DNA from: Gemmatimonas aurantiaca T-27
GTDB taxonomy: Bacteria > Gemmatimonadota > Gemmatimonadetes > Gemmatimonadales > Gemmatimonadaceae
Assembly (NCBI RefSeq): GCF_000010305.1
Contig: NC_012489.1
Span: 1,860,001-1,924,000, forward strand
Direction of reading: 5' to 3'
DNA length: 64,000 bases
Shown in pieces: positions 1-64,000 of this stretch. Position 1 is the first letter of the stretch; each line of letters begins with the position of its first letter. The notes beneath the pieces were generated by a model. It did not search any database, was not told the DNA's origin, and worked only from the letters and a program-made list of their open reading frames with translations. The translations under genes were made by a program, and so were the position numbers.

Positions 1-387
1 GACGCGTCGTGCCGTGGTCTCCGCCGCGTTGAGCAGCTCGTCGGAAATGGCCGCTGCCGCCTCGGTGACCCGCTCCACGTCTTCACGCAGCATGGTCACG
101 GTTTCACGGGCGTCTTCCACGAGCCCGGTGGCTTTCTCCACCAGTGGACGGGTGTCGTTGGCCAGGCGTTCCACGGTGCCGGTGACGCTCTTGATCGCAT
201 CACGTACGGTGAGCATCAGCGCGATGAAGACCCCGAGTGCCCCCACGGCCAGCAGGAGCACGACGAGCTGCAGCACCCCGTTGGTCCAGTCCAGGATCCC
301 CCGGTCGGGAATCGTCCGGGCCACGATGGTATCCGGCAGCGTGATCGCCTGCAGGATGTACGGAGTCCAAGGGGTCGGCATCGACAT
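1..387 (-). CDS. DUF948-type single-pass membrane protein (partial, C-terminus outside window)
   Basis: The first 129 codons are present; the gene runs off the left edge. The protein starts MSMPTPWTPY and has one hydrophobic segment at about residues 38-60 (LQLVVLLLAVGALGVF), followed by a long charged helical stretch rich in V, E, T and R that looks like a coiled coil (VERLANDTRPLVEKATGLVE). A single TM segment followed by repeated Val/Thr/Glu heptads is the usual layout of DUF948 (COG4768) proteins, whose function is unknown. ATG at 387 was chosen over the Met two codons later; no clear Shine-Dalgarno (SD) sequence precedes either. The gene is divergent from murA, with 159 bases between the two starts. 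Confidence 0.6.
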   Translation of the reverse strand, partial: MSMPTPWTPYILQAITLPDTIVARTIPDRGILDWTNGVLQLVVLLLAVGALGVFIALMLTVRDAIKSVTGTVERLANDTRPLVEKATGLVEDARETVTMLREDVERVTEAAAAISDELLNAAETTARRV

Positions 388-546
388 AAACCGGGATCTA
401 AGGGTTCACGAGCGGAGCGGGAAGGGGTTTGTGAGATTCACGACCCGATCTGTGCGGACGCCGGGGAGGCAAGGTGAAGCGCCGATGGCTATGCTTCCCG
501 GGAGTATCCTCCGTATGCGACCCGCGCTTGCTTCAACCCCACTGGT
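388..546. other. divergent intergenic region between DUF948 gene and murA
   Basis: These 159 bases separate two divergent starts and must hold the promoters of both genes. I could not find a convincing -35/-10 pair on either strand. There is no clear SD in front of murA (ATG 547) or in front of the - strand gene. Confidence 0.4.
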
Positions 547-1842
547 ATGGCTGCTGTTCAATTCATCGTCGAAGGTGGTCACCGGCTCGAGGGCAGCATT
601 CGCCCTGCCGGTAACAAGAATGCGGCTCTGCCGATCGTTGCGGCCGCCCTGTTGACTGATCAGCCGGTGCAGTTGCTCAACGTGCCGCGTATCCGCGACA
701 TCGAGACGCTGGTGGAACTGGTGCGTACGACGGGCGCCGACTGCGAGTGGACCGGTGAGAACGCGCTGCGGATTCACGCACGCCAGATCGAAGCGGGCGA
801 TCTCGATCCCACGATGTGCGCGCGCATTCGGGCCTCCATCCTGCTGGCCGCTCCGCTGCTGGCCCGTTGCGGATCGGTCACGCTGTCACCACCAGGTGGT
901 GACGTGATTGGCCGGCGGCGACTCGATACGCATTTCCATGTGCTGCAGGCGTTGGGCGCCTCGTACGAATTGGGGGAACGCTTTCGTTTCACCACCGATG
1001 GGCTGATTGGCGCCGATGTGTTTCTCGATGAGCCCAGTGTCACGGCCACCGAAAATGCGCTGATGGCGGCGGTGGCCGCGAAGGGACGCACCGTGCTGCG
1101 CAATGCGGCCAGTGAGCCGCACGTGCAGGATCTCGCGCAGTTCCTCGTGGCACTCGGTGCGCGTATCGAAGGCATCGGATCGAATGTGTACACCATCGAA
1201 GGTGGGCTGCCGCTCGGCGGTGCGACACACACGATCGGGCCGGATCACATCGAAGTCGGTTCGTTCATCGGACTGGCGGCTGTGACACGATCCACGCTGC
1301 GTATTGAGCAGGCGGGTGTCGAACATTTGCGTAGCACACTGATGGGGTTCGAGCGGCTCGGCATCCGCTGCGATGTTGAAGGGGATGACCTCATTGTGCC
1401 TGCGGATCAGGAGCGCCGTATCCAGAATGATCTGGGTGGACACGTGGCCAAGCTGGAAGACCAGCCGTGGCCGGCGTTTCCGGCGGATACCATGTCGATC
1501 GCCATCGTGGCCGCCACGCAGTGCGAGGGCATGATTCTCTTTCACGAGAAGATGTTCGAATCGCGGTTGTACTTCACGGACAAGTTGGTCGGTATGGGCG
1601 CTCGCATTGTGCTGTGTGACCCGCACCGCGCGATCGTCTCGGGGCCGACGCAGTTGCGGGGAGGGAAGGTGGAATCGCCCGATATCCGCGCGGGCATGGC
1701 GATGTTGCTGGCCGCGATGTGCGCACAAGGCACGAGCGTGATCAACAATGCCCAGCAGATCGAGCGCGGGTATGAGCGCATCGAGTCCCGGCTCGGTGCC
1801 CTCGGCGCCCGCATCCGTCGTGTGGAACTCAGTGCCCGCTGA
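547..1842 (+). CDS. murA: UDP-N-acetylglucosamine 1-carboxyvinyltransferase, Cys-to-Asp active-site type
   Basis: MurA transfers enolpyruvate from PEP to UDP-GlcNAc, the first committed step of peptidoglycan synthesis in the cytoplasm. The 431 aa length and the two-domain EPSP-synthase-like fold fit; the UDP-GlcNAc/PEP motif AGNKNAALPI is at residues 21-30. The catalytic loop reads PGGDVIG, with Asp119 (codon 901-903) where most MurA enzymes have Cys (Cys115 in E. coli). An Asp here is known from mycobacteria, Chlamydia and Borrelia and makes the enzyme insensitive to fosfomycin. No SD is visible before ATG 547, but the N-terminus aligns well with the family. The gene overlaps the start of pgeF. 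Confidence 0.97.
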   Translation: MAAVQFIVEGGHRLEGSIRPAGNKNAALPIVAAALLTDQPVQLLNVPRIRDIETLVELVRTTGADCEWTGENALRIHARQIEAGDLDPTMCARIRASILLAAPLLARCGSVTLSPPGGDVIGRRRLDTHFHVLQALGASYELGERFRFTTDGLIGADVFLDEPSVTATENALMAAVAAKGRTVLRNAASEPHVQDLAQFLVALGARIEGIGSNVYTIEGGLPLGGATHTIGPDHIEVGSFIGLAAVTRSTLRIEQAGVEHLRSTLMGFERLGIRCDVEGDDLIVPADQERRIQNDLGGHVAKLEDQPWPAFPADTMSIAIVAATQCEGMILFHEKMFESRLYFTDKLVGMGARIVLCDPHRAIVSGPTQLRGGKVESPDIRAGMAMLLAAMCAQGTSVINNAQQIERGYERIESRLGALGARIRRVELSAR

Positions 1843-2575
1843 TTCCCCGGACCTGCTCGACCGTTGCTGGCCGGCTACTGGCCTGCCGCAGGGCGTGATG
1901 GGGTGGACCACCACGCGCGAGGTGGGCTCGTTTGGTTTGGGCAGCGACGAACCGGTGGGTGAGGTCATGGCCCGCTGGAGCGCCCTCCAGGATGCGTTGG
2001 CCCGACGCGGCGTTTCCCGGTTGGCGGCCGCGCATCAAGTCCACGGGGCGGCGGTGTCGCTGCATGGCGACGGCTGGCGCGGCTGGCTGCGTGAACGGGG
2101 CGTCGATGGACATGTCTCGGTCGTTCCGGGTACGGCCTTGGCGGTGACCATCGCCGACTGCACCCCCGTGCTGATCGGGCATCCCCGTGGCGCCGTCGCG
2201 GCGCTGCATGCAGGCTGGCGGGGCACGGCGGCGCGGATTCTCGACGTGGGGCTTGATCTTCTGGAGTCGTTGGGATTCCCGTCTCAGGAATGCGAGGTGT
2301 ATCTCGGGCCAGCGATTTGCGGCGCCTGTTACGAGGTTGGTCCCGAGGTGCTGGAGGCGATCACCGGTCAGCCCGCATCAGCCAAAGGGCAGCTCGACGT
2401 GCGTGCCGTTCTGGCAGCGCAAGCGGCCGCACGCGGGGTCGTCAGGGTGACTTCGGACGCGGCCTGTACGCGCTGTGACCGGACGCGCTTTTTCAGCCAC
2501 CGAGGGGGAGATGCGGGGCGACAGCTCGGCATTGTGGCATGGCGTCTCCTTGACCCAGTCTCGAGCGCTCAATAG
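1832..2575 (+). CDS. pgeF: peptidoglycan editing factor PgeF / YfiH-family purine nucleoside phosphorylase-like enzyme
   Basis: YfiH/DUF152 (multicopper polyphenol oxidase-like) family. Members act as zinc-dependent purine nucleoside phosphorylase/adenosine deaminase-like enzymes, and in E. coli PgeF removes mis-incorporated UDP-MurNAc-L-Ser. The active-site His-Cys-His set is visible in AAHQVHG, IADCTPV and AALHAGWRG, and the family signature GPAICGACYEVG is present. Two GTG starts are possible inside the murA end, 1820 and 1832; 1832 was chosen because GGA lies 6-8 bases upstream. The overlap with murA implies coupled translation, and both genes concern peptidoglycan precursors. A strong terminator follows. 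Confidence 0.85.
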   Translation: MPADSPDLLDRCWPATGLPQGVMGWTTTREVGSFGLGSDEPVGEVMARWSALQDALARRGVSRLAAAHQVHGAAVSLHGDGWRGWLRERGVDGHVSVVPGTALAVTIADCTPVLIGHPRGAVAALHAGWRGTAARILDVGLDLLESLGFPSQECEVYLGPAICGACYEVGPEVLEAITGQPASAKGQLDVRAVLAAQAAARGVVRVTSDAACTRCDRTRFFSHRGGDAGRQLGIVAWRLLDPVSSAQ

Positions 2576-2610
2576 GTTGCAAATCTCAAGATGTAACTTC
2601 TTCGTGACCG

Positions 2611-2629
2611 CACCCGCCCCGCGCGGGTG
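2611..2629 (+). other. short inverted repeat downstream of pgeF
   Basis: CACCCG (2611-2616) can pair with CGGGTG (2624-2629) over a 7-base loop. It has no U-tract and lies just before the main terminator at 2634-2661. It may stabilise the mRNA 3' end or be incidental. Confidence 0.35.
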
Positions 2630-2633
2630 ATGA

Positions 2634-2661
2634 AGTGTGGGGATGGCCCCCACACTTTTTT
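2634..2661 (+). terminator. intrinsic terminator after murA-pgeF
   Basis: A perfect 9-bp stem, AGTGTGGGG (2634-2642) with CCCCACACT (2648-2656), has a 5-base loop and is followed by a run of T at 2657-2661. It separates murA-pgeF from the rimP-nusA-infB cluster. Confidence 0.88.
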
Positions 2662-2729
2662 GTTCTCCAGACCTTCGGAAACCGGCCACGAAGCAGGATC
2701 CGTGGTATGGACGACTGGGAGGTCGGCAT

Positions 2730-3197
2730 ATGGGCGAGGCGATCGAACCCATTGTCACGCAGGAACTTGCCGGTCTCGGGTTTGACCTGGTCGAGTTGCG
2801 ACGTGGGGGCTCGCGGGCCCGTCCGGTGCTGGAGATCCGGATCGACCGGCGGGATGAAGAGAAAGTGACCATCGACGACTGTGCGCGCGTTTCGCGGGCG
2901 TTGGAAGCCCGACTCGAGGCTGCCGCGCTGGTCGGAGAACAGTATGTGCTCGAAGTGTCTTCACCCGGTGCTGATCGACCGCTGCGTCATGCGGCCGACT
3001 GGCGCCGGTTTGTCGGACGCCGGGCAACGGTAACCAGTGGGTTGCTGGCGGGAGGCAAGCAGGAAGTCGAAATCGTCGCCGTGACGGGCGAAGGCGGCGC
3101 TGAGGTGGCGTTGGTGCGGGATCCGAAGGGCCGGGAAGTTTCCGTGCCACTTCGTGAGGTCTCGCAGGCGCGCTTGGCGTTCAACTGGAAACGATAG
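2730..3197 (+). CDS. rimP: ribosome maturation factor RimP
   Basis: RimP (155 aa) is needed for maturation of the 30S subunit. The N-terminal alpha/beta domain carries the family pattern EPIVTQELAGLGFDLVELR and later VLEVSSPGADRPL; the C-terminal SH3-like barrel ends in VPLREVSQARLAFNWKR. ATG 2730 is supported by a strong GGGAGG at 2717-2722 (7-base spacing), whereas an open frame reaching upstream to 2637 would start inside the terminator. It is the first gene of the conserved rimP-nusA-infB cluster. Confidence 0.95.
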   Translation: MGEAIEPIVTQELAGLGFDLVELRRGGSRARPVLEIRIDRRDEEKVTIDDCARVSRALEARLEAAALVGEQYVLEVSSPGADRPLRHAADWRRFVGRRATVTSGLLAGGKQEVEIVAVTGEGGAEVALVRDPKGREVSVPLREVSQARLAFNWKR

Positions 3198-3206
3198 GGG
3201 AGACGG

Positions 3207-4523
3207 ATGGCCGGATCGGCGGACATTCTCACGGCGCTGCGAGAGCTGTCGAATCTGAAGCAGATCACGCGCGAGGAACTGCACGGGCTTCTGCAGGACG
3301 GCATTCATGCCGCCCTGGCAAAGAAGCACGGCGCCAACGTCCAGGCAGAAGTCGAGATCGACGAAGCCCGGGGCGAGATCCGCATCGTGCTGCTCAAGAC
3401 TGTCGTGGACGAAGTCACGGACGAGTCGCGTGAAGTGACGGTCGAAGAGGCCCGCTTCATGGACCCGGAGTTCCAGGTCGGCGACGTCATGGAAATTCCG
3501 GTCGACTTCATGGAGTTCGGCCGCACCGCGGTGCAGGCGGCAAAGCAGCGCATCATCCAGCGGGTGCGGGAAGGTGAGCGCACGCGCATTCGCGACGAGT
3601 TTGCCGGACGGGTCGGCGATCTCCTGTCGGGTGAAGTGCAGCAGATCGAACGCGGCAAGCTGGTGGTCATGCTCAACAAGTTCCGTGAAGCGGAGGCCAT
3701 CATTCCCTACCGCGAACAGAACCATCGTGAGCACTACCATCAGGGCGAACCGGTGCGGGCCGTCCTCAAGCGGGTGGAAGACACCCCCAAGGGACCGCGG
3801 CTGATCCTGAGCCGCTCCGACGCGTTGTTTGTGCAGGCGCTCTTCAAGCTCGAAGTCCCGGAAATCCAGCAAGGCATCGTGGAGATCAAGGCGGCGGCGC
3901 GTGAAGTGGGCAGCCGCACCAAGATCGCGGTGACGTCGCGCGATGAAGCGGTCGATCCGGTGGGCGCATGCGTGGGGCTCAAGGGCGCCCGCGTGCAGGC
4001 GGTGGTCAACGAATTGGGCGGCGAACGCATCGATATCGTGCCTTGGTCGCCCGATCCGGAGCGGTTTGCCAAGCTCGCGCTCGCGCCGGCCCGGGTCGCG
4101 CGTGTGTTCAGTGATGCCGCCTCGCGCACCATTCAGGCGGTGGTGGATGAAGATCAACTGTCGCTCGCCATCGGCCGCAATGGACAGAACGTGCGCCTGG
4201 CGTCGGAGCTGACGGGATGGAAGATCGACCTCTATTCGAGCCGCGAGTGGCTGGAGAAGGGTGGCGAAGCGCCGCTCTTCGCGCCGCTTCCGGAGGAGAC
4301 GGAAGAGGCCGATGTGCCGCTCAACGAGATCGAAGGATTGGAAACGGCCACCGTGGCCGTGCTGGCGGAGGCGGGTTATCGCACGCTGAACGACATTCTC
4401 GATCTGGATCGGGACGATCTGCTGCGACTGCCTGGCATTGCGCCGGAAGAAGCGGACCGGATCATGGCGATCATCGACGAGCTCACCACCGAGGATGACG
4501 GCGACGGAAGCCGCGGCGCGTGA
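3207..4523 (+). CDS. nusA: transcription termination/antitermination factor NusA
   Basis: NusA (438 aa) binds RNA polymerase and the nascent RNA, modulating pausing, termination and rrn antitermination. The order is N-terminal RNAP-binding domain (residues 1-130), S1 domain (about 135-200, from FAGRVGDLLSGEVQ), two KH domains (about 230-345, with VGACVGLKGARVQ and AIGRNGQNVRLAS), and a helix-hairpin-helix C-terminal region (LLRLPGIAPEEAD). GGGGAGA just upstream serves as SD. The TGA stop overlaps the GTG start of the next gene by three bases. Confidence 0.97.
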   Translation: MAGSADILTALRELSNLKQITREELHGLLQDGIHAALAKKHGANVQAEVEIDEARGEIRIVLLKTVVDEVTDESREVTVEEARFMDPEFQVGDVMEIPVDFMEFGRTAVQAAKQRIIQRVREGERTRIRDEFAGRVGDLLSGEVQQIERGKLVVMLNKFREAEAIIPYREQNHREHYHQGEPVRAVLKRVEDTPKGPRLILSRSDALFVQALFKLEVPEIQQGIVEIKAAAREVGSRTKIAVTSRDEAVDPVGACVGLKGARVQAVVNELGGERIDIVPWSPDPERFAKLALAPARVARVFSDAASRTIQAVVDEDQLSLAIGRNGQNVRLASELTGWKIDLYSSREWLEKGGEAPLFAPLPEETEEADVPLNEIEGLETATVAVLAEAGYRTLNDILDLDRDDLLRLPGIAPEEADRIMAIIDELTTEDDGDGSRGA

Positions 4524-4900
4524 GTGACGGCGTCGGCGAGCCTCTGCCTTTGGACGACGTCACGCGCCGCAAGGTGCTCGGACTCGTAGGGCTGGGTGCG
4601 CGCGGACGCTTGGTCGTGATCGGTGTTGAGCAGGTGCGGATCGCGGCACAGAAGGGCACGGTGCAGATGGCGTTGGTCGCGAGTGACGTATCCCGTCATT
4701 CGCTGGATAAGGTGGTGCCGGTCCTCAAAGCCCGGCGTGTAGAGATGGTGGAGTGGCCGAGTGCGGCCGAGCTGGGTGGCGCTGTCGGTCGAGAGACGAC
4801 AGCGGCAATCGGGATCGTAGATCAGGCGCTGGCGCGCGGAATCCGTGGCGCCGTGGCCGGGGCAACCCCGGCGGGCGACGCGACGCGCGTTTCGCGGTAG
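4520..4900 (+). CDS. L7Ae/L30e-fold RNA-binding protein, YlxQ-like
   Basis: This 126 aa protein sits between nusA and infB, where many bacteria carry a YlxR and/or YlxQ gene. Its body (KVLGLVGLGARGRLVVIGVEQ..., later GKGTVQMALVASDVS-like and PSAAELGGAVGRE) matches the L7Ae/L30e/Gadd45 fold, a small K-turn RNA-binding domain. GTG 4520 overlaps the nusA stop; the SD would lie within nusA. No YlxR zinc-type sequence precedes it. A role in ribosome or tRNA biology is inferred from fold and context only. Confidence 0.75.
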   Translation: MSDGVGEPLPLDDVTRRKVLGLVGLGARGRLVVIGVEQVRIAAQKGTVQMALVASDVSRHSLDKVVPVLKARRVEMVEWPSAAELGGAVGRETTAAIGIVDQALARGIRGAVAGATPAGDATRVSR

Positions 4901-4909
4901 GAGGACGGG

Positions 4910-7900
4910 TTGAGCAAGCTTCGTGTGCATGACATGGCGGGTGAGTTCGGTATCTCGGCTGACGAGGTCATCGCGCTGCTACGCCAGATGGACGTGCCGG
5001 TTCGCAGCCATTTGTCGCTGCTGACCGACGATCAGGTATCCCGTATCCGCGCCCGGTGGGAGCGTGAAAAGCGGGTGCGCGCTGAAAAGGCGCAGCCGGC
5101 ACCCGCGGCTGCGCCGCGTCGTCGTCGCACCGGTGCTGCCGATGCCGCTCCCGCTCCGGAGGCCGAGGTGTCGGCCGCGCCGGCGCCCGTTGTGCGTCGC
5201 CGCCGCGCCGCCGACCTGCCCGATTCGCACGAAGGGCACGACGACACGCATGAAGTCGCCGCCGAGGCACCGGCAGCAGAAGCGCCGGTCGCTGAAAAGG
5301 TGGTCGAAGTCATTGCCGCTCCGGTGCCAACACCGGTCGCTGCCGAGCCGGCGCCGCGGGTGGAAGTCACGCCCGAGCCTGTCGCGGCTCCCAAGCCGGT
5401 TGTTGTTGAAGTCCCGCCTGCGGCGGCCCCGATCAGCGAAGCCAAGCCGGATGTGCCGGTGTCTGCGCCCAGCGCGGATCCGACGCCCGTGGCCAAGCCC
5501 GCCGACGTCGCACCGGCTGCCCCTGCGGTGGTCAGTGCGCCGGCTGCGCCCCGTCCAGCGGCCCCCCGTCCGGCGGCTCCGTCGCCGGTCAGGCCTCCGG
5601 TGACCCCCGCATCGGCTCCGGCGGCGCCTGCCGCCCCGGCCATTGCGGCTCAGGCACCGCAGTCGGTGCCACCCACGTCATCGCCGGCCACGGCCGCGCC
5701 GACCAGTGCGCCCGCTGTTGCGGCGCCCACGGCCGATGCGACGCCCGCGGCTGCCGCGCCGTCGCCCACGTCCTCACTGCCGCCTGATCGGCCGCGTCCG
5801 CGGCCGGTGGTGCCAGGCGCGCCGCGTCCGCGGTCCATGGGCGGCGGGTCGCCGAACTTCGGTTCGGCACGTCCGATCGCGTCGGCCGCGCCGGGTGGTG
5901 GTCTCAATCAGGGTCAGCGTCGCGACGATCGTCGCGGTCCCGGTGGCCCGGGTGGAGCACCGGGTGGTGGTCAAGCTGGTGCCGGAACGCAGGGTGGTGG
6001 CAACAACCAGCAGAGCAGCAGTCCCAGCCAGGCTGGCGGCCAGAACCAGCAGCGTCGTGGCAAGAAGGGCAAGCGAGGGGCGGTCGATCAGGAAGTCGTG
6101 TCGGCGAACATCACCAAGACGATGACCGCGTTGCGCGGCGCACCGCAGCGCGGTCGCGCGGGCCGTCGTTTTGGCGCAGAAATGCGCGCCGAGGCCGAAG
6201 AGCAGCGTCAGGCGGCAGCCGAGCGCGAACGGAAGACCGTGCGCGTCAACGAGTTCATCACCGTCTCCGAACTCGCGCAGATCCTCAGCATCTCCGCCAC
6301 GCAGATCGTGGGCTTCGCGTTCAAGACGCTCGGCCTCATGGTCACCATCAATCAGCGACTCGACTTCGACCAGATCGAACTGATCGCGGGCGAGTTCGGG
6401 TTCCAGGCCGTCAAGGAAAGCGACTACGCCGCCGACCTGCCCGATACGGGTGGTGAGGACAACGCCGAAGATCTGCGGCCGCGTCCGCCGGTCGTGACCA
6501 TCATGGGTCACGTTGACCACGGCAAGACGTCGTTGCTCGACTACATCCGCAAGGCCAACGTGGTCGCCGGCGAAGCCGGTGGTATCACGCAGCACATTGG
6601 TGCCTACCATGTCGAAGTGGCTGGGAGCCGCACCATCACGTTCCTCGATACGCCGGGCCACGAAGCGTTCACCGCGATGCGTGCCCGTGGTGCGCAGGTC
6701 ACGGATATCGTCGTCATCGTCATCGCCGCTGATGACCAGGTGATGCCGCAGACGGTCGAAGCGATTTCGCACGCCAAGAGCGCCGGTGTGCCGATCATCA
6801 TCGCCATCAACAAGGTCGATTTGCCGACGGCGAACATCCCGAAGGTGAAGCAGGACCTGCTGCAGCATGAAGTCGTGCTCGAAGAGTTCGGCGGCACCGT
6901 GCTGCACTCGGAGATTTCGGCCAAGAAGGGCACGGGCGTGAACGATCTGCTCGAGCAGATCCTGCTGCAGTCGGACATTCTCGAGCTCAAGGCCAACCCG
7001 AGCCGTCGGGCCATGGGTTCGGTGGTGGAAGCGCAGCTCGACCAGGGCAAGGGTCCGGTAGCCACCGTGCTCGTGCAGAATGGCACGCTCAAGGTCGGTG
7101 ACGACTACATCTGCGGCATTCACTCTGGCCGCGTCCGCGCATTGCTGGACGAACGTGGCAAGCAGGTGAAGTCCGCCGGCCCGGCCATTCCGGTCCAGAT
7201 CCTCGGCCTCACCGGTGTACCGATGGCCGGTGATCAGCTCCTGGTGGTGGAAGACGCCACGGCCGCGCGCGAAATCGCGCAGCGTCGTGAACGACTCGAC
7301 CGCGAAGCCAAGAGCCGCCGCACCACGCGTGGTGTGGTGTCGCTCGAAGACTTCATGTCGCATGCGGCGGCCGGACAGAAGCGTCAGTTGCGTCTGGTCA
7401 TCAAGGCCGACCAGGGTGGTCCGGCGGAAGCGCTCGCCGACGCACTCGGACAGTTGTCGAATCCGGAAGTGCAGGTGGACATCCTGCATCGTGGTGTGGG
7501 TGCCATCGCCGAAAGCGACATCCTGCTGGCCAAGGCGTCGGGCGCCATCATCATCGGCTTCCACGTGCGCCCCGACAACAACGCGCGTGCTGCGGCAGAG
7601 CGCGAAGGCGTCGAGATCAAGCTCTATCGCATCATCTACGAAGCGGTGGCGGATGTGAAGGCGGCGCTGGAAGGCATGCTGCGTCCCGAAGAGCGCGAAG
7701 TGGTCTTTGGTGAAGCCCAGGTGCGTGAGACCTTCAAGGTGCCGCGGATCGGCACCATTGCGGGTTGTATCGTCCGCTCGGGTATCATCAATCGTCGGGG
7801 CCGGGTGCGTGTCATCCGCGACGGCGTGGAGATGTACGATGGAGCGATTTCCTCGCTGCGTCGCTTCAAGGACGACGTCAACGAGGTCAAGGAAGGCTAC

Positions 7901-8011
7901 GAGTGCGGTATCGGCATCGAGAACTTCAACGATCTCAAGATCGGCGACGTGTTCGAGTGCTACCGCACCGAGGAAATCGCGCGTACCCTCGACCAGGCTG
8001 CGAAGTCCTGA
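4910..8011 (+). CDS. infB: translation initiation factor IF-2
   Basis: IF-2 is the GTPase that brings initiator fMet-tRNA to the 30S subunit. The 1033 aa protein has an N-terminal IF2N module (KLRVHDMAGEFGISADEVI, residues 3-55), an extremely Ala/Pro-rich low-complexity linker (about 60-400), a second IF2N module (FITVSELAQILSISATQIV), then the G domain with G1 GHVDHGKT near residue 531, DTPGHEAF (G3) and NKVD (G4), and the domain II-IV region ending at 1033. The start is TTG 4910, backed by GGAGG at 4900-4904 that overlaps the stop of the preceding gene. A rare start codon on this essential gene could limit its expression. Confidence 0.97.
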   Translation: MSKLRVHDMAGEFGISADEVIALLRQMDVPVRSHLSLLTDDQVSRIRARWEREKRVRAEKAQPAPAAAPRRRRTGAADAAPAPEAEVSAAPAPVVRRRRAADLPDSHEGHDDTHEVAAEAPAAEAPVAEKVVEVIAAPVPTPVAAEPAPRVEVTPEPVAAPKPVVVEVPPAAAPISEAKPDVPVSAPSADPTPVAKPADVAPAAPAVVSAPAAPRPAAPRPAAPSPVRPPVTPASAPAAPAAPAIAAQAPQSVPPTSSPATAAPTSAPAVAAPTADATPAAAAPSPTSSLPPDRPRPRPVVPGAPRPRSMGGGSPNFGSARPIASAAPGGGLNQGQRRDDRRGPGGPGGAPGGGQAGAGTQGGGNNQQSSSPSQAGGQNQQRRGKKGKRGAVDQEVVSANITKTMTALRGAPQRGRAGRRFGAEMRAEAEEQRQAAAERERKTVRVNEFITVSELAQILSISATQIVGFAFKTLGLMVTINQRLDFDQIELIAGEFGFQAVKESDYAADLPDTGGEDNAEDLRPRPPVVTIMGHVDHGKTSLLDYIRKANVVAGEAGGITQHIGAYHVEVAGSRTITFLDTPGHEAFTAMRARGAQVTDIVVIVIAADDQVMPQTVEAISHAKSAGVPIIIAINKVDLPTANIPKVKQDLLQHEVVLEEFGGTVLHSEISAKKGTGVNDLLEQILLQSDILELKANPSRRAMGSVVEAQLDQGKGPVATVLVQNGTLKVGDDYICGIHSGRVRALLDERGKQVKSAGPAIPVQILGLTGVPMAGDQLLVVEDATAAREIAQRRERLDREAKSRRTTRGVVSLEDFMSHAAAGQKRQLRLVIKADQGGPAEALADALGQLSNPEVQVDILHRGVGAIAESDILLAKASGAIIIGFHVRPDNNARAAAEREGVEIKLYRIIYEAVADVKAALEGMLRPEEREVVFGEAQVRETFKVPRIGTIAGCIVRSGIINRRGRVRVIRDGVEMYDGAISSLRRFKDDVNEVKEGYECGIGIENFNDLKIGDVFECYRTEEIARTLDQAAKS

Positions 8012-8020
8012 GGAGTTAGC

Positions 8021-8461
8021 ATGGGCGAAGTGCGGCGTCCTGACCGCGTCGCCGAAGCGATCCGCGAAGAAGTCGCGACCTTCCTGTCGGAAGGCGCGAA
8101 GGATCCGCGGATCCGCGCGTTCGTCACCGTGACCGCGGTGGAAGTGACGCGCGACCTTCGGCACGCCACGGTGTTCGTCAGCCTCATGGGTGACGACGCC
8201 GACAAGAAGTCCACCACCGCGGGGCTGGCCAGTGTGGCCAGCCATCTGCGATCACAGTTGGGCAAGTCGCTGCGCTTGCGTTCGGCGCCGGAGATTCATT
8301 TCCGGACCGACGAAAGTGTCGCCCGCGCGTCGCGTATCGAGCATCTGTTGGCGAAGATTCGCGATGAACGGGAAGCGCAGGAGCCTGCACAGGACCCTGC
8401 ACAGGACTCTTCGCAGGATGCCTCGGTCGAGGCGTCCGATGCCCCAGACAAGGCCGAGTGA
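8021..8461 (+). CDS. rbfA: 30S ribosome-binding factor RbfA
   Basis: RbfA (146 aa) is a KH-fold protein that helps process the 16S 5' end and matures the 30S subunit. Core motifs are RVAEAIREEVATFL near the N-terminus and ATVFVSLMGD in the middle. The C-terminal 30 residues form an acidic low-complexity tail with repeated AQDPAQD/SQDAS units, encoded by imperfect 12-base repeats, which is longer than in most RbfA proteins. GAGGAG upstream is a good SD. The stop directly abuts the truB ATG. Confidence 0.94.
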   Translation: MGEVRRPDRVAEAIREEVATFLSEGAKDPRIRAFVTVTAVEVTRDLRHATVFVSLMGDDADKKSTTAGLASVASHLRSQLGKSLRLRSAPEIHFRTDESVARASRIEHLLAKIRDEREAQEPAQDPAQDSSQDASVEASDAPDKAE

Positions 8462-9394
8462 ATGCATACCGGAGCGCATGCCGTGATCGGCGCTCCGGCT
8501 CACTCGGGCGTGCTCTACGTCGACAAGCCGGCGGGCCGCTCTTCGCATGACATGGTCGGCGTCGTGCGTCGTGCGGCGCGCACGCGTCGGGTGGGACATG
8601 CCGGCACGCTCGATCCGTTCGCCACGGGATTGCTCGTCATCGCAGTGGGCACGGCCACGCGCCTGCTTCCCTACATCGTCGGGGAGCCCAAAGTGTACGA
8701 CGCCACCATTCAGTTTGGCGCCGACACGAACACCGATGATGGCACGGGCATCGTTGTCCGCGAAGCCCCGGTGCCCGATGCCGCCGTGCTCGCCGATCCG
8801 GTACACGCCGTGCGCCTTGCCGCCGAGGCGATACTGACCGGACACATCACGCAGATCCCCCCGCAGTATTCGGCCAAACATGTCGATGGCGTGCGGGCCT
8901 ATGATCTCGCGCGGCGCGGAGAGGTCGTCGATCTCGCGCCGGTGCCGGTGCATGTCCGCGGGTGGGAATGGCGTGGGGCCAGCGAGAGCACGCTCGATGT
9001 GCGGATCACCTGTGGCGGTGGCACCTACATCCGCGCCCTCGCCCGCGATCTCGGCCGCGCCCTGGGCAGTGCAGCGCATTGCTCGGTGTTGCGTCGTGTG
9101 CAGAGCGGCCCGGCCTCGGTGGATCATGCCGTGTCTTTCGACGCCCTCGCGCCGGGCAGCGTGATCGACGGCGAAGTGCCGTTGCGTTCGCCCCTCGAGT
9201 TGTTGGGTGACATGGCCACCCAGATCCTCGACGAGGAGGGGCTCGTGGCGCTGCGTTTTGGCCGGACGCTCGAGGCCACCGTGCCCGGTGCCCAGGTCGC
9301 GTTGCTTCACGAGGGCGCGATCGCGGCACTCGGTGTGCGCACAGCGGGCGATCGTTGGCAGCCGCGCGTGGTGTTGATCGGAGCCAACGGGTGA
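8462..9394 (+). CDS. truB: tRNA pseudouridine(55) synthase TruB
   Basis: TruB converts U55 of the tRNA T-loop to pseudouridine. The 310 aa protein has the catalytic motif GHAGTLDPFATG with nucleophile Asp51, the substrate-loop motif QIPPQYSAKHVDGVRAYDLAR, and the GGGTYIRALARDLG motif typical of the family. ATG 8462 follows the rbfA TGA with no gap, and its stop overlaps the ribF ATG (GTGATGA). The SD probably lies in the end of rbfA. Confidence 0.96.
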   Translation: MHTGAHAVIGAPAHSGVLYVDKPAGRSSHDMVGVVRRAARTRRVGHAGTLDPFATGLLVIAVGTATRLLPYIVGEPKVYDATIQFGADTNTDDGTGIVVREAPVPDAAVLADPVHAVRLAAEAILTGHITQIPPQYSAKHVDGVRAYDLARRGEVVDLAPVPVHVRGWEWRGASESTLDVRITCGGGTYIRALARDLGRALGSAAHCSVLRRVQSGPASVDHAVSFDALAPGSVIDGEVPLRSPLELLGDMATQILDEEGLVALRFGRTLEATVPGAQVALLHEGAIAALGVRTAGDRWQPRVVLIGANG

Positions 9395-10374
9395 TGACGT
9401 CGATCCTCGATCGTGGTCTTCCGCTGCCCGCCGGCGGTGCAGTGGTCACCGTGGGCACCTTCGACGGTGTGCATCTGGGACATCACGATGTCCTGGCCCG
9501 TCTCGTGGAGCACGCCAAAGTGCGTGGATTGCCCAGTGTGGTGGTGACATTTGATCCCCACCCACTGGAGGTGGTGAATCCTGCCGCCGCGCCGCCGCTG
9601 CTGACGCTGCACCACGAAAAACTCGAGCTCTTTGCGCTCTCGGGTGTGTCCTATGTGGTGGTGTTGCCGTTCACCACCACCTTGGCCGGGTTCGATGCCG
9701 CGTACTTCGTCGACCATGTGTTGCGCGATCAGTTCGCCGTGTCTGAACTGTTGGTCGGTCACGACCACGGCTTCGGTCGTGGGCGCATGGGCGATATCGG
9801 TATGCTGCGGACCCTGGGCCAGGAGCGGGGCTTCGATGTCACCGTGCTCGCGCCCGTGCACACGGCCGATGGGATGACGATCAGCTCCACGGTCATCCGG
9901 CAGGCGATCTCCGACGGGGATCTGAACCGGGCGGCGGCTGGACTGGGGCGCCGCTACAGCGTCTCGGGCGTCGTCGTGCGCGGCGACCAGCGCGGGCGCA
10001 CCCTCGGTTTCCCGACGCTGAATCTTGGGCCGGTTTCGGAGCGAAAGCTCCTGCCGCCCGACGGCGTGTACGCCGTGCGCGTGCAACTCCCGCAGGGCAC
10101 GTTTGGCGGCATGCTCAATCTGGGGCCGCGTCCCACCTTCGGTGATCACGGGCGGCGTATCGAGACGCACGTGTTCGACGCGTCCCACGACTGGTACGGG
10201 GCGCCGGTCCGGCTCGACTTCGTCCGCTACCTGCGTGGCACCCGTCCGTTTCCCGGCATCGAGGCACTACGGGCACAACTGGCGGATGACGAGCAGCAGG
10301 CCAGGGACGCCCTGCACGTGGCCGATGCCGAACTCGGCTCAGACTGGCTACCGCCGAGCGCCGAGCGCACCTAA
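9394..10374 (+). CDS. ribF: bifunctional riboflavin kinase / FAD synthetase RibF
   Basis: RibF makes FMN from riboflavin and then FAD. The N-terminal FAD synthetase half shows the nucleotidyltransferase motifs TVGTFDGVHLGHHDVL and VTFDPHP, and VGHDHGFGRGRMGD; the C-terminal riboflavin kinase half has RGRTLGFPTLNL and the beta-barrel signature ending near DFVRYLRGTRPFPG. The length (326 aa) is typical. The start chosen is ATG 9394, overlapping the truB stop. ribF commonly follows truB in this cluster. Confidence 0.95.
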   Translation: MTSILDRGLPLPAGGAVVTVGTFDGVHLGHHDVLARLVEHAKVRGLPSVVVTFDPHPLEVVNPAAAPPLLTLHHEKLELFALSGVSYVVVLPFTTTLAGFDAAYFVDHVLRDQFAVSELLVGHDHGFGRGRMGDIGMLRTLGQERGFDVTVLAPVHTADGMTISSTVIRQAISDGDLNRAAAGLGRRYSVSGVVVRGDQRGRTLGFPTLNLGPVSERKLLPPDGVYAVRVQLPQGTFGGMLNLGPRPTFGDHGRRIETHVFDASHDWYGAPVRLDFVRYLRGTRPFPGIEALRAQLADDEQQARDALHVADAELGSDWLPPSAERT

Positions 10375-10381
10375 GTTTAGG

Positions 10382-10415
10382 GGCTTGGCGTACTTTGTGT
10401 ACGCTTGCCGTTTTT
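10382..10415 (+). terminator. possible weak intrinsic terminator between ribF and secD
   Basis: GCGTAC (10388-10393) pairs with GTACGC (10399-10404) over a 5-base loop, extended by GGC/GCC (10382-10384 with 10407-10409) across a small internal loop, and followed by G and five T (10411-10415). The position between ribF and secD fits an operon boundary, but the stem is interrupted. Confidence 0.45.
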
Positions 10416-10466
10416 CCCGCGCCACGCTGTCCGGCGCGTTGACATTCCCTCTGGCCACCGGCATCG

Positions 10467-12137
10467 ATGGCAAACCTGAAGTACCGCATCCTGCTCATTG
10501 CGGCGCTCTTCGCGGCGTCCGTGTTCGCGCTTTTCCCGCGCACGGTCGTTGAGCGTGTCAAGCGCGAAGGTGTGTTCGTGTACGACACCGTGCGCCGTGT
10601 TCCGCTCAAGCGCGGGCTCGATCTTCAGGGGGGCATGCACCTGACCCTCGAAGTCGATGAATCCAAGCAGACCGTCGCCGACAAGTCCGAGGCGCTCGAT
10701 CGTGCCCTCAAAGTCGTGCGCCAGCGCATCGACGAGTTCGGCGTGGCCGAACCGGTGGTGCAGAAGGCCGGCAGTGAGCGGCTGATCGTCGAACTCCCCG
10801 GCATTGACGACGCGGAGCGCGCACAGGACGTCGTGCAGAAGTCCGCGTTCCTGGAATTCCAGATCACGGACAAGACGCAGGCTCTCGAAAAGGTCGTTCC
10901 GCGCTTCGATGAAATCGCGAAGACGCAGGGGATCACGGTGGCGAGCGGTACGGCCGCCGCGGCCGGCGATTCGGCCAAGTCGACGTCGGTGAATTCGCTG
11001 CTGACGCAGAATGCGGACAGCGCGAAGGATTCCACCGCAGCGGCCGGCACCACGGGCGCGGATACCACGATCAAGGCACCGGTCGTGACTGGTGGTTTGT
11101 TCAGCACGAACGTGCAGCCCGGTCAGATGCCTGGGCAGTATATCGTGCCCGAGTCGGCGTTCCCGGCCATCGAACGCGCACTCCAGCATCCGGCCATCCT
11201 CGCCGCCGTGCCCCCGGGCAAGGTGATTCGCTGGGGTGTTGATTCGCTTGTGTCTGGCGCCGCACGCTTCCGCGCACTCTACGTGCTCGATGCCCGCCCG
11301 ATCATCACCGGCGAAGTGCTGACCGATGCCCGTCCGGCCACCGATCCGGTGGAAGGCAATGTCGTGCAGTTCACGTTGAACAACGAAGGCGCGCGCCGCT
11401 TCAAGACCGAAACGGGCAAGCACGTGCGCGACAACATGGCCATCGTACTCGACCAGCGTGTCGTTACGGCGCCCACGCTGAACAGCGCGATCGGCCGCAA
11501 CGGGCAGATCACCCTGGGCGGTGGCACGCTGCAGTCGGCGCAGGATCTGGCGCTCGTGCTGCGCGCCGGTGCCCTGCCGGTGCCGCTCAAGGTGGCTGAA
11601 GTTCGGCAGATCGGTGCCAGCCTGGGTAGCGACTCGATCTCCAAGGGCGTGATGGCTCTTGGCGTGGCGCTCCTCCTCGTACTGGTCATCATGGTGGTCT
11701 ACTACCGGTTCTCCGGTGTGCTCGCGGTGATTGCGCTGGTGCTGTATCTCGTCTACACCTTGGCCATCCTCGCCGGCTTCAACGCGGTCGTGACATTGCC
11801 TGGACTGGCCGGCTTCGTGCTTTCTATCGGTATGGCGGTCGACAACAACGTGCTGATCTTCGAGCGCATCCGCGAAGAGCTCGATCACGGCAAGTCCACC
11901 CGCCTGGCGATTGATGAAGGTTTCCGCCACGCACTCGGCGCCATCATCGATACTTCGGCGGCGACGATTCTCTCGGGTATGGTGCTCTATCAGTATGGCA
12001 CGGGCCCGGTGCGCGGTTTTGCCGTCACCCTGATCGCCGGCCTCGTGGCTGCGCTCTTCACCACGATCTTCGTCACCAAGACTTTCTTCCTCGTCTGGCT
12101 CAACCGCTCGCGCGGTACGCAGACGTTGAGCATCTGA
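10467..12137 (+). CDS. secD: protein translocase subunit SecD
   Basis: SecD, an RND-type membrane protein, uses the proton-motive force to pull exported proteins across the inner membrane with SecYEG. The first TM segment is at residues about 6-25, followed by the signature [15 protein letters not shown], the periplasmic P1 domain and five further TM segments from about residue 393 to the end (motifs [16 protein letters not shown] and [13 protein letters not shown]). Residues about 157-210 form a Ser/Ala/Thr-rich insertion in the P1 region. ATG 10467 lacks a strong SD. secF follows after 7 bases. Confidence 0.96.
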
Positions 12138-12144
12138 GGCCGCC

Positions 12145-13149
12145 ATGCTGCGCATTTTTCACAACACGAAGTACGAGTTTGTGCGCTGGTGGCGCGTCGC
12201 CGCAGGGCTCACGTTGGCATTCATCGCGGCAGGGTTCGTCAGCTTCGCTGTCACCGGCGGGGTGAACTACAGCATCGAGTTCACCGGCGGCACGCTGATG
12301 CAGCTGCAATTCAAGACGCCGCCTGATGTGGCGGAGGTTCGCAGTGCACTCGATGCGGCCGGTATCCAGGGCGCCGAAATTCAACAGTTTGGCGCCAATA
12401 CCGACTTCACCATTCGCGCCCGCGACGAGAAGCAGGTGGAAGCACAGGACGCTGGTGCCGAAGGTATTTCCCGGCAGATCACTGCGGCACTGGATGCGAA
12501 GTTCGGCGCCGGTACCGTGACCATCGTGCGCACCGAAGCCGTGGGCCCGAAGGTTGGTGCCGAACTGCGCACCGGTGCGGCCATGGCCATGCTCATCGCG
12601 TCCATCTTCACGCTGATCTATCTCGCCATCCGCTTCGACTGGCGCTTTGGTTTGGCGGCCGTGCTCTCCACGACGCACGACATCCTGATCACCCTCGCGT
12701 TCATCAAGATCTTCCACATCGAGGTCTCGCTGACCGTGGTGGCGGCCATCCTGACGCTCGTGGGTTACTCCGCCAACGACACGATCATCATCTTCGATCG
12801 TGTGCGTGAGAACCTGAAGAAGCCGCACAAGGGTGAGACGCTGTCGCACATTCTCGACCGTTCCATCAACGAGACGTTGCCGCGTTCCATCATGACGCAC
12901 ACCACCACGTTCTCTGCGACGTTGGCGCTGCTCCTGCTCGCGGGCGAAGTGATCCGCCCGTTTGCCTGGGTCATGGCGTTCGGCGTGGTGATGGCCACCT
13001 TCTCGTCCATCTACGTGGCTGGTCCATTGCTCCTGTGGATCGAAGGACGCTGGCCCCGCCTGGATGATGCGGCCACGGCCCGCGCGGTACGTGCGGGTGA
13101 AGCGGCCACCACGACCGCGCGCGGCACGGATCGGGTGTCGGCGCGCTAA
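12145..13149 (+). CDS. secF: protein translocase subunit SecF
   Basis: SecF pairs with SecD in the Sec accessory complex. The 334 aa protein has TM1 at about residues 18-38, the signature YSIEFTGGTLMQLQF in the periplasmic domain, and five C-terminal TM segments with the motifs VGYSANDTIIIFDRVREN and ETLPRSIMTHTTTF. Its C-terminal tail is Arg/Ala-rich. It starts at ATG 12145, seven bases after secD, so the two are surely one operon. Confidence 0.96.
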   Translation: MLRIFHNTKYEFVRWWRVAAGLTLAFIAAGFVSFAVTGGVNYSIEFTGGTLMQLQFKTPPDVAEVRSALDAAGIQGAEIQQFGANTDFTIRARDEKQVEAQDAGAEGISRQITAALDAKFGAGTVTIVRTEAVGPKVGAELRTGAAMAMLIASIFTLIYLAIRFDWRFGLAAVLSTTHDILITLAFIKIFHIEVSLTVVAAILTLVGYSANDTIIIFDRVRENLKKPHKGETLSHILDRSINETLPRSIMTHTTTFSATLALLLLAGEVIRPFAWVMAFGVVMATFSSIYVAGPLLLWIEGRWPRLDDAATARAVRAGEAATTTARGTDRVSAR

Positions 13150-13180
13150 GCGCCGGCACTCTGCCTGGAACAGGATCACG

Positions 13181-14011
13181 ATGAGCGAGGTCGCATTCGC
13201 CGACAGTCATGTGCACCTCGCCGATGCCGCGTTCACGGACGATGTGGACGCGGTCATAGAGAGGGCCCGCGCAGCAGGAGCGCGGGCCCTTGTCTGTATC
13301 GGTGAGTCACCGGCCGCCGCTGTGCGCGCACAAGCCATCGCGGCGCGTTATCCGGGATTGGTGTTCCACACCTGCGGGGTGCATCCGCACGACGCCGTGT
13401 CCTGGGACGATCAGCGGGATGCCAACGCCGTGCGTGATGCCGTGGGAGTCGGTGCCGTCGCCGTTGGGGAATGTGGCCTCGACTACCACTACGATCATTC
13501 GCCGCGTGATGTGCAGCGGCGCACGCTCGATGCACAGCTCTCGCTCGCGGCAGAATTGGACCGCCCGATCGTCCTGCACACCCGTGAGGCAGAAGACGAT
13601 ACCCGCACCATGCTCCGTGATGCGGCCAGTGCCGGTATTCGCGGCGTGTTGCACTGTTTCACGGGCAGTGTCGGACTGGCCGAAGCCGGCCTGGAGGCGG
13701 GGTGGCATGTGTCTTTCAGCGGCATCGTCACGTTCCGTACCTGGACCGACATTGAGCTGCTGCGATTGGTGCCTGACGATCGCCTCCTCGTCGAGTCCGA
13801 TGCACCCTATCTTGCTCCGGTCCCGAAGCGTGGGAAACGCAACGAGTCTTCGTGGGTACCGCTCACGGTGCAGCGAATCGCGGAAGCCCGTGGCACCACG
13901 CCAGAATCGTTGGCCGCGCTGACGCTGCACAACACCAGGAAGTTTTTCCGCCTGCCTGACGATCCGACTGTCGATCGTTCTACGGCCGGTTCTGTCGACG
14001 CCTCGCTCTGA
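13181..14011 (+). CDS. tatD: TatD-family metal-dependent DNase
   Basis: The 276 aa amidohydrolase-fold protein belongs to the TatD 3'-5' exonuclease/DNase family, linked to DNA repair and quality control. Metal ligands are visible in ADSHVHLAD (N-terminus), GECGLDYHYD, LHTREAEDD, LHCFTGS and VESDAPYLAP. ATG 13181 is preceded by AGGA at a workable distance; the longer open frame upstream overlaps the secF end and is Arg/Pro-rich, so it was rejected. The end adds a Ser/Val-rich tail. Confidence 0.9.
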   Translation: MSEVAFADSHVHLADAAFTDDVDAVIERARAAGARALVCIGESPAAAVRAQAIAARYPGLVFHTCGVHPHDAVSWDDQRDANAVRDAVGVGAVAVGECGLDYHYDHSPRDVQRRTLDAQLSLAAELDRPIVLHTREAEDDTRTMLRDAASAGIRGVLHCFTGSVGLAEAGLEAGWHVSFSGIVTFRTWTDIELLRLVPDDRLLVESDAPYLAPVPKRGKRNESSWVPLTVQRIAEARGTTPESLAALTLHNTRKFFRLPDDPTVDRSTAGSVDASL

Positions 14012-14025
14012 TTCGGACCCTGCCC

Positions 14026-14418
14026 ATGACTACTGTCACGCCGTTGCACACCGACCTCGCCCCCAAAGCGATCGGCCCCTATGCGCAGGCGGTGCGCGCG
14101 AACGGATTTCTCTTCACGGCCGGGCAGATTCCGCTCGATCCTGTGACGATGGACCTGGTGACGGGAGAAGTGGGGGCGCAGACCGAACGGGTACTCGCCA
14201 ATCTCTCGGCGGTTCTCGCCGAAGCAGGGTGCAACTGGAACTCCGTGGTGAAGACCACGGTGTTTCTTCGCACGATGGATGACTTCGCCGCGATGAATGA
14301 GGTATACGCCCGCGTCCTGGGCGAGGCCCGGCCTGCACGGTCGACGGTGGCTGTGGCCGGTCTCCCGAGAAACGTCAGCGTCGAGATCGAGCTGGTCGCC
14401 GTGCTGCCCCCGGCATGA
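14026..14418 (+). CDS. ridA: RidA-family reactive enamine/imine deaminase
   Basis: RidA (YjgF/UK114) hydrolyses reactive enamine/imine products of PLP enzymes such as threonine dehydratase. The 130 aa length is exactly standard, with IGPYAQAVRANGFLFTAGQIP at the N-terminus, the substrate-binding Arg in ARSTVAVAGLPR and the conserved Glu in SVEIELVAV. Its stop overlaps the next gene's ATG (ATGA at 14415-14418). Confidence 0.93.
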   Translation: MTTVTPLHTDLAPKAIGPYAQAVRANGFLFTAGQIPLDPVTMDLVTGEVGAQTERVLANLSAVLAEAGCNWNSVVKTTVFLRTMDDFAAMNEVYARVLGEARPARSTVAVAGLPRNVSVEIELVAVLPPA

Positions 14419-15104
14419 TCTCCGTGCGTCAACGCGTGGAAGGCTCCGTGGCGTTCCTGCGCACCCTGGTGGCGATCATGGTCGCTGTGGTCGCCTCGCC
14501 GCTGTGGAACACCGCTCAGGCGCAGCAGCGGCCCGACAGCGTTCGCGCGTCACAGCCGCCCGCAACGGTCGGAGCACCGGTACCGACCCCGGTCATTGCG
14601 CCCGCGTCTGGCGCTCAGCCTCCGGCCCGCAACGTGCCGGCCACCACGGGGCTGAGGAGCAAGGCGCCTTTGAGCTCGAAACGCGCCTTTCTCTACTCCG
14701 TGTTGTTGCCGGGGCTCGGACAATCGAGGCTCGATCGTGGCTCGTCAGGGGCGCTGTTCGCCAGCGTCGAGTTGGCAGCCATGGTGATGCTGCGTCGTAC
14801 GGCCGCCGATGTGCGCGAAGCACGCCGATATCTCGTCGACACACTGCCAGACAACTTCGTGGTCCAGGTCACCGGCACGGATATCAAGTTCAACCCCCAG
14901 GGGGAAATCCCGGGGCCTTACACCGCCGATCTGGTGCGCGCCCGGCGTTTGCACGCCGAGGATTGGATTGCGCTCATTGCGTTCAACCACCTGTTCTCAG
15001 GGGCCGACGCGTTTGTTTCGGCGCAATTGTGGGATATGCCCGTGCAACTCTCGGCCACGCCCACGATGCAAGGTCCATTGGTGATGGTGTCGTTTCGCTT
15101 CTAG
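14415..15104 (+). CDS. secreted protein of unknown function with DUF5683-like core
   Basis: This 229 aa protein begins with a signal peptide (hydrophobic stretch at about residues 15-32, cleavage near NTAQAQ) and a Pro/Ala-rich linker (about 35-80). The core starts with KRAFLYSVLLPGLGQSRLDR followed by a hydrophobic helix GALFASVELAAMVML, a pattern like the DUF5683 family of envelope proteins. The product encoded at 29275-30309 has the same P-G-x-G-Q element. It overlaps ridA by four bases. Function is unknown; a periplasmic or membrane-associated location is inferred. Confidence 0.6.
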   Translation: MISVRQRVEGSVAFLRTLVAIMVAVVASPLWNTAQAQQRPDSVRASQPPATVGAPVPTPVIAPASGAQPPARNVPATTGLRSKAPLSSKRAFLYSVLLPGLGQSRLDRGSSGALFASVELAAMVMLRRTAADVREARRYLVDTLPDNFVVQVTGTDIKFNPQGEIPGPYTADLVRARRLHAEDWIALIAFNHLFSGADAFVSAQLWDMPVQLSATPTMQGPLVMVSFRF

Positions 15105-15118
15105 CGACGAACACGACG

Positions 15119-15138
15119 GGATCGGACGCTCGATCCCA
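15119..15138. terminator. possible bidirectional terminator between convergent genes
   Basis: GGGATCG (15119-15125) pairs with CGATCCC (15132-15138) around a 6-base loop, in the 51-base gap between the + strand gene ending at 15104 and lpxH on the - strand ending at 15156. There is no T-run on either side, so it may only be a stabilising hairpin. Confidence 0.4.
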
Positions 15139-15155
15139 CACTCCAGCCGCGCAGG

Positions 15156-15914
15156 TTACGGCCTGGCGACTCGCTGCAGATCACGCGATGCGCCGTCCTC
15201 GGACCACTGGCACAAGGTGATGGCCTCATCGGTGATGCGAAGGAACTGCTGGTCGAGATACCACGCCCCCGCATTGCCGTAAACGCCTCGCCCAGCCGCG
15301 CAGACCGTCGGCACATGTGAATGGCCATGCAAGACGAGCTGCGGCCCCGCCGGTTGATTCAGCGCCTGCGTCCCCACCGCGAGCAACCCGGCCCCGCCAT
15401 CGCGGGCGCGTGCTTTACGGCTGGTATGTGATGATTGCGCGGCAATCCAGGTGGCGAGATTCGGGTGCAGCCACGAAAACGCACTGATCGACCAGGGATG
15501 GCGCAGCACGGTGCGCAATCGCCGGTAGGGGGCATCCTCCACCTCCCGAAGGCCGTCGCCATGCTGCAGCAAGGCATCCCAGGCGCCGATATGCCCGCGC
15601 CAAGGCTCGAGGGTGTAGGTGGCGCCCGTCTCCTGTTCCAGCGCCTCACCGCCCCAGCAGTCGTGGTTGCCGCCGATCCACAGCACCGGTACGCCCGCAT
15701 CGTGCAGGTCCGCGAGCGCGGCTAGAACCCGAAAGCCAATGCGGGGCATCGCGTGACGCCAGGCGAACCAGAAATCGAACAGGTCGCCCATGACCACCAG
15801 CGAGCGCGCCTCCTGCGGGACTGCGCGCAGCAGGCGCAGCAGTGCACGCTCTGCGTCCGGAGACGCAACGCCGAGATGCACATCGCCGACGACATGACAG
15901 GGGGTGGGAAGCAC
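15156..15914 (-). CDS. lpxH: UDP-2,3-diacylglucosamine diphosphatase-like metallophosphoesterase (LpxH)
   Basis: LpxH cleaves UDP-2,3-diacyl-GlcN to lipid X, step four of lipid A synthesis. The 252 aa protein shows the calcineurin-like metal motifs in order: VGDVHLG (residues 9-15), MGDLFDFW, GGNHD, LLQHGDG and LHGHSHVP. The motif pattern DFWF and length fit LpxH better than generic phosphoesterases. It is the only complete - strand gene here. The start is GTG 15914 with no SD; a -10/-35 pair places transcription start at or within a base of the GTG (see promoter). The other lpx genes here (lpxA, B, C, D and K) lie at 44678-51887. Confidence 0.82.
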   Translation of the reverse strand: MLPTPCHVVGDVHLGVASPDAERALLRLLRAVPQEARSLVVMGDLFDFWFAWRHAMPRIGFRVLAALADLHDAGVPVLWIGGNHDCWGGEALEQETGATYTLEPWRGHIGAWDALLQHGDGLREVEDAPYRRLRTVLRHPWSISAFSWLHPNLATWIAAQSSHTSRKARARDGGAGLLAVGTQALNQPAGPQLVLHGHSHVPTVCAAGRGVYGNAGAWYLDQQFLRITDEAITLCQWSEDGASRDLQRVARP

Positions 15915-15920
15915 GAGGGG

Positions 15921-15949
15921 AGTGTAACCAGACCCCTCGCCCCGGACAA
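15921..15949 (-). promoter_or_regulatory. sigma70-like promoter of lpxH giving a leaderless mRNA
   Basis: On the - strand TTGTCC (-35, complement of 15944-15949) and TACACT (-10, complement of 15921-15926) are 17 bases apart. The expected start, 7 bases past the -10, coincides with the GTG at 15914, and no SD is present, so the mRNA is probably leaderless. Confidence 0.6.
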
Positions 15950-16000
15950 ATCAGCGGGGGTTTGCTTGGCGGCGCCCCGGTGGGCAGGCATCTTCCCCGG

Positions 16001-16474
16001 ATGGCACTCGAGACGATTTCCGAGCTTCGTGTCCGGTACGCTGAAACGGACCAGATGGGCGTTGTGTATCACGCCAACTATCTCGTCTGGTGCGAAATCG
16101 GCCGCACGGACTTCATCAGGGCGGCGGGCAAGTCGTATGCGGATCTCGAGCGAGAGGGCGTGCGTCTGGCCGTCTCCGAGGCAACGATGCGCTTTCATGC
16201 ATCCGCCCGGTACGACGATCGCATCGTGGTCTACACCACACTCACATCGGTGGGATCGCGGGGCATGACATTCGCCTATCGTGTGGAACGAGCGGATCCG
16301 GACGGAGGCGCCGGTACCGTGCTGGTGCGCGCCACGACGTCGCTGGTGTGCACCAACGACCAGGGACGCCTGGCGACGCTGCCACGAGAAGTACGCGAGT
16401 GGCTGGAAGACGCATCGCGCCTCGATGACAGCGCCGCCCCGGTGCGCAACGGAGGATTGACCCATGCCAACTAG
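16001..16474 (+). CDS. ybgC: acyl-CoA thioesterase, YbgC/4-hydroxybenzoyl-CoA thioesterase family
   Basis: The 157 aa hotdog-fold protein has the family motif RYAETDQMGVVYHANYLVWCE near the N-terminus, with the catalytic Asp of the ETDQMG element, and the central LAVSEATMRFHASARYDDR. YbgC members hydrolyse acyl-CoA or acyl-ACP and are often tied to phospholipid synthesis or the Tol-Pal locus; no tol gene is nearby here. ATG 16001 was chosen, though the frame extends upstream to the lpxH side. The stop lies inside the next gene (TAG at 16472-16474). Confidence 0.85.
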   Translation: MALETISELRVRYAETDQMGVVYHANYLVWCEIGRTDFIRAAGKSYADLEREGVRLAVSEATMRFHASARYDDRIVVYTTLTSVGSRGMTFAYRVERADPDGGAGTVLVRATTSLVCTNDQGRLATLPREVREWLEDASRLDDSAAPVRNGGLTHAN

Positions 16475-18284
16475 TGTGTTGCCCCACGAATCTCCCCTCA
16501 CAACACCATCCGGCATGCGAGCACGCATGGGTGGACGTTCCGTTGCGGCGATGCTGAGCATGGCCGCGCTGTGGCTGCTCAGTGGCTGCGCCCGTGCCGG
16601 GAGCGGTCCCGTGATTTCCACCGCCGATGTACCGGTGAATGGTGAAAGCGCAGCCTTGCGGGAGGCGCGGCTCTTGTCGATGGTCGATCAACGGCAGGCC
16701 GATACGCTGCTGATCGACCAGTTGCTGCGCGATCCGGATGCGGCACGACGGGCGCGGGCTACGTTGGCGATTGGTCAGGTGCGTCTGCGTGCGCGTTTCC
16801 CGGTTTTGCGGCAACTGTTGGTGGACGGGGATACGAGTATTGCCGCCAACGCGGCGTTTGCGATGGGCATTGCGCGAGACACCGCCGGCGTTGTCGCACT
16901 CGCACGCGCCGTGGCGGGCGCACCATCGCCGGTGGCCCGTGAGGCGGCGTGGGCATTGGGGGAAATCGGCGAGCCGGCGCGTACCGTGCTCGCGGTGGCT
17001 CTCGGAGAAGGACAGGCGCGGCCGCTGCAGTCCAGCACCTCAGCACAACGCTCGGCCGATGTGCGGGCTGCCCTCGTGCTTGCCACGGTGAAGCTACGCC
17101 CGGCGCCTATTGCCCTGGTCTCGCCTTGGCTTGCCGATTCATCGGCTGAGGTGGTGCGTTCGGCGGCATATGTCATCGGACGCCTGCGAGCGCCTTCGGG
17201 TGCTCGTGCCGTGATGACCGTGCGTGCGCACCGGGACGAAGAGGTGCGGCAGCACGTGGCGCGTACGCTGAACAAGGCCACCGTCGGTGACTCACTGGCG
17301 ACGCCGGCTCGGGAGGCGCTGCGCACACTGGTGAGCGATCCGAGCGAGCGGGTGCGTGTGAATGCGGTGCGCAGTCTGGCCACCTTTGGTCCGTCAATCG
17401 TCGATCAGGTCGAGCCGCTGCTTCGCGACTCGGCCCCCAATGTCCGCATGGCCGCGGCGGAAGTGATCGGCGAGGCCTTGGCCAAGGACGGTGCCCGATG
17501 GCAGCGCGCCTGGGATGCCGACACGGCATTGGCGGTGCGCCGTCTGCTGCTGGGGCAAGCGCGTCGCCTCGAGGTCAACGTGGCTCCCGGCATCGAAGCG
17601 ACCTGGGCGGCCAATCCGGACTGGCAATATCGAGTGGCATCTGTTGCCATAGTGGATCGTGAATCACCCGCGGGACGTCGCGACACCGCAGTCGCCGTCC
17701 GCTTGCTGGAGGACCGCGATGCACGGGTGCAGCGCGCCGCGCGTGCCCGACTGGGACGGCGGGACAGTACCGCCGCCGCGCGGGCGCCGCGCAGCACCAC
17801 GCCGCTTCCTCGGCCGCTCGCCGACTATGAAGCATTGGCACGACGATATGTGCTCTCGCGCACACCACCACGTGCGTACATCGACACCGATCACGGGACG
17901 ATCACGCTCGAGTTGTTCGGTCGGGAAGCACCGCTCGTAGTGGAGGCGTTCATCAGGCTGGCGCAGAACGGCACGTACCGGAACACCACCTTCCACCGCG
18001 TGGTACCCAATTTTGTGGTGCAGGATGGTGACGCGAGTGGCGATGGATCGGGAGAGTCCGGTTTTACGCTCCGCGAGAGCTGGACCCGTCAACGACATGA
18101 GCGTGGCTGCCTCGGGCTGGCCACATCGGGTCCGGATACCGGTGGCAGTCAGTATTACATGTGCCACTCTACCCAGCCGCACCTCGATGGCGGTTACACC
18201 GTCTTCGGTCGTGTGATCGACGGATTTGCGGCCATGGATCGTGTGGTGCAAGGCGATCGCATGCTGCGTATTCGAGTCCCCTGA
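16464..18284 (+). CDS. HEAT-repeat lipoprotein with C-terminal cyclophilin-type peptidyl-prolyl isomerase
   Basis: This 606 aa protein has a lipobox LLSGC (Cys42) after a hydrophobic segment, so it is an envelope lipoprotein. Residues about 65-440 are a series of Ala/Arg-rich helical repeats (for example AARRARATLAIGQ, SVAREAAWALGEIGEP-like and RVRVNAVRSLATFGP) typical of HEAT/PBS-lyase repeats. From about residue 470 there is a cyclophilin domain: DTDHGTITLELFG, TTFHRVVPNFVVQDGD (catalytic Arg and the QDGD pocket), GSQYYMCHS and GGYTVFGRV. The active-site Arg is kept, so isomerase activity is likely. SD GGAGG (16451-16455) supports ATG 16464. A scaffolding role for outer-membrane or periplasmic proteins is inferred, not shown. 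Confidence 0.85.
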   Translation: MPTSVLPHESPLTTPSGMRARMGGRSVAAMLSMAALWLLSGCARAGSGPVISTADVPVNGESAALREARLLSMVDQRQADTLLIDQLLRDPDAARRARATLAIGQVRLRARFPVLRQLLVDGDTSIAANAAFAMGIARDTAGVVALARAVAGAPSPVAREAAWALGEIGEPARTVLAVALGEGQARPLQSSTSAQRSADVRAALVLATVKLRPAPIALVSPWLADSSAEVVRSAAYVIGRLRAPSGARAVMTVRAHRDEEVRQHVARTLNKATVGDSLATPAREALRTLVSDPSERVRVNAVRSLATFGPSIVDQVEPLLRDSAPNVRMAAAEVIGEALAKDGARWQRAWDADTALAVRRLLLGQARRLEVNVAPGIEATWAANPDWQYRVASVAIVDRESPAGRRDTAVAVRLLEDRDARVQRAARARLGRRDSTAAARAPRSTTPLPRPLADYEALARRYVLSRTPPRAYIDTDHGTITLELFGREAPLVVEAFIRLAQNGTYRNTTFHRVVPNFVVQDGDASGDGSGESGFTLRESWTRQRHERGCLGLATSGPDTGGSQYYMCHSTQPHLDGGYTVFGRVIDGFAAMDRVVQGDRMLRIRVP

Positions 18285-18294
18285 CAGGATGCAG

Positions 18295-19029
18295 ATGAGT
18301 CGGATGTTTCATTCTTGTTCCCGCGCGTGTGAACGCCGATCGGTGCGTACATCGATGCACGCCGCCACTCTGGGTGTGGCGCTCGTGCTGGGTCTCGCAG
18401 CCTGCGCGCCCAAAGCACGGCCGCTGACCGGTGCGCCCACGCGTGCGGCCCTTCCGACGTTTGCCGTCGATCCTCGCCCGCACGTGCTGGAGTTCACGTG
18501 GGAATACAAGGACGAGACCTTCGAAGCCGCCGGAGAAGGTGCGGTGCGCGTGCAGGGCCCCGATCGGGCGCGACTCGACTTCTTTCTGCGCAATGGCATG
18601 GCGGGGGGGTACGCCATTCTCATTGGCGACACGCTCAGCACCCCTGGTGGGGATCTCGTGAAGCGGCTGCTGCCGCCCGCCCCGTTGTTGTGGGCGTCGC
18701 TCGGCCGTCTTGCCTTGCCGGCCGCCCCGGACACGGCCGCACGGATGGATGGCGACACACTGCGGGCGGATCTCGGCGCCTTGCGGGGCAAGGATGCCTC
18801 AGGCGCCGACGGGCGTGCCTGGCGCATTGCCGTGGTTGGCAATGGTCTGCACCGAGTCGAGCGCATCGAGAATGGCAAGGTGATGGAGTGGGTGGAGCGC
18901 CGGCAGGAAGCCAATGGTCGCTGGCGCGTGCACTATGTTCATGAGCGGGGCAAACGTCGCCTGACGATTGCCCTCACTGATACCAGGTATGTCGAGGGAT
19001 TCGATGCAGCCATCTGGCGCCGTTCGTAG
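18295..19029 (+). CDS. envelope lipoprotein, LolB/LolA-like beta fold suspected
   Basis: 244 aa; a lipobox GLAAC (Cys37) follows a charged N-terminus and hydrophobic stretch. After a Pro-rich spacer the body reads LEFTWEYKDETFEAAGEGAVRV, RARLDFFLRNGMAGG and later IAVVGNGLHRVERIENGK, alternating strands typical of the LolA/LolB lipoprotein-carrier fold (RxRxDF plus charged turn). The neighbour is lptE, so a lipoprotein- or LPS-trafficking role is plausible. Of three Met codons (18289, 18295, 18304), 18295 was chosen because AGG lies 6 bases before it. No family assignment was confirmed. Confidence 0.6.
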   Translation: MSRMFHSCSRACERRSVRTSMHAATLGVALVLGLAACAPKARPLTGAPTRAALPTFAVDPRPHVLEFTWEYKDETFEAAGEGAVRVQGPDRARLDFFLRNGMAGGYAILIGDTLSTPGGDLVKRLLPPAPLLWASLGRLALPAAPDTAARMDGDTLRADLGALRGKDASGADGRAWRIAVVGNGLHRVERIENGKVMEWVERRQEANGRWRVHYVHERGKRRLTIALTDTRYVEGFDAAIWRRS

Positions 19030-19558
19030 CACCCACGACATTTCACGCCGGCGCGCCGTCGGTGTGATGTGTCGCGCTGCCCTTCTCGCCACAGCGGCGC
19101 TGGTGGTGCCGGCGTGTTACAGCTTCTCCGGCGGCGGCGGACTTCCCCGCAGCATCAAGACGGTGGCCATTCAGCCATTCGACAACCAGACCGCATCACC
19201 GGAACTGCAGCGCGAAGTCTTCGAGGAGTTGCGCAAGGTGCTGCGGGATCGGTTGAACCTGCGCGAAGCGCCCGAGGCACGCGCTGATCTGGTGGTGCGG
19301 GGCGTCATCGCCAAGTACGACGTGGATCTGCCAGCCGGTGCCAGTGCCGACGGACGGCAGACCACCACCAATCGCCGACGACTGCAACTCGCGCTCGATG
19401 TGGAGATCATCGAACAGGCCACCGGGCGCGAACTGTTGAAGAAGAGCGGCATGCAGCGTGAAGGGCAGTATGCGGAAGGATCCGAAAAGACCGGACGCCG
19501 CAATGCCCTCGAGAGCCTCATGAATGACATCGTCGAAGGGGTGCAGTCGCAATGGTGA
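19004..19558 (+). CDS. lptE: LPS-assembly lipoprotein LptE-like
   Basis: LptE plugs the LptD barrel and helps LPS insertion in the outer membrane. The 184 aa protein has an N-terminal signal with lipobox VPAC (Cys38), then CYSFSGGGGLPRSIKTVAIQ and FDNQTASPELQREVFEELRK, the family's opening strand and helix (compare secretin/LptE-type YSFxGxSIPxxIKTIAI). The C-terminal half has LALDVEIIEQATGREL and ends in a helix. ATG 19004 (GAGGG upstream) overlaps the end of the preceding lipoprotein gene. No lptD gene is in the window. Confidence 0.8.
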   Translation: MQPSGAVRSTHDISRRRAVGVMCRAALLATAALVVPACYSFSGGGGLPRSIKTVAIQPFDNQTASPELQREVFEELRKVLRDRLNLREAPEARADLVVRGVIAKYDVDLPAGASADGRQTTTNRRRLQLALDVEIIEQATGRELLKKSGMQREGQYAEGSEKTGRRNALESLMNDIVEGVQSQW

Positions 19559-20040
19559 CACGCGACGGGCCCCGTCGACCGGAGAGCAAAGTGATGGGCT
19601 GGGATGCCGCAGCCGAGTGGCGCCAGCAGGTGCGCGGTGCGGTCGTATTCACCAACGGTGTGTTCGATTTGGTGCATCCGGGGCATGTCGAGGTGCTCGA
19701 CATGGCGCGGCGCGAAGGCGCGGCGCTGATTGTTGGCGTGAACAGCGATGCCTCGGTGCAGAGGCTCAAAGGGCCTACGCGACCGGTGCGCACCGTGGCC
19801 GAGCGTGCCATGGTACTGGCCGCGCTCGAAGCGGTCGATGCGGTGGTGGTATTCGGGGAGGATACACCGCAGGCGCTGGTGGAATGCCTACAGCCTGATG
19901 TCATCGTCAAGGGCGGTGATTATGCTCCCGAGACCATCGTCGGGGCCGATGTTGTGACGGCTCGCGGTGGTCGTGTTGTCGTGGTTCCACTGGTGCCCGA
20001 TCAATCCACCACCTCGATCATCGAGAAACTGCGTGTCTGA
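19552..20040 (+). CDS. rfaE2: D-glycero-beta-D-manno-heptose 1-phosphate adenylyltransferase (HldE C-terminal type)
   Basis: The 162 aa nucleotidyltransferase has [17 protein letters not shown] (HxGH motif), [18 protein letters not shown] and the C-terminal TTSIIEKLR. It activates heptose-1-phosphate for LPS core synthesis, downstream of a separate kinase (RfaE1) not found here. It is the stand-alone adenylyltransferase rather than the E. coli two-domain HldE. ATG 19552 overlaps the lptE stop; GTG 19555 is an alternative. The neighbouring lipoprotein genes agree with envelope biogenesis. Confidence 0.88.
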
Positions 20041-20776
20041 GATTTTCATCCCGCAATCCCGCACAGAACGATCCAACGAGGCGTTGCGCCCCGTATCCCT
20101 CGAACGAGGTGCGGTGCTCTATGCCGAAGGCTCGTGCCTGATCTCGTTCGGCAAGACGCGCGTCTTGTGCGCCGCATCGGTCGAGACGGGCGTGCCCGGA
20201 TGGAAGAAGGGCAGTGGCGAAGGCTGGGTAACGGCCGAGTATGCGATGTTGCCGCGTGCCACACGTACGCGCTCGTCCCGCGAACGGCAACAGGTGGGCG
20301 GGCGTACGCAGGAGATTCAGCGTCTGATCGGGCGCAGTGTGCGGGCCATGCTCGATGACTACCGCTTCGGTGAGTTCACCATCAAAGTCGATTGTGATGT
20401 GCTCCAGGCGGATGGCGGGACACGTACGGCGGCGATTACCGGTGCGTGTGTGGCCGTGCAGGACGCATTCAACTGGATGGTGAGCACGGGACGCATCATC
20501 GCGTCGCCGGTGAAGCGTCGGGTGGCCGCGATCAGCGTCGGGATGGTCGACGGCGAGGTGCGCCTCGATCTCGACTACGAGGAGGATGTGCGCGCTGGTG
20601 TCGACATGAACGTCGTGATGAGCAGTGAAGGGCGTTTCGTGGAGGTGCAGGGCACCGGCGAACACGGCACCTTCTCGCGACAAGAGTTGGATGGACTGCT
20701 CGGCACGGCGGTGGCCGGGATCGAACAGCTTCTCGAAGCGCAGACCCGAGTGTTGGCAGGACCTGTTCGCGCGTGA
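20033..20776 (+). CDS. rph: ribonuclease PH
   Basis: RNase PH trims tRNA 3' ends by phosphorolysis. The 247 aa protein shows [19 protein letters not shown], the phosphate-binding region [20 protein letters not shown] and the active-site stretch [23 protein letters not shown] 20033 is preferred: it overlaps the rfaE2 stop by 8 bases and the next in-frame upstream ATG would need an unrelated leader. The stop overlaps rdgB. Confidence 0.95.
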
Positions 20777-21477
20777 ACACGTCGAGTGTGCCGTCGTTGC
20801 GGCCCTTCACGCCGCAGCCGTTGTTGTTGGCGACACGGAGTGACGGGAAGCGGCGCGAGCTGGCCGCGTTGTTCCTGCAGGCTGGCATCGCCGTGGAGAC
20901 ATTGCGCGATGTCTTTCTGCCCGAAGCGCCGGAAGAAGCCTTGCTGGAAGTGCACGCCACGTTTGAAGACAACGCACTGGCCAAGGCGCAGTATTTCGCG
21001 ACGCTTACACAGCGAGTGGTGGTGGCGGACGATTCCGGACTCTGCGTTGATGCGCTCGAGGGACGTCCTGGCGTGCATAGCAAGCGATGGAGTGGTCGCG
21101 ATGACCTCGATGGCCCCGCGCTCGACGCGGTGAACAACGTGTTTCTGCAGGACGCCTTACGGAGTGCCGCCGAGCAGGGGCGAACGACACGAACGGCACA
21201 CTACGTGTGCGCCGCGGCCGCTGTGTGGCCACGTGAGGCGCTGTACGAATGCACGGTGGCCACGGGAAGCACATCGGGGGTGATTCTCGATGTGCCGCGT
21301 GGCGCGGAGGGTTTTGGCTACGATCCGTACTTCGCATCCACGCCGTTGGGAGGTCGCACTTTCGCGGAGGTCACGCGCGATGAGAAGGCAGGTGTCAGTC
21401 ATCGTGGCGCGGCGATTCGTGCGTTGCTCGAACGGTTGCGTGTGAAGGGCGCGTTCGATCTCTGCGAGAAAGTGTGA
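20773..21477 (+). CDS. rdgB: non-canonical purine NTP pyrophosphatase (RdgB/HAM1)
   Basis: RdgB hydrolyses dITP/XTP to keep deaminated purines out of DNA and RNA. Motifs: [12 protein letters not shown] near the N-terminus, [19 protein letters not shown] (catalytic Asp), EGFGYDPYF and [11 protein letters not shown]. The 234 aa includes a somewhat long N-terminus. GTG 20773 overlaps rph by 4 bases. The rph-rdgB pairing is a common one. Confidence 0.94.
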
Positions 21478-21577
21478 TAGGCGCACAGGGGTGGAGATGC
21501 GCCATTGGAAACACGACGGGTCGGGGTTTGTGCAGGTGAATCTTCCGACGAAGTTTGTCGGAGAATGCGTGAGCCCG

Positions 21578-21606
21578 TTGACCTGCGGCAGTGTGCGGCA
21601 TATACT
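21578..21606 (+). promoter_or_regulatory. strong sigma70-like promoter of the tRNA cluster
   Basis: TTGACC (21578-21583) and TATACT (21601-21606) are exactly 17 bases apart. The expected start near 21613 lies about 10 bases before tRNA-Pro. It is the best-matching promoter I saw in the window. Confidence 0.78.
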
Positions 21607-21622
21607 GCGCCGCTCTGATGTA

Positions 21623-21696
21623 CGGGGCGTAGCGTAGCCCGGTATCGCGCCTGCTTTGGGAGCAGGAGGTCGCCGGTTCGAATCCGGCCGCCCCGA
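21623..21696 (+). tRNA. tRNA-Pro (anticodon TGG)
   Basis: Acceptor CGGGGCG (21623-21629) pairs with CGCCCCG (21689-21695), with discriminator A at 21696 and no encoded CCA. The anticodon loop is CTTTGGG with anticodon TGG, and the T arm contains GGTTCGAATCC. Confidence 0.93.
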
Positions 21697-21803
21697 TCCG
21701 TTGTGTTGGTGCAGGCGTTGGGTAGTGCCGTCGCGAGGCGGAGTGGGGCCTGCTTCGGCAGGTGGTCAAGGTGCCCGGCAGGGTGACCAGTTGCGACGGG
21801 TAG

Positions 21804-21877
21804 GCGCCAGTAGCTCAGATGGATAGAGCGGCAGCCTTCTAAGCTGTTGGTCGGGGGTTCGAATCCCTCCTGGCGCG
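21804..21877 (+). tRNA. tRNA-Arg (anticodon TCT)
   Basis: Acceptor GCGCCAG (21804-21810) pairs with CTGGCGC (21870-21876), discriminator G. The anticodon loop CTTCTAA gives TCT, reading AGA/AGG. CCA is not encoded. It lies 107 bases after tRNA-Pro and probably shares its transcript. Confidence 0.93.
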
Positions 21878-21901
21878 CTTTGACTGTTGGTGTTCGAGTC
21901 C

Positions 21902-21973
21902 GCACCCTTAGCTCAATGGTAGAGCAGCTGACTCTTAATCAGTAGGTTCTAGGTTCGAGTCCTAGAGGGTGCA
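21902..21973 (+). tRNA. tRNA-Lys (anticodon CTT)
   Basis: Acceptor GCACCCT (21902-21908) pairs with AGGGTGC (21966-21972), discriminator A. The anticodon loop CTCTTAA gives CTT, reading AAG. The gene follows tRNA-Arg by 24 bases. CCA is not encoded. Confidence 0.94.
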
Positions 21974-22678
21974 TGTGTGGTACGTCCGGTTGCCGGGCGG
22001 ATCAAGAGAAGGTTCGGGGCAGCACTTGTGTTTCCGAGCAAGCTCGGTTAGATAGAAAGACTCAAGGCGAACGCGGTCACAACCGTGCAAGCGGTTGCGG
22101 CAAACCTTGATGGCATCGCGGCAGGTCTTTGGATTGGGTCGCGAACCGTTGGTGAAGTCAGTAAGGCTGTTGGTGTTGCTGGTCGTTGTCACGCAGTCCG
22201 ATCTCGGTACTTGCTGGAACGGTTCCACAACTCTTCGAGGCTTTTACGGTTTTCTCTCGGTGCTGATCGGGTTCAACTCCCGATGATGCTTTCGGTGGCT
22301 TCGGCCACCAAACCGCGGCGGCTGGGTTTCCTGGCCGCCGTTGCTGTCTCCGGTGGTGAAGTGCTTTGGTGGCCCGTTGCAACACGGGTTGGGCGATCGG
22401 AAAGAAAGATCGCGACGGGGCTTGCGCTCTGAACATCGAAAGCATAACTTCGCCACCCCTTCGCAGGACGAGCCAGTGCGCGACACACGTTGCGCAGGCC
22501 GTTTTGAGAGGACCCAGAGCGTGTTGAGTGTGGCTGACGCCGCGACGAAAGACACTGCAAAAGGGGACTTGAAGAAAGAGAACAGCAGGTTATGGTTAAG
22601 GACTGCCGCCGAAACGGTGGCAACAGAGAACTTGGTAAGTGACGCAGCCGCAAGCGGTTGCGCGGATATAGCAGGAAC
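21974..22678 (+). other. gene-free structured region upstream of 16S rRNA
   Basis: No credible protein gene or tRNA lies in these 705 bases. The open frames seen (for example 22085-22432 and 22341-22700) have no SD, atypical composition and no family resemblance. Several consecutive hairpins occur, including GGTGGC-TTCG-GCCACC (22294-22309), CGGCGGC/GCCGCCG (22316-22340), CCCGT/ACGGG (22373-22388) and GCGATC/GATCGC (22393-22413), so this is probably an RNA leader or contains a structured RNA. A possible promoter is noted separately. Confidence 0.6.
22569..22596 (+). promoter_or_regulatory. possible rrn promoter
   Basis: TTGAAG (22569-22574) and TATGGT (22591-22596) are 16 bases apart, upstream of boxA and the 16S processing stem, with an A-rich stretch before the -35. 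The match is only moderate; read-through from the tRNA promoter at 21578 could also supply the operon. Confidence 0.35.
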
Positions 22679-22690
22679 GCTGTTTGACAA
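22679..22690 (+). promoter_or_regulatory. boxA-like antitermination site in the 16S leader
   Basis: GCTGTTTGACAA matches the boxA consensus TGCTCTTTAACA closely, and the same 12 bases recur in the 16S-23S spacer at 24514-24525. NusB/S10-type antitermination of the rrn transcript is inferred. Confidence 0.65.
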
Positions 22691-22722
22691 TCGAAGTTGA
22701 GATCGAAGGATGTGCGGGGCGG
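22687..22722 (+). promoter_or_regulatory. 5' arm of the 16S rRNA processing stem
   Basis: This arm can pair along nearly its full length with 24443-24476 on the far side of 16S, giving the RNase III processing stem; the TTGAGATCGA core matches exactly and small bulges occur near GAAGG. Confidence 0.7.
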
Positions 22723-22857
22723 TCTCTATGACCTGCGGCTTCTTCAGGGCTGCGGCGAGAGATCAATCTGTTGATTTTGTGATTCGCGTATCGATCAGCC
22801 GCTTCGGCGGTTGGATCATTGCGAAGAGCCTATCAAAAGGCTCCAAGAGCTTGAAAA

Positions 22858-24382
<1,525 letters not shown>

Positions 24383-24442
24383 CGGAGCGACGAGTAGCAC
24401 GGCCCTTCGGGGTGTCGGTGCGAAAGTCCCGGAGTAAGTCGT

Positions 24443-24476
24443 CCGCTCTGCACATTCTCGATCTCAACTCGATTGT
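24443..24476 (+). promoter_or_regulatory. 3' arm of the 16S rRNA processing stem
   Basis: Complementary to the leader arm at 22687-22722, with the core ATCTCAACT opposite AGTTGAGAT. It would bring the two ends of precursor 16S together for cleavage. Confidence 0.7.
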
Positions 24477-24513
24477 CGATACTTCTCGATCCCACGGGGT
24501 TTGAGGGGATCGT

Positions 24514-24525
24514 GCTGTTTGACAA
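24514..24525 (+). promoter_or_regulatory. boxA-like site in the 16S-23S spacer
   Basis: A second exact copy of GCTGTTTGACAA, the same as in the leader at 22679-22690, consistent with renewed antitermination before 23S. Confidence 0.65.
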
Positions 24526-24700
24526 CGGATGTGGGTAGTGATCGTGGGTACTACAGCAACACTTGCGGCCATCGGCCGGGAGGGTTGCTGCTAGGACGAA
24601 GAACCTCAGTGAGACGTAGTACCGATTAAATGCGGAAACGCATTTTTCTGTAAAACGCTCACTCGTTCAAAGCGCGTGCTTTGCTTGAAAGTTGGGAAAG

Positions 24701-27646
<2,946 letters not shown>

Positions 27647-27649
27647 CCC

Positions 27650-27666
27650 CCATGGTTTTTCCATGG
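27650..27666 (+). other. hairpin in the 23S-5S spacer
   Basis: CCATGG (27650-27655), five T and CCATGG (27661-27666) form a 6-bp hairpin immediately after 23S. It may mark the 23S 3' processing site. Confidence 0.45.
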
Positions 27667-27811
27667 TTAAGCAATCCCGCAGAGCACACGCACGTCATGC
27701 TTCGCATCGCCTCGCACGGCGACGAAGCCCCATGATCACACCCATCCGTTTGTCAGCTGCGCCGCAGGCCTAGGCCCGCAGAAGTACGCACAGCTTTCAT
27801 AATCGATTTTC

Positions 27812-27927
27812 GCTGGCAACTAGAGCGTCAGGGCCATACCCGTTCCCATCCCGAACACGGTCGTCAAGCCTGATAGCGCCGATGGTACTCCGGGCGAGAG
27901 CTCGCGGGAGAGTAGGCCGTTGCCGGC
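27812..27927 (+). rRNA. rrf: 5S ribosomal RNA
   Basis: About 116 nt. The ends GCTGGCAAC (27812-27820) and GTTGCCGGC (27919-27927) pair, with one G-T wobble; internal conserved CCCGTTCCCATCCCGAACACGG and the GCGCCGATGGTAC and GGGAGAGTAGG segments are typical of 5S. Confidence 0.93.
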
Positions 27928-27934
27928 ACCTTTT

Positions 27935-27985
27935 GAAGCCCCCGTCACACTGGACACTGTCCGAGTGGCGGGGGCTTCGTGTTTT
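27935..27985 (+). terminator. strong intrinsic terminator of the rrn operon
   Basis: GAAGCCCCCG (27935-27944) pairs with CGGGGGCTTC (27969-27978), extended by four more pairs, and a GTGTTTT tract follows. It lies 8 bases after 5S. Confidence 0.9.
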
Positions 27986-28282
27986 CCCTCGCCTGGCGGG
28001 CAACAACAATGAATGAGGCCTCCCTTATGACATATGCAATGGCGTCGTACATCACATCACCGTGAACGCCGAACGCATGGTGAATCAGATACCAATGCGA
28101 TGTGCAGGGCATGTCACGCACCAGCGATCAAGGAGTTCCGCGAATGCCGTTCGTCGCTGTACATTCGTGCAGTCCTGCAGGTCGAACGAGACAGCCACAA
28201 GCGCATCGTGATCGGAGCACACGGACAGTACTTCAACAACCTTCGCTCTTCGGTTTTGCTGCGACGTCCTGAATCAGCGCGC
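27986..28282 (+). other. intergenic region before the PorV-like gene
   Basis: The 297 bases between the rrn terminator and the chosen start at 28283 are open in the gene's frame back to 28034, but the residues encoded there are Arg/His-rich and unlike a signal peptide, so I treat it as untranslated leader. I found no convincing promoter in it. Confidence 0.45.
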
Positions 28283-29278
28283 GTGAGCCGGATCGTGTCG
28301 CGCGAGCAGAGGGCCGTCCTTGCGTTCCTTGTGGCATTCCTGCTGTCCATGACGCCCACCGCCATCCAGGCGCAACAGGGCGGCGAATTCTTGTTGATCC
28401 CACTCAGTGCGCGAGCCGTCGGTCAGGGCGATGCCGTCATCGCCGATACGACATTGGGCACGGCGGCGATGTGGTGGAATCCGGCCAGCCTTTCGCGCTT
28501 GTCCAAGCGAGAGATCGCGGTACATCACGGGCAGAACGTGATCTACCAGGCCAACATGGTGGCGCTCGCGGTGCCCTCGAAGGTGCTGGGAACGCTGTCG
28601 CTTTCCGGATTGATTGTCGACTACGGCCGATATCCATCCTTCGCCCCGGATGGGTCTCCCAATGGCGGTGAAATCGGCACCTACAACTATCAGTTGGCCG
28701 CATCGTACGCGTCGTCGATCGGTGATCGATTCAGCGCCGGTGTGACCTACAAGTTCCTGATGTTCCGCAATGCATGCTCCGGCTACTGCGGCCCGAATTT
28801 CACCAGCGCCTCGGGTTCATCGAATGCCGTGGACTTTGGTGCGCAGTATGTGGTGCCCATCAAACTGCCGTTGACCCTCGGTGCTGCGATTCGCAATCTC
28901 GGCCCATCGATGCCTGTGCGCGACGCCGCTCAGGCGGACCCGCTTCCACGGTTTATTCAGATTGGCGGACGGCTCCAGATTCCATCGGCCGCGCTCAAGA
29001 AGAACAATGCCTCGCTCGAAGTGTCCTCCGACCTGATGCACAGTGACGCCATCAGCGGCACCGCGATCGGTATGGGCGTCACGCTTGGCTATCGGGAGAT
29101 GTTGTTCCTCCAGGGTGGCTACAAGGCCATGGCCGAGGATCAATCCGAAGGCGGTCCCTCCATCGGTGTGGGTTTCCGACGCGGTGGATTTGGTATCGAT
29201 ATTGCGCGGCGCTTCGATCGATTGTCTTCGCCGATCGGTGAGCCTCCCACGTTCGTGACGTTGCGGGCGCGGTTTTGA
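28283..29278 (+). CDS. PorV/PorQ-family outer-membrane beta-barrel protein
   Basis: The protein has a signal peptide (AVLAFLVAFLLSMTPTAIQAQ) and then QGGEFLLIPLSARAVGQGDA and AAMWWNPASLSRL, matching the PorV/UPF0164 pattern of GARAxGMGxA and WNPA. Alternating short strands ending in aromatic residues and a terminal F are typical of outer-membrane barrels. PorV family members act in type IX secretion in Bacteroidota, but they also occur alone; no other secretion genes are nearby. The start is uncertain: GTG 28283 is used, GTG 28295 and TTG 28256 are alternatives, and none has a clear SD. The stop overlaps the next gene's start. Confidence 0.72.
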   Translation: MSRIVSREQRAVLAFLVAFLLSMTPTAIQAQQGGEFLLIPLSARAVGQGDAVIADTTLGTAAMWWNPASLSRLSKREIAVHHGQNVIYQANMVALAVPSKVLGTLSLSGLIVDYGRYPSFAPDGSPNGGEIGTYNYQLAASYASSIGDRFSAGVTYKFLMFRNACSGYCGPNFTSASGSSNAVDFGAQYVVPIKLPLTLGAAIRNLGPSMPVRDAAQADPLPRFIQIGGRLQIPSAALKKNNASLEVSSDLMHSDAISGTAIGMGVTLGYREMLFLQGGYKAMAEDQSEGGPSIGVGFRRGGFGIDIARRFDRLSSPIGEPPTFVTLRARF

Positions 29279-30309
29279 ACGGCTTGCCGAACGGTCATCG
29301 CGGAGCGTGGTCCAGGCTTCCCCTGAGAGCCCTGTCGATGGCGGTCTCGGGGATGTTCCTGCAACTCCCGACCAGCGCCGCCGAGGCGCAGATCGCTCCT
29401 GCGGGCGCGGGTGTTCCTGCGAGCATTCATGCGGGGGTGCATCCGGTGGCGCTCACGGCTCAGGCGCACCACACCGGCCAGGTTGCTCGTGCTGAGCAGG
29501 CTCCGATAGAAGACGCCCAGGGCTCTGCACTTCGTTCACTGCTCACCGTCGCGCAGCCGCCGGCCAAACAAGCCCCGTGGTGGGCGCCCATCGCGTCCGG
29601 TGTCGTGCCGGGGGCTGGGCAGTTTGTACTCAAGCAGCAGCGTAGTGCGGCCTATGCCGTGGCGGAGGCGTATCTGCTCATTCAGTACCTGGGTTCGCGG
29701 CGCGACGGCAATCGGGAGCGTGACAACTATCGACAGCTCGCCGCGGATGTGGCGCGTCGTCAGTTCGGCGGCAGTCTGCCCGTAGGGCCGTGGAAGTACT
29801 ACGAAACCATGGAGAGCTATCTCGAGAGCGGTGTGTACAATCGCACGCCGGGGCAGGCGCTCACGCCCGAGATGGACGAGACCACATACAATGGCAATCG
29901 CTGGCGCCTGGCGCGTGATACGTACTGGCGTGATCCGAATGTCGAGCCGGCGCGCTCGAGTGCCGAGTATCAGCGTGCGATCGAGTTCTACGAACAGAAC
30001 GCGATTCACGACGCCTATCGCTGGAGCTGGCGTGACGCCCGCTTGGAGCAGGACACGTATCGCGAAGTCATCGACAACGCCAATCGGAGTTATCAGCGTG
30101 GGGTGAACTACGCGGGTGTCCTGGTGGCCAACCACCTTGCCTCACTGATCGACGCATACGTCAGCGTGCGTCTGCGCCGCTTCGGCGGGGCCGGCTTGGG
30201 AGGCGTGCAGATCCAGAAGATGGAGACACGCTACGAACCCCTTGGGGATCCGCTGCTCGGCCAGGGCCAGTGGCGCGCCGGGCTGCAACTCGGCCGCGCC
30301 CCGCGGTAG
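29275..30309 (+). CDS. secreted protein of unknown function with DUF5683-like element
   Basis: 344 aa with a probable N-terminal signal peptide (hydrophobic LRALSMAVSGMFLQLP, then a cleavage region near AEAQ). Around residue 105 it has PWWAPIASGVVPGAGQFVL, followed by a hydrophobic helix AYAVAEAYLLIQYLG, the same P-G-x-G-Q feature as the product of 14415-15104. The rest is rich in Tyr, Arg, Asp and Gln (for example EMDETTYNGNRWRLARDTYW), suggesting a helical, water-exposed domain. TTG 29275 overlaps the preceding stop; ATG 29338 is possible. Function is unknown. Confidence 0.55.
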   Translation: MNGLPNGHRGAWSRLPLRALSMAVSGMFLQLPTSAAEAQIAPAGAGVPASIHAGVHPVALTAQAHHTGQVARAEQAPIEDAQGSALRSLLTVAQPPAKQAPWWAPIASGVVPGAGQFVLKQQRSAAYAVAEAYLLIQYLGSRRDGNRERDNYRQLAADVARRQFGGSLPVGPWKYYETMESYLESGVYNRTPGQALTPEMDETTYNGNRWRLARDTYWRDPNVEPARSSAEYQRAIEFYEQNAIHDAYRWSWRDARLEQDTYREVIDNANRSYQRGVNYAGVLVANHLASLIDAYVSVRLRRFGGAGLGGVQIQKMETRYEPLGDPLLGQGQWRAGLQLGRAPR

Positions 30310-30315
30310 TACCGG

Positions 30316-30339
30316 GACCCACGGACCGGTCTGTGGGTC
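30316..30339 (+). other. 24-base near-perfect palindrome after 30309
   Basis: GACCCACGGACC (30316-30327) pairs with GGTCTGTGGGTC (30328-30339) with one G-T pair and essentially no loop. No T-run follows. It could be a protein-binding site or a stable hairpin; it lies between two genes in a 156-base gap. Confidence 0.5.
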
Positions 30340-30465
30340 GGATGTGTGATGTGCGCCACGTCGTGCCGATTGGGCGAAGTGGATCGTCCATAGGTTAAGG
30401 CATTGTCTCCTCGCGCCGCTGCGGTCCTCTGGAGAAGACCGCGCTGGACCCCTGTGGACCCACGG

Positions 30466-31503
30466 ATGATCACCACCACCATCGAGCAGAGCGGGATGCA
30501 ACTATCCCCGGGGCATGACGACCCCGCGTGGCTGGCTGCATGGTGGGCGGAGTTTCCCGGGCGTCGGCTCAACACGCCGGAGCCCGATGTCATCATCCAG
30601 ACGGCGCTCAAGGAGCGGCCACGCTTCATCGTGCTTGATGCACGACCCGTCAGTGGCCTCGAGCACTGGACCGCGACCGCCATCGGCGTGTGCGCCCGGC
30701 TCAAGCGTGACGCGTACACCGGCATCGTGCCCGTACTCCTGATCGTCCCCCCGTCGGCCTTTGTCGACGCCTTCAGCGCAGGGGCCGACGAAGTGCTGCG
30801 CGGTGATGTCGACGGCGCGGAAGCGGTTGCCCGTCTGTCGGCGATGCTGCGCCGAAGCGACCGAGACACCGATGTGCACCCGTCTACCCGTCTGCCGGGT
30901 GCCCGGGAGATCAGCGCGGAACTCGAGCGACGGGTGGCATCGGGTGAGAAGTTTGCCGCCTGTTATGCCGACCTGGATCACTTCAAGGAGTTCAACGATC
31001 GCTATGGTTATCACCACGGCGACGAAGTCATTCGTTTGCTCGCCCGCATTCTGCACGATGTGATCAAGGGCCTGTGCGGAGGAGAGGGATTTGTCGGCCA
31101 TATCGGGGGCGATGACTTTCTCTGCACGATTCCGTTGGCCGCCGTCCCTCGCGTGTGCGATGAAATCGTGCATGTATTCGACGAACTCATTCCCTGGCAG
31201 TATTCCGAGCAGGATCGCCGTGTGGGATATTTCTTCGGGAAGGATCGCCGTGGCCAGCTGCACCGGGTTCCACTGATGACATTGTCAGTGGGCGTGGTGA
31301 CCAATCAGCGACGCCACTTCACGCGGGCAATCGAGGTCAGCGAGCTGGCGACGGAAATGAAGAGTTATGCAAAGACACTTCCGGGTTCGGTCTGGGCAGT
31401 GGATCGTCGGCGCGACGAAGGCGCGCCGACCACGGCCGATGGATCGACAGAACATGAACGCCTTGTCCGTGAGTCGGCACGTATGTCTGGAGGCGCCTCG
31501 TGA
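30466..31503 (+). CDS. receiver-like domain plus GGDEF diguanylate cyclase
   Basis: 345 aa. Residues about 40-130 resemble a response-regulator receiver: FIVLDARP (putative acceptor Asp58) and PVLLIVPPSAFVDAFSAGADEVL, but the usual N-terminal acidic pair and the conserved Lys are not evident, so phosphorylation is doubtful. The GGDEF domain (about 145-330) has CYADLDHFKEFND and the active-site motif GGDDF at 214-218, with metal-ligand Asp residues in place. No RxxD inhibitory site precedes the motif. An insertion around VGYFFGKDRRGQLHRVPL lies near the C-terminus. Cyclic di-GMP synthesis is likely. ATG 30466 is used; TTG 30403 is an alternative. Confidence 0.8.
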   Translation: MITTTIEQSGMQLSPGHDDPAWLAAWWAEFPGRRLNTPEPDVIIQTALKERPRFIVLDARPVSGLEHWTATAIGVCARLKRDAYTGIVPVLLIVPPSAFVDAFSAGADEVLRGDVDGAEAVARLSAMLRRSDRDTDVHPSTRLPGAREISAELERRVASGEKFAACYADLDHFKEFNDRYGYHHGDEVIRLLARILHDVIKGLCGGEGFVGHIGGDDFLCTIPLAAVPRVCDEIVHVFDELIPWQYSEQDRRVGYFFGKDRRGQLHRVPLMTLSVGVVTNQRRHFTRAIEVSELATEMKSYAKTLPGSVWAVDRRRDEGAPTTADGSTEHERLVRESARMSGGAS

Positions 31504-32417
31504 ACGTGACGTGCCCTGAGTGCCAATCGGTCTTTCGGGTCGATCCGGCCAAGGTGCCCGCCACCGGCGTGCGCGCACGGTGCTCCGTGTGCGGTGGAAT
31601 CATCGCGATCGCTGGCGGCACGTTGCCCGTGTCGGTCACTCCCGCGAGAGCGTCCGCTGCCGCGGTACCCGGTGGGAAGCTTTCGGGGGGAATGGCCCCA
31701 AGTGGTGCGCCCTCCCGGCTCACGCCACCGATTCCGCCTCTGCCGCCGGTACAGCCAGTGGCTCCACCGGTCGCTCCACCGGCAGCTCCACCCACCGCTC
31801 CCATCTTGCGGGCGCCCACACCGTCGTCGTCCACACCCACGCCCATGGCACGGCCGACCCCCGCTCGTGGGGCGGCTGTGTTACCCGGTCTGCCTCGTGC
31901 GGACGGGGGAACCGGCCCCAGGCCGGTGACGCCGTTGTACGCGCCGTCCGTGAGTCCAACGCCTTCGCGGACGACCCCGCTGCGCAGCCCCGCGTTGACG
32001 CCGTCCAGCGTGCCCGCGACTCCGGTGGCGCCACGATCCCCGACCCCGCCGTTCGCCGCCTCGGTGGCCCCGGCCGGAACACCAGCCGGAACACCCGCCG
32101 GAACGCCAGCGGTGGGTCAGGCGTCGTTGGGCACTCCCGCCGAAGGCAAGCGTCCCATCAACCCCTTCCTGCGCACCGACCCCGCACAACGGGCCCGGCG
32201 GCTCGCGCGGGCCCTGGTTTCCGATCTGGTGGCGTACCATCCCCAGAAGCGGGACGATGGTTTGCGTGACGGCAATCTCCGGCAGCTCTTCCGCGAAGAG
32301 ATCAAGAAGAGCTACGAAGAGTACGTGGAGCAGGTAGGACGGGAGACGGCGGAAAGTGCACCACATTTCCAGGACGCTCTCAACGACATCCTCTCTGGCG
32401 GGCGCCGCATTTTCTGA
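31500..32417 (+). CDS. MJ0042-type zinc-ribbon protein with Pro/Ala linker
   Basis: 305 aa. The N-terminus has CPEC (Cys5/8) and CSVC (Cys28/31), forming an MJ0042/zinc-ribbon motif like those in Myxococcota and Gemmatimonadota proteins. A long Pro/Ala/Thr-rich linker follows (about 45-215), including three GTPA repeats. The C-terminal part (RARRLARALVSDLVAYHPQ, then a charged helical segment LFREEIKKSYEEYVEQVG) looks folded. GTG 31500 overlaps the GGDEF gene's stop, so the two are probably co-expressed. Function is unknown. Confidence 0.6.
   Translation: MNVTCPECQSVFRVDPAKVPATGVRARCSVCGGIIAIAGGTLPVSVTPARASAAAVPGGKLSGGMAPSGAPSRLTPPIPPLPPVQPVAPPVAPPAAPPTAPILRAPTPSSSTPTPMARPTPARGAAVLPGLPRADGGTGPRPVTPLYAPSVSPTPSRTTPLRSPALTPSSVPATPVAPRSPTPPFAASVAPAGTPAGTPAGTPAVGQASLGTPAEGKRPINPFLRTDPAQRARRLARALVSDLVAYHPQKRDDGLRDGNLRQLFREEIKKSYEEYVEQVGRETAESAPHFQDALNDILSGGRRIF
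32073..32108 (+). repeat. three tandem 12-base repeats encoding GTPA-type units
   Basis: GCCGGAACACCA, GCCGGAACACCC and GCCGGAACGCCA lie head to tail inside the Pro/Ala linker of the 31500-32417 gene, a likely slippage site. Confidence 0.8.
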
Positions 32418-32531
32418 GTGCATTCCGGACACACGTTCCGTGCAATCACGCGTGTGACCGTACTGTTCCCACGTCCGGAGACCCGATAGGTTTCTCCTCT
32501 CGGATGATGGTGGCGCAGTGAGACTTGTGGG

Positions 32532-32556
32532 GCCGCTTTCCGGTGCGGAAAGCGGC
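32532..32556 (+). other. hairpin just upstream of prfB
   Basis: GCCGCTTTCC (32532-32541) pairs perfectly with GGAAAGCGGC (32547-32556) across a 5-base loop, in the gap before prfB. No T-run follows, so termination is doubtful; a regulatory leader hairpin or an mRNA-stability element is possible. Confidence 0.5.
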
Positions 32557-32578
32557 TCTCGTCGTATGTGGAGGATGC

Positions 32579-33704
32579 ATGCAGGACGGGGAACGCCTGA
32601 AGGTGCTGACGCGGTCGGAAGAACGGCTCGCGGACATGCGGAGGTATCTTTGACGTCGAGTCCAAGCGCTCGACGCTGAATTCGTACGAAGAAGAGATGG
32701 CCGATCCGGCCTTCTGGAATGACCAGGAGCACGCCCGGGAGATCGTCCAGCAGGTGAAGGTGCTCAAGGGATGGGTCGAGCCGTCCGATAGTCTGCAGTC
32801 GCGCATCGACAGCGCGCGCGAATTGGACGAGCTGTTGTCGCTCGAGCCGGACAAGGGCATGAATGCCGATCTCGATCAGGAGGTCCAGCGCATTCTCGCA
32901 GACCTCGATGCGTTCGAGCTCAAGTCGCTGCTGCGCGGCAACGACGACTACCGCGATGCCCAGTTGGAAATCTCTGCCGGCGCCGGTGGCACCGAGGCGC
33001 AGGACTGGGCGTCCATGTTGCTGCGTCTCTATACGCGCTGGGCGGAACGCAAGGGCTTCGATCTCGAAGTGCTGGACCTGAGCGATGGGGAAGAAGCCGG
33101 CATCAAGGGCGCCGTGCTCGAGATCAAGGGCCAGTATGCCTACGGGTTCCTGCGCCCCGAGTCCGGCGTGCATCGTCTGGTGCGCATCTCACCGTTCGAT
33201 TCGCAGGCGCGGCGGCACACGAGCTTCGCGTCGGTGTTTGTCTATCCGGTGGTGAACGAGGAGATCAACATCGAGATCCGCGAAGAAGATCTGCGGATCG
33301 ATGTGTATCGTGCGTCCGGCGCGGGTGGTCAGCACGTCAACAAGACCTCGTCCGCTGTGCGCATCACGCACATCCCCTCGGGCATTGTCTGTGCGTCGCA
33401 GCAAGAGCGCTCGCAGTTCAAGAACAAGGCCACGGCGATGAAGCAGCTCAAGAATCGCCTGTACCAGCTCGAGATCGAGAAGCAGGCTGCCGTGAAAGCG
33501 GCGTTCGATGCCAACAAGCAGGACGTGACCTTCGGCAGCCAGATTCGCAGCTACGTCTTTCAACCGTACACGATGGTCAACGACCACCGCAGCGAGCTCA
33601 AGATCGCCGATGTGCAGAAGGTGATGGACGGCGATATCGATCCCTTCATCCACGCCTACCTCAAGCAGGAGAGCTCGGCGGGTTCCGAAGGAGGCCAGTC
33701 GTGA
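32579..33704 (+). CDS. prfB: peptide chain release factor RF2, programmed +1 frameshift
   Basis: RF2 ends translation at UGA and UAA. The coding sequence is joined 32579-32650 and 32652-33704 (374 aa). The first 24 codons end in TAT CTT followed by TGA (32651-32653); a +1 slip on CTT resumes with GAC. The internal SD CGGAGG sits directly before TATCTTTGAC, as in the classic prfB frameshift site. The body has the GGQ motif (GAGGQHVNK) and the stop-codon-reading SPF motif (RISPFDSQA). ATG 32579 has GGAGG at 32570-32574. Frameshifting lets RF2 levels set their own expression. Confidence 0.95.
32641..32655 (+). promoter_or_regulatory. programmed +1 frameshift site of prfB
   Basis: SD-like GGAGG, TAT, CTT and in-frame TGA followed by C: spacing between SD and stop is the same as in E. 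coli prfB. RF2-limited pausing at TGA triggers the slip. Confidence 0.92.
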
Positions 33705-35272
33705 GCCGCGAACCGCAGTCGCCCGACGAGGGCACGCCCAATTCGTCGGCGGGTGATTCATCGCTCGACGACGCTGGCGCCCAGAAGCAGGAGCTCAACT
33801 TCGTCATGAAGGCGCGGCGCGAGAAGCTCGACCGCTTGCGTGCCGCTGGCGTGGAGCCATTCGCGTATTCGTTCGATCGCTCACACAGCTCGGTCGCGGC
33901 TATCGCGGCGCTGGGGGATGCGCAGGAAGGGCCGGAGGTATCGGTCGCCGGTCGTCTCGTATCGTGGCGCGGGCAGGGCAAGACCGCGTTTGCGCACTTG
34001 GTCGATATGGACGGCCGTCTGCAGCTCTACTTCCGCCGAGACGACATGGGCGATGCGGTGTTCGCACAGCTCGCCGAATATGATCTCGGCGACTGGGTGG
34101 GCGTGCGCGGCACCATGATCCGCACGCGCACTGGCGAAGCCACGGTGAAGGTCACGCACGTCGAACTGTTGTCCAAGTCCCTGCGTCCGCTGCCCTTGGG
34201 CAAGGAGCAGATGGTGGACGGGCAACTCGTACGATACTCGGCGTTCTCCGATACCGAGCAGCGGGCGCGTCAGCGGTATGCCGATCTCGCGGTGCATCCG
34301 GAAGTGCGCGCCCTGTTCCGCGCGCGCTCGGTGCTCACGCGCGCCGTACGCAGTCACCTCGATGGCCTGGGGTATCTCGAAGTGGAGACGCCGGTGCTGC
34401 AGCCCCTGTACGGTGGCGCCGCGGCACGGCCCTTCGTGACGCATCACAATGCGCTCGATATGCCGCTCTATCTGCGCATTGCCGACGAGCTGTATCTCAA
34501 GCGGCTCATCGTGGGCGGTTTCGAGCGGGTGTACGAAATCGGCCACGACTTCCGCAACGAAGGCATCGACCGGACGCACAATCCGGAGTTCACGATGCTC
34601 GAGTTCTACGAGGCGTTTGCCGACTACACCACGATGATGTCGCGCGTGGAGTCGTTGATCATGGCCGCGGCCGATGCCATTCGTGGCATTCCGGGCGTTG
34701 GTGAGAAGATCCCGTCGTTTGTCACGCCGTTTCCGCGCATCGAGTGGGTGCCGTCGCTGTCGAAGGCGGCAGGCGTGGATGTCATGGCGGTGAGCGATGC
34801 CGAACTGCGTGCCCTGGCCGAGCGCATCGGTGTGCAGAAGGTGGCCACGTTGAGCCGCCCCAAGGTGCTCGACGAGATGTTTCAGGCGTTGGTGGAATCG
34901 AAGATCGATCAGCCCACGTTTGTGCTCGACTACCCGAAGGAGCTTTCACCGCTGGCCAAGCCCAAGCGGGGCGGCCCGGACGGGATCACCGAGCGGTTCG
35001 AGTTGTTTGCCAAGGGCAAGGAACTGGCCAACGCGTTTTCTGAACTGAACGATCCGATCGATCAGCGCGAGCGCTTCGAAGCGCAGGCGCGTCTGCGTGA
35101 CGCGGGTGATGACGAAGCCAGTGGCGTCGACGATGACTACCTGCGTGCGATGGAGTACGGCATGCCGCCCACGGGTGGCGTGGGCATCGGCATCGATCGG
35201 TTGTTCATGTACCTGACGGATACGCAGAACATTCGCGACGTCATTCTCTTTCCCACGATGCGTCCGGAGTGA
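33701..35272 (+). CDS. lysS: lysyl-tRNA synthetase, class II
   Basis: Charges tRNA-Lys. The 523 aa protein has an N-terminal OB-fold anticodon-binding domain ([18 protein letters not shown], then LQLYFRRD) and a class II catalytic core with [20 protein letters not shown] (motif 2) and [19 protein letters not shown] (motif 3). An unusually long N-terminal tail (about 35 residues, Ser/Asp-rich) precedes the OB fold. GTG 33701 is backed by GGAGG and overlaps the prfB stop; prfB-lysS is a frequent pair. Confidence 0.96.
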
Positions 35273-35297
35273 CGGGCGCCCGCACCGGAGACGCTCG

Positions 35298-36548
35298 GTG
35301 ACTCGGCTCGAGCTTTCGATTGCCTGGCGTTACCTGCGCAGTCGTCGTGGGTCGCGTTTGCTGTCGCTGATCAGCGTGATCGCCATTGGCGGCGTGCTGG
35401 TGGGCGTCAGTGCGCTCATCGTGATCATGGGCGTGATGACGGGTATGCAGACCGACATGCGCGAAAAGATCCTCGTGGGCAGTCCCGATGTGCGGGTGCT
35501 GCCGTACGGTGATGACATGCGCATGACCGGCTGGCAGCCACTGCTCGAGAAGGTGCGTGTTTTTCCCGGTGTGGTGAGTGCCGCGCCGTTTGTGTCCACG
35601 CAGGGGTTGGTGCGAAACCTGAGTGGGTACATGACCGGCACCGCCGTGGTGGGCCTGGTGGGTGCGAATGAACCGGGCGCTGATGTGACGAGCATCCGCA
35701 AGCACATCGTGCTGGGGGATTTTTCGCTGGCCCGGGAAGGTGTGTCGTTGCCCGGTGCCGCACTGGGCAAGTTTCTCGCGTCGAAACTGAACGCGTTTCC
35801 CGGCGACACCATCGTGTTGCTGGGGGCCGCGGGGCTCGACATGAATGCCGCCACCGGCGCCATTGTGCCGCGCGCGGACAGTGTGGTGGTGGCGGGTGTA
35901 TTCGAAACCGGCATGTACGAATACGACGATGCCTATCTGTTTCTGCCCCTGGCCGCGGCGCAGCGCTTCGCGGGCCTGGGTGACGACGTGACGGGCATCG
36001 AAGCGCGTACGACCGACCGCTGGCAGACACCGGCCATCGCCGATTCCCTCGAAGTGTCCCTCAACGCGCCGGTGCGCGCGGTGGACTGGCAGGAAAACAA
36101 TCGCTCGTTTTTCCAGGCGCTCAAGCTGGAAAAGCTGGGCATGGGTGTCATCCTGCTGCTCATCGTGCTGGTGGCGGCCTTCAACATCGTGAGCACGCTC
36201 ACGATGGTGGTGGTGGACAAGACGAAGGAGATCGGCATCCTGCGCGCGATGGGCCTCAAGGCCGCCAGCGTGCGGCGCATCTTCCTGTTTCAGGGGATGG
36301 TGATCGGTGCCGTGGGTACGGGAGGCGGTTTGTTGATCGGCCTGATCGTGGCGGTGCTGCTCGAGAAGTACCGCCTGATCACCCTCGATCCGTCGGTGTA
36401 TTTCATCGATCACCTGCCGGTGCGCATCGAATTTTTCGACGTGGCGATTGTGTTGGTGGCCAGCATGCTGGTGTCCACGCTGGCCACGCTGTATCCCGCC
36501 TCGCAGGCGGCCAAGTTGTACCCCGTCGAGGCCATCCGGCATGAGTGA
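35298..36548 (+). CDS. lolC: LolC/LolE-type lipoprotein-releasing ABC transporter permease
   Basis: Belongs to the LolCE/FtsX permease group that extracts lipoproteins from the inner membrane. The 416 aa protein has TM1 at about residues 20-48, a large periplasmic domain (about 50-270), and three C-terminal TM segments (about 278-300, 315-345, 375-400), with the family region VVVDKTKEIGILRAMGL. Only one such permease gene is present, so it may act as a homodimer (LolF-like). GTG 35298 has GGAG upstream; the adjacent lolD overlaps its stop. Confidence 0.88.
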   Translation: MTRLELSIAWRYLRSRRGSRLLSLISVIAIGGVLVGVSALIVIMGVMTGMQTDMREKILVGSPDVRVLPYGDDMRMTGWQPLLEKVRVFPGVVSAAPFVSTQGLVRNLSGYMTGTAVVGLVGANEPGADVTSIRKHIVLGDFSLAREGVSLPGAALGKFLASKLNAFPGDTIVLLGAAGLDMNAATGAIVPRADSVVVAGVFETGMYEYDDAYLFLPLAAAQRFAGLGDDVTGIEARTTDRWQTPAIADSLEVSLNAPVRAVDWQENNRSFFQALKLEKLGMGVILLLIVLVAAFNIVSTLTMVVVDKTKEIGILRAMGLKAASVRRIFLFQGMVIGAVGTGGGLLIGLIVAVLLEKYRLITLDPSVYFIDHLPVRIEFFDVAIVLVASMLVSTLATLYPASQAAKLYPVEAIRHE

Positions 36549-37293
36549 GCACGCGCCCGCGACCGCACCTGTTCCGCCGCAGGAGCTGGTGGTGGAGGCC
36601 GAGGGACTCGTCAAGGAGTTCCGCGGTGGCGATGGCGGCATCATTCGGGTGCTGGGCGAAGTGCGTCTCGATGTCCGGCGTGGCGAAATGGTGGCCATTG
36701 TCGGGTCGAGTGGTTCGGGCAAGAGCACGCTGCTGCATGTGCTTGGCGCACTCGAACGGCCGTCGGCGGGTCGCATCCGCCTGGCGGGACAAGCCGTGGA
36801 TGGACTCAGTGAGCCGGCTCTCGATACGCTGCGGAACCGCACGATCGGTTTCGTTTTTCAGTTCCACCACTTGCTGCGCGAGTTTTCTGCCATCGAGAAC
36901 GTGATGATGCCCCAGTTGATCGCCGGAACGGCCGAAAAGCCGGCGCGTGAGCGGGCAGCGTATCTGCTCGATCGGGTGGGGCTGGGATCACGTTTGCAGC
37001 ACCGTCCGGGTGCCCTGTCGGGTGGCGAGCAGCAGCGCACAGCGGTGGCGCGCGCGCTGGCGACCGGGCCGTCGTTGCTGCTGGCCGATGAGCCCAGCGG
37101 CAATCTCGACTGGCACAACGCGGAACGTCTGCATGACCTGTTCGCTGAGCTGGCCCGTGACCAATCGCTCGGCCTGGTGGTCGTGACGCACAATCAGTCG
37201 CTGGCCGCGCGTGCGGACCGGGCACTATTGTTGGAGGGAGGGCGACTGGTGACGCCGTCAGTCGACGCAGATGTCCAGGAAACGGAGAGCTGA
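36541..37293 (+). CDS. lolD: lipoprotein-releasing ABC transporter ATP-binding protein LolD
   Basis: ATPase that powers lipoprotein release with the 35298 permease. The 250 aa has Walker A GSSGSGKST, Q-loop FQFHHLL, signature LSGGEQQRTAVARAL, Walker B LLLADEPSGNLD and a C-terminal switch His in VVVTHNQS. The TIGFVFQFHHLLREFSA region is typical of LolD. ATG 36541 overlaps the permease stop. mcsA follows immediately. Confidence 0.93.
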   Translation: MSEHAPATAPVPPQELVVEAEGLVKEFRGGDGGIIRVLGEVRLDVRRGEMVAIVGSSGSGKSTLLHVLGALERPSAGRIRLAGQAVDGLSEPALDTLRNRTIGFVFQFHHLLREFSAIENVMMPQLIAGTAEKPARERAAYLLDRVGLGSRLQHRPGALSGGEQQRTAVARALATGPSLLLADEPSGNLDWHNAERLHDLFAELARDQSLGLVVVTHNQSLAARADRALLLEGGRLVTPSVDADVQETES

Positions 37294-37778
37294 TGCTCTG
37301 CGATAGCTGTCAGGAACGGGATGCGGTGGTGCATCTCACGCGGATCGTGGACAATGCGGTGACGCAGCTCCACCTGTGTGAGAAGTGCGCGGCGGCCAAG
37401 GGCGTGGAGACCACGTTGTCAGTGCCCCAGCATCCGTTGGGAGAGATTTTGCAGGCCGTACAGCAGGGGGGCGCGTCGGCCGGTGAGGACTCGACGTCGT
37501 GCCGGTTCTGCGGCGCCACGGCGCGGGACTTCCGCGCGTCCGGTCGCCTGGGATGTCCGCACTGCTACGATGCCATGGAGCGCAGCCTGCGGGAGTTGCT
37601 GCGGCGCCTGCATGGCAGCTCGCGGCATGTGGGCAATCGTTACGAGCCACCGGCCGCGCACCTGCTGGAGAAGTCCGACTCGGTGCACGATTTGCGTGAT
37701 CGGTTGCGGCGGGCCGTGGATGCCGAACAGTTCGAACTCGCGGCGGAATTGCGCGATCGCATCCGGGTGATCGAATGA
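37293..37778 (+). CDS. mcsA: McsA-like zinc-finger activator of protein arginine kinase
   Basis: 161 aa with four CxxC pairs (Cys3/6, 29/32, 70/73, 88/91), two zinc sites, and a C-terminal UVR motif (DLRDRLRRAVDAEQFELAAELRDRI). McsA is known in Bacillales as the partner that activates McsB and is part of the arginine-phosphorylation protein-quality system. ATG 37293 overlaps the lolD stop by one base. mcsB starts inside its end. Confidence 0.9.
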   Translation: MLCDSCQERDAVVHLTRIVDNAVTQLHLCEKCAAAKGVETTLSVPQHPLGEILQAVQQGGASAGEDSTSCRFCGATARDFRASGRLGCPHCYDAMERSLRELLRRLHGSSRHVGNRYEPPAAHLLEKSDSVHDLRDRLRRAVDAEQFELAAELRDRIRVIE

Positions 37779-38875
37779 CCAGCTCGCGGCCACCCCTCGA
37801 CCTGTCGCTGCTGCCGGATGGTGGCGTGCGCTGGCTGGATGCGTCCGGCCCGCATGGCGATATCGTGATTTCCACGCGCATGCGCCTGGCCCGCAATGTG
37901 TCGGGGTATGCGTTCACGGCCCGTGCCCGCGATGGGGAACGCTTGCGCATGCTGGCGCAGGTGCGGGATGCCTTGACGGAGGTGCCGTCGCTTCAGGGCA
38001 GTATCCTGTTGCCGCTGGAATCGATGCCGATCGTGGAGCGCCAGTTGCTGCATGAACGGCATCTGGTGAGCAAGGAACTGGCCGGCCTCGATCCGCAGCA
38101 TCCGGTGCGCAGTGGGGCAGCGGTGATTCTGGGCGAGTCGGTGGGGCTGTTGGTGAACGAAGAGGACCATCTGCGCCTGCAGGCGCTGCGGTCGGGCTTC
38201 AACGTGCCGGACGCATTTGCGGCCGTGCAACAGCTCGACAGCGAGTTGGGATCCCAGGTTCCCTATGCGTTCCACCGCGAATTCGGTTTTCTCACGGCCT
38301 GTCCCACCAATACGGGCACGGGACTGCGTGCCTCGGTACTGATCCACCTGCCGGGACTGGTGCTGACCAAGGAGATCGGCAAGGTGCTGGCCGGCCTCCA
38401 GCAGATGGGCCTCACCTATCGCGGCCTCTATGGCGAGGGCAGTGAGGTGGTGGGGAACTTCTTCCAGCTCTCCAATCAGACCACCTTGGGACGGTCCGAG
38501 GAGGAGTTGCAGGATCTCCTCGTGCGCGTCGTTCGACATGTGATCGAGCGGGAGGAGGAGGCGCGTCGTGTACTGGTGCGCGATGCGGGGTATATTATCG
38601 AGGACAAGCTCTGGCGCGCCTACGGGACGTTGCGGTATGCCCGCAGCCTCACGTTTGACGAAGCCATGAACTACCTGAGCGGGGTACGCCTGGCGGTCGG
38701 TCTGAAACTGGTCTCCGGGCTCAGTGTATACACACTCAACAAGCTCCTGATCTTTGCCCAGTCGGCGCATCTCTCCCATCTGGAGGGGCGAGCACTGACG
38801 GACACCGAGACGAACCTGGCCCGCGCGAAGTACGTGCGGCAGGTACTCATGAGCGAAGGCGGCGGCGTCGAATGA
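37775..38875 (+). CDS. mcsB: protein arginine kinase McsB
   Basis: McsB phosphorylates arginines and marks proteins for ClpCP degradation. The 366 aa protein is a phosphagen-kinase homologue with ISTRMRLARN (residues about 31-40), NEEDHLRLQ and LTACPTNTGTGLRASV, the nucleotide- and substrate-binding motifs. Near the C-terminus, where McsB has RDxxRA for phospho-arginine binding, the sequence is TNLARA, so that allosteric site looks altered. ATG 37775 overlaps mcsA. Confidence 0.93.
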   Translation: MTSSRPPLDLSLLPDGGVRWLDASGPHGDIVISTRMRLARNVSGYAFTARARDGERLRMLAQVRDALTEVPSLQGSILLPLESMPIVERQLLHERHLVSKELAGLDPQHPVRSGAAVILGESVGLLVNEEDHLRLQALRSGFNVPDAFAAVQQLDSELGSQVPYAFHREFGFLTACPTNTGTGLRASVLIHLPGLVLTKEIGKVLAGLQQMGLTYRGLYGEGSEVVGNFFQLSNQTTLGRSEEELQDLLVRVVRHVIEREEEARRVLVRDAGYIIEDKLWRAYGTLRYARSLTFDEAMNYLSGVRLAVGLKLVSGLSVYTLNKLLIFAQSAHLSHLEGRALTDTETNLARAKYVRQVLMSEGGGVE

Positions 38876-38903
38876 CCCGCATCTCAACGACCCTGAGGGG
38901 ACG

Positions 38904-41411
38904 ATGAACGGCTACAACTTCACCGAGCGGGTGCGGAAGGTCCTGGCCATGGCGCGCGAAGAAGCGGCGCGCCTGCACCACGAATACGTGGGCACCGAGC
39001 ATATCCTGCTGGGCCTCATCCGCGAGGGTGAGGGGGTTGCGGCAGCAGTGCTGCAGAACCTCAACGTCGATCTCGACGACGTCACGCTGAAAATCGAGGA
39101 GACGGTCAAGAAGGGGAAGGCGGCGCAGGCCACCGGCCCCGATTTGCCGTACACATCCCGCGCCAAGAAGGTGCTCGAGCTGGCCATGGCCGAGGCGCGC
39201 GATCTCAATCACAGCTACGTCGGCACCGAACACCTGCTCCTGGGCCTGCTCCGTGAGGAGAAGGGCATTGCCGCGCAGGTGCTCACGGACGCCGGCGTGA
39301 ATCTCGAGGCCGCGCGCGCGGAAACGCTGCGCCTGCTGGGCACCGAGATGCCGCAGACCGGGGAGAAGCCGCAGGCCGAGAAGGCTGGCACGGTTCCGCC
39401 GGCCGCTGCACCGGCCAAGGGCGACAAGAAGTCCAAGACGCCGGCGCTCGATCACTTCTGCCGCGACCTGACGCAACTGGCAGCCGAAGGCCAGCTCGAT
39501 CCGACGATTGGCCGCGCCAAGGAAATCGAGCGCGTCATGGAAGTGCTGTCACGCCGCAAGAAGAACAACCCGGTGCTCATCGGCGAACCCGGTGTGGGCA
39601 AGACGGCCATCGTGGAAGGGCTGGCACAGCTCATCTCGGCCAACGACTGCCCGGATTCGCTGCGCGACCATCGGGTGCTTTCACTCGATATGGCTGCGGT
39701 GATTGCCGGTACCAAGTACCGCGGTCAGTTCGAAGAGCGTCTCAAGGCGGTGATGAACGAGATCGCGCAGAACAAGCAGATCATTCTGTTCATCGACGAA
39801 TTGCACACGCTGGTCGGCGCTGGTGCGGCCGAAGGCGCGATCGATGCGAGCAACATGCTGAAGCCGGCGCTTGCGCGCGGTGAGCTGCAGTGTGTGGGCG
39901 CGTCGACGCTCAACGAATACCGCAAGTACATCGAGAAGGATGGCGCGCTCGAGCGTCGTTTCCAGACCGTCGTGGTGGAACCGCCTTCAATCGACGAGAC
40001 CGTGCAGATCCTGCAGGGGCTCAAGAAGAAGTACGAAGACCATCACCGCGTGAACATCCCGGATGCGACGCTGCTGGCCGCTGCGAAGCTGTCCGAGCGG
40101 TACATCACGGACCGCTTCCTGCCGGACAAGGCGATCGACGTGATCGACGAGGCGGGAGCACGGGCACGTCTGGCGGCGCAGGTGCCGCCGGCCGAGGTGG
40201 CCGATCTCAAGGAACAGCTCGAGAAGATCAATACCGAGAAGGAAGCGGCGGTCCGCGATCAGAACTTCGAGCGCGCGGCGTCGCTGCGTGACAACGAACG
40301 CGAGTTGCAGGCCGAGATCCGGCGCAAGCAGGAAGAGTGGGAGCAGCGGCGCCAGTCGTTCCGGCCCACGCTCGGCGAAGAGGAAATCGCGTTCATCGTC
40401 AGCCGCTGGACCGGTATCCCGGTGACGCGCCTGCAGGAGGCGGAAACGTCACGCCTGCTGCGCATGGAGGACGAGTTGCACGGCACGGTGGTGGGGCAGG
40501 ATGAGGCCATCAAGGCACTCGCCCGCTCCATTCGTCGAAGCCGCGCTGGGCTCAAGGATCCGCGCCGTCCGATCGGCTCGTTCATCTTCTCGGGGCCCAC
40601 GGGTGTCGGCAAGACCGAGCTGGCCCGTGCACTGGCCAAGTTCCTGTTCGCCGACACGTCAGCGCTCATCCGCGTGGACATGAGCGAGTACATGGAGAAG
40701 TTCTCCGTCTCGCGACTCATCGGCGCGCCCCCGGGTTACGTGGGGTATGAAGACTCTGGCACGTTGACCAAGGCAGTGCGGCGCAAGCCGTACAGCGTGG
40801 TCCTGCTCGACGAAATCGAGAAGGCGCATCCGGATGTGTTCAACATCCTGCTGCAGGTGCTCGATGAAGGACATCTCACGGACAACTACGGCCGCGTGAT
40901 CGACTTCAAGAACACCGTGGTCATCATGACCTCGAACGTCGGTGCCAAGGACATCACGAAGGGCAAGTCGCTGGGCTTCGCCACGAAGGATTCGCGCGGA
41001 GATTTCGAGCGGATTGCCGAAAAGGTGAAGGAGGAGATGGGCCGGGTCTTCAATCCGGAATTCCTGAACCGCCTGGACGACGTGATCGTGTTCCACCCGC
41101 TGGGCAAGGAGCACATCGGACAGATCGTGTCCATTCTGTTCGGCGACGTGCAGAAGCGCTTGGCTGAGGAGGAGCTCACGATCAAGCTGACGCCCGAGGC
41201 CACCGAGTTCCTGGTGGATCATGGGCACGACGAGCACTTCGGTGCCCGTCCGCTCAAGAGGGCGATCCAGCGGTATGTGGAAGACCCGCTGTCTGAAAAG
41301 ATCCTGACGGGTGAGTATTCGCGTGGGGACGAAATCGAGGTGGGGGTGTCGACCACCGAGAAGGAAAAGCTGGAATTCCGCGTCCTGACGCCCACCCCGC
41401 AGGCATCCTGA
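38904..41411 (+). CDS. clpC: ATP-dependent Clp protease ATP-binding subunit ClpC
   Basis: AAA+ unfoldase that feeds ClpP. The 835 aa protein has two N-terminal Clp repeats ([15 protein letters not shown] and [17 protein letters not shown]), AAA1 with Walker [10 protein letters not shown] (about 228), a UVR-containing middle domain ([16 protein letters not shown]), AAA2 with Walker [10 protein letters not shown] (about 565), and a ClpP-binding loop (KSLGF). GAGGGG lies before ATG 38904. The arrangement mcsA-mcsB-clpC resembles the Bacillus ctsR operon but no ctsR gene is present. Confidence 0.95.
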
Positions 41412-41475
41412 CCGGGCGCCTGGGCAGGGGGCTTCGGCTCAGTGCTCAGGCAACGGAGAAGGCGTGGGATGTGTC

Positions 41476-41508
41476 GAACGGCCGGACCCCATACGGGTTC
41501 GGCCGTTT
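41476..41508 (+). terminator. intrinsic terminator between clpC and bamA
   Basis: GAACGGCCGGACCC (41476-41489) pairs with GGGTTCGGCCGTTT (41495-41508), 14 bp including two G-T pairs, loop CATAC, with the short T-run merged into the 3' side. It closes the clpC transcript. Confidence 0.75.
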
Positions 41509-41594
41509 GCCGTGGTGAAGTTGGAACGGGGAGGCGAACCACTGTCCCGGGGTGGGGTCGGACCTTCCCTCGGGCTCGTATATATTTCGAGGCT

Positions 41595-44048
41595 ATGCTC
41601 AAACGCATTCCCCTAAAGCTGGTTTTTGCGGCTGCTGTGCTGGTGACCGGGCTCGCGCCGCGTGGTGTGCGCGCGCAGCAGGAATCAGCGAGTCGCTGCA
41701 TGACGCCCGATTCGATCGCGGTGCGCGGCAACGTGCGCGTCGCCGAATCCCGGATCCGTACGGAGGCCGGTCTGCAGGCGGGCGCGCCGCTGAATTTTCC
41801 GGCCCTTCAGCGCGTGCTGAAGGCGTTGTATCAGTTGGGCGAATTCGATGATGCGCAGGTCGTCTGCGATCTTGAAACCGTGCCCGGCCGCGTGCTGTCC
41901 GTGCTTCAGGTGCGTGAGCGTGCGGTGCTCGGCGACCTCAAGGTGGTGGGGCCCGATGCCGTGTCCGAGCGCTCGGTGAAGGACAAGATCGACCTGCTGA
42001 TTGGTCGTCCGATCGATCCGCTCCAGGTGGCGCGGGCGCGGGCGCGCATCGACTCGGTGTACGAGGCGGCCGGCTATTATCTCGCACAGATTGCCATCGA
42101 TTCCACCACGATGGACGATGGACGCATCGCGATCACCTACACGATCGACGAAGGGCGCCGTCTTGCCATCTCCGGCATCGATGTGGAGAGCAAGGGCGAA
42201 GTGAGCGAGAAGCGCGTGGTTGGCGCGATGAAGACCAAGCCTGAAGGCTTCTGGTTCTGGCGCAAAGGTGAGTTCGACGAAAACAAGTTCGTCGGTGACC
42301 TCGGGGAGCGTATCCCCGATCTCTATTCGCGCCTCGGCTATGTCGACATGCGGATCATCAAGGACACGCTCCTGGTGGATCGCGATCGTGGTAAAGGGCT
42401 GGTGCAGATCGGTATCGAAGAAGGACCGCGTTTTCGTGTAGGGTCCTTCGAGATCGCCGGCAACCGCCGATTCCCGACCGATGAGCTGCGCCGTTTCTAT
42501 CCGTTCGACGGGCAGGACCCGACGCTGACGCAGCGCGTGAAGGGGCTCATCAAGCGTGAAGCCGCGGCCCCCGAAGGCATCTTCGACCAGCACAAATGGG
42601 ATGATGCCATCGAGAAGGTGAACAACGAGTACCGCAACAACGGCTACCTGTACGCGCAGATCCGTCCCGTGATGGATCGTCAGTTCGTCGGCGAAGATTC
42701 GGTGCCCACGGTGAATCTCCGCTGGGAAATCGACGAACGAAATCCGGCCATCGTGAACCGCATCGAGATCATCGGCAATGATTTCACGGCTGACGATTGC
42801 ATTCGTCGACAGATCTTCCTGGTGCCCGGTGGCCCGTTCAATCAGGCCGCGCTGATTCGCAGCTATCAGAGCATCAGCAACATGAATTTCTTCGAGTCCC
42901 CGATGCCGTTCCCGGACTACCGTCCGATCAACGAGCAGGGCGACGTCGATATCGTGTTCCGCGTGAAGGAGAAGCGCACGGGCAGTGTGAACTTTGGCGC
43001 CTCGATGGGTCAGGGCGGCGTGGGCTTTGGTGGTTTCATCGGGCTCGAGCAGCCCAACCTGTTTGGTCTGTGCAAGTCGGGCCGACTGAACTGGCAGTAT
43101 GGTCGCTACTTCAACGACTTCACGGCCACCTATACCGATCCGGCGTTGCGTGGCTCCCGCCTGTCTGGCGCGGTGAGTGCCTACCGCACGCAGTCGCGTT
43201 TCATCGTCGGTAACCTTGGCCAGAACATCCGCACGGGCGCGCAGTTCCGCCTGGGCATGCCGGTGCCGTGGTCGCTCTTCTCCACGTTTGCGATGTCGTA
43301 CAACGGCGAGTCGGCGACGTTCACCTCGGGGCAGATTCAGAACGGTTGTACGCGCAATTGTTTCCGCTCCAACATGGGGCTGGAGTACACGTCGGACACC
43401 CGTATCGATCTGCCGTTTGCCACCCAGGGGTCGATGAAGACGGTCACGGCCGACTTCAGCGGCGGCCCGCTGGGCGGTACGGTGAATTTCCAGCGCGTGA
43501 CCACCGAAATGCGCGCGTATTCGCTGCTCGGTCAGTTCGGCGGCAGCAATCCGGGTTCCCAGCCGCTCAAGCTGACGATGGGCCTCACGGCCCGCGCCGG
43601 TTCCCTGTTCGGCAACTCGGGACCGTTCTTTTTCCAGCAGCAGTTTGCGGTTGGCGGTGTGATGTTTGGCCAGATGGTGCGTGGCTATCCGGAGTTTTCC
43701 ATCACGCCCAACGGGTTCGATCCCTCCACGGATCAGTACAGCTCGCAGCCAACGTCCTTCGGCAATGCCTTCATGACGGTGACCGGCGAAATTGGTCTCC
43801 GGGTGAATCAGATGTTCTACCTCAACGTGTTTTCCGACGCCGGAAACAATTGGGGCTCGGCGCGCCAGATCAACCCCACGCGCCTCTTCCGTTCTGCCGG
43901 ATTCGGGGTATCTACCGTAACGCCGCTGGGACCACTGGGTCTGGATATGGCCTACGGCTTTGATCGCACCAAGATCGAGGTGTCCTCAGGACGCGTCGTG
44001 AAGGACCCGAAGTGGCAGTTCCATTTCCGGCTCGGCCAGCTCTTCTAA
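41595..44048 (+). CDS. bamA: outer-membrane assembly factor BamA
   Basis: BamA is the Omp85 barrel that folds outer-membrane proteins. The 817 aa includes a signal peptide (LVFAAAVLVTGLAPRGVRA) and, from roughly residue 30 to 440, POTRA-type repeats (for example DSIAVRGNVRVAESRI and RFRVGSFEIAGNRRFPTDE), then the C-terminal barrel with the L6-loop motif VRGYPEF and the terminal FRLGQLF ending in Phe. ATG 41595 has no clear SD; a TATATT lies 9 bases upstream, so a short or leaderless transcript is possible. The gene begins the outer-membrane/lipid A operon. Confidence 0.95.
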   Translation: MLKRIPLKLVFAAAVLVTGLAPRGVRAQQESASRCMTPDSIAVRGNVRVAESRIRTEAGLQAGAPLNFPALQRVLKALYQLGEFDDAQVVCDLETVPGRVLSVLQVRERAVLGDLKVVGPDAVSERSVKDKIDLLIGRPIDPLQVARARARIDSVYEAAGYYLAQIAIDSTTMDDGRIAITYTIDEGRRLAISGIDVESKGEVSEKRVVGAMKTKPEGFWFWRKGEFDENKFVGDLGERIPDLYSRLGYVDMRIIKDTLLVDRDRGKGLVQIGIEEGPRFRVGSFEIAGNRRFPTDELRRFYPFDGQDPTLTQRVKGLIKREAAAPEGIFDQHKWDDAIEKVNNEYRNNGYLYAQIRPVMDRQFVGEDSVPTVNLRWEIDERNPAIVNRIEIIGNDFTADDCIRRQIFLVPGGPFNQAALIRSYQSISNMNFFESPMPFPDYRPINEQGDVDIVFRVKEKRTGSVNFGASMGQGGVGFGGFIGLEQPNLFGLCKSGRLNWQYGRYFNDFTATYTDPALRGSRLSGAVSAYRTQSRFIVGNLGQNIRTGAQFRLGMPVPWSLFSTFAMSYNGESATFTSGQIQNGCTRNCFRSNMGLEYTSDTRIDLPFATQGSMKTVTADFSGGPLGGTVNFQRVTTEMRAYSLLGQFGGSNPGSQPLKLTMGLTARAGSLFGNSGPFFFQQQFAVGGVMFGQMVRGYPEFSITPNGFDPSTDQYSSQPTSFGNAFMTVTGEIGLRVNQMFYLNVFSDAGNNWGSARQINPTRLFRSAGFGVSTVTPLGPLGLDMAYGFDRTKIEVSSGRVVKDPKWQFHFRLGQLF

Positions 44049-44063
44049 CACAGGATGACACTC

Positions 44064-44681
44064 ATGCGCCTTCGTACCGTTCTCGCCACCTGCGCCTTTG
44101 TGGCGGCCGCGCCCTCTGTGGCCTCGGCCCAGGCCGCGCAGAAGATCGCCTATGTGAATTCATCCATGCTGATGCAGAGCGCCCCGGGCCGTCAGGAAGC
44201 CGAGGCACTCTTCCAGAAGGAGATGGGGCCGGTCGAGGCCCAGATGAAGAAGTTGCAGGATTCCGTCACCGCGATGAACGAGGCGTACGCCAAGGAAGAG
44301 CCGACGTTGTCGGCGACGGCGAAGGAAGCCCGTTTGAAGACGCTGCGTGAACGGGAGACCGCAATCCAGATTCAGGCGGACAAGATCCGTGAGCAGGCGC
44401 AGGATCGCCAGGAAGCGCTCATGGCGCCGATCATGGAGTCGCTGCGCAAGGCGCTCGATGATGTGCGCATGGAAGGTGGTTATGCGTTCATCTTCGATGT
44501 GGCCGTGCAGATGTCGTACATCGTGTCGGCGGACAAGAACCTCGACGTGACCGATCGGGTGCTCGCGAAGCTGCGTCTGTCCGCGCCGAAGGCGTCAGCC
44601 GCGCCGGCCGCCAAGCCGCCCGCTGTTGGCCCGGCGTCGACTCCAGCCGGTGTGACAACCAAGAAGCCGCCCACCGAGTGA
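44064..44681 (+). CDS. OmpH/Skp-family periplasmic chaperone
   Basis: Skp-like proteins hold unfolded outer-membrane proteins in the periplasm. The 205 aa has a signal peptide (TVLATCAFVAAAPSVASAQ) and a long charged helical body (MKKLQDSVTAMNEAYAKEE, KTLRERETAIQIQADKIRE), then a Pro/Ala/Lys-rich tail, as in the family. ATG 44064 was chosen because AGG lies 9 bases before it, and ATG 44055 sits directly on that AGG. It lies between bamA and lpxD, as in many Gram-negative genomes. The stop overlaps lpxD. Confidence 0.85.
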   Translation: MRLRTVLATCAFVAAAPSVASAQAAQKIAYVNSSMLMQSAPGRQEAEALFQKEMGPVEAQMKKLQDSVTAMNEAYAKEEPTLSATAKEARLKTLRERETAIQIQADKIREQAQDRQEALMAPIMESLRKALDDVRMEGGYAFIFDVAVQMSYIVSADKNLDVTDRVLAKLRLSAPKASAAPAAKPPAVGPASTPAGVTTKKPPTE

Positions 44682-45760
44682 ACTCGGTGGCAGCAGACTC
44701 CGCCGAGCAGCGAGCGGCGAACGGCGGTGACGGGCAAACGCCTGTCACCGCCGCTGACATAGCGGCACAGGTTGGCGGGCGCCTTGTCGGCGACGGCACT
44801 GTGTCGCTGTTTGGCGTTGCGCCGCTTGATCGCGCTCGTGAACAGGATCTCAGTTTTCTGACCCATGCCCGCTACACGGCGTGGTTCACGGATTCCCGTG
44901 CCGCGGCTGTCATCATGAGCCCGCAGTTCGAGCCCGTTGTCGGTCGACCAGCGGTGCGTATCATCGTGGACAAGCCGATGGATGCGATGGTTTCGGTGCT
45001 GGCGCGATTTCATCGCCGCGAGCCACGTGCGGTTGGCGTGCATGCGACGGCGGTGGTGTCGGCCAGCGCGTCCATCGGGGCAGGGGTCACCATCGATCCG
45101 TACGCTGTCATTGGCGACGACGTGGTGATCGGCGACGGTTGCTGGATCGGAGCCAATGCCGTGGTGGGCGCCGGCAGTGTGCTGGGGCGTGATGTGCGCC
45201 TGCACGCGCAGGCCACGGTGTATCCGTACACGGAGCTGGGCGACCGCGTGGTGTTGTGCAGTGGCGCGCGCGTGGGGCGTGAGGGGTTCGGTTTTGTGCC
45301 GCAGGCCAACGGCCCTGTGCGCATCCCCCACAGCGGACGCTGCATCCTGGAGCACGATGTGGAGATCGGTGCCAACAGTTGCGTCGATCGGGGCAGTGTC
45401 GATGACACGATCATCGGTGCTGGTACCAAGATCGACAACCTGGTGCAGATCGCACACAACGTTCGTGTGGGCCGCATGTGCTTTTTTGCGTCGCAGGCGG
45501 GCGTGGCGGGATCAACCCGTATCGAAGACGGTGTGCAAATCGGCGGACAGGTGGGGCTGGGCGGACACCTCACCATCGGTTCGCGGGCGACCGTGGCGGC
45601 GCAGGCCGGGGTGTTCGGTGATATCCCCGGGGGAGAATTGTGGTCCGGCTATCCGGCACGGCCTCACAAGGAGGCGCTCCGATCGCAGGCGGCACTCCAT
45701 CGCTTGGCCAAGATCATCCGACCGATCGAGCAGTTGCTCAAGGGAGAATCCAACCCATGA
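44678..45760 (+). CDS. lpxD: UDP-3-O-acyl-glucosamine N-acyltransferase LpxD
   Basis: LpxD adds the second acyl chain to UDP-3-O-acyl-GlcN in lipid A synthesis. The 360 aa has an N-terminal uridine-binding domain (about residues 20-110), then a left-handed beta-helix of hexapeptide repeats (IGAGVTIDPYAVIGDDVVIG onward), with the catalytic His in VQIAHNVRVG. A 20-residue extra N-terminal tail is present. GTG 44678 overlaps the chaperone stop. Confidence 0.95.
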   Translation: MNSVAADSAEQRAANGGDGQTPVTAADIAAQVGGRLVGDGTVSLFGVAPLDRAREQDLSFLTHARYTAWFTDSRAAAVIMSPQFEPVVGRPAVRIIVDKPMDAMVSVLARFHRREPRAVGVHATAVVSASASIGAGVTIDPYAVIGDDVVIGDGCWIGANAVVGAGSVLGRDVRLHAQATVYPYTELGDRVVLCSGARVGREGFGFVPQANGPVRIPHSGRCILEHDVEIGANSCVDRGSVDDTIIGAGTKIDNLVQIAHNVRVGRMCFFASQAGVAGSTRIEDGVQIGGQVGLGGHLTIGSRATVAAQAGVFGDIPGGELWSGYPARPHKEALRSQAALHRLAKIIRPIEQLLKGESNP

Positions 45761-47085
45761 TCGCCCGAGCCGCAGAACCCTCCGGCCCTTCACGCGAATG
45801 CACGGCCTCCATGGGCGGTGAGCGGCGCACGATTGCCGGTGTGGCCTCGGTGCAGGGGATCGGGCTGCACCTGGGGCAACCGTGCACGTTGACCTTTCGT
45901 CCGGCACCGGCTTGTCACGGGATTGTGTTTCGCCGCATGGATCTGCCGGGAACGCCGACCATTCCGGCACGTATCGACGTGGCGGTGCAGGCCGAGCGAC
46001 GCACCCAGTTGGGCACCGGTGAGGCCGCGCTGCACACCGTCGAACATGTCCTGGCGGCCGTTGGCGGATTGGCGATCGATGATTTGCTCATCGACATGGA
46101 CGGCCCTGAGCCGCCCATCATGGATGGGAGCGCGAAGGCCTTTCTCGATGCGCTCACGGAGGCCGGGGTGGTCACACATCCCGGGCGCGTGGATTGGTTG
46201 GTTCTGCGGAAGTCCATTCGTGTGGTGGACGGCGAATCGGTGTACGAAGCGCATCCGGCGCTCGACTATTCGCTGGACGTGGATATCGACTTTCCGCACC
46301 CCCTCATCGGGCATCAGGCGGGCCACTACCGGGTCACCGCCGAAGGGTTTCGGCGTGACCTTGCCGATGCACGCACCTTCGGGTTCCTGCATGAGGTGGA
46401 CGCGCTTCGCGCGAAGGGATTGATTCAGGGGGCATCGACCGCGAACGCAGTCGTGCTCGACGCCGCGGGGGTCGTGGACACGACACTCCGCTGGCCAGAC
46501 GAATTCGTTCGGCACAAGGCGCTCGATTGTGTGGGCGACCTGGTGCTGGCCGGTGCACGCGTTCGCGCGCGCATCATTGCTCACAAGCCGAGTCATCGGG
46601 GCACAGTCGCCCTGGTTCGTGCGCTCGTGCAACACGCAGTCCGGGAGCCCGCCGTGTACACCATCGAAGACATCCTGCAGGTCCTGCCGCATCGTTATCC
46701 GTTCCTGCTCGTCGATCGCATCCTCGAACTCGAGGAAGGCAAGCGCATCGTGGGGCTCAAGAACGTGACGATCAACGAGCCGTTCTTTCAGGGACACTTC
46801 CCTGGGCATCCGATCATGCCGGGGGTGCTCATCATCGAAGCGATGGCCCAGGTGGGTGGCATGCTGCTGATGCGCACGGTGACCGACCCGAGCACGAAGG
46901 TCGTGTACTTCATGTCGCTCGACAATGTGAAGTTCCGTCGTCCGGTGAAGCCGGGAGATCAGTTGCGTTTCGAGATGGAAGTGCTGCAGATGCGTGGCAC
47001 GATGTGCAAGATGCGTGGTGTCGCCTACGTGGACGGACAGGTGGTGACCGAAGCCGAAATGGCGGCGATGGTTCGCGATCGATGA
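45757..47085 (+). CDS. lpxC-fabZ: bifunctional UDP-3-O-acyl-GlcNAc deacetylase / 3-hydroxyacyl-ACP dehydratase
   Basis: 442 aa fusion. LpxC (about residues 20-295): zinc site with HTVEHVLAA (His97) and [11 protein letters not shown]. FabZ (about 298-442): [14 protein letters not shown] and [20 protein letters not shown], the dehydratase hot-dog motif with catalytic His. The fusion joins the committed step of lipid A synthesis to fatty acid elongation; fused LpxC-FabZ proteins are known in Bacteroidota and related phyla. ATG 45757 overlaps lpxD (ATGA), and GGGAG lies 9-13 bases upstream. Confidence 0.94.
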
Positions 47086-47870
47086 ACGCCGAGATCACTC
47101 CAGGTATTCACCCCACGGCGCTGATCGATCCGAGTGCCGAGATCGGCCGCGATGTGGAGATCGGGCCGTGGGTGATCATCGGCCCGCAGGTGACGGTTGG
47201 CGATGGCTCGCAGGTGTCGGCGCGCGCCACTCTCGAACGCAATGTGCGGATCGGGGAGCGTGTGCGCGTGGGCATTGGTGCCGTGCTCGGAGGCGACCCG
47301 CAGGATCTCAAGTATCGCGGTGAAGAGACGTGGGTGGACATTGGCGATGACACGGTGATCCGTGAATACGCCACCATCAACCGCGCCACCGCGCACTCGG
47401 TGACGACCAAGGTCGGCAAACACTGCTTCATCATGAGCTATGTGCACCTGGCGCATGATTGTCTGCTGGAGGATCACGTGATGATCTCCAACGGCACGCA
47501 GCTCGCCGGTCATGTCTTCGTGGAAGATCACGCCATCATCTCCGGGCTCTGCGCCATCCATCAGTTCGTGCGCATCGGCCGGCACTCCTTCATCGGGGGC
47601 GCTTCGCGCGTGCCTCAGGATGTGCCACCGTTCGTTCGGGCCGTGGGAAACCCACTCAAACTGTTCGGCCTCAACTCGGTCGGGCTGCAGCGTAGTGGAT
47701 TCGACGAAGCGGTGCTGCGGGAGCTCAAGCGCGCGTATCGGTTCTGCTTCCGCTCGGATCTCAATCTGTCGCAAGGGGTGGAACAAGCGCGGGCCGAGGT
47801 GGAGTTGGTGCCGGAAGTGCAGCAGTTCCTGGAGTTCATCGAAGCGAGCCGACGGGGCGTCGGTTTCTGA
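47082..47870 (+). CDS. lpxA: acyl-ACP-UDP-N-acetylglucosamine O-acyltransferase LpxA
   Basis: LpxA starts lipid A synthesis by O-acylating UDP-GlcNAc (or UDP-GlcNAc3N in some species). The 262 aa has a hexapeptide-repeat helix (IHPTALIDPSAEIGRDVEIG), the catalytic His125 in HLAHDC and the C-terminal helical domain (GVEQARAEVELVPEVQQF). ATG 47082 overlaps the FabZ stop by four bases. The next gene is a Gfo/Idh/MocA dehydrogenase rather than lpxB. Confidence 0.95.
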   Translation: MNAEITPGIHPTALIDPSAEIGRDVEIGPWVIIGPQVTVGDGSQVSARATLERNVRIGERVRVGIGAVLGGDPQDLKYRGEETWVDIGDDTVIREYATINRATAHSVTTKVGKHCFIMSYVHLAHDCLLEDHVMISNGTQLAGHVFVEDHAIISGLCAIHQFVRIGRHSFIGGASRVPQDVPPFVRAVGNPLKLFGLNSVGLQRSGFDEAVLRELKRAYRFCFRSDLNLSQGVEQARAEVELVPEVQQFLEFIEASRRGVGF

Positions 47871-47917
47871 GTCCTTGCCCGGTCAGTGATCGGGAGACCG
47901 TGAGGCGGAGCGGGATC

Positions 47918-48970
47918 ATGCAGGCAGGTCAGCAGCGTGCGCAGTTTGTCGGACCGGACGCGCCCCGAATCGGGGTCGTTGGTGCGGGAGGACTGGGCAT
48001 GCATCATGTGCGTATTCTCCGCGATCTCTGCGGTCCGAGATTCGTCGGCTTTGTCGACGAAAATCCGGGGCGGGCCACTGAAGTGGCTTCTCAGTACGGC
48101 GTGACCTCGTATGGCTCACTGGAGCGCCTGCTGGCCGATGTGGACGCCGTATCCATCGTGGTGCCCACCCGCTCGCATCATGCGGTTGCGGCCAGGGCGC
48201 TGGCGATGGGCAAACATGTCTTCGTGGAGAAGCCGTTCACGGTGACCCTCGAAGAAGCCGATGAACTGCTGGCCATGGCCGCGTCGGCCGGCGTGGTGTT
48301 GCAGGTGGGGCATGTGGAGCGATTCAATCGGGCCGTGCGCGCGGCGATGCCCTACGTGGATGGCCCACGATTCATCGAGAGTGATCGACTCGCGCCGTTC
48401 AGTCCGCGTGGGGCCGACGTCGCGGTTGTACTCGATCTCATGATTCACGATCTCGACCTCGTGCACACGCTGGTGGGAACCCGTGTGGCCGATGTGCAGG
48501 CGATGGGCATTCCGGTCTTGACGCCACAGGTCGATATCGCCAATGCGCGGCTCACGTTTGCCAACGGCGCGGTGGCCAACATCACGGCGAGTCGTGTATC
48601 GCGTGAACGCCTGCGGAAGTTGCGGCTTTTCCAGCGCAGCGGATATCTCTCGCTGGATCTGGCGGCCGGAACCGGAGAGTTCTTTCGCCTGCGTGGTGAT
48701 TTTGATCCCATGCAACTCGCACGGGCACCGCGGGCCCTCGAGGACTTTGTGGAGCGGGTTCAGCTCGACGCCCCCGAAGGGGAGCCGCTGGTCATGGAGC
48801 TGTCGCAGTTTCTCGGCGCGGTGATGGGTCGCAATCCCATTGCCGTCACGGGGCAGGAGGGACGCGAAGCACTCGAAGCCGCGCTCCGTATCGTGGCTGC
48901 CATCGACGCCGCGCAGAATGTGATGGGACATCCCACGCTGCTATCGGCACACGGAGCCCCGCGTGCGTGA
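47918..48970 (+). CDS. Gfo/Idh/MocA-family NAD(P)-dependent dehydrogenase within the lpx operon
   Basis: 350 aa. The Rossmann domain has RIGVVGAGGLGMHHVRIL, and the family's EKPF catalytic Lys lies in FVEKPFTVTLEEAD. The C-terminal domain is the usual GFO_IDH_MocA type (DLMIHDLDLVHTLVG). In Acidithiobacillus the lpxA-lpxB gap holds gnnA (same family) and gnnB for UDP-GlcNAc3N; here gnnB is absent, so a GnnA-like role is only a hypothesis. ATG 47918 is backed by GGAG; GTG 47900 is an alternative. The stop overlaps lpxB. Confidence 0.85.
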   Translation: MQAGQQRAQFVGPDAPRIGVVGAGGLGMHHVRILRDLCGPRFVGFVDENPGRATEVASQYGVTSYGSLERLLADVDAVSIVVPTRSHHAVAARALAMGKHVFVEKPFTVTLEEADELLAMAASAGVVLQVGHVERFNRAVRAAMPYVDGPRFIESDRLAPFSPRGADVAVVLDLMIHDLDLVHTLVGTRVADVQAMGIPVLTPQVDIANARLTFANGAVANITASRVSRERLRKLRLFQRSGYLSLDLAAGTGEFFRLRGDFDPMQLARAPRALEDFVERVQLDAPEGEPLVMELSQFLGAVMGRNPIAVTGQEGREALEAALRIVAAIDAAQNVMGHPTLLSAHGAPRA

Positions 48971-50090
48971 GGTGTTGTTCGTCGTCGGTGAAGCATCCGG
49001 CGATCTGCACGCAGGCAAAGTGGCGGAAGTGCTCCGTGCGCGTGCGCCGGAGCTACCGATGGTGGGCGTGGGTGGCGGGCATATGCGTGCCGCAGGCGTC
49101 ACCTTGCTCGACGATGTGGAGCGTCTGGCGGTGATGGGTTTTGTGGAGGTGCTGCAGCACGTGCCCAAACATTGGGCACTTCTGCGTCGCCTGCGCGCGC
49201 GCATCGAGAGTGGGAGGGTCGGCCTGGTGGTCTTGCTCGACTATCCCGGATTCAACCTCCGCGTGGCAGAAGTGGCCCATCGCGCTGGTGTGCCCGTGCT
49301 CTACTACATCACGCCGCAGGTGTGGGCGTGGGGCGCTGATCGACTGCCGAAGTTGGCGCGTCTGGTGACGAAGGCGGCGTCCATCCTGCCTTTCGAGGAA
49401 GCGCTGCTGCGCGCCCATGGCATCGATGCCACGTTTGTCGGCCACCCGCTGCTCGATCGCGCGCAGTCGCTGCCGTCACAAGCGGAAGCGCGACAGCAAC
49501 TGGGTTTGCCCGCCGATGCACCGGTGCTGGCGATGTTTCCCGGTAGTCGTCGGGCCGAGATTGCGCGCCATCTGGAACCGTTCACGCAGGCAGCCCTCGA
49601 CGTGCAGCGTCGACGTCCCGATGTACACGTCGTGGTGAGTGTCGCGCCGACCGTGAAGATCTCGCCCAGCGATTGCCCGTTTCCGCTCGTGCATGGTGCG
49701 TCGTTCGTGGTGCAGCGGGCGGCAACGGCGGGGCTGCTCAAAAGCGGCACGAATACGTTGGAAGCCGCCGTGGCCGGGCTTCCCCATGTGATCGGCTATC
49801 GCACCAGTGCGATCACGTACGCCATCGCACGGCGGGTGGTGAAGATCCCACACATCGGGCTGGTGAATGTGGTGGCCGGTGAAGCGGTGTCTCCGGAGTT
49901 CGTGCAGGAGGCGTTCGTGCCGGCCAATGTGGCGGATGCCCTGATGCCACTGTTCGATGTCACCAGTGAAGCGCGACAGCAGGCCGAGGCGGGACTGGCG
50001 CGGGTGCGAGCGCAGTTGGGAACTCCGGGGGCGTCCGCACGTGTCGCGGAGATGATTCTCGCGATGCAGGGCGGAGCGCGTGTCGGCTGA
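48963..50090 (+). CDS. lpxB: lipid-A-disaccharide synthase LpxB
   Basis: LpxB joins lipid X and UDP-2,3-diacyl-GlcN to form the lipid A disaccharide. The 375 aa GT-B glycosyltransferase has FVVGEASGDLHAGKVAEVLR, LLDYPGFNLRVA, YYITPQVWAWG and FPGSRRAEIARHLEPF, all family marks, and the C-terminal nucleotide-sugar site (LKSGTNTLEAAV). GTG 48963 lies within the preceding gene. Confidence 0.95.
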   Translation: MREVLFVVGEASGDLHAGKVAEVLRARAPELPMVGVGGGHMRAAGVTLLDDVERLAVMGFVEVLQHVPKHWALLRRLRARIESGRVGLVVLLDYPGFNLRVAEVAHRAGVPVLYYITPQVWAWGADRLPKLARLVTKAASILPFEEALLRAHGIDATFVGHPLLDRAQSLPSQAEARQQLGLPADAPVLAMFPGSRRAEIARHLEPFTQAALDVQRRRPDVHVVVSVAPTVKISPSDCPFPLVHGASFVVQRAATAGLLKSGTNTLEAAVAGLPHVIGYRTSAITYAIARRVVKIPHIGLVNVVAGEAVSPEFVQEAFVPANVADALMPLFDVTSEARQQAEAGLARVRAQLGTPGASARVAEMILAMQGGARVG

Positions 50091-50814
50091 CCAGCAGCCG
50101 TCGGCGGCACAGCCAGCGGCACAATCGCCTTCGGAAACGCCAGCAGCGTCCAAGGGCGGCCCCGCGGCGCTCGGCTGGAAAGTGCGCGCGGCCATTCTGC
50201 TGGGTGGCACTCTGCTCAAAGTGCTCGGCTGGACATGGCGTCTCCGGATTGTGGGCCGCGATGCGCTCGCCGCACGCCCTGCCGGCACGGATCCCGTGGT
50301 CTTCACGTTGTGGCACGGGCAAATGCTCGCCTGCCTGTACGGCCACAAGATTCACACCGGTGTGCTCATCAGCGAACATCGTGACGGTGAGATCATCAGC
50401 CAGATCGTGGCGATGTTCGGTGCGTTCGGCATTCGTGGCTCGAGCTCGCGCGGGGGCACGCGTGCGTTGCTGGAGGCGGCACGCATCGCGCGCCAGGGCA
50501 CCGATATCGCATTCACACCGGACGGACCACGTGGCCCGCGATACAGCTACGCCCCGGGGCCTCTGATTCTTGCGCATCGCGCCGGCGTTCCCATCGTCAC
50601 GATCACTGCGCATGCCGATCGGTTGTGGCAGCTCAAGTCGTGGGATCGTTTTGAAATTCCCAAGCCCTTTGCGCGGGTGACGGTGCTGTATGGTGCGCCG
50701 CAGGTTCTCGAGGACGCCGATGTGCGCGACGCCGCCGCACGCGTCGACGAGTTCAGTGCCGACATGCAAGCAAAGGTGCGCGCCGTCGCAGACCTGGCTG
50801 CCGCACGCGCATGA
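50080..50814 (+). CDS. DUF374-type lysophospholipid acyltransferase-like protein
   Basis: 244 aa. The core has VFTLWHGQMLACLYGH (HxxxM-like active site replacing the HX4D of PlsC relatives), FTPDGPRGPRYSYAPG and a single hydrophobic helix near residues 35-50. DUF374 proteins are thought to be lipid A or lipid acyltransferases, and here the gene sits between lpxB and lpxK, so a late lipid A acylation is inferred. The N-terminal 25 residues are Ala/Ser/Pro-rich. GTG 50080 overlaps lpxB; the stop overlaps lpxK. Confidence 0.8.
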   Translation: MSADQQPSAAQPAAQSPSETPAASKGGPAALGWKVRAAILLGGTLLKVLGWTWRLRIVGRDALAARPAGTDPVVFTLWHGQMLACLYGHKIHTGVLISEHRDGEIISQIVAMFGAFGIRGSSSRGGTRALLEAARIARQGTDIAFTPDGPRGPRYSYAPGPLILAHRAGVPIVTITAHADRLWQLKSWDRFEIPKPFARVTVLYGAPQVLEDADVRDAAARVDEFSADMQAKVRAVADLAAARA

Positions 50815-51887
50815 GCACGAATGCCCGGTTGCGCGCATTGGCCGACTGGGTGTGGTACGCGGACAGCGCCGCGGCCGCTACGGCTCGTGGCGCGCTGACG
50901 CCTGCCGAATGGGTCTTCGCCGCTGGTGTTGCGCGACGCAATGCACGATTCGATCGTGCGCTCCTTGCCGATGCACCGGGCGGGCTGGCCTTGCCGCCGA
51001 TGCCCCTTCCGGCGATGTCCATCGGCAACCTCACCGTGGGTGGCACCGGCAAGACACCGGTCGCGTCCTGGTTTGTATCGCGCCTCCTCGAGCGGGGCGC
51101 GCGTCCCGCGCTGGTATTACGCGGGTATGGGGATGATGAGTGGCGGGTGCACGAACGGCTGACGCCCGAGGCCTCGGTCATCGTGAATCCTGATCGGGTG
51201 GCGGGCGCGCAGGAGGCGTTGGTACGTGGCGCCGACTGCGTGGTGTTGGACGATGCCTTCCAGCATCGCCGTGCCCGGCGGATCAGCGATGTCGTGCTGC
51301 TCAGTGCTGACCAGTGGCAGCCGGCGGCGCGTATGCTCCCCGCCGGTCCCTACCGCGAGGGGTACCACGCGCTCGCGCGCGCCACGGCCGTTGTGGTGAC
51401 CGTGAAGGCCGCTTCCGACGAGGCGGTGGCGGCGGTGGTGCACATGGCGACGCACCATGTGGCCCAGGCCCGTATCGCGGTCGTGCGTCTGGCTGCGGCG
51501 GGCCTGAGGCCTGCGGCGGGCGAGGCCGAAGCGCCCCCGATGGAAGGGCTGCGCATCGTCGCGGTATCGGCCATTGGGAATCCTTCGGCCTTCGAGCAGC
51601 AACTCCGGACGGCCGGTGCGGAGGTGAGGGGCCACCTGCGCTATCCGGACCATCATCAGTTCACCAGTGGTGAGGTTTCGGAGATGGTCCGCGTTGCGGA
51701 ACGGGGGGATGGCGTCGTCTGTACACTGAAAGATGCCGTCAAGCTGGGTCCGCTATGGCCTCGCGTCGGGCCGGCGCTTTGGTATCTTTCACAGACTGTC
51801 GTGGTCATTCGAGGCGCCGAGGTCCTGGAGCAGGAGTGTGACCGGGTACTGGCGGCGCGGCGGGCCACGATTCCCACCGCCGGCTGA
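50811..51887 (+). CDS. lpxK: tetraacyldisaccharide 4'-kinase LpxK
   Basis: LpxK phosphorylates the 4' position of the lipid A disaccharide. The 358 aa has the P-loop SIGNLTVGGTGKTPV, RGYGDDEWRVHER, DDAFQHRRARR and YPDHHQFTSGEV, all family motifs. ATG 50811 overlaps the preceding stop. It is the last gene of the lpx block. Confidence 0.94.
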   Translation: MSTNARLRALADWVWYADSAAAATARGALTPAEWVFAAGVARRNARFDRALLADAPGGLALPPMPLPAMSIGNLTVGGTGKTPVASWFVSRLLERGARPALVLRGYGDDEWRVHERLTPEASVIVNPDRVAGAQEALVRGADCVVLDDAFQHRRARRISDVVLLSADQWQPAARMLPAGPYREGYHALARATAVVVTVKAASDEAVAAVVHMATHHVAQARIAVVRLAAAGLRPAAGEAEAPPMEGLRIVAVSAIGNPSAFEQQLRTAGAEVRGHLRYPDHHQFTSGEVSEMVRVAERGDGVVCTLKDAVKLGPLWPRVGPALWYLSQTVVVIRGAEVLEQECDRVLAARRATIPTAG

Positions 51888-51913
51888 GTCCGGCCTTTCA
51901 CATCTGAAGCCTC

Positions 51914-53095
51914 ATGGCCATCGACCTCCTCCGACTGCCGACGGACAGCATTGTCCGCCCGGACAAGGATCGGTTCCTCAACGAAGAGAACCCCTTCGAA
52001 GCGATGATGTCACGCTTCGACCGCGCTGCCGAACTGCTCGATCTCGAGCCCGGCATCTACAAGATTCTTCGCAATCCCGAGAAGCAACTGACCGTTTCCG
52101 TTCCCGTGATGATGGACAACGGTGACGTGGAAGTGTTCACGGGATATCGCGTGCTGTACAACACGTCACGCGGACCCGCCAAGGGCGGTATCCGCTTCGA
52201 CATGAATGTGACGCAGGAAGAAGTGAAGGCGCTCGCCGCCTGGATGACCTGGAAGTGCGCCGTGGTGAACCTGCCGTTTGGTGGCGCCAAGGGCGGCGTG
52301 ATTTGCGACCCGCTGATGGACACGTACTCCATGCATGTCGGTCGCACCGAGAACGCCGTCGTGACCGGCAAGCCGGTGGAGATGGGCGGTTCGCTGGGTC
52401 GTCGTGAAGCCACGGGTCGTGGCTGCATGCTGGTCACCAAGGAAGCGTTGGAACACCTGGGCATGCCGATGAAGGGCGCGACGGTGGCCGTGCAGGGGTT
52501 CGGCAACGTGGGCTCGGTGGCCGCGAAGCTGTTGGCCGAGCAGGGATGCCGTATCGTGGGCATCAGTGATCGCTTCGGCGCGTTCCACAACAAGAACGGT
52601 ATCGATGTGGATGCGGCGATCGCGCACGTGAAGCAGCATCGCTCGCTCGAAGGTTTCACCGGTGGTGATGCCATCGACGCCGACGACATCCTGACGCTCG
52701 AAGTGGATGTGCTGGTGCCGGCCGCGCTGGAGAACGTGATCACCACGAAGAATGCGCCGAAGATCCGCGCCAAGGTGATCTGCGAAGGAGCGAACGGCCC
52801 CACCACGGCGGCGGCGGATCCGATCCTCGATGAGAAGGGTATCTTCGTGATCCCGGACATTCTCGCCAATGCAGGCGGCGTGACGGTGTCCTACTTCGAA
52901 TGGGTGCAGGATCGCATGGGCTATTTCTGGAGCGAAGCGGTCGTGAACGAGCGCCTCGGCGACATCATGACGCGGAGCTTCCAGGACGTGCTGCAGTTGT
53001 CGAAGCAGCATCGGGTGAACATGCGTACGGCTGCGTACATGGTGTCCATCAGCCGTGTGGCCACGGTGCACCGCCTGCGCGGCATCTATGCCTGA
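51914..53095 (+). CDS. Glu/Leu/Phe/Val dehydrogenase with apparent internal deletion
   Basis: Oxidative deaminase of glutamate (or a branched amino acid). The 393 aa protein has [11 protein letters not shown] (Lys90), [19 protein letters not shown] (Lys114 and Lys126) and the NAD-binding [11 protein letters not shown], and ends normally in HRLRGIYA. Between CDP (residue 133) and MDTYSMH (residue 135), the family normally has about 44 further residues, from the LERLTRRY helix to the PAPDVNTN stretch that carries the catalytic Asp (Asp165 in C. symbiosum GDH). These residues are missing in frame. The enzyme may be inactive, or the region may be misassembled. Confidence 0.82.
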
Positions 53096-53122
53096 TCAGG
53101 GATCGGCGCGAGCCGCCTCCTG

Positions 53123-53587
53123 ATGCGTGTCGCACTGCTTGTCATCGGCCGGCCTCGCCATGCGGGGCTGGCCGATGCCATTCGGGACTATGAGGGACGC
53201 GCGGCGCACTACTGGCCGCTGGATGTCATCGAAGTCAAGGAAGAACCCGGGCGGAACCTGTCGGCCGATGTGGTCCGTGAGCGTGAGGCGGAGCGGCTGG
53301 TGGCGCGTCTGCCGGCGGACGCTGTGGTCGTGGCTTGTGACCCGGGTGGTGTAACCATGGACTCCGCGCAATTTGCGCGATGGCTGCAGGAGCAGCGGGA
53401 ATCGGCGCGGAATGTGGCGTTCGTGATCGGCGGGGCGCATGGGCTTGGGCCGGCGGTTCGGGAACGGGCCAATCGTCGGCTCTCACTGGCGCCGTGGACG
53501 CTCCCACACGAGGTTGCACGGATGGTGATGGCCGAGCAGTTGTATCGGGCGGGGACCATCATCCGCGGCGAACCGTACCACAAGTGA
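53123..53587 (+). CDS. rlmH: 23S rRNA (pseudouridine(1915)-N(3))-methyltransferase RlmH
   Basis: SPOUT methyltransferase that modifies pseudouridine 1915 in 23S. The 154 aa has the N-terminal [14 protein letters not shown], the knot region VVACDPGG and [13 protein letters not shown], and the C-terminal [22 protein letters not shown] typical of the family. ATG 53123 lacks a clear SD. It follows the dehydrogenase after 27 bases. Confidence 0.94.
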
Positions 53588-53603
53588 AATTCAGCGAACA
53601 CGC

Positions 53604-55226
53604 GTGAGCGACGTGGACCAGTCTGCAGCTCTGATCAGCACGACCGACGATGTCATCATCCGCACGGCCCCCTTGGGTGGGAGTGCGTTGTCGCGCGCGA
53701 TACAGCAGGGCGCTGTCGGCGCCCAGTGGTATGCCCCCCGACCGACCAATGTGGCCGGATGGCGTGCACACGCGGCAGCGGTGCGCGCGTCCTTTGCGGG
53801 ACGGGATTGGTTGTCCCCATTGATGCCAGCCATTGCCGCGTCCGGCGCCGCGACGGCGCGCCTCACGCGTGCCGCGCAGGACGGCGTGGTGGTGACCACC
53901 GGACAACAACCCGGTCTGTTCGGCGGCCCGACGTATACGTGGAGCAAGGCCATGGGCGCATTGGCCATGGCTGATGTGCTCGAGGCGGAGCTGGGAATTC
54001 CGGTGGCCCCCGTGTTCTGGGCCGCGACCGATGATGCCGATTGGATCGAAGCGGCGGTGACGTATCTGGCCACATCCACTGGTCTCGAGCGAGTGGCGTT
54101 GCCTGGTCCAGCCAGCGACGGCGTGGCGATGGCCGATGTGCTGATGGGTGACGTCGATGCCGCGATGGCCCAGTTGGTGCGCGCGTGTGGATCGGGGGCG
54201 CATGCGTCGGTACTCGACGTCATTCAGGCTGCCTATACGCCGCACGCGACCATCGGTGCGGCGTATGTCGTTTTGATGCGTGCCCTGCTCGAACCGCTTG
54301 GCATGGCGGTGCTCGACGCTGCACATCCGGCCACGCGAGCGGCGGCTGATGGGTTCCTGCGGACGGCATTGCGTTCGGCATCGGCGGTGCATCACGCGGT
54401 GCAGAGCCGCGCGATGGCGATCGAAGCCGCGGGGCATGTGCCTCAGGTGGAGATCATCGACGGATTGTCGCTGGTGTTTTTGACGGATGGCACGGGCGCG
54501 CGTACGCGTGTCCCCGTCGTTGGGGCAGGCGACGTGGCCCAGTCGGCACCGGTGGGTGCGCTGGGGGCCAACGTGCTCCTGCGGCCGGTGATGGAGCGCG
54601 CATTGATACCGACCGTGTGTTACATGGCCGGTCCCGGTGAATTCGCGTATTTCGCGCAGGTAGCGCCGGTGGCGGAGGCGTTGGGCGTGGCCTCACCGAT
54701 CGTGGCCCCGCGCTGGGCTGCCGAGGTGCTCGAAGCCGATGCCCTCGAACGGCAAGCGCGTCTGGGATTGACCGACGAAGCGCTCCGCGACCCACACGCG
54801 GCGGAACAGATCATTGCCCGGGCGCAGCTCGACGAGTCGGTGGCCGATGCGGTGGAGCGCCTGCGAGTGACACTCGAGTCGCAACTGGCCTCGCTCGGTG
54901 AGGCGTTGCGTGTGCCGGACGATGAGGCAGAGTACGAAGCGCTGGTGGCCGCGTCGGTGGTGGAAGGGCTCGAGCGTGATATCACGCATCGTGTTGACCA
55001 GTTCGAACGTCGGCTGTTGTCTGCCGTCAAGCGACGCGAAACCGCCGCGATGCAAGACGTGGCTGCGACACGCGCCGCGCTGCGACCGTTGGGCCAGCCC
55101 CCCGAGCGCGTCCTCAATCTCGTGCCGCTGCTCGTGCGCTTTGGGCCGACATTGCTCGAACGTTTGCGCGATGCGGCCGTCGGGCATGCGCAACAGCTCG
55201 TGACGGGTGTATCGGGGCAGGCATGA
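53604..55226 (+). CDS. bshC: bacillithiol synthase (cysteine-adding enzyme) BshC
   Basis: BshC adds cysteine to GlcN-malate, the last step of bacillithiol synthesis. The 540 aa length fits; the characteristic VVTTGQQPGLFGGPTYTWSK is at about residues 95-115, and the usual FWxAGEDHD block reads FWAATDDADWIE, so the conserved His is replaced by Ala. A long C-terminal coiled-coil-like helix follows (LERDITHRVDQFERRLLSAV). bshA and bshB are not in the window. GTG 53604; the stop overlaps murJ. Confidence 0.85.
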   Translation: MSDVDQSAALISTTDDVIIRTAPLGGSALSRAIQQGAVGAQWYAPRPTNVAGWRAHAAAVRASFAGRDWLSPLMPAIAASGAATARLTRAAQDGVVVTTGQQPGLFGGPTYTWSKAMGALAMADVLEAELGIPVAPVFWAATDDADWIEAAVTYLATSTGLERVALPGPASDGVAMADVLMGDVDAAMAQLVRACGSGAHASVLDVIQAAYTPHATIGAAYVVLMRALLEPLGMAVLDAAHPATRAAADGFLRTALRSASAVHHAVQSRAMAIEAAGHVPQVEIIDGLSLVFLTDGTGARTRVPVVGAGDVAQSAPVGALGANVLLRPVMERALIPTVCYMAGPGEFAYFAQVAPVAEALGVASPIVAPRWAAEVLEADALERQARLGLTDEALRDPHAAEQIIARAQLDESVADAVERLRVTLESQLASLGEALRVPDDEAEYEALVAASVVEGLERDITHRVDQFERRLLSAVKRRETAAMQDVAATRAALRPLGQPPERVLNLVPLLVRFGPTLLERLRDAAVGHAQQLVTGVSGQA

Positions 55227-56797
55227 CTGACCGGGCAGGCGGACGCTCCGCGTTCGTCGTCGGGGCGGGGATCCTGATCAGCCGCCTTGTCGGTGTGCTG
55301 CGCAACACGGCGTTCGCGTACTACTTCGGATCGGGCGCGGCGTCCGACGCCTACAACGCCGCCTTCAAGATTCCCAACGCGGTACGCAATCTGTTGGGCG
55401 AGGGCACATTGTCCGCGTCTTTTGTGCCGGTGTACAGCCGCCTGCTCGAGCGCGGAGATCATGCCGGTGCGCGCGCCCTCGCGAATGCGTTGCTCGGTGT
55501 GTTGCTCGTTGCCGTTTCCGGCCTGACGTTGCTGGGGATCGCCACCGCACCGTGGCTCACCGCGGCGCTCGCGCCGGGGTTCGATGCGCCGACACAGGAA
55601 CTCACCACCCGCCTCACACGCATTCTGTTTCCGATGACGGGCGTCATGGTGCTGAGCGGCTGGTGCCTTGGCATTCAGAATTCACATCGGCGCTTTTTCT
55701 GGTCGTATGCGAGTGCGGCGCTCTGGTCGATTGCTCAGATCGTGTTGCTGCTGGTCGGTGGGCCGCGCGCTGACGACACGACCATGTTGGCGACCTGGCT
55801 CGCTTGGGCGACCCTGGTCGGTGCGTTGCTGCAGGTTGGTGCGCAGATGCCCGAGGTGCTCCGTCTTGCCGGCCCGATCCGTCCACGACTGTCCCGAACG
55901 GTGGAGGGCCTCGCACAAACGCTGCGCAATGTCGTGCCGGTGGTGACGGCGTTGGGGGTGGTGCAGATCTCGTCGTTCATCGACCTGCAGATCGCCTCGT
56001 TTCTTCCGGAGGGGGCGGCCACCAACATGATGTATGCCAATACGCTGACCCTGTTGCCGGTTTCGTTGTTCGGCGTATCGGTGGCCGCAGCATCGCTTCC
56101 GGAGTTCTCCCGGGACTCGGGGGCGCAGGCCCTCGACGCGCTGCGTGAGCGTCTGCGCGGTGGCTGGCAGCGTATCCTGTTTTACATCGTGCCCAGCGCC
56201 GTCGTGTTCATTGCACTGGGCGACTACTGCGTGGGCATTCTCTATCGTGCGGGTCGGTTTGGTGTGACCGAGCAGCAGGTGGTGCATTGGGTGCTCGCGG
56301 CGTCGGCCGTTGGACTGATCAGTTTTGCGTCGGTGAAGCTGCTGGCCTCGGCGTACTACGCATTGCAGGACTACCGCACGCCATTGCGCGCGTCCATTGC
56401 CAGCATCCTGGTGTCGGCAGTGGCATCCATTGCCATAGCGGTGCCGTTGCGGCATTCGCCGGTCGCCACGGCGGGTATTGCGTTGGGGTCCGCGCTTGGA
56501 TCTTACGTCAACCTGTCCATTCTCATTGGTGGACTTCGCCGGCGACTGGGCACGCTGTACACACCGGCGATGTGGCATGGCACGCGGCGCATCGTGATCG
56601 CCGCGGTGATCGCCGCCATGGCGGGAACCCTCGCACGGCTGCTGCATGTGCGTTGGATGCCCGGACTGCACCCACGTTTTGCCGGACCGCCGGTGCTCGC
56701 GGTCTTTGGGGCGACCTATCTGCTCGCGGCCTGGTGGATGGGATCGGCCGAAGCGGCGCGTTGGCTGCGGCTGCGTGTGCGCAGCACGGCGGACTGA
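55223..56797 (+). CDS. murJ: lipid II flippase MurJ
   Basis: MurJ, a MOP-superfamily membrane protein, moves lipid II across the inner membrane. The 524 aa has about 14 TM segments, with GILISRLVGVLRNTAFAYYF at the N-terminus (conserved Arg in TM1), KIPNAVRNLLGEGTLSASF and a later FGVSVAAASLPEFSR. ATG 55223 overlaps bshC. uvrC follows with no gap. Confidence 0.93.
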   Translation: MTDRAGGRSAFVVGAGILISRLVGVLRNTAFAYYFGSGAASDAYNAAFKIPNAVRNLLGEGTLSASFVPVYSRLLERGDHAGARALANALLGVLLVAVSGLTLLGIATAPWLTAALAPGFDAPTQELTTRLTRILFPMTGVMVLSGWCLGIQNSHRRFFWSYASAALWSIAQIVLLLVGGPRADDTTMLATWLAWATLVGALLQVGAQMPEVLRLAGPIRPRLSRTVEGLAQTLRNVVPVVTALGVVQISSFIDLQIASFLPEGAATNMMYANTLTLLPVSLFGVSVAAASLPEFSRDSGAQALDALRERLRGGWQRILFYIVPSAVVFIALGDYCVGILYRAGRFGVTEQQVVHWVLAASAVGLISFASVKLLASAYYALQDYRTPLRASIASILVSAVASIAIAVPLRHSPVATAGIALGSALGSYVNLSILIGGLRRRLGTLYTPAMWHGTRRIVIAAVIAAMAGTLARLLHVRWMPGLHPRFAGPPVLAVFGATYLLAAWWMGSAEAARWLRLRVRSTAD

Positions 56798-58744
56798 GTG
56801 ACGCAGTCCCCGTCAGGCCGCGCGTTCGACGAAGCCGGGTTGCCCATCGCCGACGATGAGTGGACGCAGCGGGCGCTTGCCAACGGCATGCCCGTGCCCG
56901 TCGCGCAGAAGCTGCCGCACCTCCCCGAGTCTCCAGGCGTGTATCTCTGGAAGGATGTGGAAGGGCAGGTGCTGTACGTCGGCAAGGCCAAGCGTCTGCG
57001 ATCCCGGGTGCGCAGCTATTGGGCGCAGGAGCATGAGAGCAGCCCCAAGACACGCGCCATGGTGCGCAAGGTGCGCGATCTCGAGACCATCGTGGTGCCC
57101 AGTGAGGCCCATGCGCTGATCCTCGAAGCCACGCTGATCAAGGAGTATCACCCGCGCTTCAACATCGCACTGCGGGATGACAAGTCGTATCCTTACATCC
57201 GCGTGACCGTCAACGAGCCCTTCCCCCGGGTGATGGTGACACGGCGTCTGCTCGACGATGGAGCGCGGTACTTCGGACCGTACACGGACGTGGGGGCCAT
57301 GCGGCGCGCGCTGAATGTGGTGAAGCGGATCTTCACCGTGCGTTCGTGTCACTACGCCTTGCCTGGTGAGGCGCCCGAACGGCCCTGTCTCGACTATTCC
57401 ATCAAGCGATGCAAGGCCCCCTGTGTGGGCTACCAGTCGCGCGAGGACTATCGCGCGATGATCGACGAAGTGGTGTGGTTTCTCGACGGACGCACCAGTG
57501 ATGTGATGCATCATGTGCGAGAGCGCATGCTGGATGCGTCCGAGCGACTCGACTTCGAGCGCGCGGCCGAGTTGCGCGATGCGCTGGCGCATCTCGAGAA
57601 GATGGAGTCCCCCAGTGTGGTGCTGGAGGTGGAAGGCGGCGACCGCGATGTGGTGGGGTATGCGCGTGACGGGGAAGACGCCTGTGTGGCCGTGATGCGC
57701 ATTCGAGGTGGCAAGTTGCTGGCCCGCGATCATCGTCTGCTGGAACACGCCGAAGATGAAGAAGACGGCGCCGTGCTCGGTGCCTGTCTTGCGCAGTGGT
57801 ATCGTACGGCCGAAGCGCGGGCTGGCGAACTGCTGGTGCCCTTCGATTTCGAAGATCGCGAGTCGCTCGAGGCATCACTGGACGGCACTCACATCCGTGT
57901 GCCGCAGCGTGGACCGCGTCGGGCGCTGGTGGATCTCGCCGACCAGAACGCTCGGCACCTGCTCGAGGAGTTCAAACTGGCGGCGCTCGAAGCCGACGAG
58001 CGAGCGGTCGATCCGGTGTATGAACTGCAACGCGAGTTGGGGTTGCCACGCTTGCCTCGATCCCTGGTGTGTTTTGATATCTCCCATGCGCAAGGCACCG
58101 ACGTGGTGGCCAGCGCCGTGTTTTTCGAGAATGGGCGCCCCAAGCGGTCGGAGTACCGGAAGTTCAAGATCAAGGTGTTCGAAGGGAACGATGATTTCCG
58201 GTCGATGCACGAGGTGGTGACGCGCTACTTCCGACGGCGCCTCGACGAAGAGAAGCCGCTACCTGACCTCGCCGTCATCGACGGCGGAAAGGGACAGCTT
58301 GGCGCAGCCCGGGCGGCGCTCGATGAACTGGGGGCGCCGCAGATCGGCCTGATCAGCCTCGCCAAACGCGAAGAAGAGATCTTTCAATACGGGCGCCCGG
58401 ATCCGGTACGGTTGCCGCGGCGATCGCCCGCGTTGCGCATGTTGCAGCAGGCCCGTGACGAAGCCCATCGCTTTGCCATCACGTTCCAGCGCCAGAAGCG
58501 CGCGGCGCGCACGATCACGTCCGAGTTGCTGAAGATTCCGGGGGTGGGCCCCACCAAACGTCGTGCACTCCTGCATACGTTCGGCAGCGTTCAGGGCGTG
58601 CGGGAAGCCAGCGTCGAACAGATTGCGGCCATTCCAGGTTTTGGTGCAGCTTCTGCGCGCCGATTGCTCGAAGCCCTTGGCGTCGCCGTTCCAGATGTGT
58701 CTGCTCCCACCATAGACTCTCCCTCCGACCCACCTCTGTCATGA
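56798..58744 (+). CDS. uvrC: excinuclease ABC subunit C
   Basis: UvrC makes both incisions in nucleotide excision repair. The 648 aa has the N-terminal GIY-YIG nuclease (PGVYLWKDVEGQVLYVGKAK, with the conserved Arg and Glu downstream), a UVR motif (ERLDFERAAELRDALAHLE), the RNase H-like 5' nuclease (CFDISHAQGTDVVAS), and a C-terminal helix-hairpin-helix pair (LLKIPGVGPTKRRALLHTFG). GTG 56798 immediately follows the murJ stop. Confidence 0.95.
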   Translation: MTQSPSGRAFDEAGLPIADDEWTQRALANGMPVPVAQKLPHLPESPGVYLWKDVEGQVLYVGKAKRLRSRVRSYWAQEHESSPKTRAMVRKVRDLETIVVPSEAHALILEATLIKEYHPRFNIALRDDKSYPYIRVTVNEPFPRVMVTRRLLDDGARYFGPYTDVGAMRRALNVVKRIFTVRSCHYALPGEAPERPCLDYSIKRCKAPCVGYQSREDYRAMIDEVVWFLDGRTSDVMHHVRERMLDASERLDFERAAELRDALAHLEKMESPSVVLEVEGGDRDVVGYARDGEDACVAVMRIRGGKLLARDHRLLEHAEDEEDGAVLGACLAQWYRTAEARAGELLVPFDFEDRESLEASLDGTHIRVPQRGPRRALVDLADQNARHLLEEFKLAALEADERAVDPVYELQRELGLPRLPRSLVCFDISHAQGTDVVASAVFFENGRPKRSEYRKFKIKVFEGNDDFRSMHEVVTRYFRRRLDEEKPLPDLAVIDGGKGQLGAARAALDELGAPQIGLISLAKREEEIFQYGRPDPVRLPRRSPALRMLQQARDEAHRFAITFQRQKRAARTITSELLKIPGVGPTKRRALLHTFGSVQGVREASVEQIAAIPGFGAASARRLLEALGVAVPDVSAPTIDSPSDPPLS

Positions 58745-59886
58745 GTGCTCCCACCTGGTCGCTGCAGTGTTCGGCGTGCGGTACATCGGCATCGGTCGAG
58801 AATGCCTCGGTGTGTCAGGCGTGCCATCAGCCGCTGTTCGCGACATACGATCCCGTGGCCGCTGGCACGCCACTGGGGAGCCGGTGGGATATGTGGCGCT
58901 ATGCTCCGTTTCTGCCGCTGCTCGAAGGGGAAATCCCGGTGAGTCTGGGAGAGGGGCTTACGCCGCTCATCGAATCACCGACGTTGGCGGCGGCCGTCGG
59001 TGTCCGGCGCCTGTGGATCAAGGACGAAGCCCAGAATCCGACGGGCTCATTCAAGGCGCGCGGCATGAGTGCGGCCGTCACGCGTGCACGGGCCGCGCGG
59101 GTGCCCGGTCTCGTGGTGCCGACCGCGGGCAACGCCGGCGCGGCACTGGCGGCCTACGGTGCGGCCGCCGGTGTGCCGGTGCGCGTGTACGCGCCGGCCA
59201 CCACACCGCGCCCGATTCTCGATACCATCGAAGTGATGGGCGCAGAGCTCATCCGGATCGACGGACACATCGGTGATGCTGGCAAGCTGGCGCTCGCGTT
59301 CGCGGCCGAATCGGGCTACGTGCCGATTTCCACACTCCGGGAGCCGTACCGCGTTGAAGGCATGAAGACGATGGGCTTCGAGCTGGTGGAGCAACTCGGC
59401 TGGCGTGTGCCGGATGTGGTGGTCTATCCAACCGGTGGTGGTGAAGGCACCGTCGGTATCTGGAAGGCGATCAACGAACTGGTGTCCAGCGGCTGGCTAC
59501 CGGGCGAAACCCGGCAACCGCGCTACCTGGTGGCGCAGGCGGAAGGATGTGCGCCCATTGCCCGCGCTTTTGCCGCCGGCACGGAGAAGGCCGATCCGTG
59601 GGTGGATCCGGTGACTCATGCCGCAGGGCTGCGGGTGCCTTCGCCGTTGGGCGATCGGTTGCTGCTGCGGGTCATGCGAGAGACCGATGGTTTGGCGGGA
59701 ACCGCATCCGAAGATGCCATTCGTGAGTGGACACGCACGTTGGCCGTGAAGACGGGCATCGATGCTGCGCCTGAGGGCGGGTGCGGGCTTTCCGTACTGC
59801 GCGATGCGGTGGCCAGCGGCGCGGTGCAGGGCGACGCCGAAGTGGTGCTGTTCAACACCGGCAGCGGGGCGTCGTACCGGGTCTGA
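58741..59886 (+). CDS. thrC: threonine synthase
   Basis: PLP enzyme that makes threonine from O-phosphohomoserine. The 381 aa has an N-terminal zinc ribbon (CSACG, CQAC), the PLP Lys in NPTGSFKARGM, the phosphate-binding PTAGNAGAALAAYG and PTGGGEGTVGIWKA. The zinc-ribbon type is the archaeal/Thermus-like form. ATG 58741 overlaps uvrC by four bases. A hairpin and a terminator follow at 59917-60044. Confidence 0.9.
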   Translation: MSAPTWSLQCSACGTSASVENASVCQACHQPLFATYDPVAAGTPLGSRWDMWRYAPFLPLLEGEIPVSLGEGLTPLIESPTLAAAVGVRRLWIKDEAQNPTGSFKARGMSAAVTRARAARVPGLVVPTAGNAGAALAAYGAAAGVPVRVYAPATTPRPILDTIEVMGAELIRIDGHIGDAGKLALAFAAESGYVPISTLREPYRVEGMKTMGFELVEQLGWRVPDVVVYPTGGGEGTVGIWKAINELVSSGWLPGETRQPRYLVAQAEGCAPIARAFAAGTEKADPWVDPVTHAAGLRVPSPLGDRLLLRVMRETDGLAGTASEDAIREWTRTLAVKTGIDAAPEGGCGLSVLRDAVASGAVQGDAEVVLFNTGSGASYRV

Positions 59887-59916
59887 CCGGCGCGCTCAAC
59901 CGCCTGGGTTGGCGTG

Positions 59917-59947
59917 ACCGAAGTCCATGCCGTTCATTGACTTCGGT
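59917..59947 (+). other. hairpin downstream of thrC
   Basis: ACCGAAGTC (59917-59925) pairs perfectly with GACTTCGGT (59939-59947) over a 13-base loop. No T-run follows, so it may stabilise the transcript rather than end it. Confidence 0.5.
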
Positions 59948-60009
59948 ATCCGCGCCTCCTAAGTTGTCTCAAGTGAGCGGCGGCGCACGGCCGGCGCTCA
60001 TTTGCATCC

Positions 60010-60044
60010 GGGGGAGGGTCGAGTCCGACCTCGTCCCCCGTTTT
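60010..60044 (+). terminator. intrinsic terminator ahead of the DUF512 gene
   Basis: GGGGGA (60010-60015) pairs with TCCCCC (60034-60039), with an inner GGTCG/CGACC stem, followed by G and TTTT (60041-60044). It ends only 10 bases before the ATG at 60055, so it may also act as an attenuator. Confidence 0.72.
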
Positions 60045-60054
60045 CGTCTCAGGT

Positions 60055-61362
60055 ATGGTTCGCGTCACGCGGGTAGACCCCGGAAGCATTGCCGATGAAC
60101 TGGGCATACTTCCGGACACCGAATTGCTCACCGTCAACGGACGGCCGCTGGATGACTTCCTCGATTGGGAGTTTCTGACGGCCGATGATGCGTTTGTGGT
60201 ATCCGCACGGCTGCCCGATGGTGAGGCCGTGGAATACGACATCGAGCGCGTCGATGGCGAGCCGATGGGCGTTGAGCTGGCTCCGCCCACAGTGCGTCGC
60301 TGTGCCAACCGCTGTGAATTCTGCTTCATCGAAGGGTTGCCCAAAGGGCTCCGCAAAGGGCTCTACATTCGCGATGACGACTACCGGCTGTCGTTCGCGT
60401 ACGGCAACTTCGCGACGTTGTCGAATGTGAAGGAACGTGATATCGCGCGCATTCTCGAGTATCGGTTGTCGCCATTGTACGTCTCCGTGCACGCGACGCC
60501 GTGGGAATCTCGCAAGCTGCTGCTCAACAACCCCCGGGTGCCCAACATCATCGAACAGCTCACGCGGCTGGCCGAGGGGGGCATTCAGTTTCATTGCCAG
60601 ATGGTCATCGTGCCGGGGCTGAACGACGGGGATGTACTCGAGCAGTCACTGACCGATTTGTGGAATCTCGGCGATGCCGTGCTTTCCATCGCGCTGGTAC
60701 CGGTAGGTGTGACGCAGTTTTCGCATCTGTATACGGGCAAGCCGATGGATCAGGCCAACGCCGCCAGGATTCTCGACGCGGTGCATCGGTGGGAGGATCG
60801 TGCGCTCGAGGAGCGTGACGATCGGTGGGTGTTTGGCTCAGACGAGTTGTATCTGCTGGCCGAGTCCCCGCTCCCCGATGTGGAGCACTACGGCGAGTTT
60901 GCGCAGATCGAGAACGGTGTCGGCGCCGTCACCACATTGCGGGCTCGGGTGACCGAGGGGCTTTCGCAGTTGCCGCGTCTCGACGGTCGCCGCATTGGCG
61001 TGGTGACTGGAGTGTCCATGCGGGCCCTCATGCCACCCTTGCTCGAACAGTTGACCGAAGCGACCGGGGCGCATTTCAAGCTGATCATCGCCGAGAATTC
61101 GCTGTTCGGTCCGACCACCACCACCGCCGGGTTGCTGGTGGGCGCCGACATCCGTCGGGCGCTCGAGGGGCAGGTCGATCTCGATCTGGCCCTGATCCCG
61201 GCCGAGTGCATCAACGACAACGGACTTTTCCTCGACGAAGAGTCGTTCATTGCCGTGCGGGAATCGCTCCCGATGCCTGTTTATCCATCTTACGATTTCA
61301 TCGACGCGCTCGTCCCCGAAGGAGTTTCCGACGGGGATGCGGCGGTGCGATCCGCTGCCTGA
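60055..61362 (+). CDS. DUF512 radical-SAM protein with N-terminal PDZ domain
   Basis: 435 aa. An N-terminal PDZ-like domain (VTRVDPGSIADELGILPDTE) is followed by a radical-SAM-type CxxxCxxC (CANRCEFC), then FIEGLPKGLRKGLYIRDDDY and the DUF512 C-terminal domain (LDGRRIGVVTGVSM onward). The same PDZ-SAM-DUF512 layout is often next to der in other bacteria; the substrate is unknown. ATG 60055 has only a very close AGG. der starts 15 bases after its stop. Confidence 0.88.
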   Translation: MVRVTRVDPGSIADELGILPDTELLTVNGRPLDDFLDWEFLTADDAFVVSARLPDGEAVEYDIERVDGEPMGVELAPPTVRRCANRCEFCFIEGLPKGLRKGLYIRDDDYRLSFAYGNFATLSNVKERDIARILEYRLSPLYVSVHATPWESRKLLLNNPRVPNIIEQLTRLAEGGIQFHCQMVIVPGLNDGDVLEQSLTDLWNLGDAVLSIALVPVGVTQFSHLYTGKPMDQANAARILDAVHRWEDRALEERDDRWVFGSDELYLLAESPLPDVEHYGEFAQIENGVGAVTTLRARVTEGLSQLPRLDGRRIGVVTGVSMRALMPPLLEQLTEATGAHFKLIIAENSLFGPTTTTAGLLVGADIRRALEGQVDLDLALIPAECINDNGLFLDEESFIAVRESLPMPVYPSYDFIDALVPEGVSDGDAAVRSAA

Positions 61363-61377
61363 GCATTCAGAGTTCCG

Positions 61378-62688
61378 ATGAGTCTTCCAGTTGTTGCCGT
61401 GGTGGGACGCCCCAATGTTGGCAAGTCGCATCTGTTCAACCGTGTGATCGGTGAAGCCACGGCCATCGTCAGTGACGAGGCAGGTACGACGCGCGATCGC
61501 CATTTCGGTGAAGCCGAATGGGCGGGCCGTCAATTTTGGCTGGTCGATACCGGCGGTCTGGTGGAGGATTCCCACCTGCTCATGGACACGGCGATTCGCC
61601 GCCAGGTGATGCAGGCTATCGAAGAAGCGGACCTGATGCTGTTTGTGGTGGACGCCAAGGTGGGTGTGCATCCGAGTGACGCCCGCATTGTGGATATCCT
61701 GCGCAATTCGCAGAAACCGTGGATGCTGGTGGCCAACAAGGTCGATGATCCGGCCAGCACCGATTTCTATGAGTTCTTCCGATTGGGGGTCACCGACGTG
61801 TACCCGGTGTCGGCGCAGAACGGCAAAGGCTCCGGTGACTTGCTCGATGCCGTAGTTGCCAACATTCCAGAGGTCGAGGAAGAAGAACGTGATGCGGTTC
61901 GCGTGGCCGTTATTGGCCGCCCGAATGTGGGCAAGTCGTCGTTTGTGAATCGCCTGCTTGGTGAAGATCGACTGGTCGTGTCCGACGAGTCGGGCACCAC
62001 GCGCGATGCCATCGACGCGCCCATGCGCTATCACGACACGGACCTCGTGTTCGTCGACACCGCTGGTCTGCGCCGGCAGTCGCGCATCGATGACGGTGTC
62101 GAGTTCTACTCGGCGCTGCGTACTCGGCGTGCCATTGATTCGTCGGATGTGTGCATCCTGATGATCGATGCCACCGAAGGGCTGCAGAATCAGGATCTCA
62201 AGATTGCGACGATGGCTTGGGAAGCGGGCCGCGGCCTGATCCTGGTCATCAACAAGTGGGACCTGTACGAGGACAAGACCGACAAGAGCGCGGACAAGTT
62301 CAAGAAGGAGGCTGTGGAAAAAGTCCCCTATCTCAAATTTGTGCCGTTCCTGTTCACGTCCGCGATTTCAGGGCAGCGGGTGACCAAGGTGCTGGACATC
62401 GTGCTGTCGGTGCAGGAGCAGCGCACGCGTCGTATCAGCACATCGGAAGTGAACGATGCGCTGGGTGATCTGCTGGCGCGCCTCCAGCCGCCGCAGGCCG
62501 CAGGTCGTGAAGTGAAGCTCAACTACGCCACGCAGGTGGAGATCGAGCCGCCGACCATCGCCGTGTTCGGCAATAACCCCGAGGCCATTCCAGAGCACTA
62601 CGTGCGCTTTTTGCACAATGGCTTCCGTGAGCGCTGGGGATTCACCGGCGCGCCGCTTCGCATCATCCTGCGGAGAAAGAACTCGTGA
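61378..62688 (+). CDS. der: ribosome-associated GTPase Der (EngA)
   Basis: Der is the double-GTPase needed for 50S assembly. The 436 aa has two G domains: G1 GRPNVGKSH with DTGG (first) and GRPNVGKSS with DTAG (second), each with NKxD (ANKVDD and INKWDL), and a C-terminal KH-like domain ending near RIILRRKNS. The family arrangement and length are standard. ATG 61378; its stop overlaps plsY. Confidence 0.96.
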   Translation: MSLPVVAVVGRPNVGKSHLFNRVIGEATAIVSDEAGTTRDRHFGEAEWAGRQFWLVDTGGLVEDSHLLMDTAIRRQVMQAIEEADLMLFVVDAKVGVHPSDARIVDILRNSQKPWMLVANKVDDPASTDFYEFFRLGVTDVYPVSAQNGKGSGDLLDAVVANIPEVEEEERDAVRVAVIGRPNVGKSSFVNRLLGEDRLVVSDESGTTRDAIDAPMRYHDTDLVFVDTAGLRRQSRIDDGVEFYSALRTRRAIDSSDVCILMIDATEGLQNQDLKIATMAWEAGRGLILVINKWDLYEDKTDKSADKFKKEAVEKVPYLKFVPFLFTSAISGQRVTKVLDIVLSVQEQRTRRISTSEVNDALGDLLARLQPPQAAGREVKLNYATQVEIEPPTIAVFGNNPEAIPEHYVRFLHNGFRERWGFTGAPLRIILRRKNS

Positions 62689-63320
62689 GTTCGTCGCCGG
62701 CCATGATCGCGCTTGCCTTGGTGGTGGCGTACGTCGCCGGCTCATTTCCCACAGCCTACCTGGTTGGTCGAGCCAATGGTGTCGACCTCCGCACGGTTGG
62801 CTCTGGGAACCTCGGTGCCACCAACGTGCAGCGCACGTTGGGGTGGCGCTGGGGGTTGTTGGTGTATGTGGTGGACTTCCTGAAGGGCTGGTTGCCGACG
62901 CTGCTGCTGCCCGGAGCCTTGGGTATTGCAGGTGGGTGGCCGTGGGGTGTGGCCATTGGTGTGGCGGCCATTGCGGGGCATGTGAAGCCGGTGTTCCTGA
63001 TGGGCAAAGGCGGCGGCAAGGGTGTCGCCACGGCGAGCGGCGTGTTCATGGCGCTCGCTCCCACCGCGACACTGGGCGCCATCGCGGCCTTCATCGTGAT
63101 CGTGGCGATAACGCGCTATGTGTCACTGGGATCATTGGTTGGCGCACTGTGTCTCGCGTTGATTCTCCTCTTCCAGGCGAGAGCGGTCACGCCTCTCGTG
63201 GCGGTGGGATTCACCATCGCCGCATTCGTTTTCTGGACACATCGCGAGAATGTGAAGCGATTGATGCGCGGTGAAGAACGCCGCATCGGTCGCGCGTCAA
63301 CGCCAAACGGAGCGACTTGA
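62685..63320 (+). CDS. plsY: glycerol-3-phosphate acyltransferase PlsY
   Basis: PlsY transfers acyl from acyl-phosphate to glycerol-3-phosphate, the first step of phospholipid synthesis. The 211 aa has five TM segments and the motifs GSGNLGATNVQRTLG, HVKPVFLMGKGGGKGVAT and the C-terminal HRENVKRLMRGEE. GTG 62685 overlaps der. The pairing with gpsA supplies its substrate. Confidence 0.93.
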   Translation: MSSSPAMIALALVVAYVAGSFPTAYLVGRANGVDLRTVGSGNLGATNVQRTLGWRWGLLVYVVDFLKGWLPTLLLPGALGIAGGWPWGVAIGVAAIAGHVKPVFLMGKGGGKGVATASGVFMALAPTATLGAIAAFIVIVAITRYVSLGSLVGALCLALILLFQARAVTPLVAVGFTIAAFVFWTHRENVKRLMRGEERRIGRASTPNGAT

Positions 63321-64000
63321 TGTCGACGGAATCAGGGTCTCCCATTCGTTGTGCGGTGATCGGTGCCGGCGCATGGGGCACAGCCATCGCCGACCGTCTG
63401 GCCCGCAACGGCCATGCCGTGACGCTGTGGGCGCGCGAAGCGGACGTTGTCGAAAGTGTGAATACGCGCCACGAGAACGCGCGATTCCTCGCCGGTGCCA
63501 CGCTGCACAGCAGATTGCGGGCGTCCTCCGATATGGCAGACGCCCTGCGAGGCGCCTCGTTGGTGGTGTACGCTGCGCCTTCGCATGTGCTGCGTCCGGT
63601 GGTCGCCAGCGGGGCCACGTATGTGGAAAACCATGCGGTGCTGTCGGTGGCCACCAAGGGCATCGAACGGGAAACGCTCGCGCTGATGACCGATGTCGTG
63701 GCCAGTGAAGCGCCCGGTCGTGCCGTCGTAGCCATCAGCGGGCCGAGCTTCGCGGTGGAAGTGGCAGCGCAACAACCCACTGCTGTCGTGGCCGCGTGTG
63801 ACGATGTGAGCGCCGCGACCTTTGTGCAGTCTGCGATGAGCGCACCGGAGTTTCGTGTCTACACCAGCGATGATGTGATCGGTGTGGAACTTGGCGGCGC
63901 ACTCAAAAACGTGATGGCCCTGGCCACGGGCATTCTTGATGGACTGGGTTTGGGGTACAATCCTCGCGCCGCGCTGATGACACGAGGCCTCGCCGAGATG
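63320..64000 (+). CDS. gpsA: glycerol-3-phosphate dehydrogenase [NAD(P)+] (partial, 3' end outside window)
   Basis: GpsA reduces dihydroxyacetone phosphate to glycerol-3-phosphate. The 227 codons present include the NAD-binding GAGAWGTAIADRLARNG, ATKGIE, ISGPSFAVEVA and ELGGALKNVMALATGILDG. ATG 63320 overlaps the plsY TGA. The gene runs off the right edge. Confidence 0.94.
   Translation, partial: MSTESGSPIRCAVIGAGAWGTAIADRLARNGHAVTLWAREADVVESVNTRHENARFLAGATLHSRLRASSDMADALRGASLVVYAAPSHVLRPVVASGATYVENHAVLSVATKGIERETLALMTDVVASEAPGRAVVAISGPSFAVEVAAQQPTAVVAACDDVSAATFVQSAMSAPEFRVYTSDDVIGVELGGALKNVMALATGILDGLGLGYNPRAALMTRGLAEM

What the first reader, a model, noticed from the sequence alone, without database searches (positions are those of the whole stretch)
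52304..52324. Glutamate/leucine dehydrogenase lacks about 44 residues including the catalytic aspartate
Directly seen: the reading frame goes from CDP (residues 131-133) straight to MDTYSMH (135-141), while the flanks are otherwise well conserved and in frame. Known: in this family the gap normally holds a helix with LERLTRRY and the loop PAPDVNTN with the catalytic Asp (Asp165 in Clostridium symbiosum GDH). Inference: the enzyme is inactive or remodelled, or about 132 bases were lost in culture or assembly.
Basis: partly seen in the sequence, partly recalled or inferred. Interest (0 to 1): 0.75.

Follow-up and report, generated by a model that had tools for sequence, protein, structure and literature searches.

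The report
Glutamate dehydrogenase missing its active-site segment
In the sequenced genome of a wastewater bacterium, the one classical glutamate dehydrogenase gene that was found has a clean 129-base in-frame hole that removes a catalytic residue, most likely a recent knock-out mutation (or a fault in the assembly) and not a new kind of enzyme.

Summary
The segment, with its PAPD[V/M/L]NT loop, is present in 80 of 80 GTDB loci examined and in 28 of 29 loci from related genomes (overlapping sets); the 29th is cut by a contig end. It was not found elsewhere in the 4,636,964-base chromosome, whose length equals the published Gemmatimonas aurantiaca T-27 genome. No other full-length GDH was found; a glutamate synthase domain gene is present. 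Among 55 conserved window ORFs this is the only deletion of 8 or more residues shared against all relatives compared. Selection still shows on the rest of the gene: a neutral phase covers at most about 7% of the T-27 branch. Best reading: a recent loss-of-function deletion, natural or in culture, leaving an inactive and probably unstable GDH. It resembles the cryptic gudB allele of domesticated Bacillus subtilis, except that no backup GDH was found. A clone or assembly deletion cannot be excluded without reads. A remodelled or regulatory protein is possible but unsupported. Sound small finding, moderate to low interest.

The parts
51914..53095 (+). gdh, glutamate dehydrogenase gene with a 129-base in-frame deletion (393 aa; complete orthologues of the genus are 435-436 aa)
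52313..52318 (+). deletion junction: Leu134 codon (CTG) directly followed by Met135 codon (ATG); 43 codons absent. CTG could come from either side, so the breakpoint is ambiguous by a few bases
52283..52306 (+). retained stretch GAKGGVIC with the likely catalytic-lysine equivalent Lys126, shortly before the hole
   Evidence: K126 invariant in 50 of 50 rows; role of the Lys from PMC7326016 passages, equivalence by motif and recall
52385..53083 (+). complete coenzyme-binding domain PF00208 (profile 1-241 of 241)
52076..52315 (+). remaining part of the dimerisation/substrate domain PF02812 (profile 1-80 of 129)

Best explanation
A single recent 129-base in-frame deletion, possibly between short matching sequences at the two flanking codons, removed one helix, the substrate-site loop with the catalytic aspartate and the start of the next helix from domain I of the only classical hexameric GDH found in G. 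aurantiaca T-27. The product is expected to be catalytically dead and, since the active-site strand next to the hole loses its surroundings, misfolded and degraded. The cell would then make glutamate by glutamine synthetase and glutamate synthase, and lack GDH-based glutamate breakdown, which glutamate-containing laboratory medium would tolerate. Shown: the deletion in the assembly, its absence from the relatives examined, the lost residues, no other full-length GDH found, a glutamate synthase domain gene. Inferred: inactivity, instability, recency, mechanism of deletion, metabolic consequence (glutamine synthetase was not searched for).
For: Segment present with identical spacing in 27 of 29 orthologous loci of related genomes and in one more that begins inside it; the last is cut by a contig end. 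Present in 80 of 80 GTDB loci (the best 80 of 576 confirmed stretches, and partly the same contigs as the 29). P163, A164, P165, D166, N168 and T169 invariant in the 49 GTDB loci aligned. Asp142 and Lys102 of Arabidopsis GDH1 carry out proton steps (passages of PMC7326016); the Asp equivalent is lost, the Lys kept. Segment not found elsewhere in the genome; the only other gene over the PF00208 cut-off is a 381-aa protein nearest to ScyB-type tryptophan dehydrogenase, below that model's cut-off; no large GDH; glutamate synthase domain in a 1601-aa frame. AlphaFold2: mean pLDDT of residues 121-130 is 85 in a full orthologue and 34 here; best PDB match 1b26 at rmsd 6.8 against 4.0. Rest of gene under selection: omega 0.045 on the T-27 branch, omega 1 rejected (2dlnL 24.3), not significantly different from the background 0.022 (2dlnL 2.63); neutral phase at most about 7% of the branch. 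NBRC822 medium contains sodium glutamate 0.5 g/L (passage of PMC9530729).
Against: Inactivity was not measured. Strong conservation of the remainder is equally expected of a shortened protein that still works, or of an intact gene misassembled. The full-length model is itself of low confidence within 161-203, so part of the disorder in the deleted model is not due to the hole. The deletion was seen in one assembly only.
Confidence: 0.64

Rival explanations
1. The hole is an artefact: a deletion in a cloned fragment or an assembly slip in the finished genome; the living strain has a normal GDH of about 436 aa.
For: Only one assembly of the species was available, and none of the loci examined from other genomes shows the loss. 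The remainder of the gene looks like that of a working enzyme, and the genome would otherwise have no classical GDH that I could find.
Against: No other T-27 deletion of 8 or more residues shared against all relatives compared in 55 conserved ORFs, 19,322 aa, so the assembly is not generally prone to such gaps in this window. The junction is clean and in frame, though chance alone gives a frame-keeping loss one time in three.
Confidence: 0.26
2. The shortened protein is made, folds and keeps a function: a remodelled dehydrogenase or a regulatory pseudoenzyme.
For: Frame kept; C-terminal coenzyme-binding domain complete; a neutral phase of more than about 7% of the branch is not favoured; T-27 has one residue change at aligned sites where all 26 others agree, within the 0 to 4 of genus members.
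Against: Catalytic Asp and the substrate-loop residues are lost; predicted domain I core is disrupted; no locus examined shares the form, so no sign of long-term maintenance.
Confidence: 0.08
3. The lost segment is supplied from elsewhere (split gene, trans-splicing, bypass) so that a full enzyme is made.
For: None found.
Against: No match to the segment in the genome; no inserted sequence at the junction.
Confidence: 0.01

Closest known systems
Hexameric glutamate dehydrogenase (ELFV superfamily; e.g. Thermotoga maritima 1b26, Arabidopsis GDH1 6yei)
   Same: Top sequence and fold matches; aligned on both sides of the hole; complete coenzyme-binding domain; Lys motif kept
   Different: 43 residues of domain I, with the catalytic Asp loop, are missing
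Cryptic gudB (gudB-CR) of Bacillus subtilis 168
   Same: In-frame lesion in the active-centre part of a GDH gene; product inactive and unstable; known only in domesticated strains (passages of PMC4285742)
   Different: gudB-CR is an 18-bp direct repeat, reactivated by spontaneous mutation, in a strain that also has an active rocG (that reversion removes one copy is recalled); here 129 bases are gone, which cannot simply revert, and no second classical GDH was found
Short amino-acid dehydrogenases of the ELFV family (Leu/Phe/Val/Trp DH)
   Same: Similar overall length (355-367 aa for the PDB chains listed)
   Different: The one in this genome keeps the whole N-domain (PF02812 1-128 of 129); the window protein does not

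Membership tests
Hexameric glutamate dehydrogenase | ELFV C-terminal coenzyme-binding domain complete | tested here: met
   PF00208 1-241 of 241, E 1.5e-80
Hexameric glutamate dehydrogenase | ELFV N-terminal dimerisation/substrate domain complete | tested here: not met
   PF02812 1-80 of 129; 1-128 in an orthologue
Hexameric glutamate dehydrogenase | catalytic lysine (GGAKGG) | tested here: met
   K126, invariant in alignment A1; role from PMC7326016 passages, equivalence by motif
Hexameric glutamate dehydrogenase | catalytic aspartate in PAPD loop | tested here: not met
   absent from the chain and not found in the genome; invariant in the 49 orthologues aligned
Hexameric glutamate dehydrogenase | curated NCBIfam GDH equivalog cut-off | tested here: not met
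   best model GdhA_Arch 449 bits of 750; but an intact orthologue also fails it at 541 bits, so this does not separate the two, and substrate specificity rests on similarity to solved GDHs
Hexameric glutamate dehydrogenase | hexamer formation and glutamate:NAD(P) oxidoreductase activity | not testable with these tools
   needs expression and assay
Hexameric glutamate dehydrogenase | descent from an intact orthologue | tested here: met
   match over residues 1-393 at 82-85% identity, hole counted, in 7 of 7 relatives; neighbouring ORFs match in the same fetched stretches, order not checked
Cryptic GDH allele of the gudB-CR kind | in-frame lesion at the active centre of an otherwise conserved GDH | tested here: met
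Cryptic GDH allele of the gudB-CR kind | lesion is a perfect direct repeat that can revert | tested here: not met
   deletion, no repeat
Cryptic GDH allele of the gudB-CR kind | inactive, unstable protein | not testable with these tools
   predicted only

The most novel reading that the evidence does not exclude
The 393-aa protein is a stable pseudo-dehydrogenase that still binds NAD(P)(H) through its intact Rossmann domain and acts as a redox or nitrogen sensor, or joins other subunits, after the species gave up GDH catalysis.
Probability: 0.05. Interest if true: 0.65.

Novelty: new member of a known kind. Interest (0 to 1): 0.3.

Why it matters
G. aurantiaca T-27 is the type strain of the type species of its genus and the first cultured member of its phylum (passages of PMC8779627), and is studied for N2O reduction. 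If the hole is real, this reference strain probably lacks a GDH activity that its relatives have, so its nitrogen physiology should not be taken as typical of the genus, and a metabolic model that counts this gene as a working GDH would be wrong. If it is an assembly fault, a core gene of a reference genome needs correcting.

Tried and rejected
Second full-length GDH or large NAD-GDH in the genome: none found; other matches to the protein are weaker, at best E 5.4e-9. Missing segment elsewhere: none. Naturally shorter clade of GDH: not seen. Pseudogene decay by excess amino-acid change: T-27 has the highest omega point estimate of 22 tips (0.0450; next L029 0.0438) and, apart from two zero-length tips, the highest position-1+2 to position-3 tip ratio of the genus members (0.033; next 0.026), but the likelihood difference is not significant. 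Generally gappy assembly: not in this window. The microhomology at the junction (2-4 bases) depends on the unknown ancestral codon and is only suggestive.

Print: four papers hold both 'Gemmatimonas aurantiaca' and 'glutamate dehydrogenase'; I saw the listing only, and none is about this gene by title. Searches showed no title on it among the rows listed (30 of 78, 20 of 1,907, 6 of 6, 8 of 913). Park et al. 2017 (PMC5452805) is not held. So 'not in print' is not claimed beyond these searches.

Rows dropped: three incomplete orthologues of 30 (L009, L026, L033) before the trees; then five of 27 (four distant family members and one duplicate) before the codon model. Scripts stopped with errors and were redone; for the identity floor for kept hits was lowered from 45% to 30% and ORFs starting at 22001-27599 (ribosomal RNA) were dropped, 10 of 65. 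The 55 ORFs were chosen mechanically by conservation; some antisense ORFs among them are probably not genes.

Full report
What is there. The ORF at 51914-53095 (+) encodes 393 residues. Pfam gives a complete ELFV coenzyme-binding domain and an N-domain cut at position 80 of 129. PDB glutamate dehydrogenases match in two pieces that break at residue 134 and NCBIfam GDH models match in two stretches. No NCBIfam GDH cut-off is met, but an intact orthologue misses them too (541 of 750 bits for the best model), so the name GDH rests on similarity to solved GDHs. The genome is one contig of 4,636,964 bases, the length given for Gemmatimonas aurantiaca T-27 in Table 1 of PMC11271474 (passages). Two relatives used below, G028 (4,716,552 bases) and G029 (5,179,092 bases), match in size G. 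phototrophica AP64 (4.717 Mbp) and G. groenlandica TET16 (5,179,092 bp) in PMC7844134 (passages).

The hole. In orthologues 44 residues lie between the Pro of CDP and MDTYS; in T-27 one does. Of 29 orthologous loci from related genomes, 27 have 44 residues, one (L009) starts inside the segment and contains the rest of it, and one (L033) is cut by a contig end at MDTYS. Of the 80 GTDB loci kept (best of 576; some are the same contigs as the 29), 79 parse with 44 residues (77 PAPDVNT, 2 PAPDMNT) and the 80th (L114) reads PAPDLNT. So 43 codons, 129 bases, are missing at 52315/52316. P163 to D166, N168 and T169 are invariant in the 49 loci aligned. In Arabidopsis GDH1, Lys102 primes water and Asp142 passes protons (passages of PMC7326016). 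That the Asp of PAPD is this residue, and Asp165 of C. symbiosum GDH, rests on motif position and recall.

Is it more than chance? For 55 conserved, non-overlapping window ORFs (19,322 aa; 10 further ORFs over ribosomal RNA dropped), compared with two to seven relatives each (24 with two only), indels of 8 or more residues occur in 18 ORFs, this one included, but only the GDH hole has the same place and size against every relative, 43 residues in 7 of 7.

Backup. A protein search of the genome finds this gene and otherwise weaker matches, at best E 5.4e-9. PF00208 gives two T-27 genes over its cut-off, this and a 381-aa paralogue, whose N-domain is whole and which is nearest to tryptophan dehydrogenase ScyB, below that model's cut-off (413 of 600 bits). 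No large GDH. A glutamate synthase domain lies in a 1601-aa frame, another in a 525-aa frame and a weak match in a 399-aa frame. A second GDH-like paralogue seen in 10 of 29 genus relatives is absent from T-27. Glutamine synthetase was not searched for.

Age and selection. With a GY codon model on 22 sequences (the script reproduces IQ-TREE's likelihood), omega on the T-27 branch is 0.045 against 0.022 (2dlnL 2.63, not significant) and omega 1 is rejected (2dlnL 24.3). T-27 has the highest point estimate of 22 tips, so slight relaxation is possible. A model with a final neutral phase fits best, of the values tried, at 2% of the branch and is disfavoured above roughly 7%. This fits a recent knock-out, an artefact, or a still useful short protein, and speaks against an old pseudogene.

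Structure. AlphaFold2 with 49 or 50 sequences gives mean pLDDT 79.9 for a full orthologue and 75.8 for the T-27 protein. The stretch 121-130, with the catalytic Lys, has mean pLDDT 85 in the first and 34 in the second. The full orthologue is itself poor within 161-203, so only part of the disorder is due to the hole. The best PDB match for both is T. maritima GDH (1b26), rmsd 4.0 for the full model and 6.8 for the shortened one.

Interpretation. A recent loss-of-function deletion is most likely, with an artefact next. The nearest precedent is gudB-CR of B. subtilis 168, an in-frame lesion in the GDH active centre of domesticated strains whose product is inactive and degraded (passages of PMC4285742). 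G. aurantiaca has been grown in medium with 0.5 g/L sodium glutamate (passage of PMC9530729), which would permit loss of a GDH; that is a plausible setting, not evidence. Reads are the missing test.

Noticed in passing
window 22858-27928 (+): A ribosomal RNA operon (16S 22858-24381, 23S 24701-27648, 5S 27812-27928) in whose 16S-23S spacer no tRNA gene was found; three tRNA genes (Pro, Arg, Lys) lie upstream at 21623-21973.
   Followed up: no
window about 27900-51900; contigs G001:C63, G009:C1, G013:C65, G021:C8, G024:C16: In these relatives' draft genomes the contig begins about 22-25 kb before gdh; in the window the rRNA operon ends 24 kb before gdh, as expected if assemblies break at rRNA repeats.
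   Followed up: partly
genome G000 compared with genus relatives: A second GDH-like ELFV paralogue found in 10 of 29 genus relatives is absent from T-27, whose only other ELFV gene over the Pfam cut-off is a 381-aa ScyB-like amino-acid dehydrogenase (L002:934-2079).
   Followed up: partly
window 48963-56797 (+): Neighbours lpxB, a DUF374 protein, lpxK, gdh, a SPOUT methyltransferase (PF02590), a BshC-like protein and murJ lie on one strand; each has a match in the stretches fetched from all 7 relatives. A BshC-like bacillithiol-synthesis protein in this genus may merit a look.
   Followed up: no
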